From Ceratodon purpureus (Eukaryota; Streptophyta; Bryopsida; Pseudoditrichales; Ditrichaceae), in NCBI GenBank assembly GCA_014871385.1, contig CM026427.1:2662068-2726067 (forward strand): DNA of 64,000 nt, written 5' to 3'. Within the stretch, counting starts at the first letter, position 1. The number at the start of each line of letters is the position of its first letter. The notes under the pieces were generated by a model. That model had not been told where the DNA came from, made no database searches, and saw only the letters and a program-made list of their open reading frames with translations. Position numbers and translations under genes: made by a program. Positions 1 to 64,000 of this stretch are shown piece by piece.

Positions 1-140
1 TGAGGTCTTTATGTCAAAAGAATATTCCTGGAATCTTATTAGGGTTTACCCTAAAAATTCTCTAAAGATTCTCTAAAGATTCCACGGTAATACACAGTGT
101 ATTTTTTTGCGAAGAAAAAAAAATCGAAAAAAAAATTGAG

Positions 141-175
141 TGCTCGCTACTCGCTGCTTGCTGCTCGTTGCTCGC
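141..175. repeat. five-unit 7-bp tandem repeat
   Basis: Five adjacent heptamers read TGCTCGC, TACTCGC, TGCTTGC, TGCTCGT, TGCTCGC. They follow an A-rich run and precede ordinary intergenic DNA. No function is inferred. Confidence 0.85.
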
Positions 176-637
176 AGGATTGCATTCCTGAATTCATTAT
201 ATATGTTTACTCCTCTTATGACTTACTATTGACCCTCTAATCTCTATACTTATCAATATGCCTTTAAACAAAAAAATATGAAAAAATATCAACTGCATAG
301 CTAATCCACGTCTAGAGCAACTAAAATTTAACTATCATATTACATCCCAATTTATATTTTTTCATAACAATTAAACTTAAATGAGATTGAGTTTTCATAA
401 GGATATCCGTTGTCTCACTATATTCCTTTTAATGCACCCATCATCTATACTTCAACAATTTGCATACAAAAAATATCATTATACAACCTTCAAGAAAACC
501 AATGCTTAGAAACGTTTTAACATAGAATTTTGAAAATATAAAATATATATTTGCAAAAAAGCACGAAAGCTAACACTTAAGTATAAGTTGTAAAAAACCC
601 ACTATTTTAACAATGATATATGCAAGTTTTAGACTCA

Positions 638-899
638 TTTTAACCCCTAAATATCCAAGCGACCAGATTCAGGTCGTTCTGGAAATTTCCTTTCTGTGAA
701 AATTGAAACTTTGACTGTATATATCTCAAGATCCGTACGGTCAGAATTGATAAAATTTGGAGGGTGGACTAATTGGATGGCTCTGAACAAGATCCTACGG
801 TTGGATTTTTCACTTTCAAGTTTCAAGAAAAATTGTACAAAGATTTCAGAAAACGTCGTTTGGATGTCACTGTAGAGCTCGAAAATTTAGGGGTTAAAA
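638..899. repeat. 262-bp segment bounded by a perfect 15-bp inverted repeat
   Basis: TTTTAACCCCTAAAT at 638-652 reappears as its reverse complement at 885-899. The enclosed sequence has no long reading frame. The end sequence resembles TTAACC-type boundaries seen near 45.5, 46.07, 46.87 and 49.05 kb, so this may be a small member of a dispersed non-coding repeat family. No target duplication was found. Confidence 0.5.
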
Positions 900-1573
900 G
901 GAATAGAAAATTATGATAAATAAATTTTGCATAAACATAAATAAGCAATTCATGCACTCTTCCCTGTAAACTCTCATATTGATACTAATAAGCAATTCAT
1001 CCTCTAAAGTAGTTGAAATTAAAAGTAATCTTCAAATTGAATCGATAGTATATTGTTAATATTAAGCGACTGCTTCTATGTAAGTATTCTTCATTCAAGA
1101 TATCAACCAGAAGATAAACCAGTCATAAAGGAACCCAAAGCCTAAATAATTGTGGCTGATACTAGCGAAACCATCATTGTTACGCCAAAGAGAGAAGATG
1201 AAACTTTAGCCTCAGTTGAAGTTGCACAAAACTTTAGGCAATTAGACCATAATATGTAGAACATTGAAACCTACGAAGTAAATGTTGTTGCGCTAACAAA
1301 GAAGTAATGAAGAGGTAATGAATAAGACACAATATAACACAAATCTGCAAAGGCCGATGCTAGGCTTCCAAGCCTACAAATTAGCTTGTGATCGGTTGAA
1401 TATTGTTTTCACCAAAACTTACGCTCAAAGTAAATAGCTACGTGGTTGGTAAATATGCATGATTTTTTGACACTAACGTTAAAAATTCAATTTTGTTAAA
1501 TTGAGTTTTACTTGGCAGAAATTGTGTTTCATTCAAGAATTGTGCTTCATTCAGTCTACTATTGGAGGAGAAA

Positions 1574-1605
1574 CTACACTAGTAGAAATGGCCTGCAAGT
1601 ACACC
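1574..1605 (+). repeat. left target duplication (CTA) and CACTA terminal inverted repeat
   Basis: CTA occupies 1574-1576 and the terminal repeat starts at 1577 with CACTAGTAGAAATGGCC. It matches the right end over 29 bp with a single G/C difference at repeat position 14. Confidence 0.92.
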
Positions 1606-1902
1606 GGCCTGAACACCGAAAACTGGGCTAAAAGGGGCTGGGCGAAATGGTGTAGTGCAAATTCATTTCGGTGTAATCCGGCAGTATGGAATTCCAATTT
1701 GGGAACAGGTCCAGGGTTCGAGTTTTGAGCAGTGGTCCCCACGATGCCAGCCAGTTTCGAACCTTTAGTCACGTGGGTCTCGCTGTTCACTGCCGAGGTG
1801 AAACCAGTTGCTCGGTAAATATGTTTCGTGACGATGTCTTGGATGGAGAACTTTCTGTCCATTTGTTCATGGTGACGCAGTTGGATAATCCACCTTTTGA
1901 TT

Positions 1903-2123
1903 TACCCGTGTGTCATTTTCCTGTACCCGGCAATGGTTGTTGACATCCGCCTCCTTCGATGCCCGGACGTACTGCAGTTGATACACTTTTCTCAATACCC
2001 GTTTCCGTATGTCGATTCATGACCGTTCTACAGAGGATCTCATGTCTGTTACCCGAGTGCCGTTTCAATACCCGATGATATCCGTTTTGAAAGATATAAC
2101 CGGTGCACACGGATTTATACCCG
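1903..2123 (+). repeat. subterminal TACCCG hexamer cluster in the left end of the CACTA element
   Basis: TACCCG occurs six times in 221 bp, at 1903, 1924, 1996, 2050, 2069 and 2118, all in the same orientation. CACTA elements carry short subterminal repeats bound by TNPA-type proteins during transposition, and this cluster is the obvious candidate here. I found no matching cluster of exact CGGGTA near the right end, where only related sequences such as ATTTCGGTGT and GATATCCGG are shared. Confidence 0.6.
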
Positions 2124-2590
2124 CTCGCAGAAACTAATCGGGGTATTAGACTAGACGGAAAAGCGATTTCATCCTACTCAGTCTGTCGATGTTATTAGGT
2201 CATGTTTAATTAGTAAGCGATTTAATTAGGTATGTTCGTTTAGGGTTTACTGCTGATTATGGTGTCTGAACTATATTTGCTAGATTCGGATCGAAGCAAT
2301 TAGGGTGTCGAATCAATTAGGGTTGCAGATGTGGTTCGGTGATCGTTGAATTAGGTCGCATTGTGCATGGGCATGTACTGAACAGTAAAATGGAATCGGA
2401 CAAGTATACCAACAATCAGGTGTATCAATACCGGAGCTCACGAACCTTTCAGATGACACACATCGGGATTGGATGTTTGGTAACTCCAAAAATTTATATT
2501 ACCGACATTCTTCAATAGTAATCAGAAAGGATCCGAATGGGAAGAGTTGGATTACAATGCTGTAAGTGAAACTGATACTAAACCCTAATT

Positions 2591-5500
2591 CTACACCGTC
2601 GTCTTAGTTGGTTTCGGCTTCTTCAACAAGAGTCGCGACTGCCATTTCACATAGACGCTGCTGCCGGAAGACTTGACTAAAGCGTGGTCGAGTAATGTGA
2701 AGGGCTGTCTTTCTTCAATAAAAACTAGAGGTAGGTTGGAGACTATGATTTTGTGAATTTGCACCATTTGTTCTCCATCTTTACAGAGATTACCATACTT
2801 TGATGACCTGCACTTCCAACTCCCGCCAGTCCTTCCTTCTGCAACTATCGTGTCACCTTTCTCTGGATGCAGAACATAACATAGACGATTAGCAGCCAGT
2901 GGATTGTCACAAATTCGAGGGAGAAGACCGTACTCAAAACGTTGGCGTGGTGCTCTGACTGTCGCTTCAGCTACCGCTGTTGCTGCCATTCTCCGGGTAC
3001 TGACTCCATCGTTGTTGGTGCACGCAAGGTTTGCCAGTCCAGAGTCGGTGGTCGGGTTGGTGTCGGAGGGCAGGGTCCGCTGATTAGCTTCCCTGTATTC
3101 ACTGATCGTGTCAATGCTGGGATGAGGAGAATGTTCGAGGGCTCCGCTCCGAATTGAAGCGCTTATGTCAGTCGACACTGCAGCACCCACTGGCATTCTG
3201 TTAGTGAAGTTCTGGAGTAAGGTGTTGGGGGTTACCGGTATGGTGTCACCGCTCTCCCATGAGCGAGATGGAGCAACTCCTCCTGGTCCTGTCGTCTGCT
3301 GCACTCGTACTACTGGGGGTAGGACCTGCGAATCGTTCCGTGTGTGCATGCTCGTTTCCGTAGGATTTTGGTGCATGTCACTATTTGCTCCCGCATGTGG
3401 ATTCACGGTGTCACCGGGGCTATATGCGCATGGCCCCGAGGCATGCACATTTGAACCGTGACAACCCGCATCTGCGTTTGGTACTGGACACGGAGTCGGC
3501 GGCAAGTTCGAGGTCTGAGGGTGAATCAAGCGGAGAAGAAGCTCTTTCACCTCTCTGATTTGATCCTTGCTGCTGCTCAAATCGGTCGCTATGCGTTGCA
3601 CGGTGCACTCTAAAGCATTTATTCGTGATCCCTCCCTCAATATATACGGAGGTGTTGTGGGACGCTGCGAAACAAAAGACGATCAGGTGAGTAGAAGGTA
3701 ACCTCTCAACTATAATTGCCATTATGTTCTGATGTTAAAATGATGAACAGCGCTCTTAGATTTTAGCCTAAAAAATACTGCAACACTTCTAGATGTACTC
3801 ATATATTCGAAATGCTTAAACATATATTAAATGTATAAATGCGGGAAAGAAAGATCAACAGCGCTATCGGCCAAAGCTGCAGTATAGATAAGGGGTGTAT
3901 GGTTCAGGTACCGTGGGAAAACTAGGGGTGCGGTCCTCCTGGCGAGGTCCCCGCGCGGATGCCTGTGTCGTCACTTGATTTGCTCCAGTAGTGGGTGTGC
4001 TGTATTGGAAACCACTACTGAGACTCGTGTTGGAATCGGTGTTGTAGGTGGCATGAGAATGCGTGTACTCTGGGCGATCACGGCTTGGTGTGCTACCTTG
4101 AACCTGCAGACAAGGAAAACGTTACAAGAGATGTAATTCGGATCATACAGTAGCGGTAGAATAAGTATTTGCAAAAATGTGTATGAACATCGTTGGGGTC
4201 GGAATCACATAGTCGCTATCTATTTGGTTCTGAGATTATATCCCATCAATTCAGGGAAATGAACGAGTTCAAAAGCCATACCAAGTACAGGTTGGGAGTA
4301 ATGCTTGGAGCCAATTGGTTGCAACGATCGTTCTCCGGACTGTGAGCCTTCCTCTTCCCCTTTCTCATCTCTGTCATCTGAATTGACTCCTCCTTCCCTT
4401 CTGCAGAAATCCAATATTTCTTCCACTCTATGAAAGCCTCCATCAGGCAGCGGGGGTGCCTCGAACCATTATTTGCAATAAAATATTTTTTCCATTGCTT
4501 TCGATCATTCTTTAAAGTATTTTTCAGGAACTTACCTAGATATGCTATGTCCAAAGGTCTAGAGTACGTGAACTTCTGAGCAAGTTTTTGAGCAATGACT
4601 TCTACTTGGGAATTCCAATACTCTCTTTTTGCTTTATAGCTTCTCACTTTAAAATTGAAGGTTTGTCTAGCGTTAAGGCGTGCAGCTCTATGCCATGGGC
4701 TCTTTAAACCAAGTACCGTACCTGATGGGCATACTGGTACGACAATGTGCGGATCTCTGTTCTGCGCATGAGCAGCGGCCATTTCTCTTAGGTAGGGGCG
4801 ATGGACTTCGCGAGCAGCAGTTCTCCTCCTGTTCTCCTCCTGTCGACTGTCCGTGGACTGGTTCGAGGGGTTGGTGGTGAACTCCAACGACGTGCTGTCA
4901 TGGCGAATTTGTGCTGGCGGAGCGGCATGCTGTAGAGGGATGCGGATATAGCCTGGACCTGCAGCTTCGAGGTTTAGAATTTGCTTAGATGTTGGAGCCA
5001 TGCGGAGATCATCTAACCATGGGCCCTGTGCTGGAATAGTACCGAAGTGCGGAGGGTACTGTGTTTGAGGCTGAATCAAGTGGGGTTGCCCTGCTCCTTG
5101 GCCACTGTATGTCTGCGAATGTGGCTGAATATTCGGTACTGGATCTCCACCACTCCGCTGCAACGTGTAGGCTTCGATTGTTAGAAAATAAGCTTTTACA
5201 GAAGATCTGAATACTAAAAGTCCAGTGCAGAGATGACCTAGAGTGGTGTTATTGGGGAAATGTGTACATGTACTAGTCCAATTAACATTATGAGTTACTG
5301 CCCCTTACATGATATAAGGTTCATTCGCTGGAAAAATAAGAATTCCTTATGGAGTGCAAAATTGAGCTGCCTACAAGATGTGATTCCGTTCTTGGAGACT
5401 TCAGATTGAAGAGCTGGACCTAACCCCGTCAAAACTATAAACAATTTGATTGAAGGGGGGGATTATGGGGGGGGTAGGGAACATCCGACTGTGAAAGTTG

Positions 5501-5843
5501 GTGAGTCAATTAGTATTGTTTGCAATACTACAATGACAGGTAGTGGAATCAGATAGTGAGTCTGCGATTGAAATTCGAACTGGGATAGAGAGATCCACTG
5601 ATATAGGAGGATACGTACCTGGTCGCTTAATGGTTCGGTAACGACTTGCCCATCCAACACTGGGTATGCCGCCATTCTTGTAGGGAATGCCATCCTTCGA
5701 AGGCGCTTGACAGATCTTGGAGAAGGCTCCGACGAAACACTGCGAGATCCCACTGAGGACGAGCAAGACCCGTCAGAGGAAGTGGAGGGCCAAGGATCAA
5801 ATTTCAGGGACGGCCCCCTCTGAGATAAACGAAGACAATCCAT
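2591..5843 (-). CDS. TNPA-like CACTA accessory transposition protein (plant transposase, Ptta/En/Spm type)
   Basis: Four exons join in phase 0 on the minus strand: 5843-5619, 5157-4282, 4103-3912 and 3664-2591, giving 788 residues. Each boundary has GT/AG (donors GTACGT, GTATGG, GTACCT; acceptors TTGCAG, CTGCAG, TCGCAG). Residues about 215-330 hold the basic, tryptophan-rich DNA-binding region typical of this family, starting near LKSPWHRAARLN and containing KQWKKYF. The middle is low-complexity, rich in Pro, Ser, Thr and Asn. The last 110 or so residues contain the C-terminal domain with YVLHPEKGDTIVAEGR and YVKWQSRLL. In En/Spm, TNPA binds subterminal repeats and works with TNPD in excision. 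The gene lies inside the element and diverges from the plus-strand genes. Exons 1 and 3 are the least certain. Confidence 0.72.
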
Positions 5844-6299
5844 TAGGGTTTAGGGGACGGCCGGTGACTGAAATCGCAGAAAATCCTAGAGTAAGTTAGA
5901 AAATAGAGTTGTCAAAAGGCGACGTGATGGCAAGCTCCTGAAAAGGTAGTCAAATTCTAAACTTGAGCGGAATGTTGTCAATTTCGTGTTGGCGGCTTCA
6001 GATCCTGGCTATTTGCGGGAGCGTGCGCTGAGCTAAGGGGCGATATGTGTTTGGAAGTATCTCTGAGGTTTAGGTTGAGCACCGATGAACTACGTGGTCA
6101 TGGGCTGAGGATAGGTCTATGACTCGGGTAGGTGACGGCGCAGGCAGTGGGGAACGTCGGGAGCAACTGTGAGGTTTCATCCCCTCATCGGAATCCCAAG
6201 CTCCATTGTCATTGATTTCATAAGAACTCTGATTCTTGCACCATGGGGTATACGTTCCGATCGTTTAGATTGTGTTTTTAGTCCTGACAAGGGAGTGCA
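5844..6299. promoter_or_regulatory. divergent spacer between TNPA-like gene and plus-strand unknown gene
   Basis: This 456-bp gap separates the minus-strand TNPA-like start (5843) from the plus-strand frame starting at 6300. Control signals for both would be expected here by position. No clear TATA box could be chosen with confidence. Confidence 0.3.
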
Positions 6300-6968
6300 A
6301 TGGAAGGTTGGAGTCCCCAAACATTGCACAATCTGCGATTTCGCAGGTTAGACGAGGAAGGAAACACAGTGAATGTTTGGAACTTCGGAGACTTAGAAGA
6401 GTTGCTGAAGGACTTCGAAGTTATGGAGGATCCTGAAGAGATCCCCGGCTCATTAGTGGATCTTGATGCGCAGGTTGAGACACCAAGTCCTGTAGAGGAG
6501 GCAGCAACATGTGTTTACAAGAGCCTGCATACTCCGGGGTCGGTTTGTCGTGGGACTTGCTTGGGATATCGGACTCTCGGCGTTTCCTGGCCAGTTGACA
6601 TTTACGTACAGGATCGATTGCACTCCACCCCCGAGTCTGAGCCGTTTTATGAGGACATGCCGTCGCTGGAGGGTCCAGATGAATATCAATCCGACCTCGC
6701 AGGGATGCCCGACCTCGGATCTGCTGCTTTATGGCCCGTATGCAATTCAGGTGAAGACGGAATTGTAGAGGCCGGTTGCAGTATGTCAGCTGTCTTGCCT
6801 GTGGAGAACGAACTCATGTTCCGTGTCTGGGCGAAGGAAATCCACCTCGCTGCCACAGTTTTACTTGTCCGAGCAATATGTGCAATGCTCAATCTTCCGG
6901 AGGAGGCCGCACACGAACTTCTAAACGCAATGGTCCTGTTGTACGCAGGAATTTATAGGACATACTGA
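6300..6968 (+). CDS. unknown acidic protein encoded within the CACTA element
   Basis: An uninterrupted 222-codon frame starts with ATG at 6300 and ends at TGA 6966-6968. I do not recognise a family. The first 60 residues are acidic (DEEGN, DLEELLKDFEVMEDPEE) and include a Trp-Asn-Phe motif. A Cys-containing middle follows, and the last 45 residues form an amphipathic to hydrophobic helical stretch (HLAATVLLVRAICAMLNL). It sits between the TNPA-like gene and the transposase, in the transposase orientation, and could be an upstream exon or an independent accessory gene. A second open frame at 6776-6958 is Cys-rich and overlaps it, so the true product is uncertain. Confidence 0.4.
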   Translation: MEGWSPQTLHNLRFRRLDEEGNTVNVWNFGDLEELLKDFEVMEDPEEIPGSLVDLDAQVETPSPVEEAATCVYKSLHTPGSVCRGTCLGYRTLGVSWPVDIYVQDRLHSTPESEPFYEDMPSLEGPDEYQSDLAGMPDLGSAALWPVCNSGEDGIVEAGCSMSAVLPVENELMFRVWAKEIHLAATVLLVRAICAMLNLPEEAAHELLNAMVLLYAGIYRTY

Positions 6969-7397
6969 TTTTCTTCGTAGTGGATCAGAGATCGTGATAT
7001 ACGAAATAGCGTGAGATATGTGAGTTTTAGGTAGCCCATAATTGTGTAGTCAGGCTAAAGTAGTTGCGTTGTCATTGACGTGTCCGCTGTTTCTGGATTC
7101 TTTGAATGCCAAGTGTTCTCTTAAATTTATGAAATAAATGGAATTCGATATCTACGAAACGTGTACTTCTGCTCGGTCCCAAATCCTGTGATGTTTCAAA
7201 TTGGTTGATTGGATGTGATGAATTTCTCGACATGAATTTATAATATTCTCATTGATGTTGGATGAATACTGTTGTATACTTTATTGGTCTGCTGGTTCCG
7301 AGAGGAGGTCGAGTTTGTGCTGCATCGTTATCTATTCTCCACGACCGTTCCGTTACAGCTCCCAGTGACGCCGCCGCCGTGTCGAAGAGAGTGAACG

Positions 7398-10300
7398 ATG
7401 GCGGATGCTGGCAAACTTCCGACGAGTGATAGAGCTCGGCTGATTGCTCGAGATGAGAAATTGAACAACCGGAAGGAGCACATAGCACGTCGTGATGGTG
7501 CTACAAAAAGGAAGTGCCCTTGCAACATCTGCATGGGATTAAATCATTCCTACAGATTTAGGTCAGTTGTCTCGGAACATTTGAGGATTTACGGCAGACA
7601 TCCCTTCCACAGGGGATCGACCGAGGTGAGAAGTTGAAGATCAGCCTGTTGTATGTATTTATTCACAGTCTATTTTATTAAGATTGTCACTCTTAACTGG
7701 TGCAGCCCGTGGTTACTGAATGGAGTCTGTGTGCCTTATTCGTCATTTTAGGGTTTTAATCCGGACGACAGTGACGTGGAATGGGATGCTACTATACGAG
7801 AGGAATTTGGAGCTGGAGGTGGAATGCTCGACAGGAACGTTGGTAGAAGGTTGGACGAGGGAATGAATATCGAAGGACTCGTGCAACACACATTTCACTT
7901 GTATGATGAAATGGTGGGTAATGCATTCGACGTGAGAGACGGCGTGGATGTGGCAGAGCAGAACCACGAAATGGACCGCAATGGAGGAGAGGCACAGCCA
8001 GGAGCTGCGTCGGGAGACATGTCTGATGGAGTTCCGGAAATGAGAGATGGTATGGAGGGCATGGCGAACGAAAATCCAGGAAATGCAGGGGACGAGGAGG
8101 ACATGGGAGATGATGACCTACCAGCAATGGAGGGAGCTCGACCGACACAGCGGCAGGTACTGCAAGAGAGTGCCAAAACGCCTTTGTTTGCTGGCTCAAA
8201 GCTCACACAGTTGGGAGGTACGCTGCTTTTGCTAAATTGTCTCAGAACTCATGGAGCGTCGAATACCTTGGTCAATGAAGTCTTCTCTATTCTCAGCAAT
8301 AGCATGTTACCAACCGTGAACTCCCTACCCCGTAACGAGTACCAGGCTTCCAAAGTGCTGAATCAATTAGGTCTCGCATATGAGACCATACACTGCTGTC
8401 CGGGACCATTAACATGTGTCCTGTTTCGTGGAGAGGAGTTCAAGGACTTCACAAGCTGTCCAAAATGCGGTACACAGAGGTACAAACAAGTCGGTAGGTC
8501 TAGAGTCCCGGCAAAGGTTTTGAGGTGGTTTCCGCTGATCCCCAGATTGCAAAGAATGTATAGCACCCCTCTACAGGCAAGTTTCCTGACTTGGCATGCT
8601 AGGCATGTTAGTGGGGATGGTATAATGAGGGGAGCAGTTGATTCATACCAATGGAAATTTGTGAATTGGAAGTATCCCGAATTTGCTAATGAGCCTAGGA
8701 ATCTCAGATTAGGATTGGCCACAGATGGGGTGAATCCATTTTCAATAAAACGGAGCACCTGGAGTACATGGCCAGTTTTGATTATGAACTACAACCTACC
8801 GCCATGGATGACCACGAAGAAGCATTTTATCATGCTTAGTTTAATTATTCCGGGGAAGAAGTCACTTACCGGGGAGAGTTTTGATGTATATTTGCAGCCA
8901 TTGCTAGAGGAATTACAGATTCTATGGGGAACGGGTGTGCAAACTGACGATGCCTCTATGTATAACGGGAGTAGACGGTTTAATATGAGAGCTATTCTGA
9001 TGTGGACTATGCACGATTTTCCTGCCTACGGGATAGTGGCGGGTTGTGTTACGAAGGGCTACAAAGGTTGCCCCGTGTGTGGCTCAAACACAATCTCAAG
9101 GCGCTCACTTTCTTTGCGAAAAAATGTGTATGATGATCAACACCGTTGTTTCTTGCCACATGGACACCCTTGGAGAGCTGCTAGACCGGAGTTCAATAAT
9201 ACTGTTGAGAGCAGAGGACCACCCCCGAAGAGGACCGCAGAAGATGTGATTCGATGGGGACGTTTACGAGAGAGCTGGGTAGAACTTCAGGTCGGCCCGG
9301 CCTCATCAAACCCAGCAAGAGAATCGGGCATCAAGCGTTTGTCTTCGCTGTTCGATTTACCTTACTGGAAGGTATGCTCTCTGTATAACCCTTGTTCATT
9401 GCTTCCATAATGTGGTTGCCATTAGATTAATTACCGTGATGCGTATTTTTGTCCATACAGTCTGGAACCTATAAGTGCGGATTAATTTTGTTGCGTTACG
9501 AATTACATTGGTCACAGTGGATCGTGTAAGGTGACTGATACACTCACAGTCATGCTATTAGTTCTCTAGTGTCGTCCTTAAAAACTAGGGTTGAACCTAG
9601 TGTCGTCCTTAAAAACTATGATCAGGTTCCTCAGCTATGTCCTAGTCGACATAGCGGTTGTGGAAGCTGGTAATCCGTGACTGCAGTCGATTCGTGACAT
9701 GTAAATTTCGCCTGGGATGTGGATTGTGCATGTATTGTCCGCATATTCTGATTTCAATGCACTTAGCCACCAACTGGATGTTTCATCTGATTATTTAGCT
9801 TCTGAATTTCACTATTTCCATGCGATTAATCATGTTGTATATATTGCAGCTTGTAACCTCTTATCTTTCATCGTGATGTGTCAATTGTAGGAATTACCGA
9901 TTCGGAATACTTTGGATGTCATGCATATTGAGAGAAACGTCTCGGATAATCTACTGCGGCATCTGTTCGGAGAGAAGGATTCCCTAGAAACACGGCGGGA
10001 CATGGCTCAAGCTGGGAAAATGCATAATCTTCACTTGGTTCTGGGTGCTTCTGGCAATTACATCAAACCAAAGGCGCCCTATACCTTCTCAGAGTCGGAA
10101 AAAGTGGATTTCATCTCACGTGTTTCAGGTACGCAGGTGCCTTCTGGTTACAGCTCCACTTTAACTAAGCACATAGGGGAGAAACGACTCATGGGCTTAA
10201 AAAGCCATGACCATCACATCCTTATTCAACAAATCCTCCCAGCAGCTGTTCGCAACTATCTCAGCCGTGGAGTCCGTGAAACCATTATTCGTCTGGGAAA

Positions 10301-11789
10301 TCTGTTTCAGAGGATATGTGCGAAGGTGATCCGTATATCCGAGATTGGACCACTCCGTACATGTGCTGCCGAGGTGTTATGCCTTCTTGAGGTACACTTC
10401 CCACCTGGTTTTTTTGATATTATGACTCATCTTGTTATTCACTTAGTAGATGAATTGGAGATTTGTGGACCAGTCCATGCAAGATGGTGCTATTCTGTCG
10501 AGAGGTACTTAGGGGTACTTACAAAATACGTGAGAGACAAGTCTAAGCCTGAAGCGGGTATGGCTACTGGCTATATGATCGATGAATCCCTTGGTTTCTG
10601 CACGGAGTACTTTGAGTTGTATGAACATGCTAAAAGTAGGGTATGGGACCCGGAAGAAGAGCTCAAGGACTCTGGTGAGTGTCTACTCGGAGCACCCCGC
10701 CCGAAGTTGCTTTCAGATCTGGAATTGGAACAAATTCACGAATACATCATCAAACATTCGATTCATACGGAGGAACTCTTGGGGTATTCACACCGCACTG
10801 TAACTTCATTAACGACTTCCAAAGATTGTAGCAATCATTTTATTCTAATGCTGAGAAAGAATTGAGCAGAGAAATGTGAACGATTATACCCATTTTACAG
10901 TCTAGTGGCTCTTTGCAGAGAATGGAGTGAGCAGAAAAACATATATAAACTCTCCCGCCAAGCATTCGCAAGATCGATTCGTCGGCCAAGGGGAGGTCCA
11001 ATTCAATACCCTGTGGAGCTTGCAGCAGCATTTCCCCTTTTCAGCTCATGGCTGAACTCTCACGTACGTCAGTTGAAGGAGGCAGATTTCCCTGTATCCC
11101 CAGAGCTAGAATCGCTGCATTGTCCTCCTTCACAGTATGCGTGTGCTTTCAACGCCATGTGGGCTTATGGATGTCATTTCGCATGTAGTGACGAGACACG
11201 CACCACAACTGTGGCGTTTGATTCCGGCATTGCGGCCATTCCACCTTCAGCCACGTGTACCAAAATTGATGTTGGTATTTTGAAGAACATCATTTTGGTA
11301 ACATATGGGGGAGTTAATTGTGTTGTTATGGAGGGATCGTGGATCAGAACTAGAGACCAGGGTCGACGAGTGGTTCGAAAAGACCAGTACGGCTTCTGGT
11401 TAGTCCAATACAATTGCCGTGAGATATGTGAGAAGAAGAACCCATACGTTTTCCCTGCAACAGTATCACAGGTTTTTTTTGTACAAGATACCGTGGACCC
11501 TGCATGGAAGGTTGTGTTGCGTCACGACCCACGGAGCAAGCGAATCCAGGGAGAGAGGGAAGTCTATGTGTTTGGGGCCGGTGGTTCTAGTCGGCCTACG
11601 TTAAGCACTCGATCCACGACCCACGCAAGCAGTAGTCAACCTGGATCTCACAACGTGGATGAGGATGCAGAAGAGGTGCCACCAGAGCGATTCATTGCAC
11701 GCGTGCAGCAAGAAGAAGAACCGAACGATGAAGGCCACTTTGAGGACACTCAGTTTGAGGATGAGGTGGAAATTGCGTATGTAGAGTAG
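7398..11789 (+). CDS. CACTA transposase, TNP2/TNPD family
   Basis: Catalytic transposase of the element. Model exons are 7398-7625, 7752-9371, 9891-10799 and 10872-11789, about 1,224 residues. The first two junctions keep phase 0 with good GT/AG sites. The N-terminus carries the transposase-associated Cys motif (CPCNICMG, then HLRIYGRHPF). Exon 2 holds the Transposase_21/tnp2 core (DGVNPF, STWSTWPVLIMNYNLPPW, FDVYLQPLLEEL, MWTMHDFPAYG, GCPVC). Exon 3 begins with the hallmark LDVMHIERNVSDNLL and continues through a DUF4218-like part (YSVERYLGVLTKYVR). Exon 4 has a DUF4216-like part (VVMEGSWIRT, YVFPATVSQVFFV, VLRHDPRSKR) and an acidic tail. Exons 3 and 4 share one frame, interrupted only by TGA at 10863-10865. 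A 72-bp intron 10800-10871 would restore the protein; otherwise it stops before the C-terminal domain. Confidence 0.9.
9566..9618 (+). repeat. 22-bp direct repeat in transposase intron 2
   Basis: CTAGTGTCGTCCTTAAAAAC begins at 9566 and again at 9597, each copy extending 2 bp further (TA). The copies are 31 bp apart inside the intron (9372-9890). Confidence 0.85.
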
Positions 11790-13587
11790 TGGTTCCCGTT
11801 GCATATGAAGTCACTACCTTAAACCTGCTAAACCTTTACCGATAAATGGTACATGTTCGACGGGAGTTCATGATACAATGCTGTAAATTACGTGAGACAA
11901 TGTACTCACCATGACCAGGTATGGTACGTAGCAAATCCTACACTTAGTGCATCAGACATATATTTAACTCAGTCAATTGAGGGGGATCAATATGGCGATT
12001 TTTATTCCTGCTTACTTAATTCCTCTTCTGCATGACATTCGTTGTAATTAACCTCTCTCCCCTGTTTCATGTCTTCGCAGTAAGGGAATGGAGTGAAGAC
12101 TCCCGTCGAATGGACAGCCACTGGAATCCTTGAACTGTTTCGAAGAGCTGGATAGGACTCGCAATGAACACATTCAACTCCTGTGAATAGGAAACTGGTC
12201 CCGTTTGTCAGAGATCGGTCACTCGTTTCTTATAAGGCAAGACATTGCTGCTGAATTCAGGTACGATTTTGTAGAGTACCTCCATTTAATTATCACAGAA
12301 TAGAGCAGAAACCCCGTTTTATGGTTCTAAGCCACAGTTGCTCTCATTCCTCGTGAATTGCGTTCCATAAATTCAGTTCGTCCAGTTACGTTCAACAGTT
12401 ACAGTCACCACGAGGGCTTGCCCTCCATCCGTAAATTTCAGCTTCTCTATGTTCGTTTTAAACGGTCGATGTGTGATGATGTATACCAATAGTTTATGTC
12501 ATCCTTTGTACCTCATTGTAACATGATCAGTGGCGGCGCTGATTTATATTAAGTCATGTCCTGTCATATATTTGCTTTGGCTGTACGAAGAAGAGACCAA
12601 ACGTTATGTTTCCCGGTGAATCCAAGAGTGGTGATGCTTTTTTTTCGCTCTTGTGTACCTATTGATTTCCGCCCTATTCATGATGCGAGTGATGCAGAAT
12701 CTCATGGCCATGTTTCTACAGTACCACAATTCTCAAAATCGAAGTCCTCTCTGCTAATCTCGACTCCCTCATCTGACATGGTCCAGGTACTGCTACCCAC
12801 ACCTGTCGTAAAGTTTGATTTACCAGTGGATTGGATTAGTAACTCCCGTTCCAAACCACGTCCAATTAGTGAGAATATAATCAGGGGTTTAGTAAAGTCC
12901 AGGTCTCACTAATAACCTTACTAATTCCAGCAGTGGTAAATTAACATGTCACCTGATTCGACATTTTGCTGTGTCCGAGAAATAATGCCGACTTGATTTC
13001 CACGACCGAAAAGCCTCTACGAAGTGAGAGGATACTGGAAATGGTGGAGTGACAACTTGGTGCAGCATTCAATCAATCAGACGGCTGGTGACGTGTAGGA
13101 TTCATGCAGCATTCACCTAAATAATCATCGCAGTCCTGGACCTGCAGTAGTGCTCTCCTTCCCGCGATCCTATACCTACTTCTCTGCATACCACAGTGTC
13201 ACTCTCTTCTCGCTCGTCTCTCATAGTTCCCGCATCGTTGTTGGTATTCCCGCATTCGCTGGAGGTTACTGCAACGCCATCCTTCCTCAGCTATTCCACT
13301 GTGGTACTCTGTGTTTTATTGATTCATTCCCGCTTCCGCCCTTCGTAGTAGTCGTTGCTCGTTCTACGGAGCACTCGTTAGATTTTTGCTTCCCCTGATT
13401 TGCTGCATGTTCGACAGTATTAGGACATTCAAGGTCGGCAATCCATTCTGTATGACCTCAGTTTTGATGTGTTTGAGTCGCGTGCTGAAGCTGCCATTAG
13501 CTTCGTCGGCGTGTCCTCGATTTTCCCATGAACCCAACACTGACTTTGTAATTTGGTTACCACAGGTCTTCCGTTAGTCTCCACAGC
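11790..13587. other. CACTA interior without a confident gene
   Basis: Only short frames are present, for example a 118-codon frame at 12556-12912, with no family resemblance or convincing splice partners. This stretch probably holds the 3' end of the transposase transcript and the 5' region of the passenger gene starting at 13588. Confidence 0.45.
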
Positions 13588-15090
13588 ATGGAAGTCGTCG
13601 AAGAGGCCTCGGTTGCCTGGTTCGTGGCGTTCATGCGCCTCCATAATCGGGGCGTGATACCGATGGTCACTCCCTCCGAATTCATGCCGACTCGCACTGC
13701 ATTGGCGGATTACTTTGGCTATCGCAGCGCACGGGGGTACGTATTCGATGACCAGGGGCTCCCGTCTTACGAAATCTACGTGCGTCAACTGTATTCGCGA
13801 GTGCTCCAGCAGCCGTGGCCCGTGTCGGGAGTGTTGCCATTCCACTTTGCAAGAGGATTGTTTGTCGAGGCGCTTGGTATGGAGGTGAATTGGGCTGTCT
13901 TCGCCTTCCGAGCAACTCACCCCCACCAGTCGCAGTCCGATATACCGAGGTTGCTCCCGGAGTACAAGGCACTCGAGAATCCACTCCCTGCTCTCGCCGT
14001 AGTCATGCCCATGGCGCATCGCTCGGTATTTTCCACCCCGTCTTCTGATCATTGAAATGTTGGAGTCTGTTTTGATTTGCTGTCAATTGGACGTTGCAAG
14101 ATAAATCCCCTGTTACAGTTTCCTTGGCTATGGCGGTCGCTAATTAGTTTGTGTGTGTGCTAAGGCGATCAACCATCTCGTAGTAGTCCCTGGTGTTTAA
14201 TCGTTTTCATTCCACTTAGGTCGCCAATTAGATTTTTCAGTGTGCAATGCTGGGATTTGTCCTTTGAGCTTCGAATTGCATTGTCGCAGGCAAAAATTCC
14301 TCTGGCCGCCGCCATAGCTCGCCACCTCAATGCAGAGGGAGGGAGTTCCATGGGAGTACAAGCATCACAGACGGAGGAGACGGAGACTCCCGCACCTGAG
14401 AACCCCCCAGACGCCGTTGTAACCGAGAGACCTCTTGGACTCGGGCTCGTCCTTACTGAAATGGCGAATTCGGATGGTACTCCAAAGATTTCCCAAGCAC
14501 CAGTACCTCGTCCTGATGTCGAAGTGGTCAACAACGGAGCTGTAGCAGATTCCGTGACTCTGGACGCGGACCAAATCTCGGCTTTGACTCTACTCCGCCC
14601 CAGCTTCACCGCTTGTATTGACAACGAACGCGTCCGCCTGATGAAGGTAAAGCATGATGTGCAGAATTCGGTCAACAAACTTCGGAAGTGTTTGTCAGAA
14701 CAACGACATCGTCTCAATTTGCTTGAACGGAAGGTGTTGGAGAAGACTCGAAGACACGAGAAGGCCTCTGTTCAATTTCGACGAGCACGTGAAGTAATGA
14801 ACGCGAACAAGCTTGACGTAGGTGCATCAGCGACCAAAGGCGGAGGACCGGGGGGGAATTCAGCTGTGAGAATGTGCGAGCACCTTGTAAACTCTTGGAT
14901 GGAGAAAGCAGCCGACGAGAAATCAGAGCTACAGTCCTGGGACCTGAAGTTTGAGAAACAGAAGGAACTTGTGGGGAATAGCACAGGGGAACTTGCTGCG
15001 GCCGAGGAAATGCTCAAGGAGAAGGTGGAAGTATTGGACATGTCTCTCAAGCATCTGCGGGGTCTGGGCGATTTGTTGGCGACTCTATAA
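13588..15090 (+). CDS. coiled-coil passenger protein of the CACTA element, unknown function
   Basis: Exons 13588-14025 and 14290-15090 join in phase 0 (donor TCG/GTATTT, acceptor GTCGCAG/GCA) to give 412 residues. The first exon encodes a compact domain with aromatic and Leu-rich segments (VAWFVAFMRLHNRG, YEIYVRQLYSRVL, PFHFARGLFVEAL). The second begins with an Ala-rich stretch, passes through an acidic and Pro-rich linker, then has two predicted coiled coils: one around RLMKVKHDVQNSVNKLRKCL to LLERKVLEKTRRHEKA, and one over the last 90 residues. I do not recognise the family. It lies just inside the right terminus in transposase orientation and could be an accessory transposition factor or a captured host gene. 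Further upstream exons are possible. Confidence 0.5.
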
Positions 15091-15877
15091 GTATGAGGGA
15101 GTACATATAGGAGTGAGCACAGAATTCGGTTCACCCTTCTGTGAATATCTACCGCAAGTGAGATTCTGGTTCGACGTTGACAAGTTCGAGGCTGAATTCA
15201 GATAGAGTAGTTCAATTTTACAGACAGCATATTTTTTGAAAACAATGGAGAACGTCTCTCCAGATTTTGTGTCTCTTGACGTCTGAATTTCCTTCGGATC
15301 AATAGATGATAGTGTGATTTCAGCGAATTCAAGGGGATTCAGGATTGTAGATTTCTGTAATGGCAATCTCATGAACAGCACAGTCGTTTGAACTCCTCCT
15401 GGAGCCCATGCACGATATGTATATTCTCTACAGCGGTTAGATTCCAGTGTGTTTGGACTACTGTTGATATCCGGGAAAAATTTGCTACAGTGTTTTGAAG
15501 TTCGCCGGCCCTCTGTAAATCTCGCATGCACATGAAGTTACCAGACATTGCATAGTAACCGAACAGTATATAGTTGACTGCAGTGGATGACAGAAAGTTC
15601 TTCATTCCTCACCGATACTCTTGTAAAAACTCCGTTCCGATTACTGAACCTAAAAATACCTCGACATGAATGTTACTGATCAATCACTGCACCTTGGAAT
15701 CCGGATTGTGCCAGTGCAGACGATTGGTGAGTATTTCGGGCTGTGGGCCAGTCAGTCGTTTTACCCATGGCCAAAACCAAGAAGCTCCCGGATGTACACC
15801 AAAAATTCGTGATGACCAATCAGAACATCTTGCTAAATCCAAATGAACACCGTTGTTTGATTTCGGTGTCAATCCCT
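15091..15877. other. right subterminal region of the CACTA element
   Basis: No gene is supported. The region contains GATATCCGGG (near 15468) and TTTCGGTGTCAATCC (near 15860), which echo GATATCCG and TTTCGGTGTAATCC in the left subterminal region and are likely part of the transposition end structure. Confidence 0.5.
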
Positions 15878-15909
15878 GGTGTACTTGCAGGCGATTTCTA
15901 CTAGTGCTA
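15878..15909 (-). repeat. right CACTA terminal inverted repeat and target duplication (CTA)
   Basis: Read on the minus strand from 15906, the end begins CACTAGTAGAAATCGCC. The plus-strand CTA at 15907-15909 matches the trinucleotide before the left end. The overlapping CTAGTGCTAGTG could also suggest an end 6 bp further out, but alignment to the left terminus and the duplication both place it at 15906. Confidence 0.92.
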
Positions 15910-17061
15910 GTGTATATTGTCATTTGACAATTTCAATTGAAGGGTAAAGGATACACAGAAGAATGCATATATATTATGAAGGTTCTCTTTTCTGTACCAA
16001 TAGGAGGTGTTACACATCTGCAAGATGTTCTTTTGAAAGTGTTCTCTCATTCTAGGTGGTATGACATACAATCGAAATAAGTTATCAAATAGTTTATTAT
16101 ACTTGAAAATTTTCAAACACAAATTAGTTTTCTCAAAATTACTTATCCAGGAATACAAGGTTAATAGTGTAAAGAATTCAGAGTATCAGGTCCTTTCAAA
16201 AGACTATATTATGGTCCTCTTAATTCTGAGGTCTTTTAAAATGACGCTGCAACCAAGGGGAGATTGTTCGAACCTTCAAAGTCTCGTCCACTGTAGCAAA
16301 GGATAAACTTGATCGTGGACAGGCAATCGCAGCCATTTGGAATATAACCAACAGCGCATCTGTTGCTTGTTTATTCGTAGTCTCGACAGAAGGCAGCACT
16401 ATTTTGGATTTTTTGGAAGATCCTCTCAAAATGAAAGCAGGTCAACAGGTAAGAGATGATGAGTAATAGTAGCGGGCCTGGCGGGGATGAGCATTAGCAG
16501 ATGACACAATTCAATCCTAATAAAAAAAACAGTGTTTTGCGTTTAAAAAAAATAAAAATAAAAAAGAGTGCAATTGTTCAAGCTGTAATCAATGTATATT
16601 ATTTGACTCTGCTTTTTCACATGGACCTTCTTGATCTGAGGAACTCCCTGCTGATTAACTTACCTATGTTATTTGGGTCACCTCATAACTTAACAAAGTG
16701 CAGTTACACTGCCCTTTTATACAAGCAGGAGCTACAACCTAGAACCGATTTCACAATCACCTCACAAAGGAGAACCTAGAGCTGAATCCGTCCACTTCTG
16801 ATAGACGTCCTTGATATGAATTCTAATGATTCCGTGACAAGACCTCAGTCTCAAAATGGAAGGGTACAGTTGCAGAGAAACTCAACCAAAAAATTCTACA
16901 AGCGCACACCTCCTTCTATTACAACAGACTATCTTGCCATTACAATCCACTATACTATTGTCTAAAGTTTAACATAGCTTAGTGTTCTCACAAGACACAC
17001 TCGGCTCCCTGGAGAACATACATCACTAGAAATGCAAACCCACACTCAATACCATGTAGAT
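15910..17061. other. AT-rich spacer between the CACTA element and NADP-MDH
   Basis: No supported gene. The part next to 17061 should include the 3' untranslated region of the minus-strand malate dehydrogenase. Confidence 0.5.
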
Positions 17062-18450
17062 TTACTGCTCTCCAGGCAACATCGTATCGCCATCAGGAAG
17101 ATCACAATAGGCATTCTGTTCACCAGTGAGATGTGCCACACACTTCTTCTCTGCAACCAACTCGTCCTCACTCTTCTTGATGCGCTCGTACAAGTAGTCA
17201 TCGATTTCGCAATCAGTAACCAACTCCCAGTTCCCATCTCCTGTGGAACGGCATGGCATGCTGAAGATGATATCCTCGGCTATTCCGTAGGGATTTCCAT
17301 TCGAGTATACTCCAGATGAGAACCAGTCACCCTCTGGAGTGGGGTTGATGAGCGACTTGATTGCATCTGCAATTGACACAGCTGTTGACGCGGCGGAGGA
17401 TCGACCCCACTTCTGAATGAGTGCCCCTCCTCTTCTCTGCACTCTAGGAGTAAACTCCTCCTTGAGCCACTTCTCATCCTGAATCACATCCACTGCCCTC
17501 GCTTGATGGATTTTGGCATTCAAAAAGTCAGGGACCTGTGTGGTAGAGTGGTTACCCCAAATTGTAACATTCGAGACGTTGTCATAGAAGACACCAGACT
17601 TGAGAGCTAACTGGCACTTGGCTCGATTCTCGTCCAACCTCGTTAGGGCATGGAAATTCCTGGGATTCAGACGTGGAGCATTCTTGAGCGCAATCAAAGC
17701 ATTTGTGTTGCACGGATTGCCAACCACCAGCACCTTCACATCTGGGCTCGCAACTTTGTTCAGAGCCTTGCCCTGCTCAGCGAAGATCTTTCCATTGATT
17801 TCAAGCAGATCACCTCTCTCCATCCCTGGACCCCGAGGCTTGGCCCCAATGAGAAGCGCCCAATCAGCGTCTGCAAAGACCTCCTCAGCTGAAATCCCAA
17901 TGTTCACCTCTCTCAACAAGGGGAACAAAGAATCCTCCAACTCCATAGCCACCCCCTCCAGAGCTTCCCTTGACCTCTCCGACCCCAACAAGTTCAGCGC
18001 AATGGGCTGGTCCTGGCCGAACACTTCCCCAGACGCAAGCTTGAACAACAAATGGTTGGCAATCATGCCAGCCGCCCCTGACACTGCAACCCGCACCGTC
18101 TTTTTCCATGTCTCCGGCCTCTCACCCTCCTTCAAATCATACGTGACGCAAAACACGCCAAAGCACTCCCCTCCCTTCTGGCTCTCTGCAACGCCATTAG
18201 CAACCTCGGCAGGCTCACTCACTGATCTCTCAGTCGTACTGGGGGCGACGTACGCCACCACACCCCGCCTCCTACGCGACTGCTGCTCCACTGCGGCCTT
18301 CACACGAACTCCAGCCACCAATTTGCGCCCCAAAAAAGCACTCGATGACACATTCCCTCCCTTACCCTCTAGCTTCGGCAGCACATTGCCAATCCCGCTC
18401 CCTGCTGCAAATGCAGCCGAATTCCCCGCCACATGAGCCATGGTCGCCAT
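17062..18450 (-). CDS. MDH: chloroplast NADP-dependent malate dehydrogenase
   Basis: Reduces oxaloacetate to malate with NADPH in the chloroplast stroma (malate valve). A single 462-codon frame starts at ATG 18450. Residues 1 to about 65 are Ser, Ala and Arg rich, as in a transit peptide. The redox-regulated N-terminal extension is present as [12 protein letters not shown] with Cys96 and Cys101, and the C-terminal extension as [15 protein letters not shown] with Cys437 and Cys449; these are the thioredoxin-controlled disulphides of the family. The nucleotide-binding loop is SGAAGMI (124-130), and GSERS (156-160) follows the second strand as expected for NADP use. Catalytic Asp273 (TRLDENRA) and His301 (WGNHS) are present, with substrate arginines at 206, 212 and 276. 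No intron interrupts it, whereas seed-plant orthologues are multi-exon. Light control through thioredoxin is expected from the cysteines. Confidence 0.97.
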
Positions 18451-21251
18451 CTCCACACCCCAGCACCCACAACTCTTAGAGACAATCACAAACAACCACT
18501 GTCACGACTTCCTTGCGCAACTCTAATTGTACAAGACTGCATCTAGAAACTTCAAACCTCCAGCAAAGGTGGGATTCGCAAAGAGTGGCTCAATGATTGA
18601 CACACACAATGGACAATTTGCAATTGGTGGCTGTCGGTCCCTTTCCTGGTGCCCCTCAGAGATATTTTCCTCCCTGGCGATAAGACGCTATTGGTCAGAG
18701 ACAGGACATTACTCTTCGGCCACTAAAGTCTCACCACCCCTCCTTCACCATTATCATCACCCTTCAAATTGCATTGAAAAAACGAAGGAACGGAATTGAA
18801 CCAATCCACAGACAGTGCAACACTCCGCTGTACTGTAATACGGAAATTATTGAAATTACAACGCTGTAGTTCTGGTGTGATCTTACTACGGGAATCTAAT
18901 CAAGCCCAGAACTAATCAAGGTTGTTGAGATTAGGATGAAGATGAGGACTCGAGCGGCACACTTGCAGGACACGATCAACTTGAGCAAAAATCAGATAAC
19001 CTTACTGTGAGAAAAGGTAGAAAAAAACATGTAAGCGATTACAGTAATAAAACATAAAGCAATTCTATTGTATGATTGCCTCTCCTCTCAACCTTCGAAC
19101 CTCACACATAATAAAATAATACATCTATGTGGTTCACCTCCAAGCATTATATACAACTACACCAAACTTGTTGCTTTTACATTTTGCATTTTACATTCTA
19201 CGTTCAACATTCCTCTGTTCACAGTCAATATGTATCATCAACTTCCGAAGCCACATTGCTTCGTGTGCAAGTACCAATCAAAATCAAAATCGAAATCAGA
19301 ATCAGAATCCAACGACAAAGAGCGGAGCTCTGGTTGGGGAGTAGTTTTAGGTCTACAGCAGTAACTTACCGGGGTGAGGAGAGTGGGGCTTTGAGGCGTC
19401 TCCCCTGCGCATCCTCCCAGCGTCGAGTCTTGCCACCCTCGGGTACCTCGGGAGCTTGAAGCCTTGAGTCCGCTCGTCCCGCCCGCCCCCTCTCCGCATC
19501 CCCCTCACTCCACTTGCCCCCGTTGCTCTCTCTTCATATCTTCTCCCCCTTCCCACTGCCCTTGTCTCCCCCCTGTCTTCTCCTCCTTCCGGCTCTCTCC
19601 TCTCCGGCGCAGTTGCCCCTCTTCTCCGTGTGCTCCTGTTCCTCTTCGTGATCACTGTGGCACTGCTAGTGCTGGCCTTCATCGTGGTACCAATTGCGGG
19701 TCTCATAGCTCTTCGTGTAAAAATTTATCTCATGATCAGATTTTCCACTTTTTTCCTCTCGATTCTAATTCAAAGTCACGCCTCTGCTCTCAAACTGTGT
19801 GCAAGCAAGATGCACATTGTCTCTGCAACCATATCCATAACCTACTGCAACCCCTCCAACTCCACAGCAATGCAAACCCTCAACAGCTTAACCTAAACCC
19901 ATCTCATTGAACTAGATTCAAACACAAAAAACCCACATCCCCTGCAAACATAACATCTCTCTCTCCACCAATCTCATCTCCACCACCACCTCACTGTGAC
20001 AATTAGAATCTCACCACATAACTTCCCCAAAATTCCTTCCCTCTCAATTAATTCCAATTTTAGGTTACACCTTCCCTTGCACCACAAAATGCATGATCAC
20101 ATTGCCTCCAAAATTGGGCTCAAAATCGATCACACCTTGCAGCTGCCACCATTGTTTATATCCCACACAAGCTCTCAAACTCCATGACAATTAATGTGAT
20201 TAAAAGCTTTGATTAATAGAGATCTGAGCTTGACTTAAACCTGTTGTGCCGATCGAGGTTGCATCAGGTTTCTGGTTTCAAGAGATAAATACTATTATGT
20301 GTATTGCTAGAATACGAAGTTAATTATGCCATGTATGTGTAAACTTAAGTTTAAGTGCATGATATGGGCATGCATATAATACATGTAACGTCACCTTGTC
20401 AATGACAAACTGATCAAGGCTTGAGATGGCAAGGAATGAGACTGTGTTAACGAGTGTTATCTCATGAGAGTGTGTGTGTATGTCCTGATATGAAGAAGCG
20501 ATCACTCATCAGTCTGAGTATTGAACTTCTCTTGAACCACTCTGGCCTTTCACACCCTAACTGTCTCTTCCGCTCCTTTGCTTACTTTTCAGGACTTTTT
20601 TTTTATAGATTTTATGCTTAATTAATATTTATAAATTTAAATATATTTTATTGGTTATTTTTAAATTATTTTTTAATTCAAATTCGTCTAAAAGTAGAAT
20701 CTAATATAATATTTAAATAGTTATAAATGATAGTAAAGATAAGATGATTCAAATACTTTTTTATAAAAATAAACCAATGTTGACTTGTAATTGGAAAGGA
20801 TAACTTCTTTGCTAAAAGAATTTCTTTTTAACAAGCTAAATTTAAAATTAATGAACTAAAAGTTTAAAAGACATGAGTTTGAATAAATCAAATTTAGCTG
20901 TCTCAAACAGTATATATATGTATACATGGTTTATATTTTTTTATATATTTTTTATATAATTTGAGTCATTTACTTGTTGGTTTTGAATAGAGAAATATAC
21001 TTATATATTATATATTATTTTAATTTAAATATATTGAACTTTCAAAATACAAAGGTAATAATCTCTTTAATGTTTAATTCTTTTTTGTTAACTGTTCATT
21101 GTATTGTTCATTCATTTGTACATGTTTTTATTGTGTTTTCAATATACATTGCTTTTACTTTAAATATTCATTTTTATTTTAATTTTTTTCTATATAAAAG
21201 TGATTAATCAAATGATCTTTTTTTTGTTATATTCTAGGAAAATTTTCAACC
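18451..21251. other. MDH promoter side and AT-rich upstream region of the sugar transporter
   Basis: No gene is supported. GATAAG (I-box core) lies at 18679-18684 and a CCAAT box on the MDH strand near 18690, about 230 bp before the MDH start; both are weak predictions. From about 20580 the sequence becomes extremely AT-rich up to the transporter start. Pyrimidine-rich DNA at 19450-19650 gives spurious frames. Confidence 0.45.
19276..19310. repeat. degenerate AATCAR hexamer microsatellite
   Basis: A short run of AATCAA/AATCGA/AATCAG units. The repeat forces Ser/Lys/Glu or Asn/Gln-like translations in all frames, which explains open frames here that are not genes. Confidence 0.7.
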
Positions 21252-23419
21252 ATGGCTGGAAGTATGATACACACTTCAAAAGGAAATTACGGGGGGCGAT
21301 TTACATTGTATGTGCTATTTGCATGTATTATTGGAGCAAGTGGTGGATTGCTTTTTGGCTATGACATCGGAATATCTGGTAAAGTTCTATATAGTTTTTA
21401 CTTTTTTGTTTAATCAGGTGAATTTTCAAAGTTTATTTTTTTTTATTATTTAGATTTTTAAATTTAATTATAATCTAATAATTATATATAAAAGCTATAA
21501 AATATTATATTGAAATTGTTTTTATTATATTAAAATTATTTTAATTAAAGTAATGTTATTTTTACAGGTGGTGTGACATCTATGGATGAATTTCTTTTGG
21601 AATTCTTTCCAAGTGTTTATGAACACAAGCATACTGCAAAGGAGACAGATTATTGTAAATATGATAGCCAAATTCTTCAATTCTTTTCTTCATCATTATA
21701 CATTGCAGGATTGATAAGTGGTTTTGGATCATCATGGTTGGCTAGTAAATATGGGCGGAAACGATCAATGTTATTTGGAGGCATTACTTTTTTTATTGGT
21801 GGTATTTTGAATGGAGCGGCACAAAATATTGCTATGCTTATTATTGGTCGTATTTTACTTGGTGTTGGTGTTGGATGTGCTACTCAGGTAAGTTAAATAT
21901 TTTTTAATAATTATGTTACATTTTTAATTTTTAATTTATATTTCATTTTTTCTATTTTTTCTATTTTTTAAAAAATCATCCACATTATTAATCCATTTAA
22001 ATTTTGATTTTCATGAACAGACAGTTCCAATGTATCTATCTGAAATGGCTCCATCACAATGGCGTGGAGGATTAAATATAGCATTTCAATTTTTGATAAC
22101 TCTTGGGATTGTTATTGCTAATATGATTAATTATGCAACATCAAAAATGTCTAAAGATGGTTGGAGGATTTCATTGGGCCTTGCAAGTGTACCTGCTATT
22201 ATTGTAATTCTTGGTGGTATTTTTTGCCCTGAAACTCCTAATAGTTTAATTGAGCGAAATTTAAAGGAAGAAGGAAAAAGTATTTTACGTAAGATACGTG
22301 GAGTTGAAAATATTGATACTGAATATGAAGACATAGTTGAAGCTACGAATATGGCCAATCAGGTATATCAATATTTATTACTTTTAATTTTGAACATTTT
22401 AAATTTTTTAAATTCTTCAAATTTCATTTTATTTCATTTTAATTTAAATCAAAGTTGTATCAAACATGTTAATTAGATAAATTAATCAAAGTAATTTAAT
22501 TATTTTTGCAGGTGACCAATCCATATAAGACACTATTAAGTAAAAAATATCGCCCTCAATTTATATTATCAATATTAATTCCATTATTTCAACAATTGAG
22601 TGGAATTAATGTGGTAATGTTTTATGCTCCAGTTTTGTTTAATACCATTGGCTTTGGAGCTGATGCATCTCTATACTCAGCAGTAATTGTCGGGGTTGTA
22701 AATATTCTCTCAACCATTGTTTCTATAGTCTTGGTTGATAAACTTGGTCGACGAGCATTATTTTTGGAAGGTGGAGTACAAATGATCATTTGTCAGGTAT
22801 GATATATGTTATTTATTTTTTGGACTTAATTTTTTTTAAATATTTATCTTTAAAATTTATATTATGTTAAACATTGATTATTTTTATTTAACATTTAAAA
22901 ACTTAATGATTGTAATAAAACATTCAAAGGTCTGTTCTAAAAAAAACTAAGTTTCTGATGTCAAGATTGTACTTCATTCTTATAATCTTGCAGATTTTTA
23001 TTGCATGGATATTGGGAACTCAATTTGGAGGTGATGTGGTTCTTTCAAAAGCATATGGTACCGGAGTACTTGTTTTGGTATGCTTATTTGTTGCTGGCTT
23101 TGCATGGTCATGGGGTCCTCTGGGATGGTTGGTTCCAAGTGAAATTCTTCCTATGGAAGTTCGATCAGCTGGACAAGCAATTGTGGTCTCCGTCAACTTA
23201 TTATTGACATTTATCATTGGACAAGTATTTTTGACAATACTTTGTTCTTTCAAATATGGAGCATTTATCTTCTTCGCGGTGTGGGAAATTATTGCAACAT
23301 TATTTATCTATTTCTTTGTACCAGAAACTAAAGGTGTTTCTATTGAAAAGATGGTTTTGATATGGGAAGATCATTGGTTTTGGAAACGCATGGTTAGAAA
23401 TTCAAATGGAATCCTTTAG
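21252..23419 (+). CDS. monosaccharide/H+ symporter, STP-type (major facilitator superfamily)
   Basis: Imports hexoses with protons across the plasma membrane. Five exons, 21252-21378, 21568-21887, 22021-22362, 22512-22796 and 22994-23419, give 499 residues, close to the usual 500-520. The first junction splits a Gly codon (ISG/GVTSM); the others are phase 0 after CAG. Diagnostic STP motifs appear in order: [16 protein letters not shown] after helix 1, GRKRS between helices 2 and 3, [27 protein letters not shown], the sugar-binding [42 protein letters not shown] and the C-terminal [11 protein letters not shown]. Twelve hydrophobic helices fit the order. Third codon positions are overwhelmingly A or T, unlike MDH and DGAT3 in the same window, and introns and flanks are equally AT-rich. 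Substrate is inferred from family only. Confidence 0.95.
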
Positions 23420-23831
23420 AATTATTATTTAAAAACATCAAATTGTAAATAGGTACAAAATACTGATTAGAAGTTTCAAAGATTTTTATATTATTCTGTA
23501 TTCAACTTCTATGAATAAATGAAAGGATTATTTCAATGTTCAATATTATTTCAAAATGTTAAAATTGAAAGAAAAAAAATTTAAACTATATCTTGTCGCA
23601 AAAACAATGCACTTCTGAACCAGAAACCAACGTGGAAACCTGAAACCGCAGGATCTACCCGGAGGTTCATTCTAAACTCAAAATGAAGCAATGGTGTAGA
23701 TCCTACAGTTTCTGATGCCCTCGTTGATAATAACTGGTCCTCCACCTTACACAGCAGGGAAAAGAACAGGAATGCCAGACATAACTTTACTTAGCTTAAT
23801 CCGGTGAAGAAAGTGAGGAGTGCACACTGCA

Positions 23832-23863
23832 CTGGGGTTTAGGGTTTAGGGTTTTAGGGTTTG
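23832..23863 (+). promoter_or_regulatory. telobox cluster (TTTAGGG units) upstream of the mitochondrial ribosomal protein gene
   Basis: The sequence runs GGGGTTTAGGGTTTAGGGTT, then TTAGGGTTTGGGG, ending about 90 bp before the ATG at 23951. Such interstitial telomere-like boxes are well known in plant promoters of ribosomal and translation genes, which fits the downstream gene. It is too short and impure to be a telomere. Confidence 0.65.
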
Positions 23864-23950
23864 GGGCATTGGTGCACTCGCGTGCATTATCGCCCGAGCT
23901 CTGTTTGCAGGTCAAGGTCGCAGGAGCACGACGACAGATCGTCGCTCACC

Positions 23951-25058
23951 ATGTTGGCCAGGTTGCTCAGGAGGCCCCTGGTGGCCAACGCTGCACAGAG
24001 GACCAGGACAGGACTCGCGGATTTCTTCGAGGCCGGCCGCGATCCCAACCAGGATGCCAACATTACTTACGGTATACAGCGATTGCCTTCGATTGTTGTC
24101 TATTTCGTGGTGTTTTGTTCGTGAGACGGTGGAGTGCGGAGATGAGAAAAGTATTGCGCGCTTCGCGCTCCAGAATTTTCTGAATTTTTGTGTGTTTTAG
24201 AGTCGCGATGGTTTTTACGAAACCGTGGAGTGCGTAATTGTGTAGTCTCGGTGGTTTAGGTTTTCTGAATATTTACCCTGGCTTTCGACTTTTTGATCGG
24301 TGTTAGGGTTGGACACGTTTTATGTAAATCGGAGGTGTTCTTCGTACTTGTCACGGTTGAAAGGCGTGCATTGAACACTCTTGAGCTTCATCGCGTATGT
24401 GCACAATTTGCAGGTCGTAGCTGGAAAGCAGATGAACTACGTCAGAAATCTTGGGAGGATTTGCATCAATTATGGTATGTTTGTTTGAAGGAGAAGAACA
24501 TGTTACTATCGCAGAAACAAATGTTGACTTCGCAAAACATGCGAATGCCAAATCCAGAACGGTTTCCTAAGGTAAATTTCGGTGTATTGTTTGTCATTAC
24601 TTAGCCAGCGATTCTTTGTTTTGAAATGATTAAACTCCAATATAGTCCTGGTCCCAGTTCCTCCTATCCTTGTTCTGATCAATAATTTTGAGCAAGCTGA
24701 GCACTATTCAGTTTTTAAGCTGGGTTAGTCCTGAGGCATTTGCTGCACTATTATTTTCATGAAATTTGGGTCCTCTTATTTCGGTTGTGTAACCTCCATC
24801 TTATGTTAACACTTGCATTCAATAAACCCTGACTAGTTACACTGCTTCAGTATCTTGTTCTGTTTTTGTTCTGTGCCTGTGAAGCTGTTCTTACGAGAAG
24901 TTTGTGCATGAAACACACGATGAATGACGGAGTGTCGTCTTGAAATATAGGTTCGCAGGACGATGTGTCGTATCAAGCAAGTGCTGACTGAGAGGGCTTT
25001 GGCTGAGGAAGATCCGAGTAGACGGAAAAGTTTGAGGAAGATGATCAATGATCTGTGA
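23951..25058 (+). CDS. MRPL47: mitochondrial large-subunit ribosomal protein uL29m (mL47)
   Basis: Component of the mitochondrial 54S/39S-type large ribosomal subunit, near the polypeptide exit. Three exons, 23951-24071, 24414-24571 and 24951-25058, give 128 residues. The first junction splits a Gly codon and the second is phase 0. The N-terminus is Arg-rich and Leu-rich ([18 protein letters not shown]), as for mitochondrial import, followed by [12 protein letters not shown]. The conserved L29 core is [22 protein letters not shown], then [13 protein letters not shown] and the family signature [22 protein letters not shown]. The C-terminus ends soon after (RKMINDL), slightly short of longer plant homologues. 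It is preceded by teloboxes and lies tail to tail with the DGAT3-like gene. Confidence 0.92.
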
Positions 25059-27061
25059 GACAGTAAGAACACACTACTCAAGAGGAATCCAAGCGAGGTG
25101 TCACGCTTGCCATGTTTTTAGGATAGATAGATTTCGAGCAGATAAAGAGGTTTAGTGGTGGTGGTGTGGTTTAGAACTTTGGAATCTGGGTGATAACCCA
25201 TCACACCCGTACTTCAAATTTCTAATATTCATGTCATACCAAACACTTCATTCGTAGTAAAGCAAAGACGTCCTAGATATGAAGTCTGTGTTGACTGTTG
25301 ACGTTTTTGTTAATTCATGTGAATTAGATAATCATTGGTCTAAACTATACCAATGTTACCGGCATTGCAGGCTTAAGCCATAGTCGTGCAGATAACTGAC
25401 TACATTTGAAACTCCACTGCCTCGTGCATTGTAAGCTTCACAGTACAGCAGCTCAGAGACTCAATGCTCATTCATGTGACAATATAACATGTCAGCGACA
25501 GTTTTGTTGCCCCGGAGAAGAATTATCAGAAAAAACAAGTTATCTGACACTTACAATTGATTTCAAATTATTGAGCTACGCCCAAATTATTGAAGTCTTG
25601 AAAAAATTGTCACAAATCATCAGCTAATGGGTAGAAGACAAGGTAGGTATGCTTGCTATAATCTTTCCCCTATATGCAGACCAAACTACATCAAATACAT
25701 CATCATCATTTAGGGGTGATTGGCGCTACAGACCAAGAGGGGTGACCAAGGAAATGGTCACATTCCATGGTCACATTTCAAAAAATTTAAATTTTCAGAG
25801 CCTTGGGTTTCTCACCAATTGTAAACTGAATTTGGACCTAAAGGCATGATTATTTACTAAAAGTGCTAATTTTAAAATAATTTCCTTAAAAAGATAGTTT
25901 TAGAACATTGGGTTTATTAAAATTTGTTTAAACTATTAAGATAGTACAATTTCTTTGTTTTACAATGAGGGAACCATTTTTGCTTGTAGGTCTATTTTTA
26001 GACCTTTTAAATACCTCAACTCCTTTTATTTAATTTCCTTTAATTTGATAATGAAAATCCAAATCATCCCGAGACAAGTTGATGGAATCAATTCAGATCT
26101 TAAAGCTACAAAATACAAAGTTACTACCAATAAAGATTGTTATGCAAACTAATACACGTAGATCATGTTTTGAAAATACTTTACACCAACTCTAATTCAT
26201 GTAAACAAATTGAAATAATTCCAAGTCTTGGAATCATTCAAATTTAATCTAAATGCTTCTCCATTTCAACTCATTGTACACCCATTAAGACTAAAAAATG
26301 TTTTATGAAACATAGTTCAAATTCAAAATCTCAAATATAAGAATTTGAATATTCAAGGCAAACTTAAATTCTTTGTATTTGTTGGATGCATGGCTATGAT
26401 ATATTTTTATCTATGGTTTTCCTTCCAAATCTATAATTTCACTATAATTTTATTTTTTTTAGAAAATATATCTAATCTTATTAATTTTATTGGTTATACA
26501 TAAATTTTAAATATTTAATTTTCCATCCACAATCTTATTCCAAAATATTGATAGTAATAACTTTTGACACATCCATACATTTAATTTTTTTTTTATCTTT
26601 TTCATCCAAATCTCAAATTATGTGAATTTCTTTTGCATTAGAAAGTATATTTTAGTCTCTAACTCTCGTTGGTTGAATAATTTATTTATTTTTTAAATGA
26701 AAAATAATAAAATAAAATAAAAACTTCACTTTAAATTCAATTCCAAATATTCTTGATTGCATAGTTTGAACAAATCACCAAATTTGTAATCTCGCATTGT
26801 CACTTAGCATTATTCACGAATTGGTATCACACAAAAATTAGCAGTGTTTTATTTACCGTAACTCTAAAAGATGCTCCCCAAATAACTGTCACGCACTCTA
26901 ACTGGTGTATCCGGTGTAGCTTCAGACATACTGTCTGCCGGCACAGTAGGAACGAAGAAAAATCTATTTTACAAAGCAGCCAGCCCAAAGCTATTCTGGT
27001 ATTTCACAACGCGTCTCTATCACACCAAACCACAACATATCCATGAACCAGCTTTTGTAGT
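25059..27061. other. AT-rich intergenic region
   Basis: No gene is supported. It should contain the 3' untranslated regions of the two converging neighbours. Runs of A and T dominate from 25850 to 26850. Confidence 0.5.
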
Positions 27062-28520
27062 TTAGGCAGCAGCAATACCAGAATCTACCCTTGCAAACAA
27101 CATCGGCATGGCACTGCTCTGGCTTGCAGATGATTGCTCACCGAAGTGCAGCTCAAGTAGAGTTTCAACGTCATCCACGGACACATGGCTGTGTACTCGT
27201 GTTTGCCCCTCGCTGGTCTTCACACGCACGTTGGGGGCACTCTTGCACTTTCCCATACACTTGCATGATGTCACTTGGATATCTGACGACTCGGGTATAT
27301 ATTCTTGCAACGAAGCAAGGATCTCGTGCGACCCTCCCCTCTTGCACTTCCCTACTGTGCAAACCTCGATTTTACCGCTGGTGCTGACGTCTGTGGACAC
27401 AGGAATGGAGTCAGGTGAAGGTGAGGTTGCATCCACAATGACTCTTCCACTGGGTGTGTCCTTGAGCTCTATGGGGCCTCTTCTGTAGATTTCTCTTGTG
27501 GTGGCCGAGGTGGGAGAATTCGGAGTGCTACACAATGCTCTGATCTGGGCCACAATGGCAGGTTCCCCTTCTTGGGGATTGTCACTCCCGCTTACCGCTG
27601 ACGCCATTCCTGTTGAGTTTCCCTCAGCCGAGAGAAATGATGGCAAAGTTGCCGCCTCGGCTACCGCATGCGTCTGAAGAAAGGTCTCTATATGCACTGT
27701 TGGAATAGAATTGCTTTCTGATGTCTGGGCAGCGGCAGGAAGAGCAGCTCTCGTATACTTACCGGAGATCTTCCTCTTACGCAGGGCCCGCATATCCAAA
27801 GCTTCCCCCATGTCGGCGCTGTCGCTTGACTCCGATGATGAGGAGCTCGAGGAAGAAGAACCATCCTTCTTCTTCTTCTTCATTGCCTTCGCATTGAGAG
27901 ACTCAACCTCTTCTTGAAGATCCTCGAGATTCCTCATTATCCGATCCAGAATCAATTGGCTAACATCCTGCAAAGCCAGCGGATCAACATCCATGAGAAA
28001 TGCTGAACACATTCAAGAAAAGCAAAAGCAATCCATATTCTCTCTTCCCATACAATATTCTTCCCAACTAAATCAAAGAAGATCGCTCAGCAAAACCACA
28101 TCAATCGCCACATGCAAACGGAATGCAAATACAAAACTCCCCGCCAAAATCACACCAGCGGCTAGAAACGGAAAAGCAGAACTCAATCAGGCAAGAACAA
28201 CTCACAGGATCAGAGACACCAATCTGAACCGCATCCTCGGGCACAAAACCTCCAACCGATCCACCAACCACCTGCCCTGAGTCAACTCTCCGCGACAACA
28301 GAACCAGGCTCCGCTGCACATCAACAAGCTCCCGCACCTTCGCAATCCTTCCAGCAAACCTCTTCTCCTTCTTCCCGCACCGCACACCCACTCCATAGAA
28401 CCTCTCATGACCACGATCACCAAACCTCACAGCTCCCGTCCTCCCAAACCCCGGAAAACTCCCCAAACTCCCCAAGCTCCCCAAGCTCTCCATCCTCGGC
28501 CCCGCCATCGCAACCTCCAT
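27062..28520 (-). CDS. DGAT3: DGAT3-like soluble diacylglycerol acyltransferase with C-terminal [2Fe-2S] thioredoxin-like domain
   Basis: Two exons, 28520-28206 and 27967-27062, join in phase 0 (donor CCT/GTGAGT, acceptor TTTGCAG) to give 406 residues. Exon 1 encodes a Gly/Arg-rich segment containing GKKEKRFAGRIAKVRELVDV, the basic block typical of plant DGAT3. Exon 2 continues with a predicted coiled coil (LEDLQEEVESLNAKAMKKKK), a long Ser run, a low-complexity linker, and the C-terminal ferredoxin-like domain with CTVGKC and SCKCMGKCKSAPNVRV. That Cys pattern (C-x4-C, C-x-C-x3-C) fits the thioredoxin-like 2Fe-2S fold reported for Arabidopsis DGAT3. The family makes triacylglycerol from acyl-CoA and diacylglycerol in the cytosol. 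Similar ferredoxin-like domains occur elsewhere, so the enzymatic role rests on the combination of N-terminal and C-terminal features. Confidence 0.82.
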
Positions 28521-30102
28521 TGCACTATGTGCTTCGCATCAACCACTTTGCAAACCAATGCAAGAAATAATAATGCGAGCTCTGCAGAGTCGTTCAGGCA
28601 TGAATCGCATCGGCCATACCGTCATCGCAGGACCAGTTTTGTTCTGAGTTGGTTGGGAGATGAGAGCGACTTGAGTGCAGGCTGCGATGGCGTGTGCGTG
28701 CAAAGACTTGTTGCTCTCAAAACACACTTGAATTCTTTTTCGCCACACTTGGGAGTGTGCCGCTCGCGCGTCGGGGCTCTCCCTTACTCGCCCGGAGCCC
28801 TCCACATCTGACGTGGGCGCCACGTCGGATGGGCTTTTCCGCCATGCTGGGCGGGTTTTGCTGCCATGTAGACTGGATTGGGGAGTAAAAGCGCCGAGGT
28901 GGTGACCTGAGAACCTTTACGGTTTGTGTCAAAAAGAACCTCTCTTGCTCTCTTAAGTGTTTCGGAAGTGCATTCGACAGATTTGAAGGCATGAGATTTG
29001 GAAAGGAGTACCGTAAATTGTTTCTAAGGAATCATCTAACCTTGACAGTGTTGGCATATATTACAGAGATGAGTAAATCAAGAGAATTGGTTTAAGCTGG
29101 TAAGCCGGAAATAATTTACTAATAAGTTAGTGGCATAATAGAGATAGAGATATGATGATCAGTCCATGATTGCGACCAAGTCTCGGTCCAAACTCTAGTT
29201 TATTCTACAAAAAACCTTTTCAAATGACAGAATATCTTCCTGGAAGCTACTCAACAGGCTCATTTCATGTCCGGAGACTTCTTTCAAGTGTCACTGCACA
29301 TGCTTGAGGGTTACAAAATCAAAATCTGAAAGGGTATAAGCTTGGAAAAACTTTGCACCAGTTCTGCTGTGACAACTCACTGAATTCACGCAATGGTGCA
29401 GTCGAGCTTAGAAAGCTCAGTCCCCCTACGCACGTCTTCTGGGGATCTTGAATCAGAAGGGTGCACCGTGCATTCCTATAACACTCACCGTCGTTTTATA
29501 AGCGCCCACGCCACCCTCATAAAAGAAGCCGGATCAGTTCATCTTCTTCATAACTTACTGTGTGAGAGTGCCCAAATACTATACCTCAGAAGAGAGCCCA
29601 TGTGAACTCCAGGCTACAGCACCCGGTACAAACAGCATAGCCTGGCTTTCATGCAAAGATCTCTTCAAGTTTGCCACTTAGTGCGCAGAAGTGAATCTTT
29701 TCGGAGCTGCACTGACAGCAGAAGAGTGGTCCACCAAACCTTCTTGCGCACGCGTCATAACAGAAGCTTCTCAGTGCCGTCTGTTCTATCACACCAGTAT
29801 GCTCGAGTGCACACGCTTGCTAATCTAGTACTTGAGCTGCACTTGAGATGACATCTCTTTTTTCTCTGCTTGTCCACTGTACTCTACAGTGCGGTGTGTT
29901 ATAACGGACAAAATTTATAAGAGCACTTGCAAGCTCTTTTTGGTGAATCGGTTTCACCAAGTTCGGTGCCGTGACGGCGCAGTGCACTCAAAACTGTACG
30001 CTTTAATCAAGCATCAAGGCCTCAGCCACAAGCAGGGCCGAAGGAAAACATCGGCAGTGTATCAGATTTTATTCCTCAATCAAGAAAGCTCCATTACTTC
30101 GA
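28521..30102. other. spacer between DGAT3-like gene and ARF 3' end
   Basis: No supported gene. It includes the DGAT3-like promoter (28521 upwards) and the ARF 3' untranslated region (below 30102). Confidence 0.5.
28810..28826. promoter_or_regulatory. near-palindromic ACGT element in the DGAT3-like promoter
   Basis: GACGTGGGCGCCACGTC contains two ACGT cores in inverted arrangement about 290 bp upstream of the DGAT3-like ATG. ACGT-core sites of this kind (ABRE/G-box-like) bind plant bZIP factors. Function is inferred from sequence only. Confidence 0.45.
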
Positions 30103-33100
30103 TCATCCCCCACCAGAGTGTCCGTGCTCCAAAGACAAAGTTGAGGTGTTAACAGGAGACGTTTGAGTTCGGGCGTCCTCGGAATTGCTGCACGTAGGCC
30201 GCTGCTGCATCGGGACTGTATTCAAGATCTCAAGTTGTTCCTGACTCATCTGAAGAATCTCATTTAGTGACAGAATCTTGATGGATCGAACGCAATTCAC
30301 AAATTCCCTGCAGAACAGTAAACAGGCCGCAAGTAAGTGAAACCGTGGAACGCAAACTGTTGGAGTTCGACACCAAATTGTCTGCGTGTAAGTTAGTGTC
30401 AAATTGAAAACAAGCAGACTATTTGCCAGTAGAACATCTGCAAATAGGAACTTGGTAGGGTCTAGCTGCTTACTCCCACGGATCATCACCAACAAGGAGG
30501 GTGTCGTTTTCATTATCTACAAACACAAGCTGCCAGCCTGATCTTTGAGGATCGTCCAACAAACCCTCCAGATTAAATAATCGAGCCAACTCTGCCCGAA
30601 GCTCTGAATAGTTTTGGAACTTCTGAACGTCTATTGACCTGCCTACGCTTCCGAGCTTATGAACCTGGAGTGCAAGTAGGTATATCATTTAGTACATATC
30701 GCTTACATGGACTAAAACATATTGAAACGAAATAGCTCAAGCACGTGAAATTGGATGCAATTCTTAATTTAAGAAATTCCTTATAACTCAAATTAAAGAT
30801 ATATCCACCGTCAGCTTCGCTCAACTGTTCAAATCAAATAGAGCGAACGAGATATTCACATCTAACCAGTCTTACCTTAGTAAATGTGCGCGTAGGCCAT
30901 GATGTGCTCCTTTGAAACATTCCACTTTCATCAAGACCCACACCATCAATGGTAGAAATATCTGGAGAAGCAGTTGGACAATACGACCCCTGAAGTATAT
31001 TGTTGCCAGGAAAACGACTCAGGTTCTTGGCATATGATTGAGGATGAAGAGACGCAACAGAACTTGAGCCGACCAATGGCTGCTGTTCAATGGAGACCCC
31101 AAACAGAAGATGACGATCTGACTGGACTGAATCCTGTTCCTGGACATTCTCTCGGTACATGAAAGACGATGCTGGCACTGGCAGGCCTGTCAAACCAGAT
31201 TGCCCATTTCCCTCGCTTTGTTGGGTAAAAGGGAAGCCGCCAGAAACTCTCGAGGTTGGTGAAGAATCCAACTGGTTCATACGAGTAGACACATCATGTT
31301 GATTTAATTCTCGATTTGTTGGATACCAGGATGAAGAAACCTGTTGCACCACGTTCACATTTCAATCAACTCCAAAAACAAATATTCAAAAAAATAAAAA
31401 TAAAAGACTAACTCTTAGTGAAAATGTCCCCAGGAGGATGCGTGGCGGCAATAAGCTGGCTTAATTATCCATTTGACATTACTGCCAACATTAGTTCAGG
31501 TCTGAAAATTTCGCGTAGACAGGGACTTTTAGCCACCGGGACTAAGCTGTTTATCATGAGATTACAAAGACAAGCTACAACAAAAGACTATTCGAGGTTC
31601 TATACATCCACTCTGCGCATTCAATTCCACTGAACTTGGCACTGAACACGCAGAAAGCAACTCAAAGCTTCGTATCCCTCAACTGCAATTAGGTACCTGG
31701 GGCTCGCGTACAATATTGCCTCCATGGATCATGGGCCCAGATTGACTTTGCTGAGCACTGTGGGAAGGGCGCATCATATGAGTAAGTTGACCACTTTCAC
31801 ACCCAAGATGTGTTCGGCCCAACATAGAGTGTAGAGGAAATGACCCTGAGGCAGAAGGTGACGAAGCCATGTGAATGTCTCCTTCACTGTACCCAGAGCA
31901 TTGTGCCATGTTGACCCCTATCTCAAGCGGAGATTGAGGACGACTTGATGAAAGTTGGAGCACTGGTCCAGAAGCATTAGCTACATGTTGCCCGCCATGC
32001 TGATTTAATTGAGGTGACTGAGAACGAAACTGCATCTGTGAAGATGATACAGAAGGTTGAGCATGCGTCATTGACTGTTTTGGAGCATCTGCACACCGAA
32101 ACTCTTGAAGAGCTGCAGCTGCAAGTGCTCGATAATACTCGTTCTGCTGTGCTGGTAACGCAGGTTCCTGACTTTGTTGGGTCCGCATCCACGAATCCAT
32201 GCCGAGATTTCGAAAATCGAGCCCCCCCAAAGCATCACTCCCGTTTTCCCTTGACCAAAATGATGACTTCTTCAGCATCAAGTCCATCTCCTCATCTGCT
32301 GTAAATTAATACGATTCCATGTGTCAAAAATCCTGCACGTACTTCGCTGCTCAAAAACACCCAGTATTGACCACACTGAGAGATTTGCCAATGGCAAGAA
32401 AGGCCGTGGGTACCAGAACCAGAACATAAAACTAACCAACCAAAGCCAAAAGCTGTCTAGGTATCCAAAAGCGATCATTTCATTGAAGCGACCAAGGCTT
32501 TACCTCTTCCTCCCCGCGGACGCTTTGATCGAAAAGCTAGGGGCGGGGGACAAAGCAGAAAAGGTGTTGTCAATGGTTCTATCTCCCACAGTGATACTCT
32601 CCTTTGCCTCTCACCTGCAGTTGATTCATCCCAACCAACCTGCACAATATTATACCGTCAATTTACGTCTTCCCAGGAGCATACCAATCATAAGGAGTCA
32701 AACAGAAATATTGGAACCGTTGATATTGAGAAATGTCATTTAAAAGGGGATGGCTCCACTATATCTGATCCACATCTTACGCATATCTCAGAAAATATAT
32801 GTTCAAACATGTACTGCAATGCATAAAATTGATAGCACCTTCAAAGAGCGCCAGTGCGAATTGGGCCAGCGAACTGGGTCTAAATCGCCCATGCCAGTAA
32901 TCGTACCCATATATCTGCAGTGCAAACCGCTATCAGCAAACAAAGTCATGGTTTCTTCTCCAGATTGAGCTTGTAAAGGACTAAGCGTGTAAAACGACAA
33001 AAGCTTCCCAAGGTATTCTTAGCTTCACCTTCGGACACTGGATTCCTCAGTTTCAAATACCATCCGAAACCGCATGCCAACTGAGACCTGTAAATTGTAG

Positions 33101-35630
33101 ATAGCCTTTTGATATTTCGCAACAGGGATGACAAACTCCGATGGGCTTTGTCTGCATTTACGATTAACAATATGGTCATAACAGAAGCTACCCAAGAATA
33201 TATTATGAGATTTGAACCGCAATGAGAAGTCGGGAGTAAAGATCTGCTGTCTCTACAAATATAGCTTGCCGCACGGTGCTTCAGACAAAAAGAACTGATG
33301 CTCTTTATCCTTGTCAAGATTCTAACTTTTCAAAATCTGAAATAGTCTTCCTTCCAATAAATGTATTTCACCACATCCAGATATAGGTAATCTGCACTTG
33401 GTGGGAAAGTACCTCGGATTGTAAAAGATGGTGAAACGGCTACTCGTAGCAGCCGCGTGATTTGCAGCCGCGAGCACTCCAATGTGCATACTGTCACTCG
33501 ACAACATTGAAGACGGCATGACCGTTTGTTGCCTATTTTGCCGACGAATTCCCAGCTGCAATTGGCCTTTATCATCCCTGTAAATATATGTCGGCATTAG
33601 CTACAAATATCCAAGAGCACATGTACATGAACAGATACACAGTTTCCATAAGCTCCCAAGTTTACTAATTAGGGTCCTAACTAGATTCAGGTCTGCATAA
33701 GATTAGACAGACTAGTCACAGAAAGACAGTAACTCTCGCTTCATTACCTGATGAACAAAACTGCATCCCCAGCTTGAAGCCTTTTCGCGCTCACAAAGAC
33801 ACTCCATCCTGTAGTCAGTAGATGCCGTCGTGGTTGACCTACAGCAATCGAAATGACAAGAATAAGATAGAATCAGGTACACTCTTCTACTTAACTTAAA
33901 TTCTAACAAAACTGAACCAAAGGCGTTGACAAACCAACGACCAGAGTGCATCCACTTCAACTGCAAACCCTGGATCTTCATCCTTATATCTAGTCTAGAT
34001 CCTGCAAACTTCATGCAAGTAGATGAAGCAGAACAAGAAAGCTACAGCAAAGGAGATCCTCAGAAACTGATCTACAAGTTCAGAAGTTGAGATATTCTTA
34101 TACCACGATATATGTGTCTAAAGTGCCACTCCTGGTCATGCAAGTCCCTGGCTTTTAATTCTTGAGCTGGTGGAGTTTGAGTATAGTCCTGTAAGAAAAA
34201 ATATTTGTAGTCAGTAATTCACTTCCAAATACCAAGTGTTAACGAGTTATGAAGAAAGATGATGGCTGGTAAAGAGAGTATTAGTTGAGTACCAGTGGAG
34301 GAAAAACTTTCTCAGCAGCTCTCCGTGGAATAGAGAAGCCACCATGAGTGCTTGTATCACTGGCCGTCAAAGTTTTACAAAAGTACTCTGTCGGCTGTCT
34401 ACTTCGGATTCCAGGATCAGGAGACATTAGAGCTGCCTTCTCATTCTGCAGACAGAAAAGTACACGCGCCGTGAGAATATCTCTTTGGCTGATTGAATGA
34501 GTAAACACTATTGATCACATGCATCTCGAAAAAAAAATTAACGAAAAGGAACAATATTATAATAAATGACGCGACCGCCTTGAAGCACATCGTGCAGAAG
34601 CTCATTTCGCTTTCGCAAGCACTGTCATGCCTGACATAATGCTAGTATTACTTTATCACATTTCCTTCTAGTTTACGTGATGGTAACAAGAGCTAGATAT
34701 ATACTTACCGCAGGAGGTACAGGTATCAATGTCATTTGTGCATAGACCTCGTCCGTCTCGAGATCGGCCTGTTGCAAGCACATGTATAACATAAAATAAT
34801 GATCAGGAACCTATTTAAGCAACTTTGCACAAGAGAAAGCAAAGTGCCACTCCCATTTATTATCCACAACATTTTCTAGGCTAATTGCCAAGAACGGGTA
34901 CATATATTAACATCGGCTCACATCATATTTACCTGTCGATGACAAAAAAATCCTAACAGCATAAAGATGATAAAGTGTAAGGGCGCTGAGGGAACATACA
35001 TGAAGCGTGACATTCTCCAGTAGGCAGACCAGCCGTGATGGTAAGCTGGGATAGTTAGGAATATGAGCGTCAGCTTCTTTTTGTGTAGATGCTGCAACCT
35101 GTGAAAAGAATCAAACGTATAAATAAGGTACACCACCAAGCATTGGCTGTGCATCTAGATTCTAGAAATATTTTCCTTAGAGTTAGCAAGCTCTACTGCG
35201 ACTGCTCAAACAATGCAGTACCTGCTCCGTGTGACCCTGCGGGAAGTAGACCACCTGGCTGCCGACAGGAGGTAGTGAAACCAAGGGCCCGGCGCAAGCA
35301 TGCCAGAGCTCTGAGTTGAGGCTTCTTTTTTCGACTGCAAGGCGAGATAATCAAGCGTTAGTTGTTGTCTTCGTTCCATATTATTGCTGAATATAACCAT
35401 CAGAAACTCAACTTCTAGATGCAAAGGTCAGTATTCGCAAAGAGATCGTGAAAATTTTACAAACAGTGAAAGTGGATTGTAAGTACACAAAGCCCTCATT
35501 GACTCATCTGAAATTGAATAAGGCACTAGGGACGTCGGAACGCTCTAGAAAACGTACCTTGCTCCATGGGTTGAGCCATCGAACCCAAACCTGGCCCTAA
35601 ATTCGACGGTCTTTCACTACACAGATACAT
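30103..35630 (-). CDS. ARF: class A auxin response factor (ARF6/8-like activator)
   Basis: Auxin-responsive transcription factor. Fifteen exons: 35630-35558, 35334-35222, 35098-35000, 34768-34709, 34445-34293, 34188-34104, 33838-33748, 33577-33413, 33151-33029, 32914-32839, 32639-32504, 32298-31697, 31340-30876, 30664-30474 and 30307-30103. All phases agree, giving 878 residues. The N-terminal dimerisation part has [20 protein letters not shown]. The B3 DNA-binding domain spans about 136-240 ([36 protein letters not shown]). The ARF domain follows ([50 protein letters not shown]). The middle region is Gln/Ser-rich, marking an activator. The PB1 domain (from residue 748) keeps the basic face and the acidic OPCA motif [17 protein letters not shown]. 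The start is one of three in-frame Met codons (35630, 35579, 35567). Exon 12 has a tandem NAGNAG acceptor. Confidence 0.96.
30525..30545 (-). promoter_or_regulatory. sequence equivalent to the miR167 target site in ARF6/ARF8
   Basis: The ARF mRNA reads AGATCAGGCTGGCAGCTTGT over codons for RSGWQLVF in the PB1 exon, the same nucleotides as the well-known miR167 site of seed-plant ARF6 and ARF8 as I recall them. The site could be functional or merely kept by protein conservation, and no miR167 precursor is visible in this window. Confidence 0.6.
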
Positions 35631-38215
35631 GAGTGACCCTGGGAGTCACCTGAGTGAATGCTCTTAAAGTTTGCCAAAAATAATTGAACGGTCAGGGTTC
35701 GAACTTCCTAACAACTACACTTGAGAGGATTTCTCTTCTGTTCTAACCTCCTGCAGCCTACGTGCCGTCACTTCTGACAATACTTCCATCTCCATATTGC
35801 TTTGCTGCAAAATGAAACGCAACGTCACAAATACCATTAGCCTCCATATACACAAGTATCTACTCGAAAAACACATTCTGCATATCCTAGCATCATCTAG
35901 GGCTAACCGAGCTAAGTCCGGTATGCAATATTGCGGATGCAGTTTAATCTAATCTTTTTTCTGAAAACGATTTTTATGGACTGATGCTAGTCCAGCGGAC
36001 TTCACATAAAAACAAACCCTACCCCCATGTATTGCTCTTATTATGATAATGTTCACTTCATATTGTGCACTTTATGCCTGTGAAAATACACAGCTCGGTC
36101 CTACCAGGCCATCAACAAGGTCGATTTCGACGAAGGAACAAACATGCATAACTGAGGCACATCATCGATGGCCAGGTCGTGAAAGAGTCAGATAACGGAT
36201 AGATCAAGCAGCAAATCAATTTGGATAATTGTTCTAATGTCAGTAAGCATGAATTCAAACATCGAATGCTCATGCGCTGGTCGCATCATCCTAGACGGAC
36301 TCGTTTGCTGCCCAATCAGACTACTTTAAAAGAACGAAAATCTCCATATCGGCCACCAGTTAAGCACAAGAGACTGACATGCAGCAAGATCGTTTTTAAA
36401 GGGCTCTCAAGAAACACGCTTCGTGCAGAAATTGCTCCACGAGAATAGGCTAAGCTGAACTACGAACCAGACATACCGCATATTCACGTGAAAAGATACA
36501 CCAGCGGCACTAACGAACAATCAAGTGGCAACGAGCGCCGAACGCGGAATTTACAAACTGTCTGCGCTTCTTCATCTCCAAAACAATTCTTGAAGGTATT
36601 AAAGCAGAAAAGACTTCTAAGTAAAACCAGGAATGCTAAGCTCCAATTTCAAAGTCTACAAAAATACAGCCAACTACCTGGAAAGATCGCGAAACAGGTC
36701 TCACTCTCCATTCACCGAAGCTGGACTAAGACGAAAACGAATTGGCTGTACGCGTCCCCCGAACCTATGAGCAGAAAAGCGGTTTGCAAATGGCTCCAAG
36801 AGACGGAATACGAGACGCCAGCTCCTCGACCAACTCATGCTAGGGCTTCACCGTACGTAGCGTGCACACATCCTCCACAGGCGCCTAACACGATGAGACG
36901 TGCACACACGCGTAATTCCAAAAATACTGGCGCCGCAACTACGCTCACACGCTAACTCAAACGAGTGACTTACCTAGACCTCATCCAAATAAACCACACC
37001 AACACCTCACCCGTCACTAGTCCCCCTAAACTCAACACTCACCAAACGGTACCACAACCGCACCTCAGCACAACCACCTCCAATCCAAACCTACTCCACA
37101 ACAAACACTCACTCCTAGTCCAAATTGCCACTCCACCACAACCTCACCGCAATGACACCAAAACACGATCAATCACTCAACCAAGACGAACAAAACCAAA
37201 TAACAAGCTCCAAGATCACTAAGATCGAACTAACGCACACGAACGCTCCTTCCGCTCATCCCGCTCCTCCACAGTACTCATCAATACTCTCTATCACATT
37301 CCATCCGCCACGAACCGACACGAACGAGCGAAAAAACCTCCGAGCTTCGTGTCGCGCCGCTCCACGCACTCCCGACAACTTATATCCTCTCTCCTATCTA
37401 CCTCCCCGACCGACACGCCCTCACCATCACTCCTCCACTCCAACTGCAACTGGAACTGGAACTCCTACCGATCATCGACGAGCTCGTCCTCCTCCTGCTA
37501 CTCCTCACGCCATAGCCGCCCCGACCCCGCAACAACATCGACTACTCTACTCCTCTTGAAAGCATTCACTCACACTCCACTCTCATCATTCCTTAAGTTG
37601 TTCGCTTTCAATTATCTCGACACTGTCCAGGCTCTCCAGGCGCTTGTTTCGGTTTTTAGTAAGGGGAATGAGGACCGACCTGCGCAGAGTCCAGAGACGA
37701 GTGAGGGAGTGAGGAGATGAGACGCTCGAACCCCCGCGGCGACAGGTTCCTGCAGGGAGAGAATGATGTGAGTGTGTGTGCTCAGAAGGGTGCCTGCAAT
37801 GGCATCCTTCCGGAAGCGAGGAAGGCCTAACTTAGCTAAGGTCACGGGTGGCTGGCCCCTCCCCCTCGGGCCTCGGGGCTTGTCCTCTCGAGCGAGAACG
37901 ACAACGGAGTATTTCCTACTCTTTGTCTGGCTCGGGGATGTATGGGCCCTAGTGTATGGCGGTTGGGTTGGAGGAGTAGTGTACGGGGAAGGGGGGTATT
38001 CGGTGGGCAGGGGCCGTATGGGGTGTCTGGTATTGTCCGGCTCAATGGGTCTCATGGGTTGCTGGCGCTCTTGCAGGTTCTGTTTCACCGGGTTGTCATT
38101 CTACGGCCATGTCTCGTCAGCCTGGCTCCGAGGGACGGACCATGGGACCATTGGACTTGGGTCTGTATTTTATGAATTTGAATTTTTTGATTTTGAGGTT
38201 TAAGGGTGGTTTTAA
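35631..38215. other. ARF 5' leader and promoter region
   Basis: No coding exon is supported beyond the ARF start. ARF genes often have long, intron-containing leaders, and splice-like sites occur, but none can be assigned. The pyrimidine-rich and purine-rich composition at 36900-37700 and 37700-38100 produces long frames on both strands that have no family resemblance. Confidence 0.4.
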
Positions 38216-38399
38216 GGGGGTTTTCATTTCAACATAGTAAAAAAAGGATGTTGTTGGGATAGTGTATGATCCCAATATATATGTTTATGTATTTGAAAGA
38301 ATTTTCTTCATTTATGTTGTGTAGATTTGAGATAAATAAGTAGAAATGGAGAACTGATAAAAATGGCAAGCAAGTATTAAGAAGTCGATTAGGTATGTA

Positions 38400-40110
38400 T
38401 GTGTAGTAGTTTCAAACTGACATTTCAAGAAGTGATTGGAAACAAATCTTAGTAGTAACTAAGGAAGTGGATATTCTTCTTGATTTTGAAATTGACGGGT
38501 TACTGTAGATATGTTTGTTGTGGTGAATTCAACAAATCTTACAGCCAATTGCCAATAGTCATAGTAGTGGATATGCTTATTGATTTGAAATTGATGATCA
38601 ACAGATATTCCCGATGAGGTAGTAGTCACTAAAAAGTGGGCCACATTGTATGAGTCATGTCTTCCAGTCATCTAAAATATCATGTCACATTTATCTCCTT
38701 GAATTTTGGAAGATAATATCAGCTACGTGTAGCTGTTACAATGGTTCAATGAGGAGTGTAACATTGCATTCAACCAACTTGGTTGAACTTACTTGGCTGG
38801 TCAATTGTGGCTTCTACGTGATGCAGTAGCTAGTAGAGCACTTTTGCTGAAGAACGTGAAGATGACAGCTAACAATATTGTAGACAAATTTTAACAGCCA
38901 ATCGCGTAATAGGCATTGAGGTAGTGGTCATTGTTACACTAGCTAATGAATCACCTTTGTTCAATGGTTTGAAGATGACAGCTAACAATATTGCACTAAT
39001 ATTTTGATAGCTAATGAAAAAGTAACCAGTGATGTTGTAGCTAGTGAAGCATAGCTACATAGTAGTCTGAAATTAAGATGTAACAAATATTGCATATAAG
39101 TCTCAAAAACTAATGGGGTGAATATATTTTTTGATTTAAAAACAACAATCTTAAAAATACTACAAACAATATGTGTAGTAGCAAAAGTTTATGGCATAGA
39201 CAACTTTCCCAGCTATGAAGCATGATGAGCTTGTTAATTCTAAATTGGCATTTAACAAATCATTGCTAACAAATCTAGGTAGTCAATGCTGCAAAAATGA
39301 TGAATGGATTGACATTGGCTGTTATTATATAATGTATGACAAATCTTAGTAGTCAGTGCTGCAAACATGATGACTAATTTGAAATCAAAAACTATATGTC
39401 GGACTCATGTCTGATGTTGTTTGGTTTGATGGTTATCATAGAGTGTTGATTGATTTTCTTTGATGAGCAGTAGCAAGTGAAGCACATTCACTTTCTAGTC
39501 AGTGGGGCAGTACCTAGTAATGTACATCCACTTGATAGTTGAGTGAAGCACGTCCACCCAATGGTTTGAGGCAGTAGCTACTAAAGTACATTTGCTTCAT
39601 GGGTTATGGTTGCCAGCTGACCAATATTACAGACAAGTTTTGATAGCCAATGAGGTAGTAGTCACAAAGGTTGTAGCTAATAAAGTACATTTAATTAATG
39701 ATTTTAAGTTGGCAATTGACATATAGTGCGGACAAATTTTGATAGCCACTGACGTAGTAGTCAGTGATGCAATAGCTAATGACAAAGATTTGCTTAATGG
39801 TTTGAAATTGACATGTAAAAAATATTGTTGATGAGCCTCAAAAGTTAATGAGGTGGATATATTTATTGATTTAATTTGAAACTAGCAAATTAAAAAATAT
39901 TGTAGACAACCTACAAAGTAGCAAAGCTGGATACATAGACAATCCTCACAACCTAAGATTTGGATGAACTTGCTTGTTTGTAATTGACACTTAGCAAATA
40001 ATTTTCAATAATTCTGAGTACTCAATGGAGCTGTAAATATATTAGATGGTGTGAAATAAAAAAACTAATTGCTAACAGATCTTTAAAACAACTTAGATAA
40101 ATGTATATTT
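38400..40110 (+). repeat. decayed tandem array of roughly 100-115-bp units
   Basis: A phrase of the type TTTTGATAGCCAATGAGGTAGTAGTCA, with variants, recurs near 38885, 38998, 39634 and 39730. Related blocks are a TTTGAAATTGACA stretch, AATATTGTAGACAA and AGTAGCTAATGAAGCACA. The spacing where measurable is about 100-115 bp. Copies are too divergent for a recent satellite. No coding potential is visible. Confidence 0.55.
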
Positions 40111-40191
40111 TGATTTGGAATGAACAAAATCAACAACTATTTTATGAGCTTTTAATTATATTTCAGATATATACAGAGAGAGAAAAACTTT

Positions 40192-40208
40192 GGTCTCCGG
40201 AGGAGACC
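40192..40208. repeat. perfect 7-bp-arm palindrome
   Basis: GGTCTCCGGAGGAGACC has arms GGTCTCC and GGAGACC around GGA, within AT-rich DNA. It could form a short hairpin. No terminator-like or element context was recognised. Confidence 0.6.
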
Positions 40209-41731
40209 AACGTGAATTAAGTCTTTGTTCGATCTACCCCCAATCCAAAGCCCAGAGAACAAAGGTATGGAAGTAAATTTATCACCCGTGTAAGGGTGTA
40301 AAGGTACAAATATATACAAGTGATGGTAGCAATGTTTTTTTGCAATCCATGTTAGTTCATTTGCTGTCTTTTTCACGTGTACAAAGAATGGTTGAAAGGG
40401 ATTTTTTGTCATTTCTACTATGTCTATTTCAAATACATACAAAAAATAAGCAATGGAATTTTTTGTATAAGTGAATCTATAAATAATGTATTCAAAGACC
40501 AAAAAATAATTGTTCTTTTGTCCTTTATCTAGTTTGTTCAACAATTAGTTGGAATTAAGAGCATGTTCTTATAATGCTAATTTTCAATGCTATTTTTTGA
40601 ATTTTTTTTGTGGATGTAGAGAATTACAAAAGCTTTGTAGGAACATACTTCTCATCCACCACAATTCAAGAGAGAAAAATATGTTCTTCAAGTCATGTTT
40701 TTTTTTCCGCAAGGATCACATGGCCAAAAAATTACCATATCATTTGATTTATAGTTCTAGGTGATTTATTTTATCCTTCACTATATTATTTGTTTTTTAT
40801 AAATAAATACTAAGAATAAAAGAACTTGGAAGACTTTTTCAATTACCTTCATGAACTTGCCTTCGACTGAAAAAATCTGAAGTTCTTATACATTTAATAA
40901 TGACATTAATTTAAAAAATCACAATATTGCTACATTATTTAAAAATATATATCCATGGTAAAAAGAAGAATAAGAGCACATAATTCATAGTATATTGATA
41001 GATTTTAAGGACAATTCTAGTATACCATAATAGATATCATTAAATGTAGGATAAAACTATTGAATAATAAAAATGATACAAATTAAAACTTTAAATTATT
41101 GATACTAAAATCATTTTAATGTTGAATATAATACATCATTCAAGTGATAAAAATGTATAAATCATCTAAAGAATGAAATTCATACAAATTTTATAGATTA
41201 TGCTTTAGACAATGTGGTAACTTAATCAATGTAAACTTCAAGAGAAATATATAATCATAGAAACTCAGTCATTAAACAATAAATTTTAGACAAAATCATT
41301 GTGCATAGTAAATATACATAAATTTATTTTTATGTTTGAAATAAATTAAAAATTTGATTGTCAAACATGTCTTGAATAATATTGTAACAATGTCCTTTTA
41401 AATGATCTTGACATGGAGGTTTTTCACCCATTGTAAACCATTTGTGTCAAGGAAAAAAATATTATTCAATTTTTTTTTAAATTATTTGAATTTAAATTAT
41501 CTAGATCTTGTGGCCTGTAGAGCATGGGAAATCATTGTATTGTACAACTACAATTCATAATCAATTGTAGAAGTCGTACTTAATCTATACAGTTAAAAAA
41601 ATCACACATCCATTCTATGAATGTATTTTTTGCATCAATAAAGTTGTTACAACTTCAAAATAATCTACCTTATAATAGTTATAAATATTTAAATTGATTT
41701 TGTTCAATTCAAAATCTACCATAATTTACTT

Positions 41732-41735
<4 letters not shown>

Positions 41736-41762
<27 letters not shown>
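41736..41762. repeat. 27-nt adenine homopolymer
   Basis: An uninterrupted run of A within AT-rich intergenic DNA. It might mark a retrotransposed 3' end, but no matching upstream coding sequence is visible. Confidence 0.8.
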
Positions 41763-43947
41763 CATGAAGTACATACTATAATCTAAAATTTGTAAAAATA
41801 TAAACATAAATATATAAAATTTCCATATTCTCCTAAAATATTTTTGCATTAAATATATCAATTATTACACTAAAAAATAAAGAAAACATCTTTAATCATT
41901 TTAATTTTTTCCATACAGGGGTTACTTTAGGCACTCGCAACAAACTCACAAATCAACTTGCAACTTGTAGCAATTTCAGGCCTGGATCAAACACCCAACC
42001 TTTTGGTTCCATAGTTATGCTTTTTGGTTTCACCTGTGTACCATGTACAGAGGACTCACTCAATGGTGAAACAAACAAACACTTGACTCACAATGATCTC
42101 CTTCAGAGAGCAGAGTTTCTCTTCTTCCTCCTCGTGGTTGGCCCTTCGTTGTTTGAGATAAAAGGGAATGATGTAATTGGAATGCCGAAAAAGAAGCACC
42201 CAAACAGAGGCCGATGCTCCCTCCCGCTGCACAGTGCACACCCCTCCGAAGTCCGGTAGTCATGTTCCAGATGTTCACAACATTCACATACGTACACAGA
42301 CCAAATACAAATACAGTGATACAGGCGCAATTAATACACGACTGCTATCATACTACTCCATCAACAGTGTAATTCCTTCCTTCCTTCCTCGAGAGAGAGA
42401 GAGAGATAAGTTTGTGAGTCAGGGGACGTCTGCGAGGTGTGGGACAAGAGCCCTACACTGTCAGGGGCTGTCCCCTGCGGGGGTGGCATTCCGCTGCAAG
42501 CCTTGTCCCCCTGCTCCCCAATCCCTCGACAGCCGTGGCCCCTCCAGCTTCCAGCTTCCAGCTTCCAGCCTCATACTGTATGACCAGGTCTACTGCTAAG
42601 TTAAGTTATGCTGCACAGTGCACACGGCTATCATGTATCATTCCTCTTCAGTCTGCACACTTCTTGCACTTGAAGTTGGTTGTGACTCCAATGCCTCTAA
42701 TCTGCAATCAGGTAGCTGTGATTCCACTCTCCTGGAGGTGTGGCAAGCTATGGCAGGGCCTCTTTGAACTTGAATGCTAGCTTTCATTGGTGTGTGTCTG
42801 AAAGCCTTGTGAACGTCTCTCTGAAAGGCCCAAGGATGGAGTTTGGTAACCACAACGAGTATACCAATGAGCTTGTGTAAAATGCGAGTCCACCAAGTCA
42901 GGGAGGGTATATAATTGGTTGGTCGGCCCAAACCATTTTCCCACTAGTGCCATGGCCTTTTGAAGTAGTAGAAAGGGAGACAAGACTAGGAAGATTAGAA
43001 AGAAGAACAAATCATTCGTTTATTGTGATAGGTTGTTAACTTGTTTGTTATTATTGCATTATAATCGAATTTGAGATGTGAATTAAGATTCAAACTCTAA
43101 CACAAATAAATATAGTCATAAGCAAGGCTACTGTGAGTATTCTTAGATTTTAGGTGCTGATTAGGATCATTTGTAAACACATCTAAAGTTTGACTTAGAT
43201 ACCTTAATTTTCTATTCAACAAATTCCTGTAAATCTATTCAAAATAATTATTAGGTTTGAAGAACCGGATGGTCTTTCAATTCAGTATAAGCCACCTGAA
43301 AGAGCTAAGACAAAGTTTATAAGATGTATCAATTATCTTGCTTTCATTTATCTCTTCAAGCTATCTATAAATATTTTAAACTATTTAGAGTCAATTTTAA
43401 CCATTCATCAAAAACAAACAAAAAAGAGAAAATAAATGGTATTTTTGCCCCAATTTAACAAAGAAGCTTGGAAAAACTTGAATTACAGGAACTAGACAAA
43501 CAAACTACAATAGATCCAAATTTGTAGAACATGACATAAGTGGACAGTGACTATTATGTACCAATATCTATCAGAGTGATAAGTTGAGTTTCAAGGGCGT
43601 GTTGGCATTACTCATGAAGGTGCTATCAGTTGATTCCATTGGTCCCCTTCTCAATTCATTTGGTGCAATGAGTTTCTCTAATTGTGTGCACATTTGGCTC
43701 TTTGCTTTGATAACTTATAACTAACTACATGCATGCATTCTGTGTACAGTAATTTGTAATGGATTATGAAGTGTGATATGGTGTTTAGATGCACTCCAGC
43801 ATATGCTCCTCTCTGTTCCGGCCATTGGCATGAAGCTATCCATCTACTGCCTACGAAATCTTAGCCAAGGTACATGGAGGTCCAAATTCCCAAGAATTAA
43901 CCTTGGAATTCGTTTTCCAATGAATCCCTCAAATGCACGCATCTAAG

Positions 43948-44064
43948 ACCATCCACACCGGTCTGCAGCAGGCCGGGACCGGGCTTCATATTCAAGGGTG
44001 CCAACCAATGGCAATCAAGAATATGAAGCCCGGTCCCGGCTTGCTGCGGACCGGTGTGGATGCT
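43948..44064. mobile_element. 117-bp foldback MITE with 5-bp target duplication
   Basis: The whole element folds on itself: arms of about 50 bp are nearly perfect complements (…CATCCACACCGGTC…, GGGACCGGGCTTCATATTC), meeting at a central TGCCAACCAATGGCA. CTAAG directly flanks both ends (43943-43947 and 44065-44069). The inward ends read ACCATCCACACCGG and AGCATCCACACCGG. Size, structure and duplication fit a miniature inverted-repeat element, and the end sequence is hAT-like or Mutator-like only loosely. The GC-rich element stands out in AT-rich surroundings. Confidence 0.82.
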
Positions 44065-45236
44065 CTAAGGCATTTCAAATGTTTTCTCAATGCAGTTCAA
44101 TTGTTAGAAACTTTTCTTAAAATTGGAAGATAGTTCATCTTTAAGGTGTGGGTATGAATAAAAAATCACCGTAGAAGTAATTCATGTTGTGCATGTAAAG
44201 TAATATACAGAACAATAAAGAAGAACAAGGTTAACTTGTCACATATATTTATTTTGTATATTTTTTAAAGAAGTGTATAACATATAAACTTCATTTTTTT
44301 TAAAATAAAAATTAATTAATATTAATATTATTTTTATTCCAAAATTTGAAGAATCATGACATCATTTATTTTAAAAACAATTTAAGAATAAATAAATAAA
44401 TTTTTTTGCTTGATTTTTAAATTTACACCATAAGTTTTTTGATAGATTGTGAACAATGTTTGAGATACTCATAATATTAGGTTCTCTTATTTAATTGAAA
44501 AATCTAAAGAGACTCAATAATAAGCAAGGTTTTTTATAAAAAATTAAATCAAAATTACTAATACAAAAATTATTAGTAAAATTAAGAATCGTAGAAAGAA
44601 TATATAAAATTGCATTTAATATGAAATTTGAAGACTGTTAAAAATACAAAGGAATCAACTTTGATTCAAAGACTTCGAAAGCACATTAAAAGGGCTTTCT
44701 ATCCATTGTACCTAAAATCAAACAAAAACAATCAAAGAATTTTAAAAATAAAAACTAAAAAAATAAAAAAAACTTAAAAGAAAACTGTATGAATACTAAT
44801 ATTATTGATAAATTCAAAGTTTCGATTTCTATGTATTATGTAGAATTCAGAGATTCATATATACACCAATGATAGATAATATTGGTTTGATGTACAATTT
44901 TAGGTACTTTTAGGTTTGCATTGCAGCAATTACATCCTATAAGAGTTTGATCACAACACTCTAATATGCATACAATATGTTTTATAGAAAGGAATGTGGT
45001 TTTTCCCTATCCACAGTCCACAGAGATGTGCACTTGAAATATGTGATTGTACAATGAATATTTTGAATAGAACATGCTAAGATGCTGCAAAGTTTCCTAG
45101 TAAAGCGTATCAGTTTCTTGACTTCCTCTAGATTTATTTTAACAATTCAAACTCTTATTTAAGCTTCAATGGAAAAGCTTACTTTTTTTAAAGAAAATAA
45201 TATTTTTTTAGTTGTGCAATAAATATTAATACTGGA

Positions 45237-45372
45237 CATTTCACATTGTAAGGCCATGTCTTCTTTATCTAATATTCAATTGCAATGAAAATTATTGATT
45301 TGATTTTGTTTGAGGTCAAGTTTTTTCTTTCTCCCATAAAGAACTAAGCGTACGGTCTTACAATGTGAAATG
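45237..45372. mobile_element. MITE-like element with 19-bp terminal inverted repeats
   Basis: CATTTCACATTGTAAGGCC (45237-45255) pairs with GGTCTTACAATGTGAAATG (45354-45372), one mismatch in 19. The interior is AT-rich and non-coding. No flanking duplication could be fixed, so classification is tentative. Confidence 0.55.
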
Positions 45373-45543
45373 AAAGGCTGTTTTTGAATACATTATTTAT
45401 TACGTCTTTTTTGGAATACAAATATACTTTAGATGATTTTCAACAAATCTGGAGTTGATTCTTGAATTATGTTCTTGCAAAAAAGTTGGAATATAAATTC
45501 AACTACAACATGTCTACAATCAAGTTTCACCATTCTTTAACCC

Positions 45544-45570
45544 TTTAATGCGCCGGCGTCCTGGACGCCG
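45544..45570. repeat. GC-rich hairpin CCGGCGTCCTGGACGCCGG at a repeat edge
   Basis: The sequence is palindromic around a CTG centre and lies next to TTAACCCTTTAA (from 45538), which recurs inverted near 46065-46076. It may mark one end of a repeat of about 540 bp. Confidence 0.4.
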
Positions 45571-46660
45571 GATGAATTTCAGCAGCTCGTTTTCTGTCTT
45601 GTAGGATGTTTTTCATCCATTTTTTTTTTTTTTCAATTCTTGTGCTAGTTTTATACTATTTGTACGGTTTGGATTTTCAGAATAAGATAATGTGAATTTT
45701 TGAAAAATTACAAAAGTTATTTATATCAAGTTTCAATCTTAGTTCAAAAAGAGAGACCTTAAACATGATTTTTCATAATAAGTAGAATCAAATAATGGAA
45801 ACTATACCATCTTGTAATGCATGTTATTCCAATCTCATTACAATATTTTTAAAAAATTTAGTGTTAATTTTGGATTTTTAATTGAATTACAAAAGAAAAC
45901 CTTGCAAAATTACTCAAAAATATTATTAATAAATATGATGAATCTAACCGTACGGATGTTATCTTCACATTGATATCTACAACTTTGTTTTGTACATCAA
46001 ATCCATTTTCCATTTTCATCAACCATTTTATAACAAATCTTTGAAAACAGTGATGAATCGGGACGTTAAAGGGTTAACCCCTAAAAGGCCAAGGGTGTTT
46101 TTCATCAAAACTGCCTGAAAACAGCCCCTCTTCAAAGCAAGGTGGATTTTGCAAAGTTGGGGTCTTAATTTGTACATCTAACCGTAAGATCTTGTAGCTA
46201 ACTTCCATGTCTACATGTTCACCAAATCTTACACATTCATTCCTCACCAATTGCAAGATCATAACGTTCAAAGTTAAAAAACAAGTTTTTTTCCCTTGCG
46301 CAAAAAGGGATCAGGAGAGTTTTGAAGGCCCAAAAAACCATTTTTTTGCATTATGGATTTTTGGGGTTTTGATGCACGTCAAAGAAGACTGAGTTAGCTA
46401 ATTGTATCAAAAAAATTATACTCAAAAAAGTTGTGGAAGGTTTCCAAAACAATCATTTTCGGCTGGGGGGTATACTGAAATTCACAAACAAAGGCCGTTT
46501 TTGACAATGAAAATAGCATATGAAAACATTTTGGATCAAAAATCCGAACGGTGAGAAGTTGAGAACATGCTCTAATACCTTCTCTATACACAGAACTTTT
46601 TATTTTTGAAAAATATCAAAATCTCAATTTTTGGTGGAATTTCAAAGTTTCATCTTTAGG

Positions 46661-46690
46661 CAGATTTGGGCAGATTTGGGCAGATTTGGG
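46661..46690. repeat. three perfect 10-bp tandem copies of CAGATTTGGG
   Basis: Three exact units are followed by a partial fourth (CAGA). Confidence 0.9.
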
Positions 46691-46865
46691 CAGAAATTGC
46701 TGCATTCACGTTGGCTTAGAAAAATTCAGCAGCTGCCCAACGAGCAGCGTTTGGCACTTAAACCTTCATAACTTTTGATCCCGATGTCAGAATTGAAAAA
46801 TAAAAATACCCACACGAAGATCTCCGAATGGCCCACCTTCAATAAAAAATTTATATTACGCTTCC

Positions 46866-49052
46866 ATTAACCTCTAAAGTTTGTTGGTGTTTTTGAAGCC
46901 AAAACTGCCAAACATATATCCCTACCAATAACAACATCTTGATTTCTAAAATCAGACATTCAAAAGAATTTTTAACCAGAGGATCTTCTATGAAAAGGTA
47001 TAAATTTTAAGGTTATAAGGTTATATATAAGATTATAAGGTTATATGATTATAAGGTTCAAAGTCATTGTAAATTTTTTTTGACACTCCTAATCATTGTA
47101 TCTAAGTTTTGATGTCCAAAAGGTTAACTTTGCAAACACATTTGATCCATAGAAAGTCATCCATTTTTGTAGGTATAGAAGTTAGATTTACCCTCACCAA
47201 CTTTGAGCTCCGTATACGCTTAGAAAGGGCCAAAAATCCTTATTTTAATAATTTGGAGTATGCTGAAAATGCCTTACATTCTCCAAATCTAAAACAACCA
47301 AAAGAGTATCCTAAAAATTTATAATTATTTATTCAAATAGTGAATATATTCTTCTCAATGAAAAAAAATACCTCAAAAAATTTCAATGAATTTGGAGTAA
47401 AATTCAAATCTATGTTAATTCTTGAAGTATAAAAGACGTCATTTTTGGTAATTGCAAAGGAACGACTCTAGAATAGCGGGTCTTATGGATAGTCACAAAA
47501 AAAGAGATGATATATGTTAATTTTGGATGAAAACCAAAGGTTGATGTACATCTTTACGTAGATGAAATATATGCATTGGATGAAAATAGATTTATAGATG
47601 GTAATCGTCATTTGGATGAAAAAATTATTGGGATGAAAACGGCCATTATAAGGACACTGTTATTTCTATGGAAAAATGTCCGCTCGATGAAAATTGTCAA
47701 CAATGTCTATAGATGAAAAGAACATTGGGCCCATTATATTGCAAGTGCCAATTCTTTGAAATTTAGTTGCTTTGTGCCCTCGTGAATGACGGACAACTTG
47801 GTCAAAAATTAGATATTGTGATTTGTTATTGGCTGTCAGATTTAGGACAAATTCTTCTAAAATCCATAACTTTGCATTGTAACTTCAAATGCTTCGAAAA
47901 TTGTGCCATTGAAAATCTACTAGTGAAGCTCTGCAAAAAGATTAGAAAATTTCAAAAATCTAGAAACCTACAATAGCCTTCCCAATGCTCCAACCACAAT
48001 GTGGTCTCAAAGAGCTTTAAGGCTCAACACCTACAATACTTCAAAATAATGATGTGATATGATTGAAAAAAACATACTTTAGACTTTGAGGGTTAATCCT
48101 TAAAGTTCTTGTAGACCATATTCCTGTTGCAACACATTTAGAAGGGCTATTTTAGGCCCAAATGTTTTAGAAGTTTCTGAACTTTTTACTATGCATTTAT
48201 ATTATTAGTAGTTTTCTAATTGCACAAATTTTGAAGAATTTGAAGTTATAATGTAAAACTTATGGAATTTGAATATTTTGTTGTAAATTTGGGTAGATTG
48301 CACCTAGTTACAACCTTCCATTTTCTACTCATGTTACTTGTTATACATAAGGGGAAAAAATGACAAGACTAATTTTCATCCGGACCAATTATCATTTCTT
48401 TTGCAACTTGCATGACATAATAGCGGTTTCATCTACATGATCTACAGTTACAAAACTGTCCTTAGAATTTCTACACATATGAAAAGATTTTACTTCAAAA
48501 ATATTTATAAATTTGAATTTTACTTTTATTGTTTTGAAATTTTTATGGTGGTTTTCTTCATGAATAAGAACATATCTATTTATCATGTTTTTAATTGGAC
48601 ATAAAAAATTACCCTTTCGGATGTTTTGAATTTGGAGGATGTAAAAGAATTTCAACACACTTCCAATATTTAAAACAAGGATTTTTCACCTTGGTATTCA
48701 AACTTGATGAACATAAACCTAACTTCAATACCTACAATAATTGGTGATTCCTTATGGATTATATGTTTTTGAAAAGTGTATTTTTTGGGCATCAAAACTT
48801 ACATACTTTACTTGCGCAATATCAAAACAAAATTAATAGTGACTTTAGATCTTACAATATCTAAATATCCAAATTTCCACAATCGATAGTGCAATGATTT
48901 AGCATACGACTTTTTATACATAGTAGACTTCAAGATTTTAGGATTATAATTTTCTTAAAGTGTCTAAATTTAAAACCTATACGCTATTGTCAGTAGGGGT
49001 CTATTTTTGGCAAATTTTGCTCCAAATACACCAACAAACTTTAGAGGTTAAT
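46866..49052. repeat. 2.19-kb structure bounded by about 92-bp diverged inverted repeats
   Basis: 46866-46958 aligns with the reverse complement of 48961-49052 along its length. Both arms start with ATTAACCTCTAAAGTTTGTTGGTGT, followed by partly matching sequence to TCAGACA or TTAGACA. Identity is highest in the outer 25 bp. No transposase is encoded between them. It may be a non-autonomous inverted-repeat element or a dispersed-repeat pair in opposite orientation. Target duplications were not evident. Confidence 0.6.
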
Positions 49053-49560
49053 GTACCAACCACTTTGAGCCAATACTCCACCCTAAATTGCATTCTTTTA
49101 AACATACGTTTTCATCTATAATTATTCATACATAGAACTTTGCCGGCATGGAAAAGTAAAATACAAATACATCTAACTTGAAGTTTCAATACCAAGGCTT
49201 GATGTCCTAAAACCACCATCTCTTCCAACTATGACATGTAGACTTCACTAGTAACAGTTAATACCCAAAACCACCAATTTCACTATTCAAATAGATTAAC
49301 GGCACGCCAAATATTGCAAAGAAGGAGTTGGTGGTTTTGGTATCATAAGTTAGTAGTACATGGTGTGAACATGGAGAAACCTAGAGGTTTGATTTGGGTC
49401 ACAAGTTACTTTCCACTATGGAATTTGTATAAAGTTGGCAAATTCAAATTAGATGTTGCAAATTTTTACAATCCGCATCCTAACCTATTTCAAATGCGTT
49501 CTTTTCCCCCAAATTTAACACGGACAAAACTCGGCCAGATTACTTAAGTTGGTGGTTTTA

Positions 49561-50310
49561 GGACAATCAACCTTAAATGTGTAAATCCAGCTAGTGGTTG
49601 CAGGATCCAGTTCATTCCAAATTTCTTCTGAAGAATGTACCCGGGCATATTCTGTCAGCTTAATTTGTTGAGATCAAACTCCGGACATGGTATGTTGACA
49701 GGCTCAACCAGTAAGAAAATCGGAGGTGACTCCCTAGTGGCAGTGGGGTGGCCATCCCCAGTGCCCAGAGTCACCCAGAACCTTGATTACTCGTCACTGA
49801 TGACTGGATAAGGCAGGTACTAATCACGTTGAATGCCTGATAATTTCGGTACTGTCCCTGCTTCGATCGGTGGCAGCATTCTGTCTATCGGACGTCCTTG
49901 ACCCACTACAAGCAAGTGTGTCGTTCCTCACTTGCAAATATAGCAAAAAAGGTACCCAAGCGACATAGAACTGACTCACCAGCAGCTTCCGCAAACCAAG
50001 CTCAAAGTTGCAGGTCGATGAGTGCGTCGGGTCACTAAAATACAAACGGTGGGGCCTGCCAATCTATAGTATCACTACTCTTGGATGGCTCCATATCAGA
50101 GGCCCTCGCGGCCGGATACCGCTGGGCCCATTGAATGTTTTTTTTACCGCTTCAAGGCTCAGGTTTGGTAACTATTGACAACCGTCCGATGAGAAGAGAG
50201 TTTGATTTTAGGACCCTTCATATGAGGTGCCGAGTTTTTGATGTTAGATATTAGCATCTCGTTGGTCATATGAGAGACTAGGAGATACACACACGTGTGC
50301 CAATCAGGCG
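49561..50310. other. intergenic DNA with an imperfect hairpin (49726-49774)
   Basis: No gene is supported. The 49-bp hairpin has outer arms GTGACTC/AGTCAC and inner arms GGCAGTGGGG/CCCCAGTGCC around TGGCCA. Confidence 0.45.
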
Positions 50311-50316
50311 ACTGTC

Positions 50317-51180
50317 TCAATTCTCAATTTTCACGGTAGGGTTTGCTGTGGAGGGTTCCTCTCGATGGCTTTTCCAATTTTGGGGTGGTTTAGGGTTTAG
50401 GTTTCGTCTTCTTCGTTTTTGCGGAGGATATGTTTGCAGCCAGATAACCTGATCCATACAGTGTAAAAAGCGTGAAGTTTTGTGGCAGCTTGACGGCGGT
50501 GTTCGTAGTCCCCGCCAGCACCAACGGAGTTCCTGATGAACCAAGCAGTGTGCCGATGCTTGGACGAATTCAGCTCTTGCAGCCTTCCACCACATCCCAC
50601 CACATAGCAAACTTGTTTACGTACAGACTCCACACCAAAATCAGACACCAATACTCATCTCCTTCACCACAGCAAGAACAAAAACCAGAAACAAAACCGA
50701 AAACATAGGTCAAAACAGCACAAACCACAAAAACTTGAAACTCCAAGACACACTCCAAAACAAGCAGGATTTAAACACAAAGAGCATCACCTGAAACCGG
50801 ATTACACAAATGCAGAAAATGGCGTTGAGATGCAGCTGTGTGTTCTTCACCTGCAGATGGTAGTGTTCTCATTCGGATAAGGGCATTGAAAGCAGATTCT
50901 GCACACACCACATCAAGGTTAGAGTTCCTTGCGAGAACATAAACCTTTCTAGTAAAAACTACTTGACTTTGTTGTCGACATCTACACACCAAAATGAAGA
51001 GAAGAGAGTCAAAGCAGGTGCCAGAACAATCCCAGAACACCATCAAAGCAAACCCTAAACCTTGCCCACCCCCCCTCGGTAATTTACACAAACACAACCA
51101 TGAAGGATTCAGTCAAGGTACTACAGCACAGATGCGACGCTTCACCAAACGCTTACCTGTCTCCAAATATCTTTAGCAAG
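50317..51180 (-). other. possible small minus-strand gene, unresolved
   Basis: A minus-strand frame covers about 50400-50590 and ends at a TGA near 50400. It reads KHRHTAWFIRNSVGAGG and YEHRRQAATKLHAFYTVWIR, followed by a basic and acidic tail. The composition looks protein-like and the sequence keeps one frame. Upstream on the same strand, exon-like segments lie near 50870-50900 (ESAFNALIRMRTLPSAG between AG and GT sites). I could not connect them in phase and do not recognise the family. A GGGTTTAGG telobox-like motif lies just downstream (about 50390). Confidence 0.25.
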
Positions 51181-53491
51181 ATGCCACCGTCTACTGTGCT
51201 CCGCGGTGGTGAACTTTGGAGTGGACACATACTGCTTCAACTACCGGCCTTTTGAGAAGGGTAGTGAAATATTTCAAAATGGAGGTCTCAAACCGATGTC
51301 CAAAGTCGATTGCCACAAACACAAAACGCAACGCCCCGAGCCCCCCAGGGAGCACACCTGGATTTAACCCCGCAGTTGAATCCTCTCAAGTGTCCCGGTA
51401 AAATATTGAAGAAATGGCAAAGGAAAAAGCTTCGGCAGCCAACGTGGATTATACCCGGGTAACTCCACTACGCCTCTGCGATGTGATTCGCTGGCCTTAA
51501 GAAAAGGTCCGCCCAAACTCGAGAAACTCGGCTTGATCACAGGGATAGTCCATCGTTGTACATCGAAGAGTCAAAGGCGACACTGTCCTTAGAATTCGGA
51601 GTGAGAAACGACACACTTGCTTGTAGTGACCCTCCCAACAGGAACTTGATTGCCGCTTCTTGTCACTCAGTTGGCACTGGCATTGCTTAAATTATTTGAG
51701 TTACCTCAGCTGAGAGAATGATAATTCGCTGACCAAAGAAGTGCTGTAATTCATTAACACTGGCAGCTGACTCAATGAATCAGTTGGGTAACTTGGGTCT
51801 GTCTTCAGCCAGTTTTAATGGAGTCCGGGTGTAAGTTATCTCCGAGAGCCATAATAGCATCAAGCTGGATATTCAACAGGTGTAACAGAAAATGTACCCA
51901 TAAGAGTACCAACAGTGATACCATGTACGCAGTGATTAATACTGTCGGAAATTCCAAGACTCTCTGTACTCAAAAAACCATGTAAATTTTGTTACATGGG
52001 TTGCCTTTTTAATGTGGTGATGAAATTTTGTGTGTTTAGAAAGGAATTGTTTACTGCAGTCATGAAAGGAGAGAACATGCTGCATGGAGATGGTACCTGA
52101 CGAAGGAAGAAGACCGTGACCTTGCACTCCAGCTGCTGTTGCTCATGCACATGCGAAGATACGTGCGCCATCTTTGAGATTGTAACACACGAGCTAGGGA
52201 GAATCCTGTGAAGATTTCTGTGAGACGATGATTTCGTCGCACGTTTGGTCATCTGGAATGAGCGCGGTTGCATGACCACGATTTCGTACATGTGTAGAGT
52301 GTAAATTTTCCAAAGATCAACAAATGCTGATGTATTAGAGAACCAATGTGCAACAATCAGAGTTGGTGCTCTTTCTTCATTTTGGCTGATATGCTGTGTC
52401 AGCTGAGTTCTGGGAGACTGAACAGATAGCGGCGAGTGCAGGGATAATTTAGACAATTCTAACTTAACATGCTGAAATATGTCCAGATGTATGCCTCCAC
52501 TGTGCTAGTGAAGGACAGGGCTAATTGGAAAGAAGTTTGTGAAGAATGTGGTGCCATGTCGCTTGACATGCTCTTAGTCCAGGATCTCGTCCTTCAACCC
52601 AAAATTTCAATAGGTTTTCATGGATTTCATCAGAATCAGTTCAATCGACACTGTTATTCCAAGGGGATTTGAGCAGTGAATATAACAATAACTGGCAATG
52701 CCAAAAGATTTGGGTTGTGAAGACGATTTGAAGTTTTCCGAACGAAATCCCGGTGCATGGTGTGAAAATGACGAACCTCCACAACATTCAAGTTTTCAAA
52801 TCCACACCTTGTGGTACCTCAGAAACAATTCACAAACCAATCTGTGTATCGGAGAATGACCAACTCTGATTCTCTCCACATCACAAGAACATTCGGAACT
52901 TCTGAATGGTACACATGCAGAATGCAAAAACTACATGACTCCCAGACAAAAGTGAAGTGAACATAACGCAATTCATGTTCAAATCGAGATGCAGCCTGCC
53001 TGTAAGCAGATGATAATCAAAAAGCTACCAATCCAGATTTCAGCATTGGACTTTCACTGAAACGAAACACATTCCGGCAACGCACAGTATTCTCCTTCTC
53101 GACCAAAAGACGAAACCAAAACTATTTTCCAAACCACAGAACTATTTTCCAAACCACAAAACTTTTTTCCAAACCTCTCATTAAAACACAACCTCTCATT
53201 AAAACACAACTCACACACTCAGTCGAGTAGCAACAGTTGCAGCAAACCTTAGTAAGTGACGAAACCCAGACAAACTAATCATCGATGCAGGACATCGAAG
53301 ACTCATGAATATATGAAAATGTTTGCAGGCATTGAGGACCGGTGCCTCAAGCTTCATCTCAATACCCGGATAATCTCAGAGCCACTCCGTGGCTTGCATG
53401 AAATTTAATGGAAAATCGAGGCACGAGGCTCCGAACATGATGATGATGAAGAGTTTTAAGGCAATTCGGATTTAATCAGGAGAGATAGGCT
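51181..53491. other. intergenic region without a confident gene
   Basis: The longest frame, 154 codons on the minus strand at 51992-52456, has no recognisable motifs and unremarkable composition. Short tandem repeats occur at 53121-53209. Confidence 0.4.
53121..53209. repeat. two adjacent short tandem repeats (20-bp and 18-bp periods)
   Basis: ACTATTTTCCAAACCACAGA and near copies begin at 53121, 53141 and 53161. They are followed by two copies of CCTCTCATTAAAACACAA (from 53174 and 53192). Confidence 0.85.
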
Positions 53492-54402
53492 ATGGCGGGG
53501 ATGATACCGCTCTCAAGCACATCGCAACTACTTCAAATATTTTCCCCACTCAGCGTCATCAATCGCGGGGAGTTCATCTGCCGAGCGTTCGCAAGAGTGG
53601 AAGTCGAGGTCGCGGATTCACTTCGTTTGCGAGTCGAAGAAGCTCGGGGATTGCGAGGGCGAGCTGGGAGGAGCGTCAAGCGATGACGGAGGAGGTAGTG
53701 GCGGGGGTGGTGGTGGGAGCCAGCGTCGCGGCGAGGAGATTTGGTGTTCATTCAGAACGGGATGCTGGAGCTGTGGCTGGAGAGGAAAGGATTGCGGACG
53801 CGACGCAGGTGCTGGTTTGCTTCGCCGTGGCGAAGCTGGGCGATCCTCCTTTGGATGGGAAAACGGACACAAACCCTGAGGGTTTGACCGCCGCGACGGG
53901 GAAGTGGGCGGCGGCCACGGCCGCGCGCTTCCACGCCGCGGGGCTTTCGTGCAAGGTGCTGGACGCGGAGGAGTTTCGTGCCCATGCTGGAAAAACTGAT
54001 CTGGATATGCGCGTTCATGTTGGTTGGCGCGAGATATCCGGATGCACAGTCGGAGTGGTCGAGAAGGAGCACCGCGACGAAGTGGCGGAGCTTATCGACG
54101 AGCTCGCAGGAGCTGCAGCGGCGGAGATGGGTGTGGAATTTGATTCCGGTGTTGTGGATCGTTTGTGCGCTTATGCGCGCTCCATTGCGCATTTTCCTAC
54201 TGCTGTGAAAGAGTTCGAGTGGCGGAATGGTTGGTTTTATGAGATTTCGAGGCGGGCTTTGGAAAGTGGAAGAGACATGCCCTTTGCATACCAAATGGCT
54301 GACAGAACTCGGAGTCATCAAGAGTTATACATGAGGGCCTCGTTTGTCTTAGAAATTATTGACTCTCACTCTGCTAGCAATCCACTGCCAAACTGTTCCT
54401 GA
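53492..54402 (+). pseudogene. ketopantoate-reductase-like gene with compensated frameshifts, probably degraded
   Basis: A 239-codon frame from ATG 53683 to TGA 54400 contains two stretches matching the plant family I recall: ATQVLVCFAVAKLGDPPLDG with TDTNPEGLTAATGKWAAA, and VEKEHRDEVAELIDELAGAA with SIAHFPTAVKEFEWRNGWFY. The expected intervening conserved pieces are in the +1 frame instead: DLVFIQNGML (from 53738) and MLEKLIWICAFMLVGARYP (53984-54040). The reading therefore leaves the ancestral frame twice and returns each time, with indels near 53733, 53793, 53982 and 54040. The NAD(P)-binding GxGxxG start is not visible. An upstream frame at 53492 begins with a transit-peptide-like MAGMIPLSSTSQLLQ. 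LQNG-like and C-terminal features suggest 2-dehydropantoate 2-reductase. Sequencing error is an alternative to real decay. Confidence 0.55.
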
Positions 54403-55836
54403 ATCAGAACTTTTTGCTCAACTTTGTATATCTTTGAACGGTTCCTCCAGCAGAGTCGGAGCTTTGGTTGACTCTGGATTCTGGGACAGCTAGCTGAATC
54501 ACTCGTAAATATTTGAATCATTCGTCGGCGAGCGGAACAGGAAAAGGAACCGGACTTGTATTATGACGAGATTCACTTGAATCAGTCAGATGCTTTTTGA
54601 ATCACTCGGATTCGTTTTGCATCTGTATCGATTGCCGCAATTGGATGTGAATCAGAATAAGAATATGTACACTCACATTTCGAGATGCGATTGAAAGTTG
54701 CACTAATCCAGGGTCTTCGCACCAGCATTAAAAACGTTTACCAGAATCAGATGGGTTTTTATCGTTTTGTTAGCGTTGTTGATGACAAGCAAATGAGTGG
54801 AGCTAACTTTGTAAAATCTATGCGCTTTGTAAAAACCAACGAGTGAGACGCAATTGCGAGAATTGGGCTTGGAGTTTGCACAAGCTGGGACGCTAATAAC
54901 TACAGCTTTTTAGACTAAGGAGTAAATTCCTCCAAGACCTCGACGATCGTACACCATCGTTGTGTTATGTGATAAAACGTGGACTTGACCCATTTGAATG
55001 GTGCCGTGTGTTGGTGGAATTTGCGGCTGAAATGTCGCAGAGAGGAAATTGACATGGCTCGAATTTCGCATCCAGCAGTAAATGCTTCAGTGATCCCGGA
55101 CTTCAGCAAGTCAGAGAAACGTGAAGTTCGCCTCATGGTGCGGATCTTCTCCTTTTTCTTCTCGGTTTCGTGAAGGGCATCGAAGACTTGAGCCACTCCA
55201 GCTAATAACAGAAAATCTCTGATCATTCTAATGAGATCATTCACAACCTTGGAGAATTATCGGACTCGTGTGCGAATAGTTCAATAACAAAATTAATCAG
55301 CTTGTGGCAGTCGCATGATTGACACAGAATACAGCTCGCAACCTCACAATCTCGTGGAATATCTCTACATACGACTTATGGGCAATCGTTGAAACGCTGG
55401 AATGTAATGTTGAGGCGAGTCGAAAGAAACAAAACTCATCACCAAGCATATTTCAAGCATTTTATAATCAGAAGCACAGCTACAGAATAATCAACTTCTG
55501 CACAGTCATGCGTTTTAGATGGTTTCAGCACTGATACAGCATATCATGGATATATTACATGGTTCGTTTTCTGACTTTCTTTGCAGATCTGATGATCCTG
55601 ACTCGTCAAGCATCTCAATAGTAAAGGTCACACATGCATGGCGACGCAAACTCCAGATAGTGGATAACGTAACCTAAGTGGTATCTTTACAAAAAATTGG
55701 AGTACAAAATGGGTACAAACGTGGAAATGATAATGTGCAGAGGACCGAAGGCATTCGCTGTATGAGGAGTTTTTCCACTTTCTCCACTCGTAATGAGATT
55801 GTAACCCTAAGGCAATATACATAACTCTCTTCTCTA
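54403..55836. other. spacer downstream of the WRKY gene
   Basis: No gene is supported. TGAATCACTCG-like words recur between 54490 and 54620. The part near 55836 should include the WRKY 3' untranslated region. Confidence 0.45.
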
Positions 55837-57367
55837 TCATGACTGCACTGCCAACGCGCCGTTCGTAGACGATGACTGCGGATGGTTGTGTTCGCCCTCG
55901 TACGTGACGATCAACATGGTCGAGTCTTCCATGGACCGCTCGACGTGCTTCCTGGCTGGACACCCCCGGATGCTGCTGCACTTGTAGTATCCACTGCACA
56001 CCAAAAAATACACCTTCAAATGAGTGCCCGTTCCGCATCATCAACACTACAGCGATAAAAATGAACTCTGCAAGAGAATTTGGCATGTGAATTAGTGTAG
56101 GATAAGTACCGTGGGTGCGGGGAGCCCTTGATCGGCTTCTGGCCATACTTGCGCCATGAGTAATCATCTGGAGGAATATCAGCCAGCTTGCTGCTGATAG
56201 CTCTCACTTGGATCGTTCTCTTCAGTCGCAGTTTCCTGCTGCCATACAAAACCCAAATTTCAGAACAGTACTTATTTTACAAAAAATCAGAAAATGGAAG
56301 AGATAAAATATCATTTCCAGAAGTGAGACATGGCGTCGATCTAATACCTGCGTTTGGAACAGTGGCAGCGGCCAAGGCTGGCGCAAGTGGCGCCATTCTC
56401 ATCCGACTTCCCGGAGCATTTCTTTCGGGAGTTCGTCGCCTGCGGGCGCGGGGGAAGTGAAGACGAAGGCTGTTCGATGGACTTCTGCTGGCTGTTACGC
56501 TCAGCGCTCATGGTCGAGAAGGAAACCGTGGTCGCAGATTGTGGTGGGCCGGAGCTCAGCGAGCTGTCGGGGCTAATCTTCTCCTTGGAGCTTCCATCGT
56601 CCTTCCTGAAAGGATTTGGCGGCAGGGCGGGCCGGTACGCCGTCGGCACCGGGCGCAGTATGTGCTCCGGAATGGCGTGCTGTACTTGCCCTTGTTGGGA
56701 GCTGTGCAGAAGGTGGTGCGGCTTCGCGGTCGGGTGGTGGATGCTGTGTGTGGAGCCGCTGGGCACAGAGGTCGAGGGCGACGACGGCGAGCTTTGAGGG
56801 TACACCTGTTAGCCATTCGCGAAGACCCCACCCGATCAGCCACGGCAAGAAGCGATGAGCGATAAGAGATTTAACGAGAGTTTTCAGGGATTGTGGGCAA
56901 AGGTATCGAGTTGGGCCGAGTGGTGGACATACCTGGTACATGATGCGCTGCAGTTCTGGCGATGTGTGGGGTTTAGATGAACCGGCGATGGGCGTGAACG
57001 GCGACGGGCTGGCATAGCCAGACGAGACGAGTCTGTCTCGTGTCTCCTGGGAGGCATTATCTGTGAAGAAATTGGAGCTCTCTAAGAACACTCCTGCGTA
57101 TCCCGCGACGGTGGCGTCGCGGGTTCTCCTCCGAAACCTTGCATGGCCAGTGCGGCTCAGGAGGGACACTACCTTCTGGAACTTGGATATGGCAGCGCCG
57201 GCCATGACGTCGCATTCCTCGTCGACTACCGGGGGCTGCACCTGCGTCAGAGACTGAAGCAGCCTGCGTGCGTTCTCTATTCCCATTCTCGCTGCTTCCT
57301 TCACTTCGAAGTCTCTGTCCCTCTTCCCCAACGTCATATTGTAATCTAAAACCTCCATGGCGCCCAT
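55837..57367 (-). CDS. WRKY: group IId WRKY transcription factor (WRKY7/11/15/17-like)
   Basis: W-box-binding nuclear transcription factor. Exons 57367-56933, 56805-56348, 56235-56110 and 55993-55837 join in consistent phase to give 391 residues. The N-terminal part has the calmodulin-binding C-motif region [19 protein letters not shown], typical of group IId. A Ser/Pro-rich middle follows. The plant zinc-cluster segment reads [23 protein letters not shown] across the exon 2/3 junction. The WRKY domain follows as [20 protein letters not shown] and [19 protein letters not shown], with zinc ligands C-x5-C and HNH in EGEHNHP. The intron splits the Arg codon after SPHP, the conserved WRKY intron position. 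The first in-frame ATG (57367) was chosen; a second Met lies three codons later. The family mediates stress and defence responses, often as repressors. Confidence 0.95.
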
Positions 57368-57579
57368 CAATTCCCCGGAATGACGCTCAAGCTAATCAAA
57401 CCTGCCAGATACTAACCCTGGCCTGTGTTTTAATTCTTATACAAGTCTGCTTGTGCAGAAACGCTCATGTCGCATGCAATGAGAAGCAAAGTTTTCTTGT
57501 TGCTCATATGACGCTGCTGCTACTGGAATGATATACATCTGCACAAGGCGCGTCGAAACACACTAACCTCAGTCATCAC

Positions 57580-57585
57580 AGTCAA
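57580..57585 (-). promoter_or_regulatory. W-box (TTGACT) upstream of the WRKY gene
   Basis: TTGACT lies on the WRKY strand about 215 bp before the start codon. WRKY genes are often auto- or cross-regulated through W-boxes, but a single hexamer is weak evidence. Confidence 0.35.
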
Positions 57586-59650
57586 CACGCACAGACCTCG
57601 GAAACCTCGAAAACTCTCCCCTAAAGATTGCAATGCTTCGTCCTCCCACTACGCGTCTTAATACACTTTCCTAAGCACCTAACCAAACCATTTCATCCCC
57701 TCCAACACTACCTCCCAAGACAAGCACGAAACTCGTCCGCTAACCACACCAAGATTCCTCCCTCGCAAGCATATTTCGAGGTTCGAGTAAGCTTTCTTTC
57801 TCAGTTTGCTTTTAGAAAGTGCAGCACCATGTCTGGCTTTCCCGAGTTTAAATCTTCCAGACACAATATATATAAAACGCGAGCCACTGTTCCTCTTTGC
57901 GACAAGAAACACCCCAACCACGACCACACTAGTCCATCCCTCATAACCAATTCATCACCACTCAGACCACAATTAAGCAAAGCCATGGAAAACCAACCTC
58001 CAACTCATAGTAGCTCCCGCAGTCGTACACATCCCCTCCGCAACCAAAGACCCAAACTTCCAAACTCCCAAACCTATCGAAACAACCAGACAACCTGATC
58101 TAACAACAACTTCTCACTCCGAGCCGTCGCTACTACTCCAGGTCTCCAACAACTCAAAGCAAAAAAGCTCAAAGCTAACTCCCTCCGAACATGGAATCTA
58201 ACACCTACTCCAAAAGATCACCACTCCAGTGTCACTATTAATCCCTCCCAAGAGACTCGCCCAACCCAGGCACTCCACCCAGCCAGCCGAACCCCAAAGG
58301 CTAGCGCAAGTTCTGCGAGACGGTGCGCGTGCACTCTGGACCCCACTCCACTCCCAAAAAATAACAATAAAAACCACCCGAGGGACGCAGCCACTCTCGG
58401 AGCAACTTCAGGCCCTCCCGGGCTTCCCACCTCGACGCGGAAGGAAAATCCACACCTTGATACTTGCCTGGAAGTCCAAAGCCTCCCCAAAGGTTCTAGA
58501 CACTCACTCAACCACCCCAACCGAGGCCCAAGGCCTGCTCTTTACCAAAGTTCCGATAAAGTCTAGCACACCTCCATCGCCATCGCCATCGCCACCATGT
58601 GCGGGATGCGTGGTGCTATCGGTCGTCGGATAAGTTAGATCGCCGAACGTTCGATAGATTGAGCCTGAGCTGGTGATGATGCTGCGCAACTTAAGTTATG
58701 TTGGAGTCTGGTTGTGAGTCTGCAACTTCCCTTCCTCGTCCGGGTCGACTAGGGAAAGGCTAGACCTAGACCGTGATTTCTTAATCCAGATCAGGAGGGT
58801 TAATTACGGAAGTTGGTGAGTAAACTATTCCGCCATTTGTCTGCTTCCGGTATCTACTTCGGGAGTACACTGGATCAGTACCCGGAGTTTCTAAATACTG
58901 ATAAGTTTTACTGCAACTGAACTGGGAGTTTCAGATTTTAATTCGATCCAGTATCTGGACCCTAGAGGTTATATGTGTTTGGTTTTGATGATTGATCTGC
59001 ACCGGTTAGCATGGTTTGTCTGTGTTTATCTGTGTTTTTTAATTAGTTTTTGCCGGGGGTGGTGACGATGGGTCTTGACGTGGAAGGTGGAGGAATGTCA
59101 AAGTGGCATGGTGGTGAAATGAAATAAAATAAAAAGGGCATGTGTAGGTAACATGTGTGATTATTCTACGGCGGTATAGTGGTATGTAGAGAAGGGGTTT
59201 TTAATTGAGAAGTGAAGAGATCACCACTTCTTTCCTCCTTGATTTACTGGGGAAATGATTCTTATTAGGCTGGGGGTCGCCTTTGCTGCTGTGCATGAGG
59301 CTGTTAGTCGCAGATATATTCAAGTCAACAGATGTACCGCAGGGTGGTGGCTGCAGCTTCCAGGTTTACCATAAAACAACAAACAGATAGTAGTAATTTA
59401 AGCACAAACTAATCATGTTTGGTTTGACATGGAGGAAAAGGGGGTCTGACTGGTAACTTGGGGTCCGAGTAGGGATAAAAATATAATAACGTTGCCAAAA
59501 ACAAAACAGAAAAAAAACCAAAAAAAATGAAAATAGAAATGGGTTTGACTGTGACATCCTGGAGTGGAACAGTGAGCTCGGGTACTCCTGCCCACTGTCA
59601 AAGTCTGCTGCGTTGTACTGCTGCGTTTGAATTCATTAGAATTGATTGGA

Positions 59651-59680
59651 ATTCATTGAAATTCATTGAAATTCATTGAA
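59651..59680. repeat. three perfect tandem copies of ATTCATTGAA
   Basis: Exact 10-bp units start at 59651, 59661 and 59671, with degenerate copies on both sides. Confidence 0.9.
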
Positions 59681-60190
59681 ATTTCATGGGTACTCATTTC
59701 TCTGCAGGTCGGTCAGGGGGTTGCATCACGTTGACATGAGTTACACAATTAATGATAATTTTCTTTTCCTCCATAAAAAACGAAACCGACACTTACTGGA
59801 GCAGTCTCTTTACTGTAGCAAAGGAGTGTGTCAATTTGGAATTTGGGATCTGGGTCCAAAGAGTGCAACAAAAAAATTGACTTGCGAAAGTGGAGGTCAT
59901 CCTATCACTGGACGCCCAGGTGGGCGGTCACCCCCTGACTATAATCCTCGCCCACGTCTTAATGACATTCGCTATTTCTGTTCCCTTCCGCGGCGGTCCC
60001 GCGAGACAGGGCCCACGGCGCGAGACCCTTCTTTCGCTCCAGAATTCTTTCCGTCGCTCCCCCCCTCTCGCGAGCCGTGCCCGGGCTCGGGATGCCACGT
60101 CGGACCCCGTCTCGAAACCCTCCCTGCCACGTCCGCATCCTCCACCCTGTCTCGTCTCGGAACCCAGAAAGACGAGACACCCCATGCATG

Positions 60191-60210
60191 GGCTGTCTCG
60201 CGAGACAGCC
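60191..60210. promoter_or_regulatory. 20-bp perfect palindrome built from two array motifs
   Basis: GGCTGTCTCGCGAGACAGCC is fully self-complementary and places TGTCTC and GAGACA head to head with a GC spacer. It lies about 320 bp upstream of the TATA-like box, so it is a plausible dimer binding site. Confidence 0.6.
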
Positions 60211-60514
60211 TCATGGCACCATGGCCCATGGGCATGCATGGAGATTTTCATCCATCCGAGACGGACAGAATTCGTCACGTCCTGTCGAATGACCTTCCAC
60301 GTTTTAGGGTATGATGTCTCATTTTCGTGGGTGTCACTTCTGCTTTCTCCTGTCACTTCTGCTTTCAGTCTGTCTCGTCGGAGCTGTTTCGGGTGTTGAG
60401 GTGATGATGGGGTTCTGTGGGTGGAGATCATGCGCCGTCTCTTGCAGCCTTTTCCTCGATTTTGATTTCTGAGGTTTTGTAGGTGTGATGATGGCGTCTC
60501 CCCCCTGCTCCCTG

Positions 60515-60520
60515 TATAAA
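60515..60520 (+). promoter_or_regulatory. TATA-like box for the motif-array gene
   Basis: TATAAA in CCTGTATAAATTGG precedes a long open leader (to 60909) and sits inside the motif array, about 940 bp before the ATG at 61457. The position is compatible with a spliced 5' leader. Confidence 0.45.
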
Positions 60521-60544
60521 TTGGCAGCCTCCTGGAAAAACGGA

Positions 60545-61456
60545 CTCATTTTATGCCATTGCCTGAGGAGAGTTGCGCGAGTTGTCTCGTGGGGTGGTGA
60601 GAGTGTTCCCTCGAGAGGAGGTGCGAGGGTTTATATGCGCGCGTTGTCAAAGTTTGCTAATTTCTCTGCCAATTTCTCTCCGTTTCCTTCTCCGCTGTCT
60701 CGCGCCATTGTTAGATGTGTTACGCTTAGTGTTTGTGAGGTGGAGAGTGTTGTGCGAGAGGCGCTTTCATGGGCGGAGAGTGTTGTGATAGAGTTTGAGA
60801 GTGTTGTGAGAACTGAGGAGTCGGAGTCTGTTGCTGGAGCCGCGATCGAGGAGTTTGTGCGATTTGGTCGGAGGAGGACTGCAGAGGCGATTTCGCAGAG
60901 ACAATCGAGGTATGTATACGTTCATCATCTTCTATGTGTTTATTTTTATGGTGTTCCGGAGAGACGATAGCGATTTTGTTGCCGGAGTTTGTCACAGAGA
61001 TTAGTTTTAGGGTTTAGTAGTCATACGTCACGACGTTCTGGGGTTTAGGGTTTAGGATAGACATGTCTCGTGGAATACTGTTCAGGTGTATCTTGTCTGC
61101 GGTCGTTGTGGGTGGCCTCGCTGCTATTGTCGAAATCAAATGAGGACGACGATGTCGCCCCCGTTACAGGAGTGTCTCGCGTTGGAATTGGGAGGGAGTT
61201 CTTGAGTATACCAATTTTGTGCATAGAATCTTAATTTCTGTTCCGATTCGTCGTTCATGTTTCGCCGAGACAAAGATCCGTCGTAGAGGCTCCTTCCTGT
61301 CGTCCACAGTTCCTGCCGAATTTGATGTGCACGGTTTTTGCTTCGCAGCTGTCTCGCAGTCTCCGCGCTGTGTCTGTGTCTCGGAAGGTCTTATAAACTT
61401 CGCATCCAGGTTACTAACCTCCGCCCCTGTTTGTTTTAGGTTCAAGTTAGCGAGAC
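60545..61456 (+). other. probable 5' leader with intron (about 60910-61439) of the motif-array gene
   Basis: A good donor (ATCGAG/GTATGT, exon end 60909) and acceptor (TTGTTTTAG/GTTC, exon start 61440) would remove 530 bp and place the ATG at 61457 17 nt into the next exon. An open frame of 161 codons (60485-60970) precedes the donor. After splicing it would read into a different frame from the main protein, so it may be an upstream open frame, a separate small protein, or chance. Confidence 0.4.
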
Positions 61457-64000
61457 ATGGCTCCCGAGTACAGGAGGAACCTCCAGATCACGGACGACGG
61501 CGTCACGGAGGTCCACGAAAGCGACAAGAAGTTGTTCACGGAACACTACACATGGGAAGAGTGGAAGAATTTGCTCCTGGAGTGTCATAGCGCGCCGGTG
61601 ATGTTAGGACGTCGATTGTTCTGCTGCAAGCACAAATGCCGTGGCAAGAATGGGGAGCCCATGTGTGCTCAGAAGGCGCGTCTAAATACTCATAGATGGC
61701 ACGGGTGCCCCCAAAATGTCGACGCGAACGGTTTCGTCATCCCGGAGAAGATGTACCCGAACCTGCTTGAGAAGAACGTTACCATTGACAAGCTGCAAGC
61801 GGGTGTCTCGCCCCAGAAGTTGGTGAGGGACTACGTGAACGAGACACAGGCTATGTTGCGGCGAGGGGAGCCGGTCAAATTCCAACAAGGCGTCCCTGCG
61901 ATTCGTGGTCCGAGTGATAGATCGCCGAAGAAGCAGACGAAGAAACCCATGAAGGCCGAGAGAAAATCTGTCCCTGATAGGTTGGCTGTCAGGAGTTTGG
62001 AAATGGTGCTGAGCAGTTCAGATTCCGAGGCAGAGGCAGACAGTGACTTTGTGGCCTCGGACTCGCCCGTGGTGGAGCGAAGACCGTTCATCGCCAATCC
62101 CGAGACGGCACCGACGCCTCCTGTTGTCCCTATCATCCTCTCACCGCCCCGGCGAGACACATCTGCAGGCGAAGAGGACGCCACGGGAGCTGTACCTGAT
62201 ACGTTCATCGTTCTTCCTCGGGCAGGACTCACTCCTCGACAGCGAGACAAGAAAGGACGAGACATTGAAGTGAAGGCTTCCAAGCCGGAGGAGGAACCCG
62301 AGGAGAGGGAGTTCTACTCTCGGAAAAACAAACGCAAGACCACCCCGGCACAGAGGGTCCCAGCGGCAAGGAGCGAGACAATCACGACGGCAGCGAAGCG
62401 ACCGAAACCATCGGACGAGAAACCGCCATCCCCAATCCGGGACGAGACAGCCGGGTACGCCTCGGATACGTCTCGGATACGTCCCGGGGACGGCTCTGAA
62501 ATGGCCGTCTCCACTCCCACTGTCCACACAAAGGATACTGGAGCGGTGGCTATGGTGGTCGACGAGGCCCCGATGGAGGTTCCCCTGAGCCCAATGTCCG
62601 CCTTAATGCGAGACAAGGAGAAGGTTGTGGAGGAGGCTCAAGAGGCAGCGGAGTCCCTGTTTACAATAGATCCAATTCGCCAGCCCGAGACACGCTTGGG
62701 ACACACGGGCCTCACCATCCTAATGGATTATGGGCTTTTTGGGGAGGAGAGGGAGTTCCACACGTGGGACAGGGGAACTCTTCGGACCAGACTGGGGGAG
62801 TTCTTGAAGAAGGAGGGGCGCGAGACAATCATCTCGCTTACCTACTTCCGATTCCAGAAGTTGAATCGAAAGGTACGACATCTCCTCCCTGGAGTTCTCA
62901 ACTTCATTATTTTATAATAACTTGTACTTGTCGTGAATATGTTGCGATATTTTAATTCATTTCCGTCTATCTTTCATACTTGTCTCGCACTTCAATCTGT
63001 GCCTCGAGGTTGCTAACGGGGGAGGACTGCCGTACTCTCTGAATTGCAGAATTCTCTATACTCCGAGAGAGATAGCGGTCTAGCGGCAGATCTTTCTGAA
63101 GTGTTGGACACCGGGGAAATGTCCGAGACAGAGATGGATCGTCTCGCGAACGCCTCCATGGACTACTACGTCAATGTCCACGACTGGAAGAAACACGAGG
63201 AGGCCGTAGATGCCCAGCGCCTTCATAACGCCAGACTGAAGGAGAAATTCATCGCGGACAGGGTTGCAGCGTGGGAGGAGTCCAAGGCTGGGGAGTTGGA
63301 GGAAGTGTCATGGGGTTGGAATCCCCTGTACCACATATGCGCGAAGAACCCCGCTGTCTCGGAGAGGCTACCTCCCATGCCCTGGAAGCACAACGAAACG
63401 GAGGCGCGAGACGTGGTCAAGGCACTCGGTACGAGACGGACGCTGCCAGTCGGAGCAGGTCTGGAGGCAAAGATCATTCGCGTTTTCCTCCTCGTCCACA
63501 ATATTCGGTACAGGTCAGTATTGTGTACTTGTTTATTTTTATTTTTTCCTCCTGAGGTACTTTATTCAATTCAACATATTTTAAAATAAAAACAAAACCG
63601 TCACGGGCCCCTCATATTTTCCTCGTGCTCTGGTATAACAGCTCAGCGGACCCACTGCAAGGAGCACTGGACAAGAGTGTCCAGGAGAAGTTGTCTTCGC
63701 CTGGAGCTCTAGACACAGCGAGGTGTCTCGTTCAGGCCGCTGGGAGTACACTGTTCGGTGCTGATCCAAACGCCGAGACGGAGACGTCGGACGCCATTAC
63801 AGCAGCATGCATGTCCCTCCACAGCGGTGTCTCGGATGACCTGCAGGCGTGGCTCCTTTCAGTCCAGGCTCGGGCACTGGAGGACTTTGCATCTTCCGAG
63901 ACGGAATCCTTTATGACGGCGTGGCAGTTGACGGCGCCCGTCTCGGAAGAGGTATTCCCAGAGTGCTTGAAGATTTTGCGGCAAGCATTAACTCGACGGG
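61457..64000 (+). CDS. unrecognised multi-exon gene of the motif-array element (3' end beyond window)
   Basis: Exons 61457-62872, 63050-63513 and 63642 to beyond 64000 join in phase (AAG/GTACGA to TTGCAG; AG/GTCAGT to AACAG), at least 746 residues. The N-terminal 90 residues have a Trp-rich helix (HYTWEEWKNLLLE) and a Cys/His cluster (C56, C57, C61, C70, H79, H82, C84), possibly a zinc-binding DNA-recognition module. Residues about 150-400 are a charged, Ser/Pro/Glu-rich linker with basic patches. A compact part follows (LTILMDYGLFGEEREFHTW, LTYFRFQKLNRKV). Exon 2 is helical with Trp-rich motifs (WGWNPLYHICAKNPAVSERL). Exon 3 is open to the window end. I do not recognise the family. The coding sequence itself carries about 20 copies of the CGAGAC/GTCTCG motif, which suggests a mobile or selfish element. 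Confidence 0.6.

Follow-up and report, generated by a model that had tools for sequence, protein, structure and literature searches.

A CGAGAC array runs through terminal repeats, introns, spacers and codons of an 11.1-kb Mutator-like element

The window (the whole stretch of 64,000 bp that was analyzed) ends within a unit densely filled with the short word CGAGAC/GTCTCG, about half of whose copies lie in exons. This final part makes up the leftmost 4.07 kb of a TIR-type Mutator-like element (MULE) of 11.1 kb, which is recently mobile and recently multiplied. We consider the motif array, with considerable confidence, to be a real and selected binding array. Its interpretation as a VANC-like, element-private recognition code, extended into coding sequence and read by an element-encoded protein, is evenly poised in our assessment.

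Results

Motif content of the element

An exact recount of 60002-63945 returned the 41 hexamers (CGAGAC/GTCTCG) and 29 heptamers (CGAGACA/TGTCTCG) of the preliminary description, in both orientations as claimed there (22 CGAGAC and 19 GTCTCG), the 12 hexamers of exon 1 occupying two codon frames, again as reported. Under an order-2 Markov model derived from 60002-64000, 5.3 hexamers are expected, and the rate in the window's initial 60 kb corresponds to 1.1 per 4 kb; the rest of the window (~60 kb, outside 60002-63945) holds 17. The array continues beyond the window end up to a final site at 70958 (window-extended coordinates), adding up to 113 hexamers in the whole element. Hexamers are absent for 1.7 kb upstream of 60002 and for 13.4 kb downstream of 70958, and outside the element 17 were counted in the preceding 59.9 kb and eight in the following 38 kb. 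An equal density elsewhere, raised earlier as the counter-case, was not encountered within the sequence covered here. The full element carries 78 heptamers in 11.1 kb (~7 per kb), compared with 26,404 in 362.5 Mb genome-wide (~0.07 per kb; reversed control word, 38,407 occurrences). The base following the 113 hexamers is A in 78, G in 29, C in three and T in three cases, and T precedes only 12 of them, giving a site consensus of roughly [not T]CGAGAC[A/G].

The sites are not strand-specific along the element (orientation 59/46, runs z -0.7), and 55 of 3,000 random placements were spaced equally evenly. Interior 500-bp bins contain two to seven hexamers each, while the TIRs form the densest region with 16 in 634 bp. 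Tandem repeats overlap sites in only two places, one intronic 27-bp array and one exonic 11-bp array.

Structure and copies of the element

The window truncates the unit, which measures 11,100 bp (59933-71032 in window-extended coordinates). The right partner of the left TIR lies beyond the window at 70716-71032 and is identical to it at 315 of 317 positions; a 20-bp palindrome, GGCTGTCTCGCGAGACAGCC, is found in the left TIR at 60191-60210. Searching the genome with the TIR gave 40 matches, all spanning TIR positions 1-317, with 13 TIR pairs spaced 11.1-11.6 kb. In 29 of the 30 loci fetched the TIR holds eight hexamers, and seven in the remaining one. Across these 30 loci, 346 hexamers were counted in the 45 kb just inside the ends against 17 in the 45 kb just outside, which assigns the motif to the element, as had been supposed. 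Of ten additional full-length copies, nine are flanked by exact target-site duplications of 9 bp and the tenth by one of 10 bp; no such duplication was found for the window copy. The transposase matches the MULE transposase domain PF10551 (E=2.4e-7, 31.5 bits against a cut-off of 27.6) in a pieced translation slightly unlike the final gene model. TIRs, transposase domain and the target-site duplications of the copies together support the earlier suggestion of a mobile element and identify it as a MULE, a superfamily in which long TIRs are usual but not universal. In one copy, C6_583, the left-gene intron between exons 2 and 3 is interrupted at 63554 by an insertion of 451 bp whose ends are complementary. 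Older relatives at 78-86% exist, and besides the related MULE described below there is a further family related at about 41%.

Table 1. Features of the element, by position (coordinates above 64000 are window-extended)
Feature	Position	Strand	Remarks
Left terminal inverted repeat, 317 bp	59933..60249	+	Outer end of the MULE; 8 hexamers
Window part of motif array	60002..63945	.	41 CGAGAC/GTCTCG
Possible 5'-UTR intron of left gene	60910..61439	+	GT...AG by eye; motifs in both orientations; predicted from sequence
Left gene exon 1	61457..62872	+	N-terminal Cys/His-rich stretch, low-complexity middle; 12 hexamers
Left gene exon 2	63050..63513	+	Frame open across GT-AG junctions
Left gene intron	63514..63641	+	Between exons 2 and 3
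Left gene exon 3	63642..64000	+	Cut by window end; continues to 64036
Left gene exons 4-5	64143-64986 and 65163-66222	+	Beyond window

The left gene is the second gene beside the transposase, which is encoded in reverse orientation on the minus strand; its spliced product comprises 1392 aa with no internal stop. For exon 1, two homologues (P0001 and P0002, 74% identical over this exon) were retrieved, and none at E<=10 for residues 900-1392. Pfam assigned no family to residues 1-746 (E<=5), exon 1 included, or to the C-terminal 766 residues (E<=10), neither of the VANC domains DUF1985 and DUF287 was matched, and NCBIfam gave no match for the Ulp1-like end. The C-terminus aligns weakly with PDB 6dg4, a Ulp1-like SUMO protease (E=0.04), with His, Gln and Cys matched and Asp facing Gly, and is thus possibly Ulp1-like. 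By eye, a later His-Asp of the query could stand in for the missing Asp. Structure models reached a pLDDT of 37 for exon 1, which is unusable, and of 40 for the Ulp1-like exon. A third open reading frame of 128 aa (66678-67064, minus strand) is intact in 11 of 11 copies; its likeness to a family-B ORF did not exceed chance (383 of 1,000 shuffles).

Exonic sites and codon choice

The assertion that the coding sequence itself is loaded with sites is borne out by 57 of the 113 hexamers lying within exons. The coding sequence of the left gene contains 36 (8.2 expected) and that of the transposase 21 (3.4 expected), numbers reached by none of 5,000 synonymous shuffles in either gene, each preserving protein and codon counts. 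Exonic sites are consequently set by synonymous choice, and with further sites in non-coding DNA, protein-level selection alone is insufficient to account for the array, in agreement with the initial reading; the same shuffles disfavor the idea that the protein sequence drives the motifs. Among hexamers present in the coding sequence, CGAGAC ranks first (z 15.2). In the left gene, Arg-Asp is written CGA GAC in eight of 11 cases and Glu-Thr as C GAG ACR in 14 of 17, the dipeptide pattern being weaker in the transposase (C before Glu-Thr in two of seven).

Conservation across copies

Across the copies, 41 substitutions fell into motif sites compared with 74.8 in shifted controls, a number as low being obtained in seven of 5,000 circular shifts; the motif was also less substituted per site than other CG-bounded hexamers (0.060 versus 0.109). 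In exons of the nine young copies, motif sites were substituted at one of 342 positions versus 189 of 6,498. They were not spared in exons of the older copies C1 (11/342 versus 199/6,498) and C6_93 (12/342 versus 250/6,498), and motif CpG bases of C1 changed as often as other CpGs (10/254 versus 51/1,338). The expected preservation of motifs beyond protein identity therefore holds for the copies overall and fails in the exons of these two older ones. Amino acids specified by motif sites show no particular conservation in the homologues P0001 and P0002 (18/31 versus 302/441 elsewhere).

A related family with another word

A related MULE, represented by one copy, shares 39-43% identity across most of the transposase. 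Its copy lacks the CGAGAC array and is enriched for another word, AGTGTCACA, which was chosen on the very locus where its enrichment was scored and ranks second, not first, among the coding-sequence hexamers there. This is suggestive of a different word in the related family. By tblastn, the left gene was not found at this locus, the transposase being the only one of the two element genes detected.

Discussion

We propose that the site is written in all parts of the element, its observed placement covering terminal repeats, spacers, introns and codons, and that individual sites probably arose by point changes, since they mostly occur without tandem repeats. A sequence-specific DNA-binding protein would read this dense array, thereby occupying this family and little else. 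The different enriched word of the related element makes it likely that this reader is made by the element. As its identity we favor the left-gene product, with its N-terminal Cys/His stretch, possible Ulp1-like end and orientation opposite to the transposase, which would protect the element from silencing marks by a VANC-like action. The choice of this product over the transposase is roughly balanced, its probability being reduced by the missing Asp of the Ulp1 alignment, and anti-silencing as the purpose could about equally be right or wrong. Generalized to the MULE clade, each family may possess a private word, installed by synonymous choice and in places by favored dipeptides (Glu-Thr), through which one element-encoded protein covers the entire element but leaves the host uncovered, with related families differing; we hold this to be as credible as its opposite.

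The main alternative is a transposase that reads the motif itself, an extreme form of subterminal binding repeats serving synapsis, transposition control or self-regulation, which we regard as possible though unlikely. Spm/En TnpA and Ac provide the template, with a short protein-binding motif repeated near the ends in both orientations, and TnpA has been described as counteracting promoter methylation. The TIRs being the densest region fits this role, and an enriched word at a related locus with a transposase but no left gene found favors it. The subterminal repeats of Spm and Ac, which belong to other superfamilies, are however restricted to the outermost few hundred bases and are not known to enter coding sequence, whereas the motifs described here load the interior as well; moreover, the Pfam scan of the transposase named no DNA-binding domain beyond a sub-threshold SWIM match.

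A host protein as reader, e.g., an auxin response factor conferring host-driven transcription or open chromatin, is improbable. The classical auxin response element, TGTCTC, is contained in 78 of the 113 sites, but 29 of the 113 have C in place of the first T, while the final G of TGTCTCG is required: of the element's 85 GAGACA words just seven are not preceded by C, and variants at this base are not in excess. This pattern of flexible and fixed bases disfavors an auxin response element, and a host reader would not alone explain the different word of a related family in the same genome or sites throughout exons. Slightly less probable still is a passive origin that involves no reader and results from mutation bias, gene conversion or tandem duplication. 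The repeated motifs of the intronic 27-bp array would suit it, as would the excess of one-letter-off words (e.g., CGAAAC, 19 versus 6.5 expected), which could reflect decay or birth of sites; yet the scarcity of tandem arrays at sites disfavors repeat growth, motif sites are less substituted than shifted controls, and we know of no bias acting on both strands inside one element and stopping at its ends. An RNA- or codon-level feature (splicing enhancer, RNA-binding site, favored dipeptides or unusual codon usage) is very improbable, for although exonic sites lean to the sense strand (37/57) and Glu-Thr is enriched in the left protein (17 versus 6.7 expected), sites are more crowded in non-exonic DNA (13.1 per kb, against 8.3 in exons), where the strands split 29/27, the mixed orientation disfavors an RNA-level role, and shuffles preserving protein and codon counts remove most exonic sites.

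For an array read by an element-encoded protein, the VANDAL/VANC system named in the preliminary description is still the nearest precedent found, as far as the excerpts of the respective papers extend (PMC5735166, PMC10398659). Both are MULEs with an extra gene beside the transposase and a dense, short motif that is family-specific, here within the sequence examined, and that differs, or in our case may differ, between related families. According to these excerpts, the motifs recognized are YAGTATTAY for VANC21 and AGTTGTCC/AGTTGTAC for VANC6, and the Arabidopsis VANDAL motifs are mainly non-coding, share the same orientation and grew as tandem repeats; coding probes were bound much less, and the role and control of the methylation loss in coding regions were called enigmatic (PMC5735166, PMC10398659). 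In contrast, half of the sites described here are exonic, their orientation is mixed and just two short tandem arrays coincide with them. Furthermore, VANDALs are non-TIR MULEs as opposed to an element with 317-bp TIRs, and VANC, which binds its motif and removes DNA methylation, contains DUF1985 and DUF287. According to a review, some VANC genes have a Ulp1 domain (PMC13317346), and MULEs both with and without TIRs are reported to contain Ulp1 sequences (PMC13317346, PMC2528002). The KAONASHI (KI) MULEs resemble our element in having a further gene that runs opposite to the transposase, here possibly with an Ulp1-like end, and differ in that those of Arabidopsis are devoid of TIRs and that Ulp1 homology here is weak, with no Pfam match; a coding-sequence motif array is not described in the excerpted accounts (PMC13317346, PMC2528002).

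A more distant analogy is offered by the DNA uptake sequences of Neisseria and Haemophilus, short protein-read words on both strands, through genes and spacers, although these serve DNA uptake in whole bacterial genomes and not a eukaryotic transposon.

A central question of VANC biology concerns the reach of an anti-silencing protein, which covers kilobases of a single transposon yet spares the host. As the coding DNA of this element carries sites, the question becomes testable with protein-identical, motif-free versions. The host is a plant probably far from Arabidopsis, and its 13 TIR pairs offer material for comparison. If true, the proposed reading would provide a clear example, in a eukaryote, of protein-coding sequence that has been overlaid with a DNA-binding code.

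Extent and copies of the element

The window was placed at C7:2662068-2726067 in the 362.5-Mb genome (151 contigs), and the contig was read 45 kb further past the window end to follow the array of CGAGAC/GTCTCG hexamers, each copy of which is referred to as a site. The preliminary description had counted 41 hexamers and 29 heptamers (CGAGACA/TGTCTCG) at 60002-63945, numbers that were exactly reproduced on recount, compared with 5.3 hexamers expected from the trinucleotide content of this stretch and 1.1 per 4 kb from the first 60 kb of the window. The array extends further than first noted, beyond the window end, with 113 sites in the whole element. Its last site lies at 70958 (window-extended coordinates); the next 13.4 kb are devoid of the hexamer, and eight copies follow in the rest of the stretch read. 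CGAGAC is followed by A or G at 40 of the 41 sites in 60002-63945 (107/113 over the whole element) and preceded by T at one of them (12/113).

The unit is delimited by its two ends, which form a 317-bp inverted repeat (315/317 identical), giving a length of 11,100 bp. At least 40 genome matches (40 of 57 candidates scored) each span repeat positions 1-317, and at least 13 pairs, paired by eye among the matches listed, are spaced 11.1-11.6 kb. Ten further full-length copies were read, five of them in opposite orientation to the window copy (C7w); nine are flanked by exact 9-bp target-site duplications and one by a 10-bp duplication, 9 bp being typical according to the available part of a grapevine MULE study (PMC2528002). 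The element is a Mutator-like element (MULE). Nine of the eleven copies diverge pairwise by 0.2-1.1%, while the copies C1 and C6_93 differ from those nine by 3.4-3.7% and 4.7-4.9%, respectively.

The flanks of the window copy lack a target-site duplication, and its 30-base left flank recurs together with the repeat on contig C63. A rearranged or duplicated locus and an unplaced haplotype are alternative readings of these two observations. Two of the paired copies, each ~11.55 kb long, lie on the giant contig C6, separated by 63 kb. Their flanks share the same sequence in opposite orientation, so the pair likely represents an inverted segmental duplication of a single insertion; in the member that was read (C6_583), an intron of the left gene harbors 451 bp of inserted sequence with complementary ends. 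Each terminal repeat contains a 20-bp perfect palindrome, GGCTGTCTCGCGAGACAGCC, composed of two back-to-back heptamers and adjoining ATGCATG words.

Confinement of the word to the element, raised as a check in the preliminary description, was supported across 30 loci cut around the repeats, many of them paired ends of a single copy. In total, 346 hexamers were counted in the 1.5-kb stretches inside versus 17 in those of 1.5 kb outside. Three of these loci had just 1-4 hexamers inside, and there the element match breaks off soon after the repeat. Eight loci chosen for holding one heptamer contained 0-2 further hexamers each in 3 kb. Within the loci examined, the word belongs to the element.

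Gene content

Features of the window and of the element (window-extended coordinates unless a contig is named)
Feature	Position	Strand	Remarks
CACTA-type element	7776-11789	+	successive ORFs
Dehydrogenase ORF	17062-18495	-	intact
Left flank of the window copy	59903-59932		also on C63 near 34107
Element	59933-71032		11,100 bp
Palindrome	60191-60210 and matching place in right repeat		20 bp
Left gene	61457-62872, 63050-63513, 63642-64036, 64143-64986, 65163-66222	+	1,392 aa without stop, predicted
Third ORF	66678-67064	-	128 aa, downstream of transposase
Transposase gene	70323-69824, 69650-68909, 68826-68627, 68469-67251	-	886 aa, predicted
C6 copy pair	C6:58275560-58287104; C6:58349845-58361395		flanks in opposite orientation

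The gene models of the element were all predicted from open frames and splice signals. The minus-strand gene encodes a MULE transposase domain (E=2.4e-7, run on a slightly different pieced translation). It and the left gene are both free of internal stops in four of eleven copies (C7w, C6_36, C6_583, C7_16), and one or both are interrupted in the other seven. A crude pN/pS estimate between the window copy and C1 was 0.53 in the left gene and 0.22 in the transposase; both genes thus appear to be under constraint, which is weaker in the left gene. The third ORF, open in 11/11 copies and without Pfam match, is a possible third gene.

Two homologues of left-gene exon 1, 74% identical, occur in the protein collection, and the exon has no Pfam match. 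The last exon of the gene weakly matched the Ulp1-like SUMO protease structure 6dg4 (E=0.04). In the alignment as printed, His, Gln, and Cys are matched and Asp stands opposite Gly, these four being what we take to be the catalytic residues of the protease; a His-Asp slightly further along the query could replace the Asp, only by re-alignment by eye. Pfam and NCBIfam searches returned no match, and structure models of both exons were too poor for use. On the basis of this similarity, the left gene possibly ends in a Ulp1-like domain.

Elsewhere in the window, the CACTA-type element carries Transposase_21 (E 1.4e-70) and DUF4218 (E 1.5e-34), with a DUF4216 match below cut-off in the same ORF series. 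The dehydrogenase ORF, which has both the N and C domains of lactate/malate dehydrogenase plus an extension at its N-terminus, is probably a chloroplast malate dehydrogenase gene (compartment deduced).

Site layout and synonymous codon choice

Exons contain 57 sites in 6,840 bases (8.3 per kb) versus 56 in 4,260 bases outside (13.1 per kb), the two terminal repeats together carrying 16 of the 113. The occurrence of both orientations in coding and non-coding DNA, as first described, applies throughout: the strand split is 29 versus 27 outside exons and 37 sense versus 20 antisense within, and each gene has sites in all six frame-and-strand combinations. Orientation along the element is random (runs z -0.7; 105 sites, right repeat left out), and the 113 sites are spaced somewhat more evenly than expected by chance (55/3,000 random placements as even). 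Tandem arrays overlapping sites are limited to one of 27 bp in a transposase intron and a short one of 11 bp in exon 1.

Synonymous codons were permuted within each gene in 5,000 shuffles, keeping protein and codon counts. The left gene holds 36 sites versus 8.2 after shuffling (SD 2.5, maximum 18) and the transposase 21 versus 3.4 (SD 1.7, maximum 9); no shuffle reached the observed number in either gene. Among hexamers present in coding sequence, CGAGAC clearly outranked all others (z 15.2, 300 shuffles). The exonic sites are placed by synonymous codon choice, pointing to selection on DNA, not protein. Arg-Asp is spelled CGA GAC in 8/11 cases in the left gene and 4/6 in the transposase, and Val-Ser GTC TCG in 6/12 and 5/8. 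Glu-Thr is preceded by C and spelled GAG ACR in 14/17 cases in the left gene, compared with 2/7 for Glu-Thr after C in the transposase. This dipeptide, one of many, is in excess in the left gene (17 vs 6.7; nominal P 6e-4). Exon 1 residues coded by motifs show no special conservation in the two homologues (18/31 vs 302/441).

Conservation of sites across copies

Preservation of motifs among copies, proposed as a test in the preliminary description, was found overall and in the exons of young copies, but not in the exons of the older C1 and C6_93. Across the eleven copies, motif sites bear 41 substitutions versus a mean of 74.8 at circularly shifted sites (7/5,000 shifts as low). Separate values were 9 versus 21.9 for the nine young copies (66/5,000), 12 versus 22.4 for C1 (62/5,000), and 20 versus 30.3 for C6_93 (178/5,000). 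Change per site was 0.060 in motif sites versus 0.109 in other hexamers starting or ending with CG. Sparing is strong outside exons (17/339 vs 540/3,921) and weaker within (24/342 vs 638/6,498), where it is seen in the nine young copies (1/342 vs 189/6,498) and neither in C1 (11/342 vs 199/6,498) nor in C6_93 (12/342 vs 250/6,498). CpG bases within motifs of C1 change as often as other CpGs. Sites also turn over: of 126 positions occupied in one or more copies, 80 are occupied in every one of the eleven.

A related family with a possibly different word

Searching the genome with the transposase gave at least 80 matches, with 51 of 1,553 candidates scored; two groups of these matches lie near 41-43% identity. 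The related family is known from one copy of one group, L064, whose transposase is 39-43% identical to that of the element over most of its length. L064 has five CGAGAC hexamers in 10 kb; AT-simple words aside, the words with the highest enrichment overlap one another as parts of AGTGTCACA. The first 5.9 kb contain 16 copies of TGTCAC, none past base 5805, where 4.6 are expected and shuffles gave at most 11; AGTGTCAC occurs nine times (0.3 expected, maximum 2), the best 8-mer of shuffled L064 reaching 7 in one of 100 shuffles and at most 5 in the rest. In coding exons, TGTCAC was counted nine times versus 2.5 (0/3,000 shuffles as high) and CGAGAC twice versus 1.1. Since TGTCAC ranks second among hexamers in this coding sequence and was picked on the same locus, the evidence is suggestive of a related family with a different word of its own. 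The locus has no left-gene match, which points to the transposase as the putative DNA-binding reader of the word, or to a left gene that was lost or changed rapidly. Bases 1-5805 of L064, a locus enriched for AGTGTCACA, include a transposase ORF with basic repeats (APRKKK), and several equally scoring matches at other places in the genome point to recent copies.

Comparison with known systems

As set out in PMC5735166, the Arabidopsis anti-silencing protein VANC21 binds YAGTATTAY and the targets of VANC6 are marked by AGTTGTCC/AGTTGTAC. These motifs are specific to a family and lie mainly in non-coding DNA, arranged in tandem with the same orientation, and binding to coding probes that lack the motif is much weaker. 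Methylation loss in coding regions of the VANC system is termed enigmatic in role and control in the accessible text of PMC10398659. A captured Ulp1 domain in some VANC genes is mentioned in the excerpt of a review (PMC13317346), and ULP sequences in TIR and non-TIR MULEs of grapevine, in both orientations, in that of PMC2528002. As far as these excerpts go, single parts of the present system have precedents: VANC motifs, Ulp1-bearing VANC genes, and ULP in TIR MULEs. In contrast to the VANDAL/VANC motifs so described, the sites here cross coding DNA in both orientations within a TIR element, a layout not found described in the openly licensed literature, an absence that is weak evidence.

We favor the interpretation of the array as a VANC-like private recognition array, extended into the genes, with a putative element-encoded reader. 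Such a protein would bind the array through the whole element, genes included, with anti-silencing as its putative purpose.
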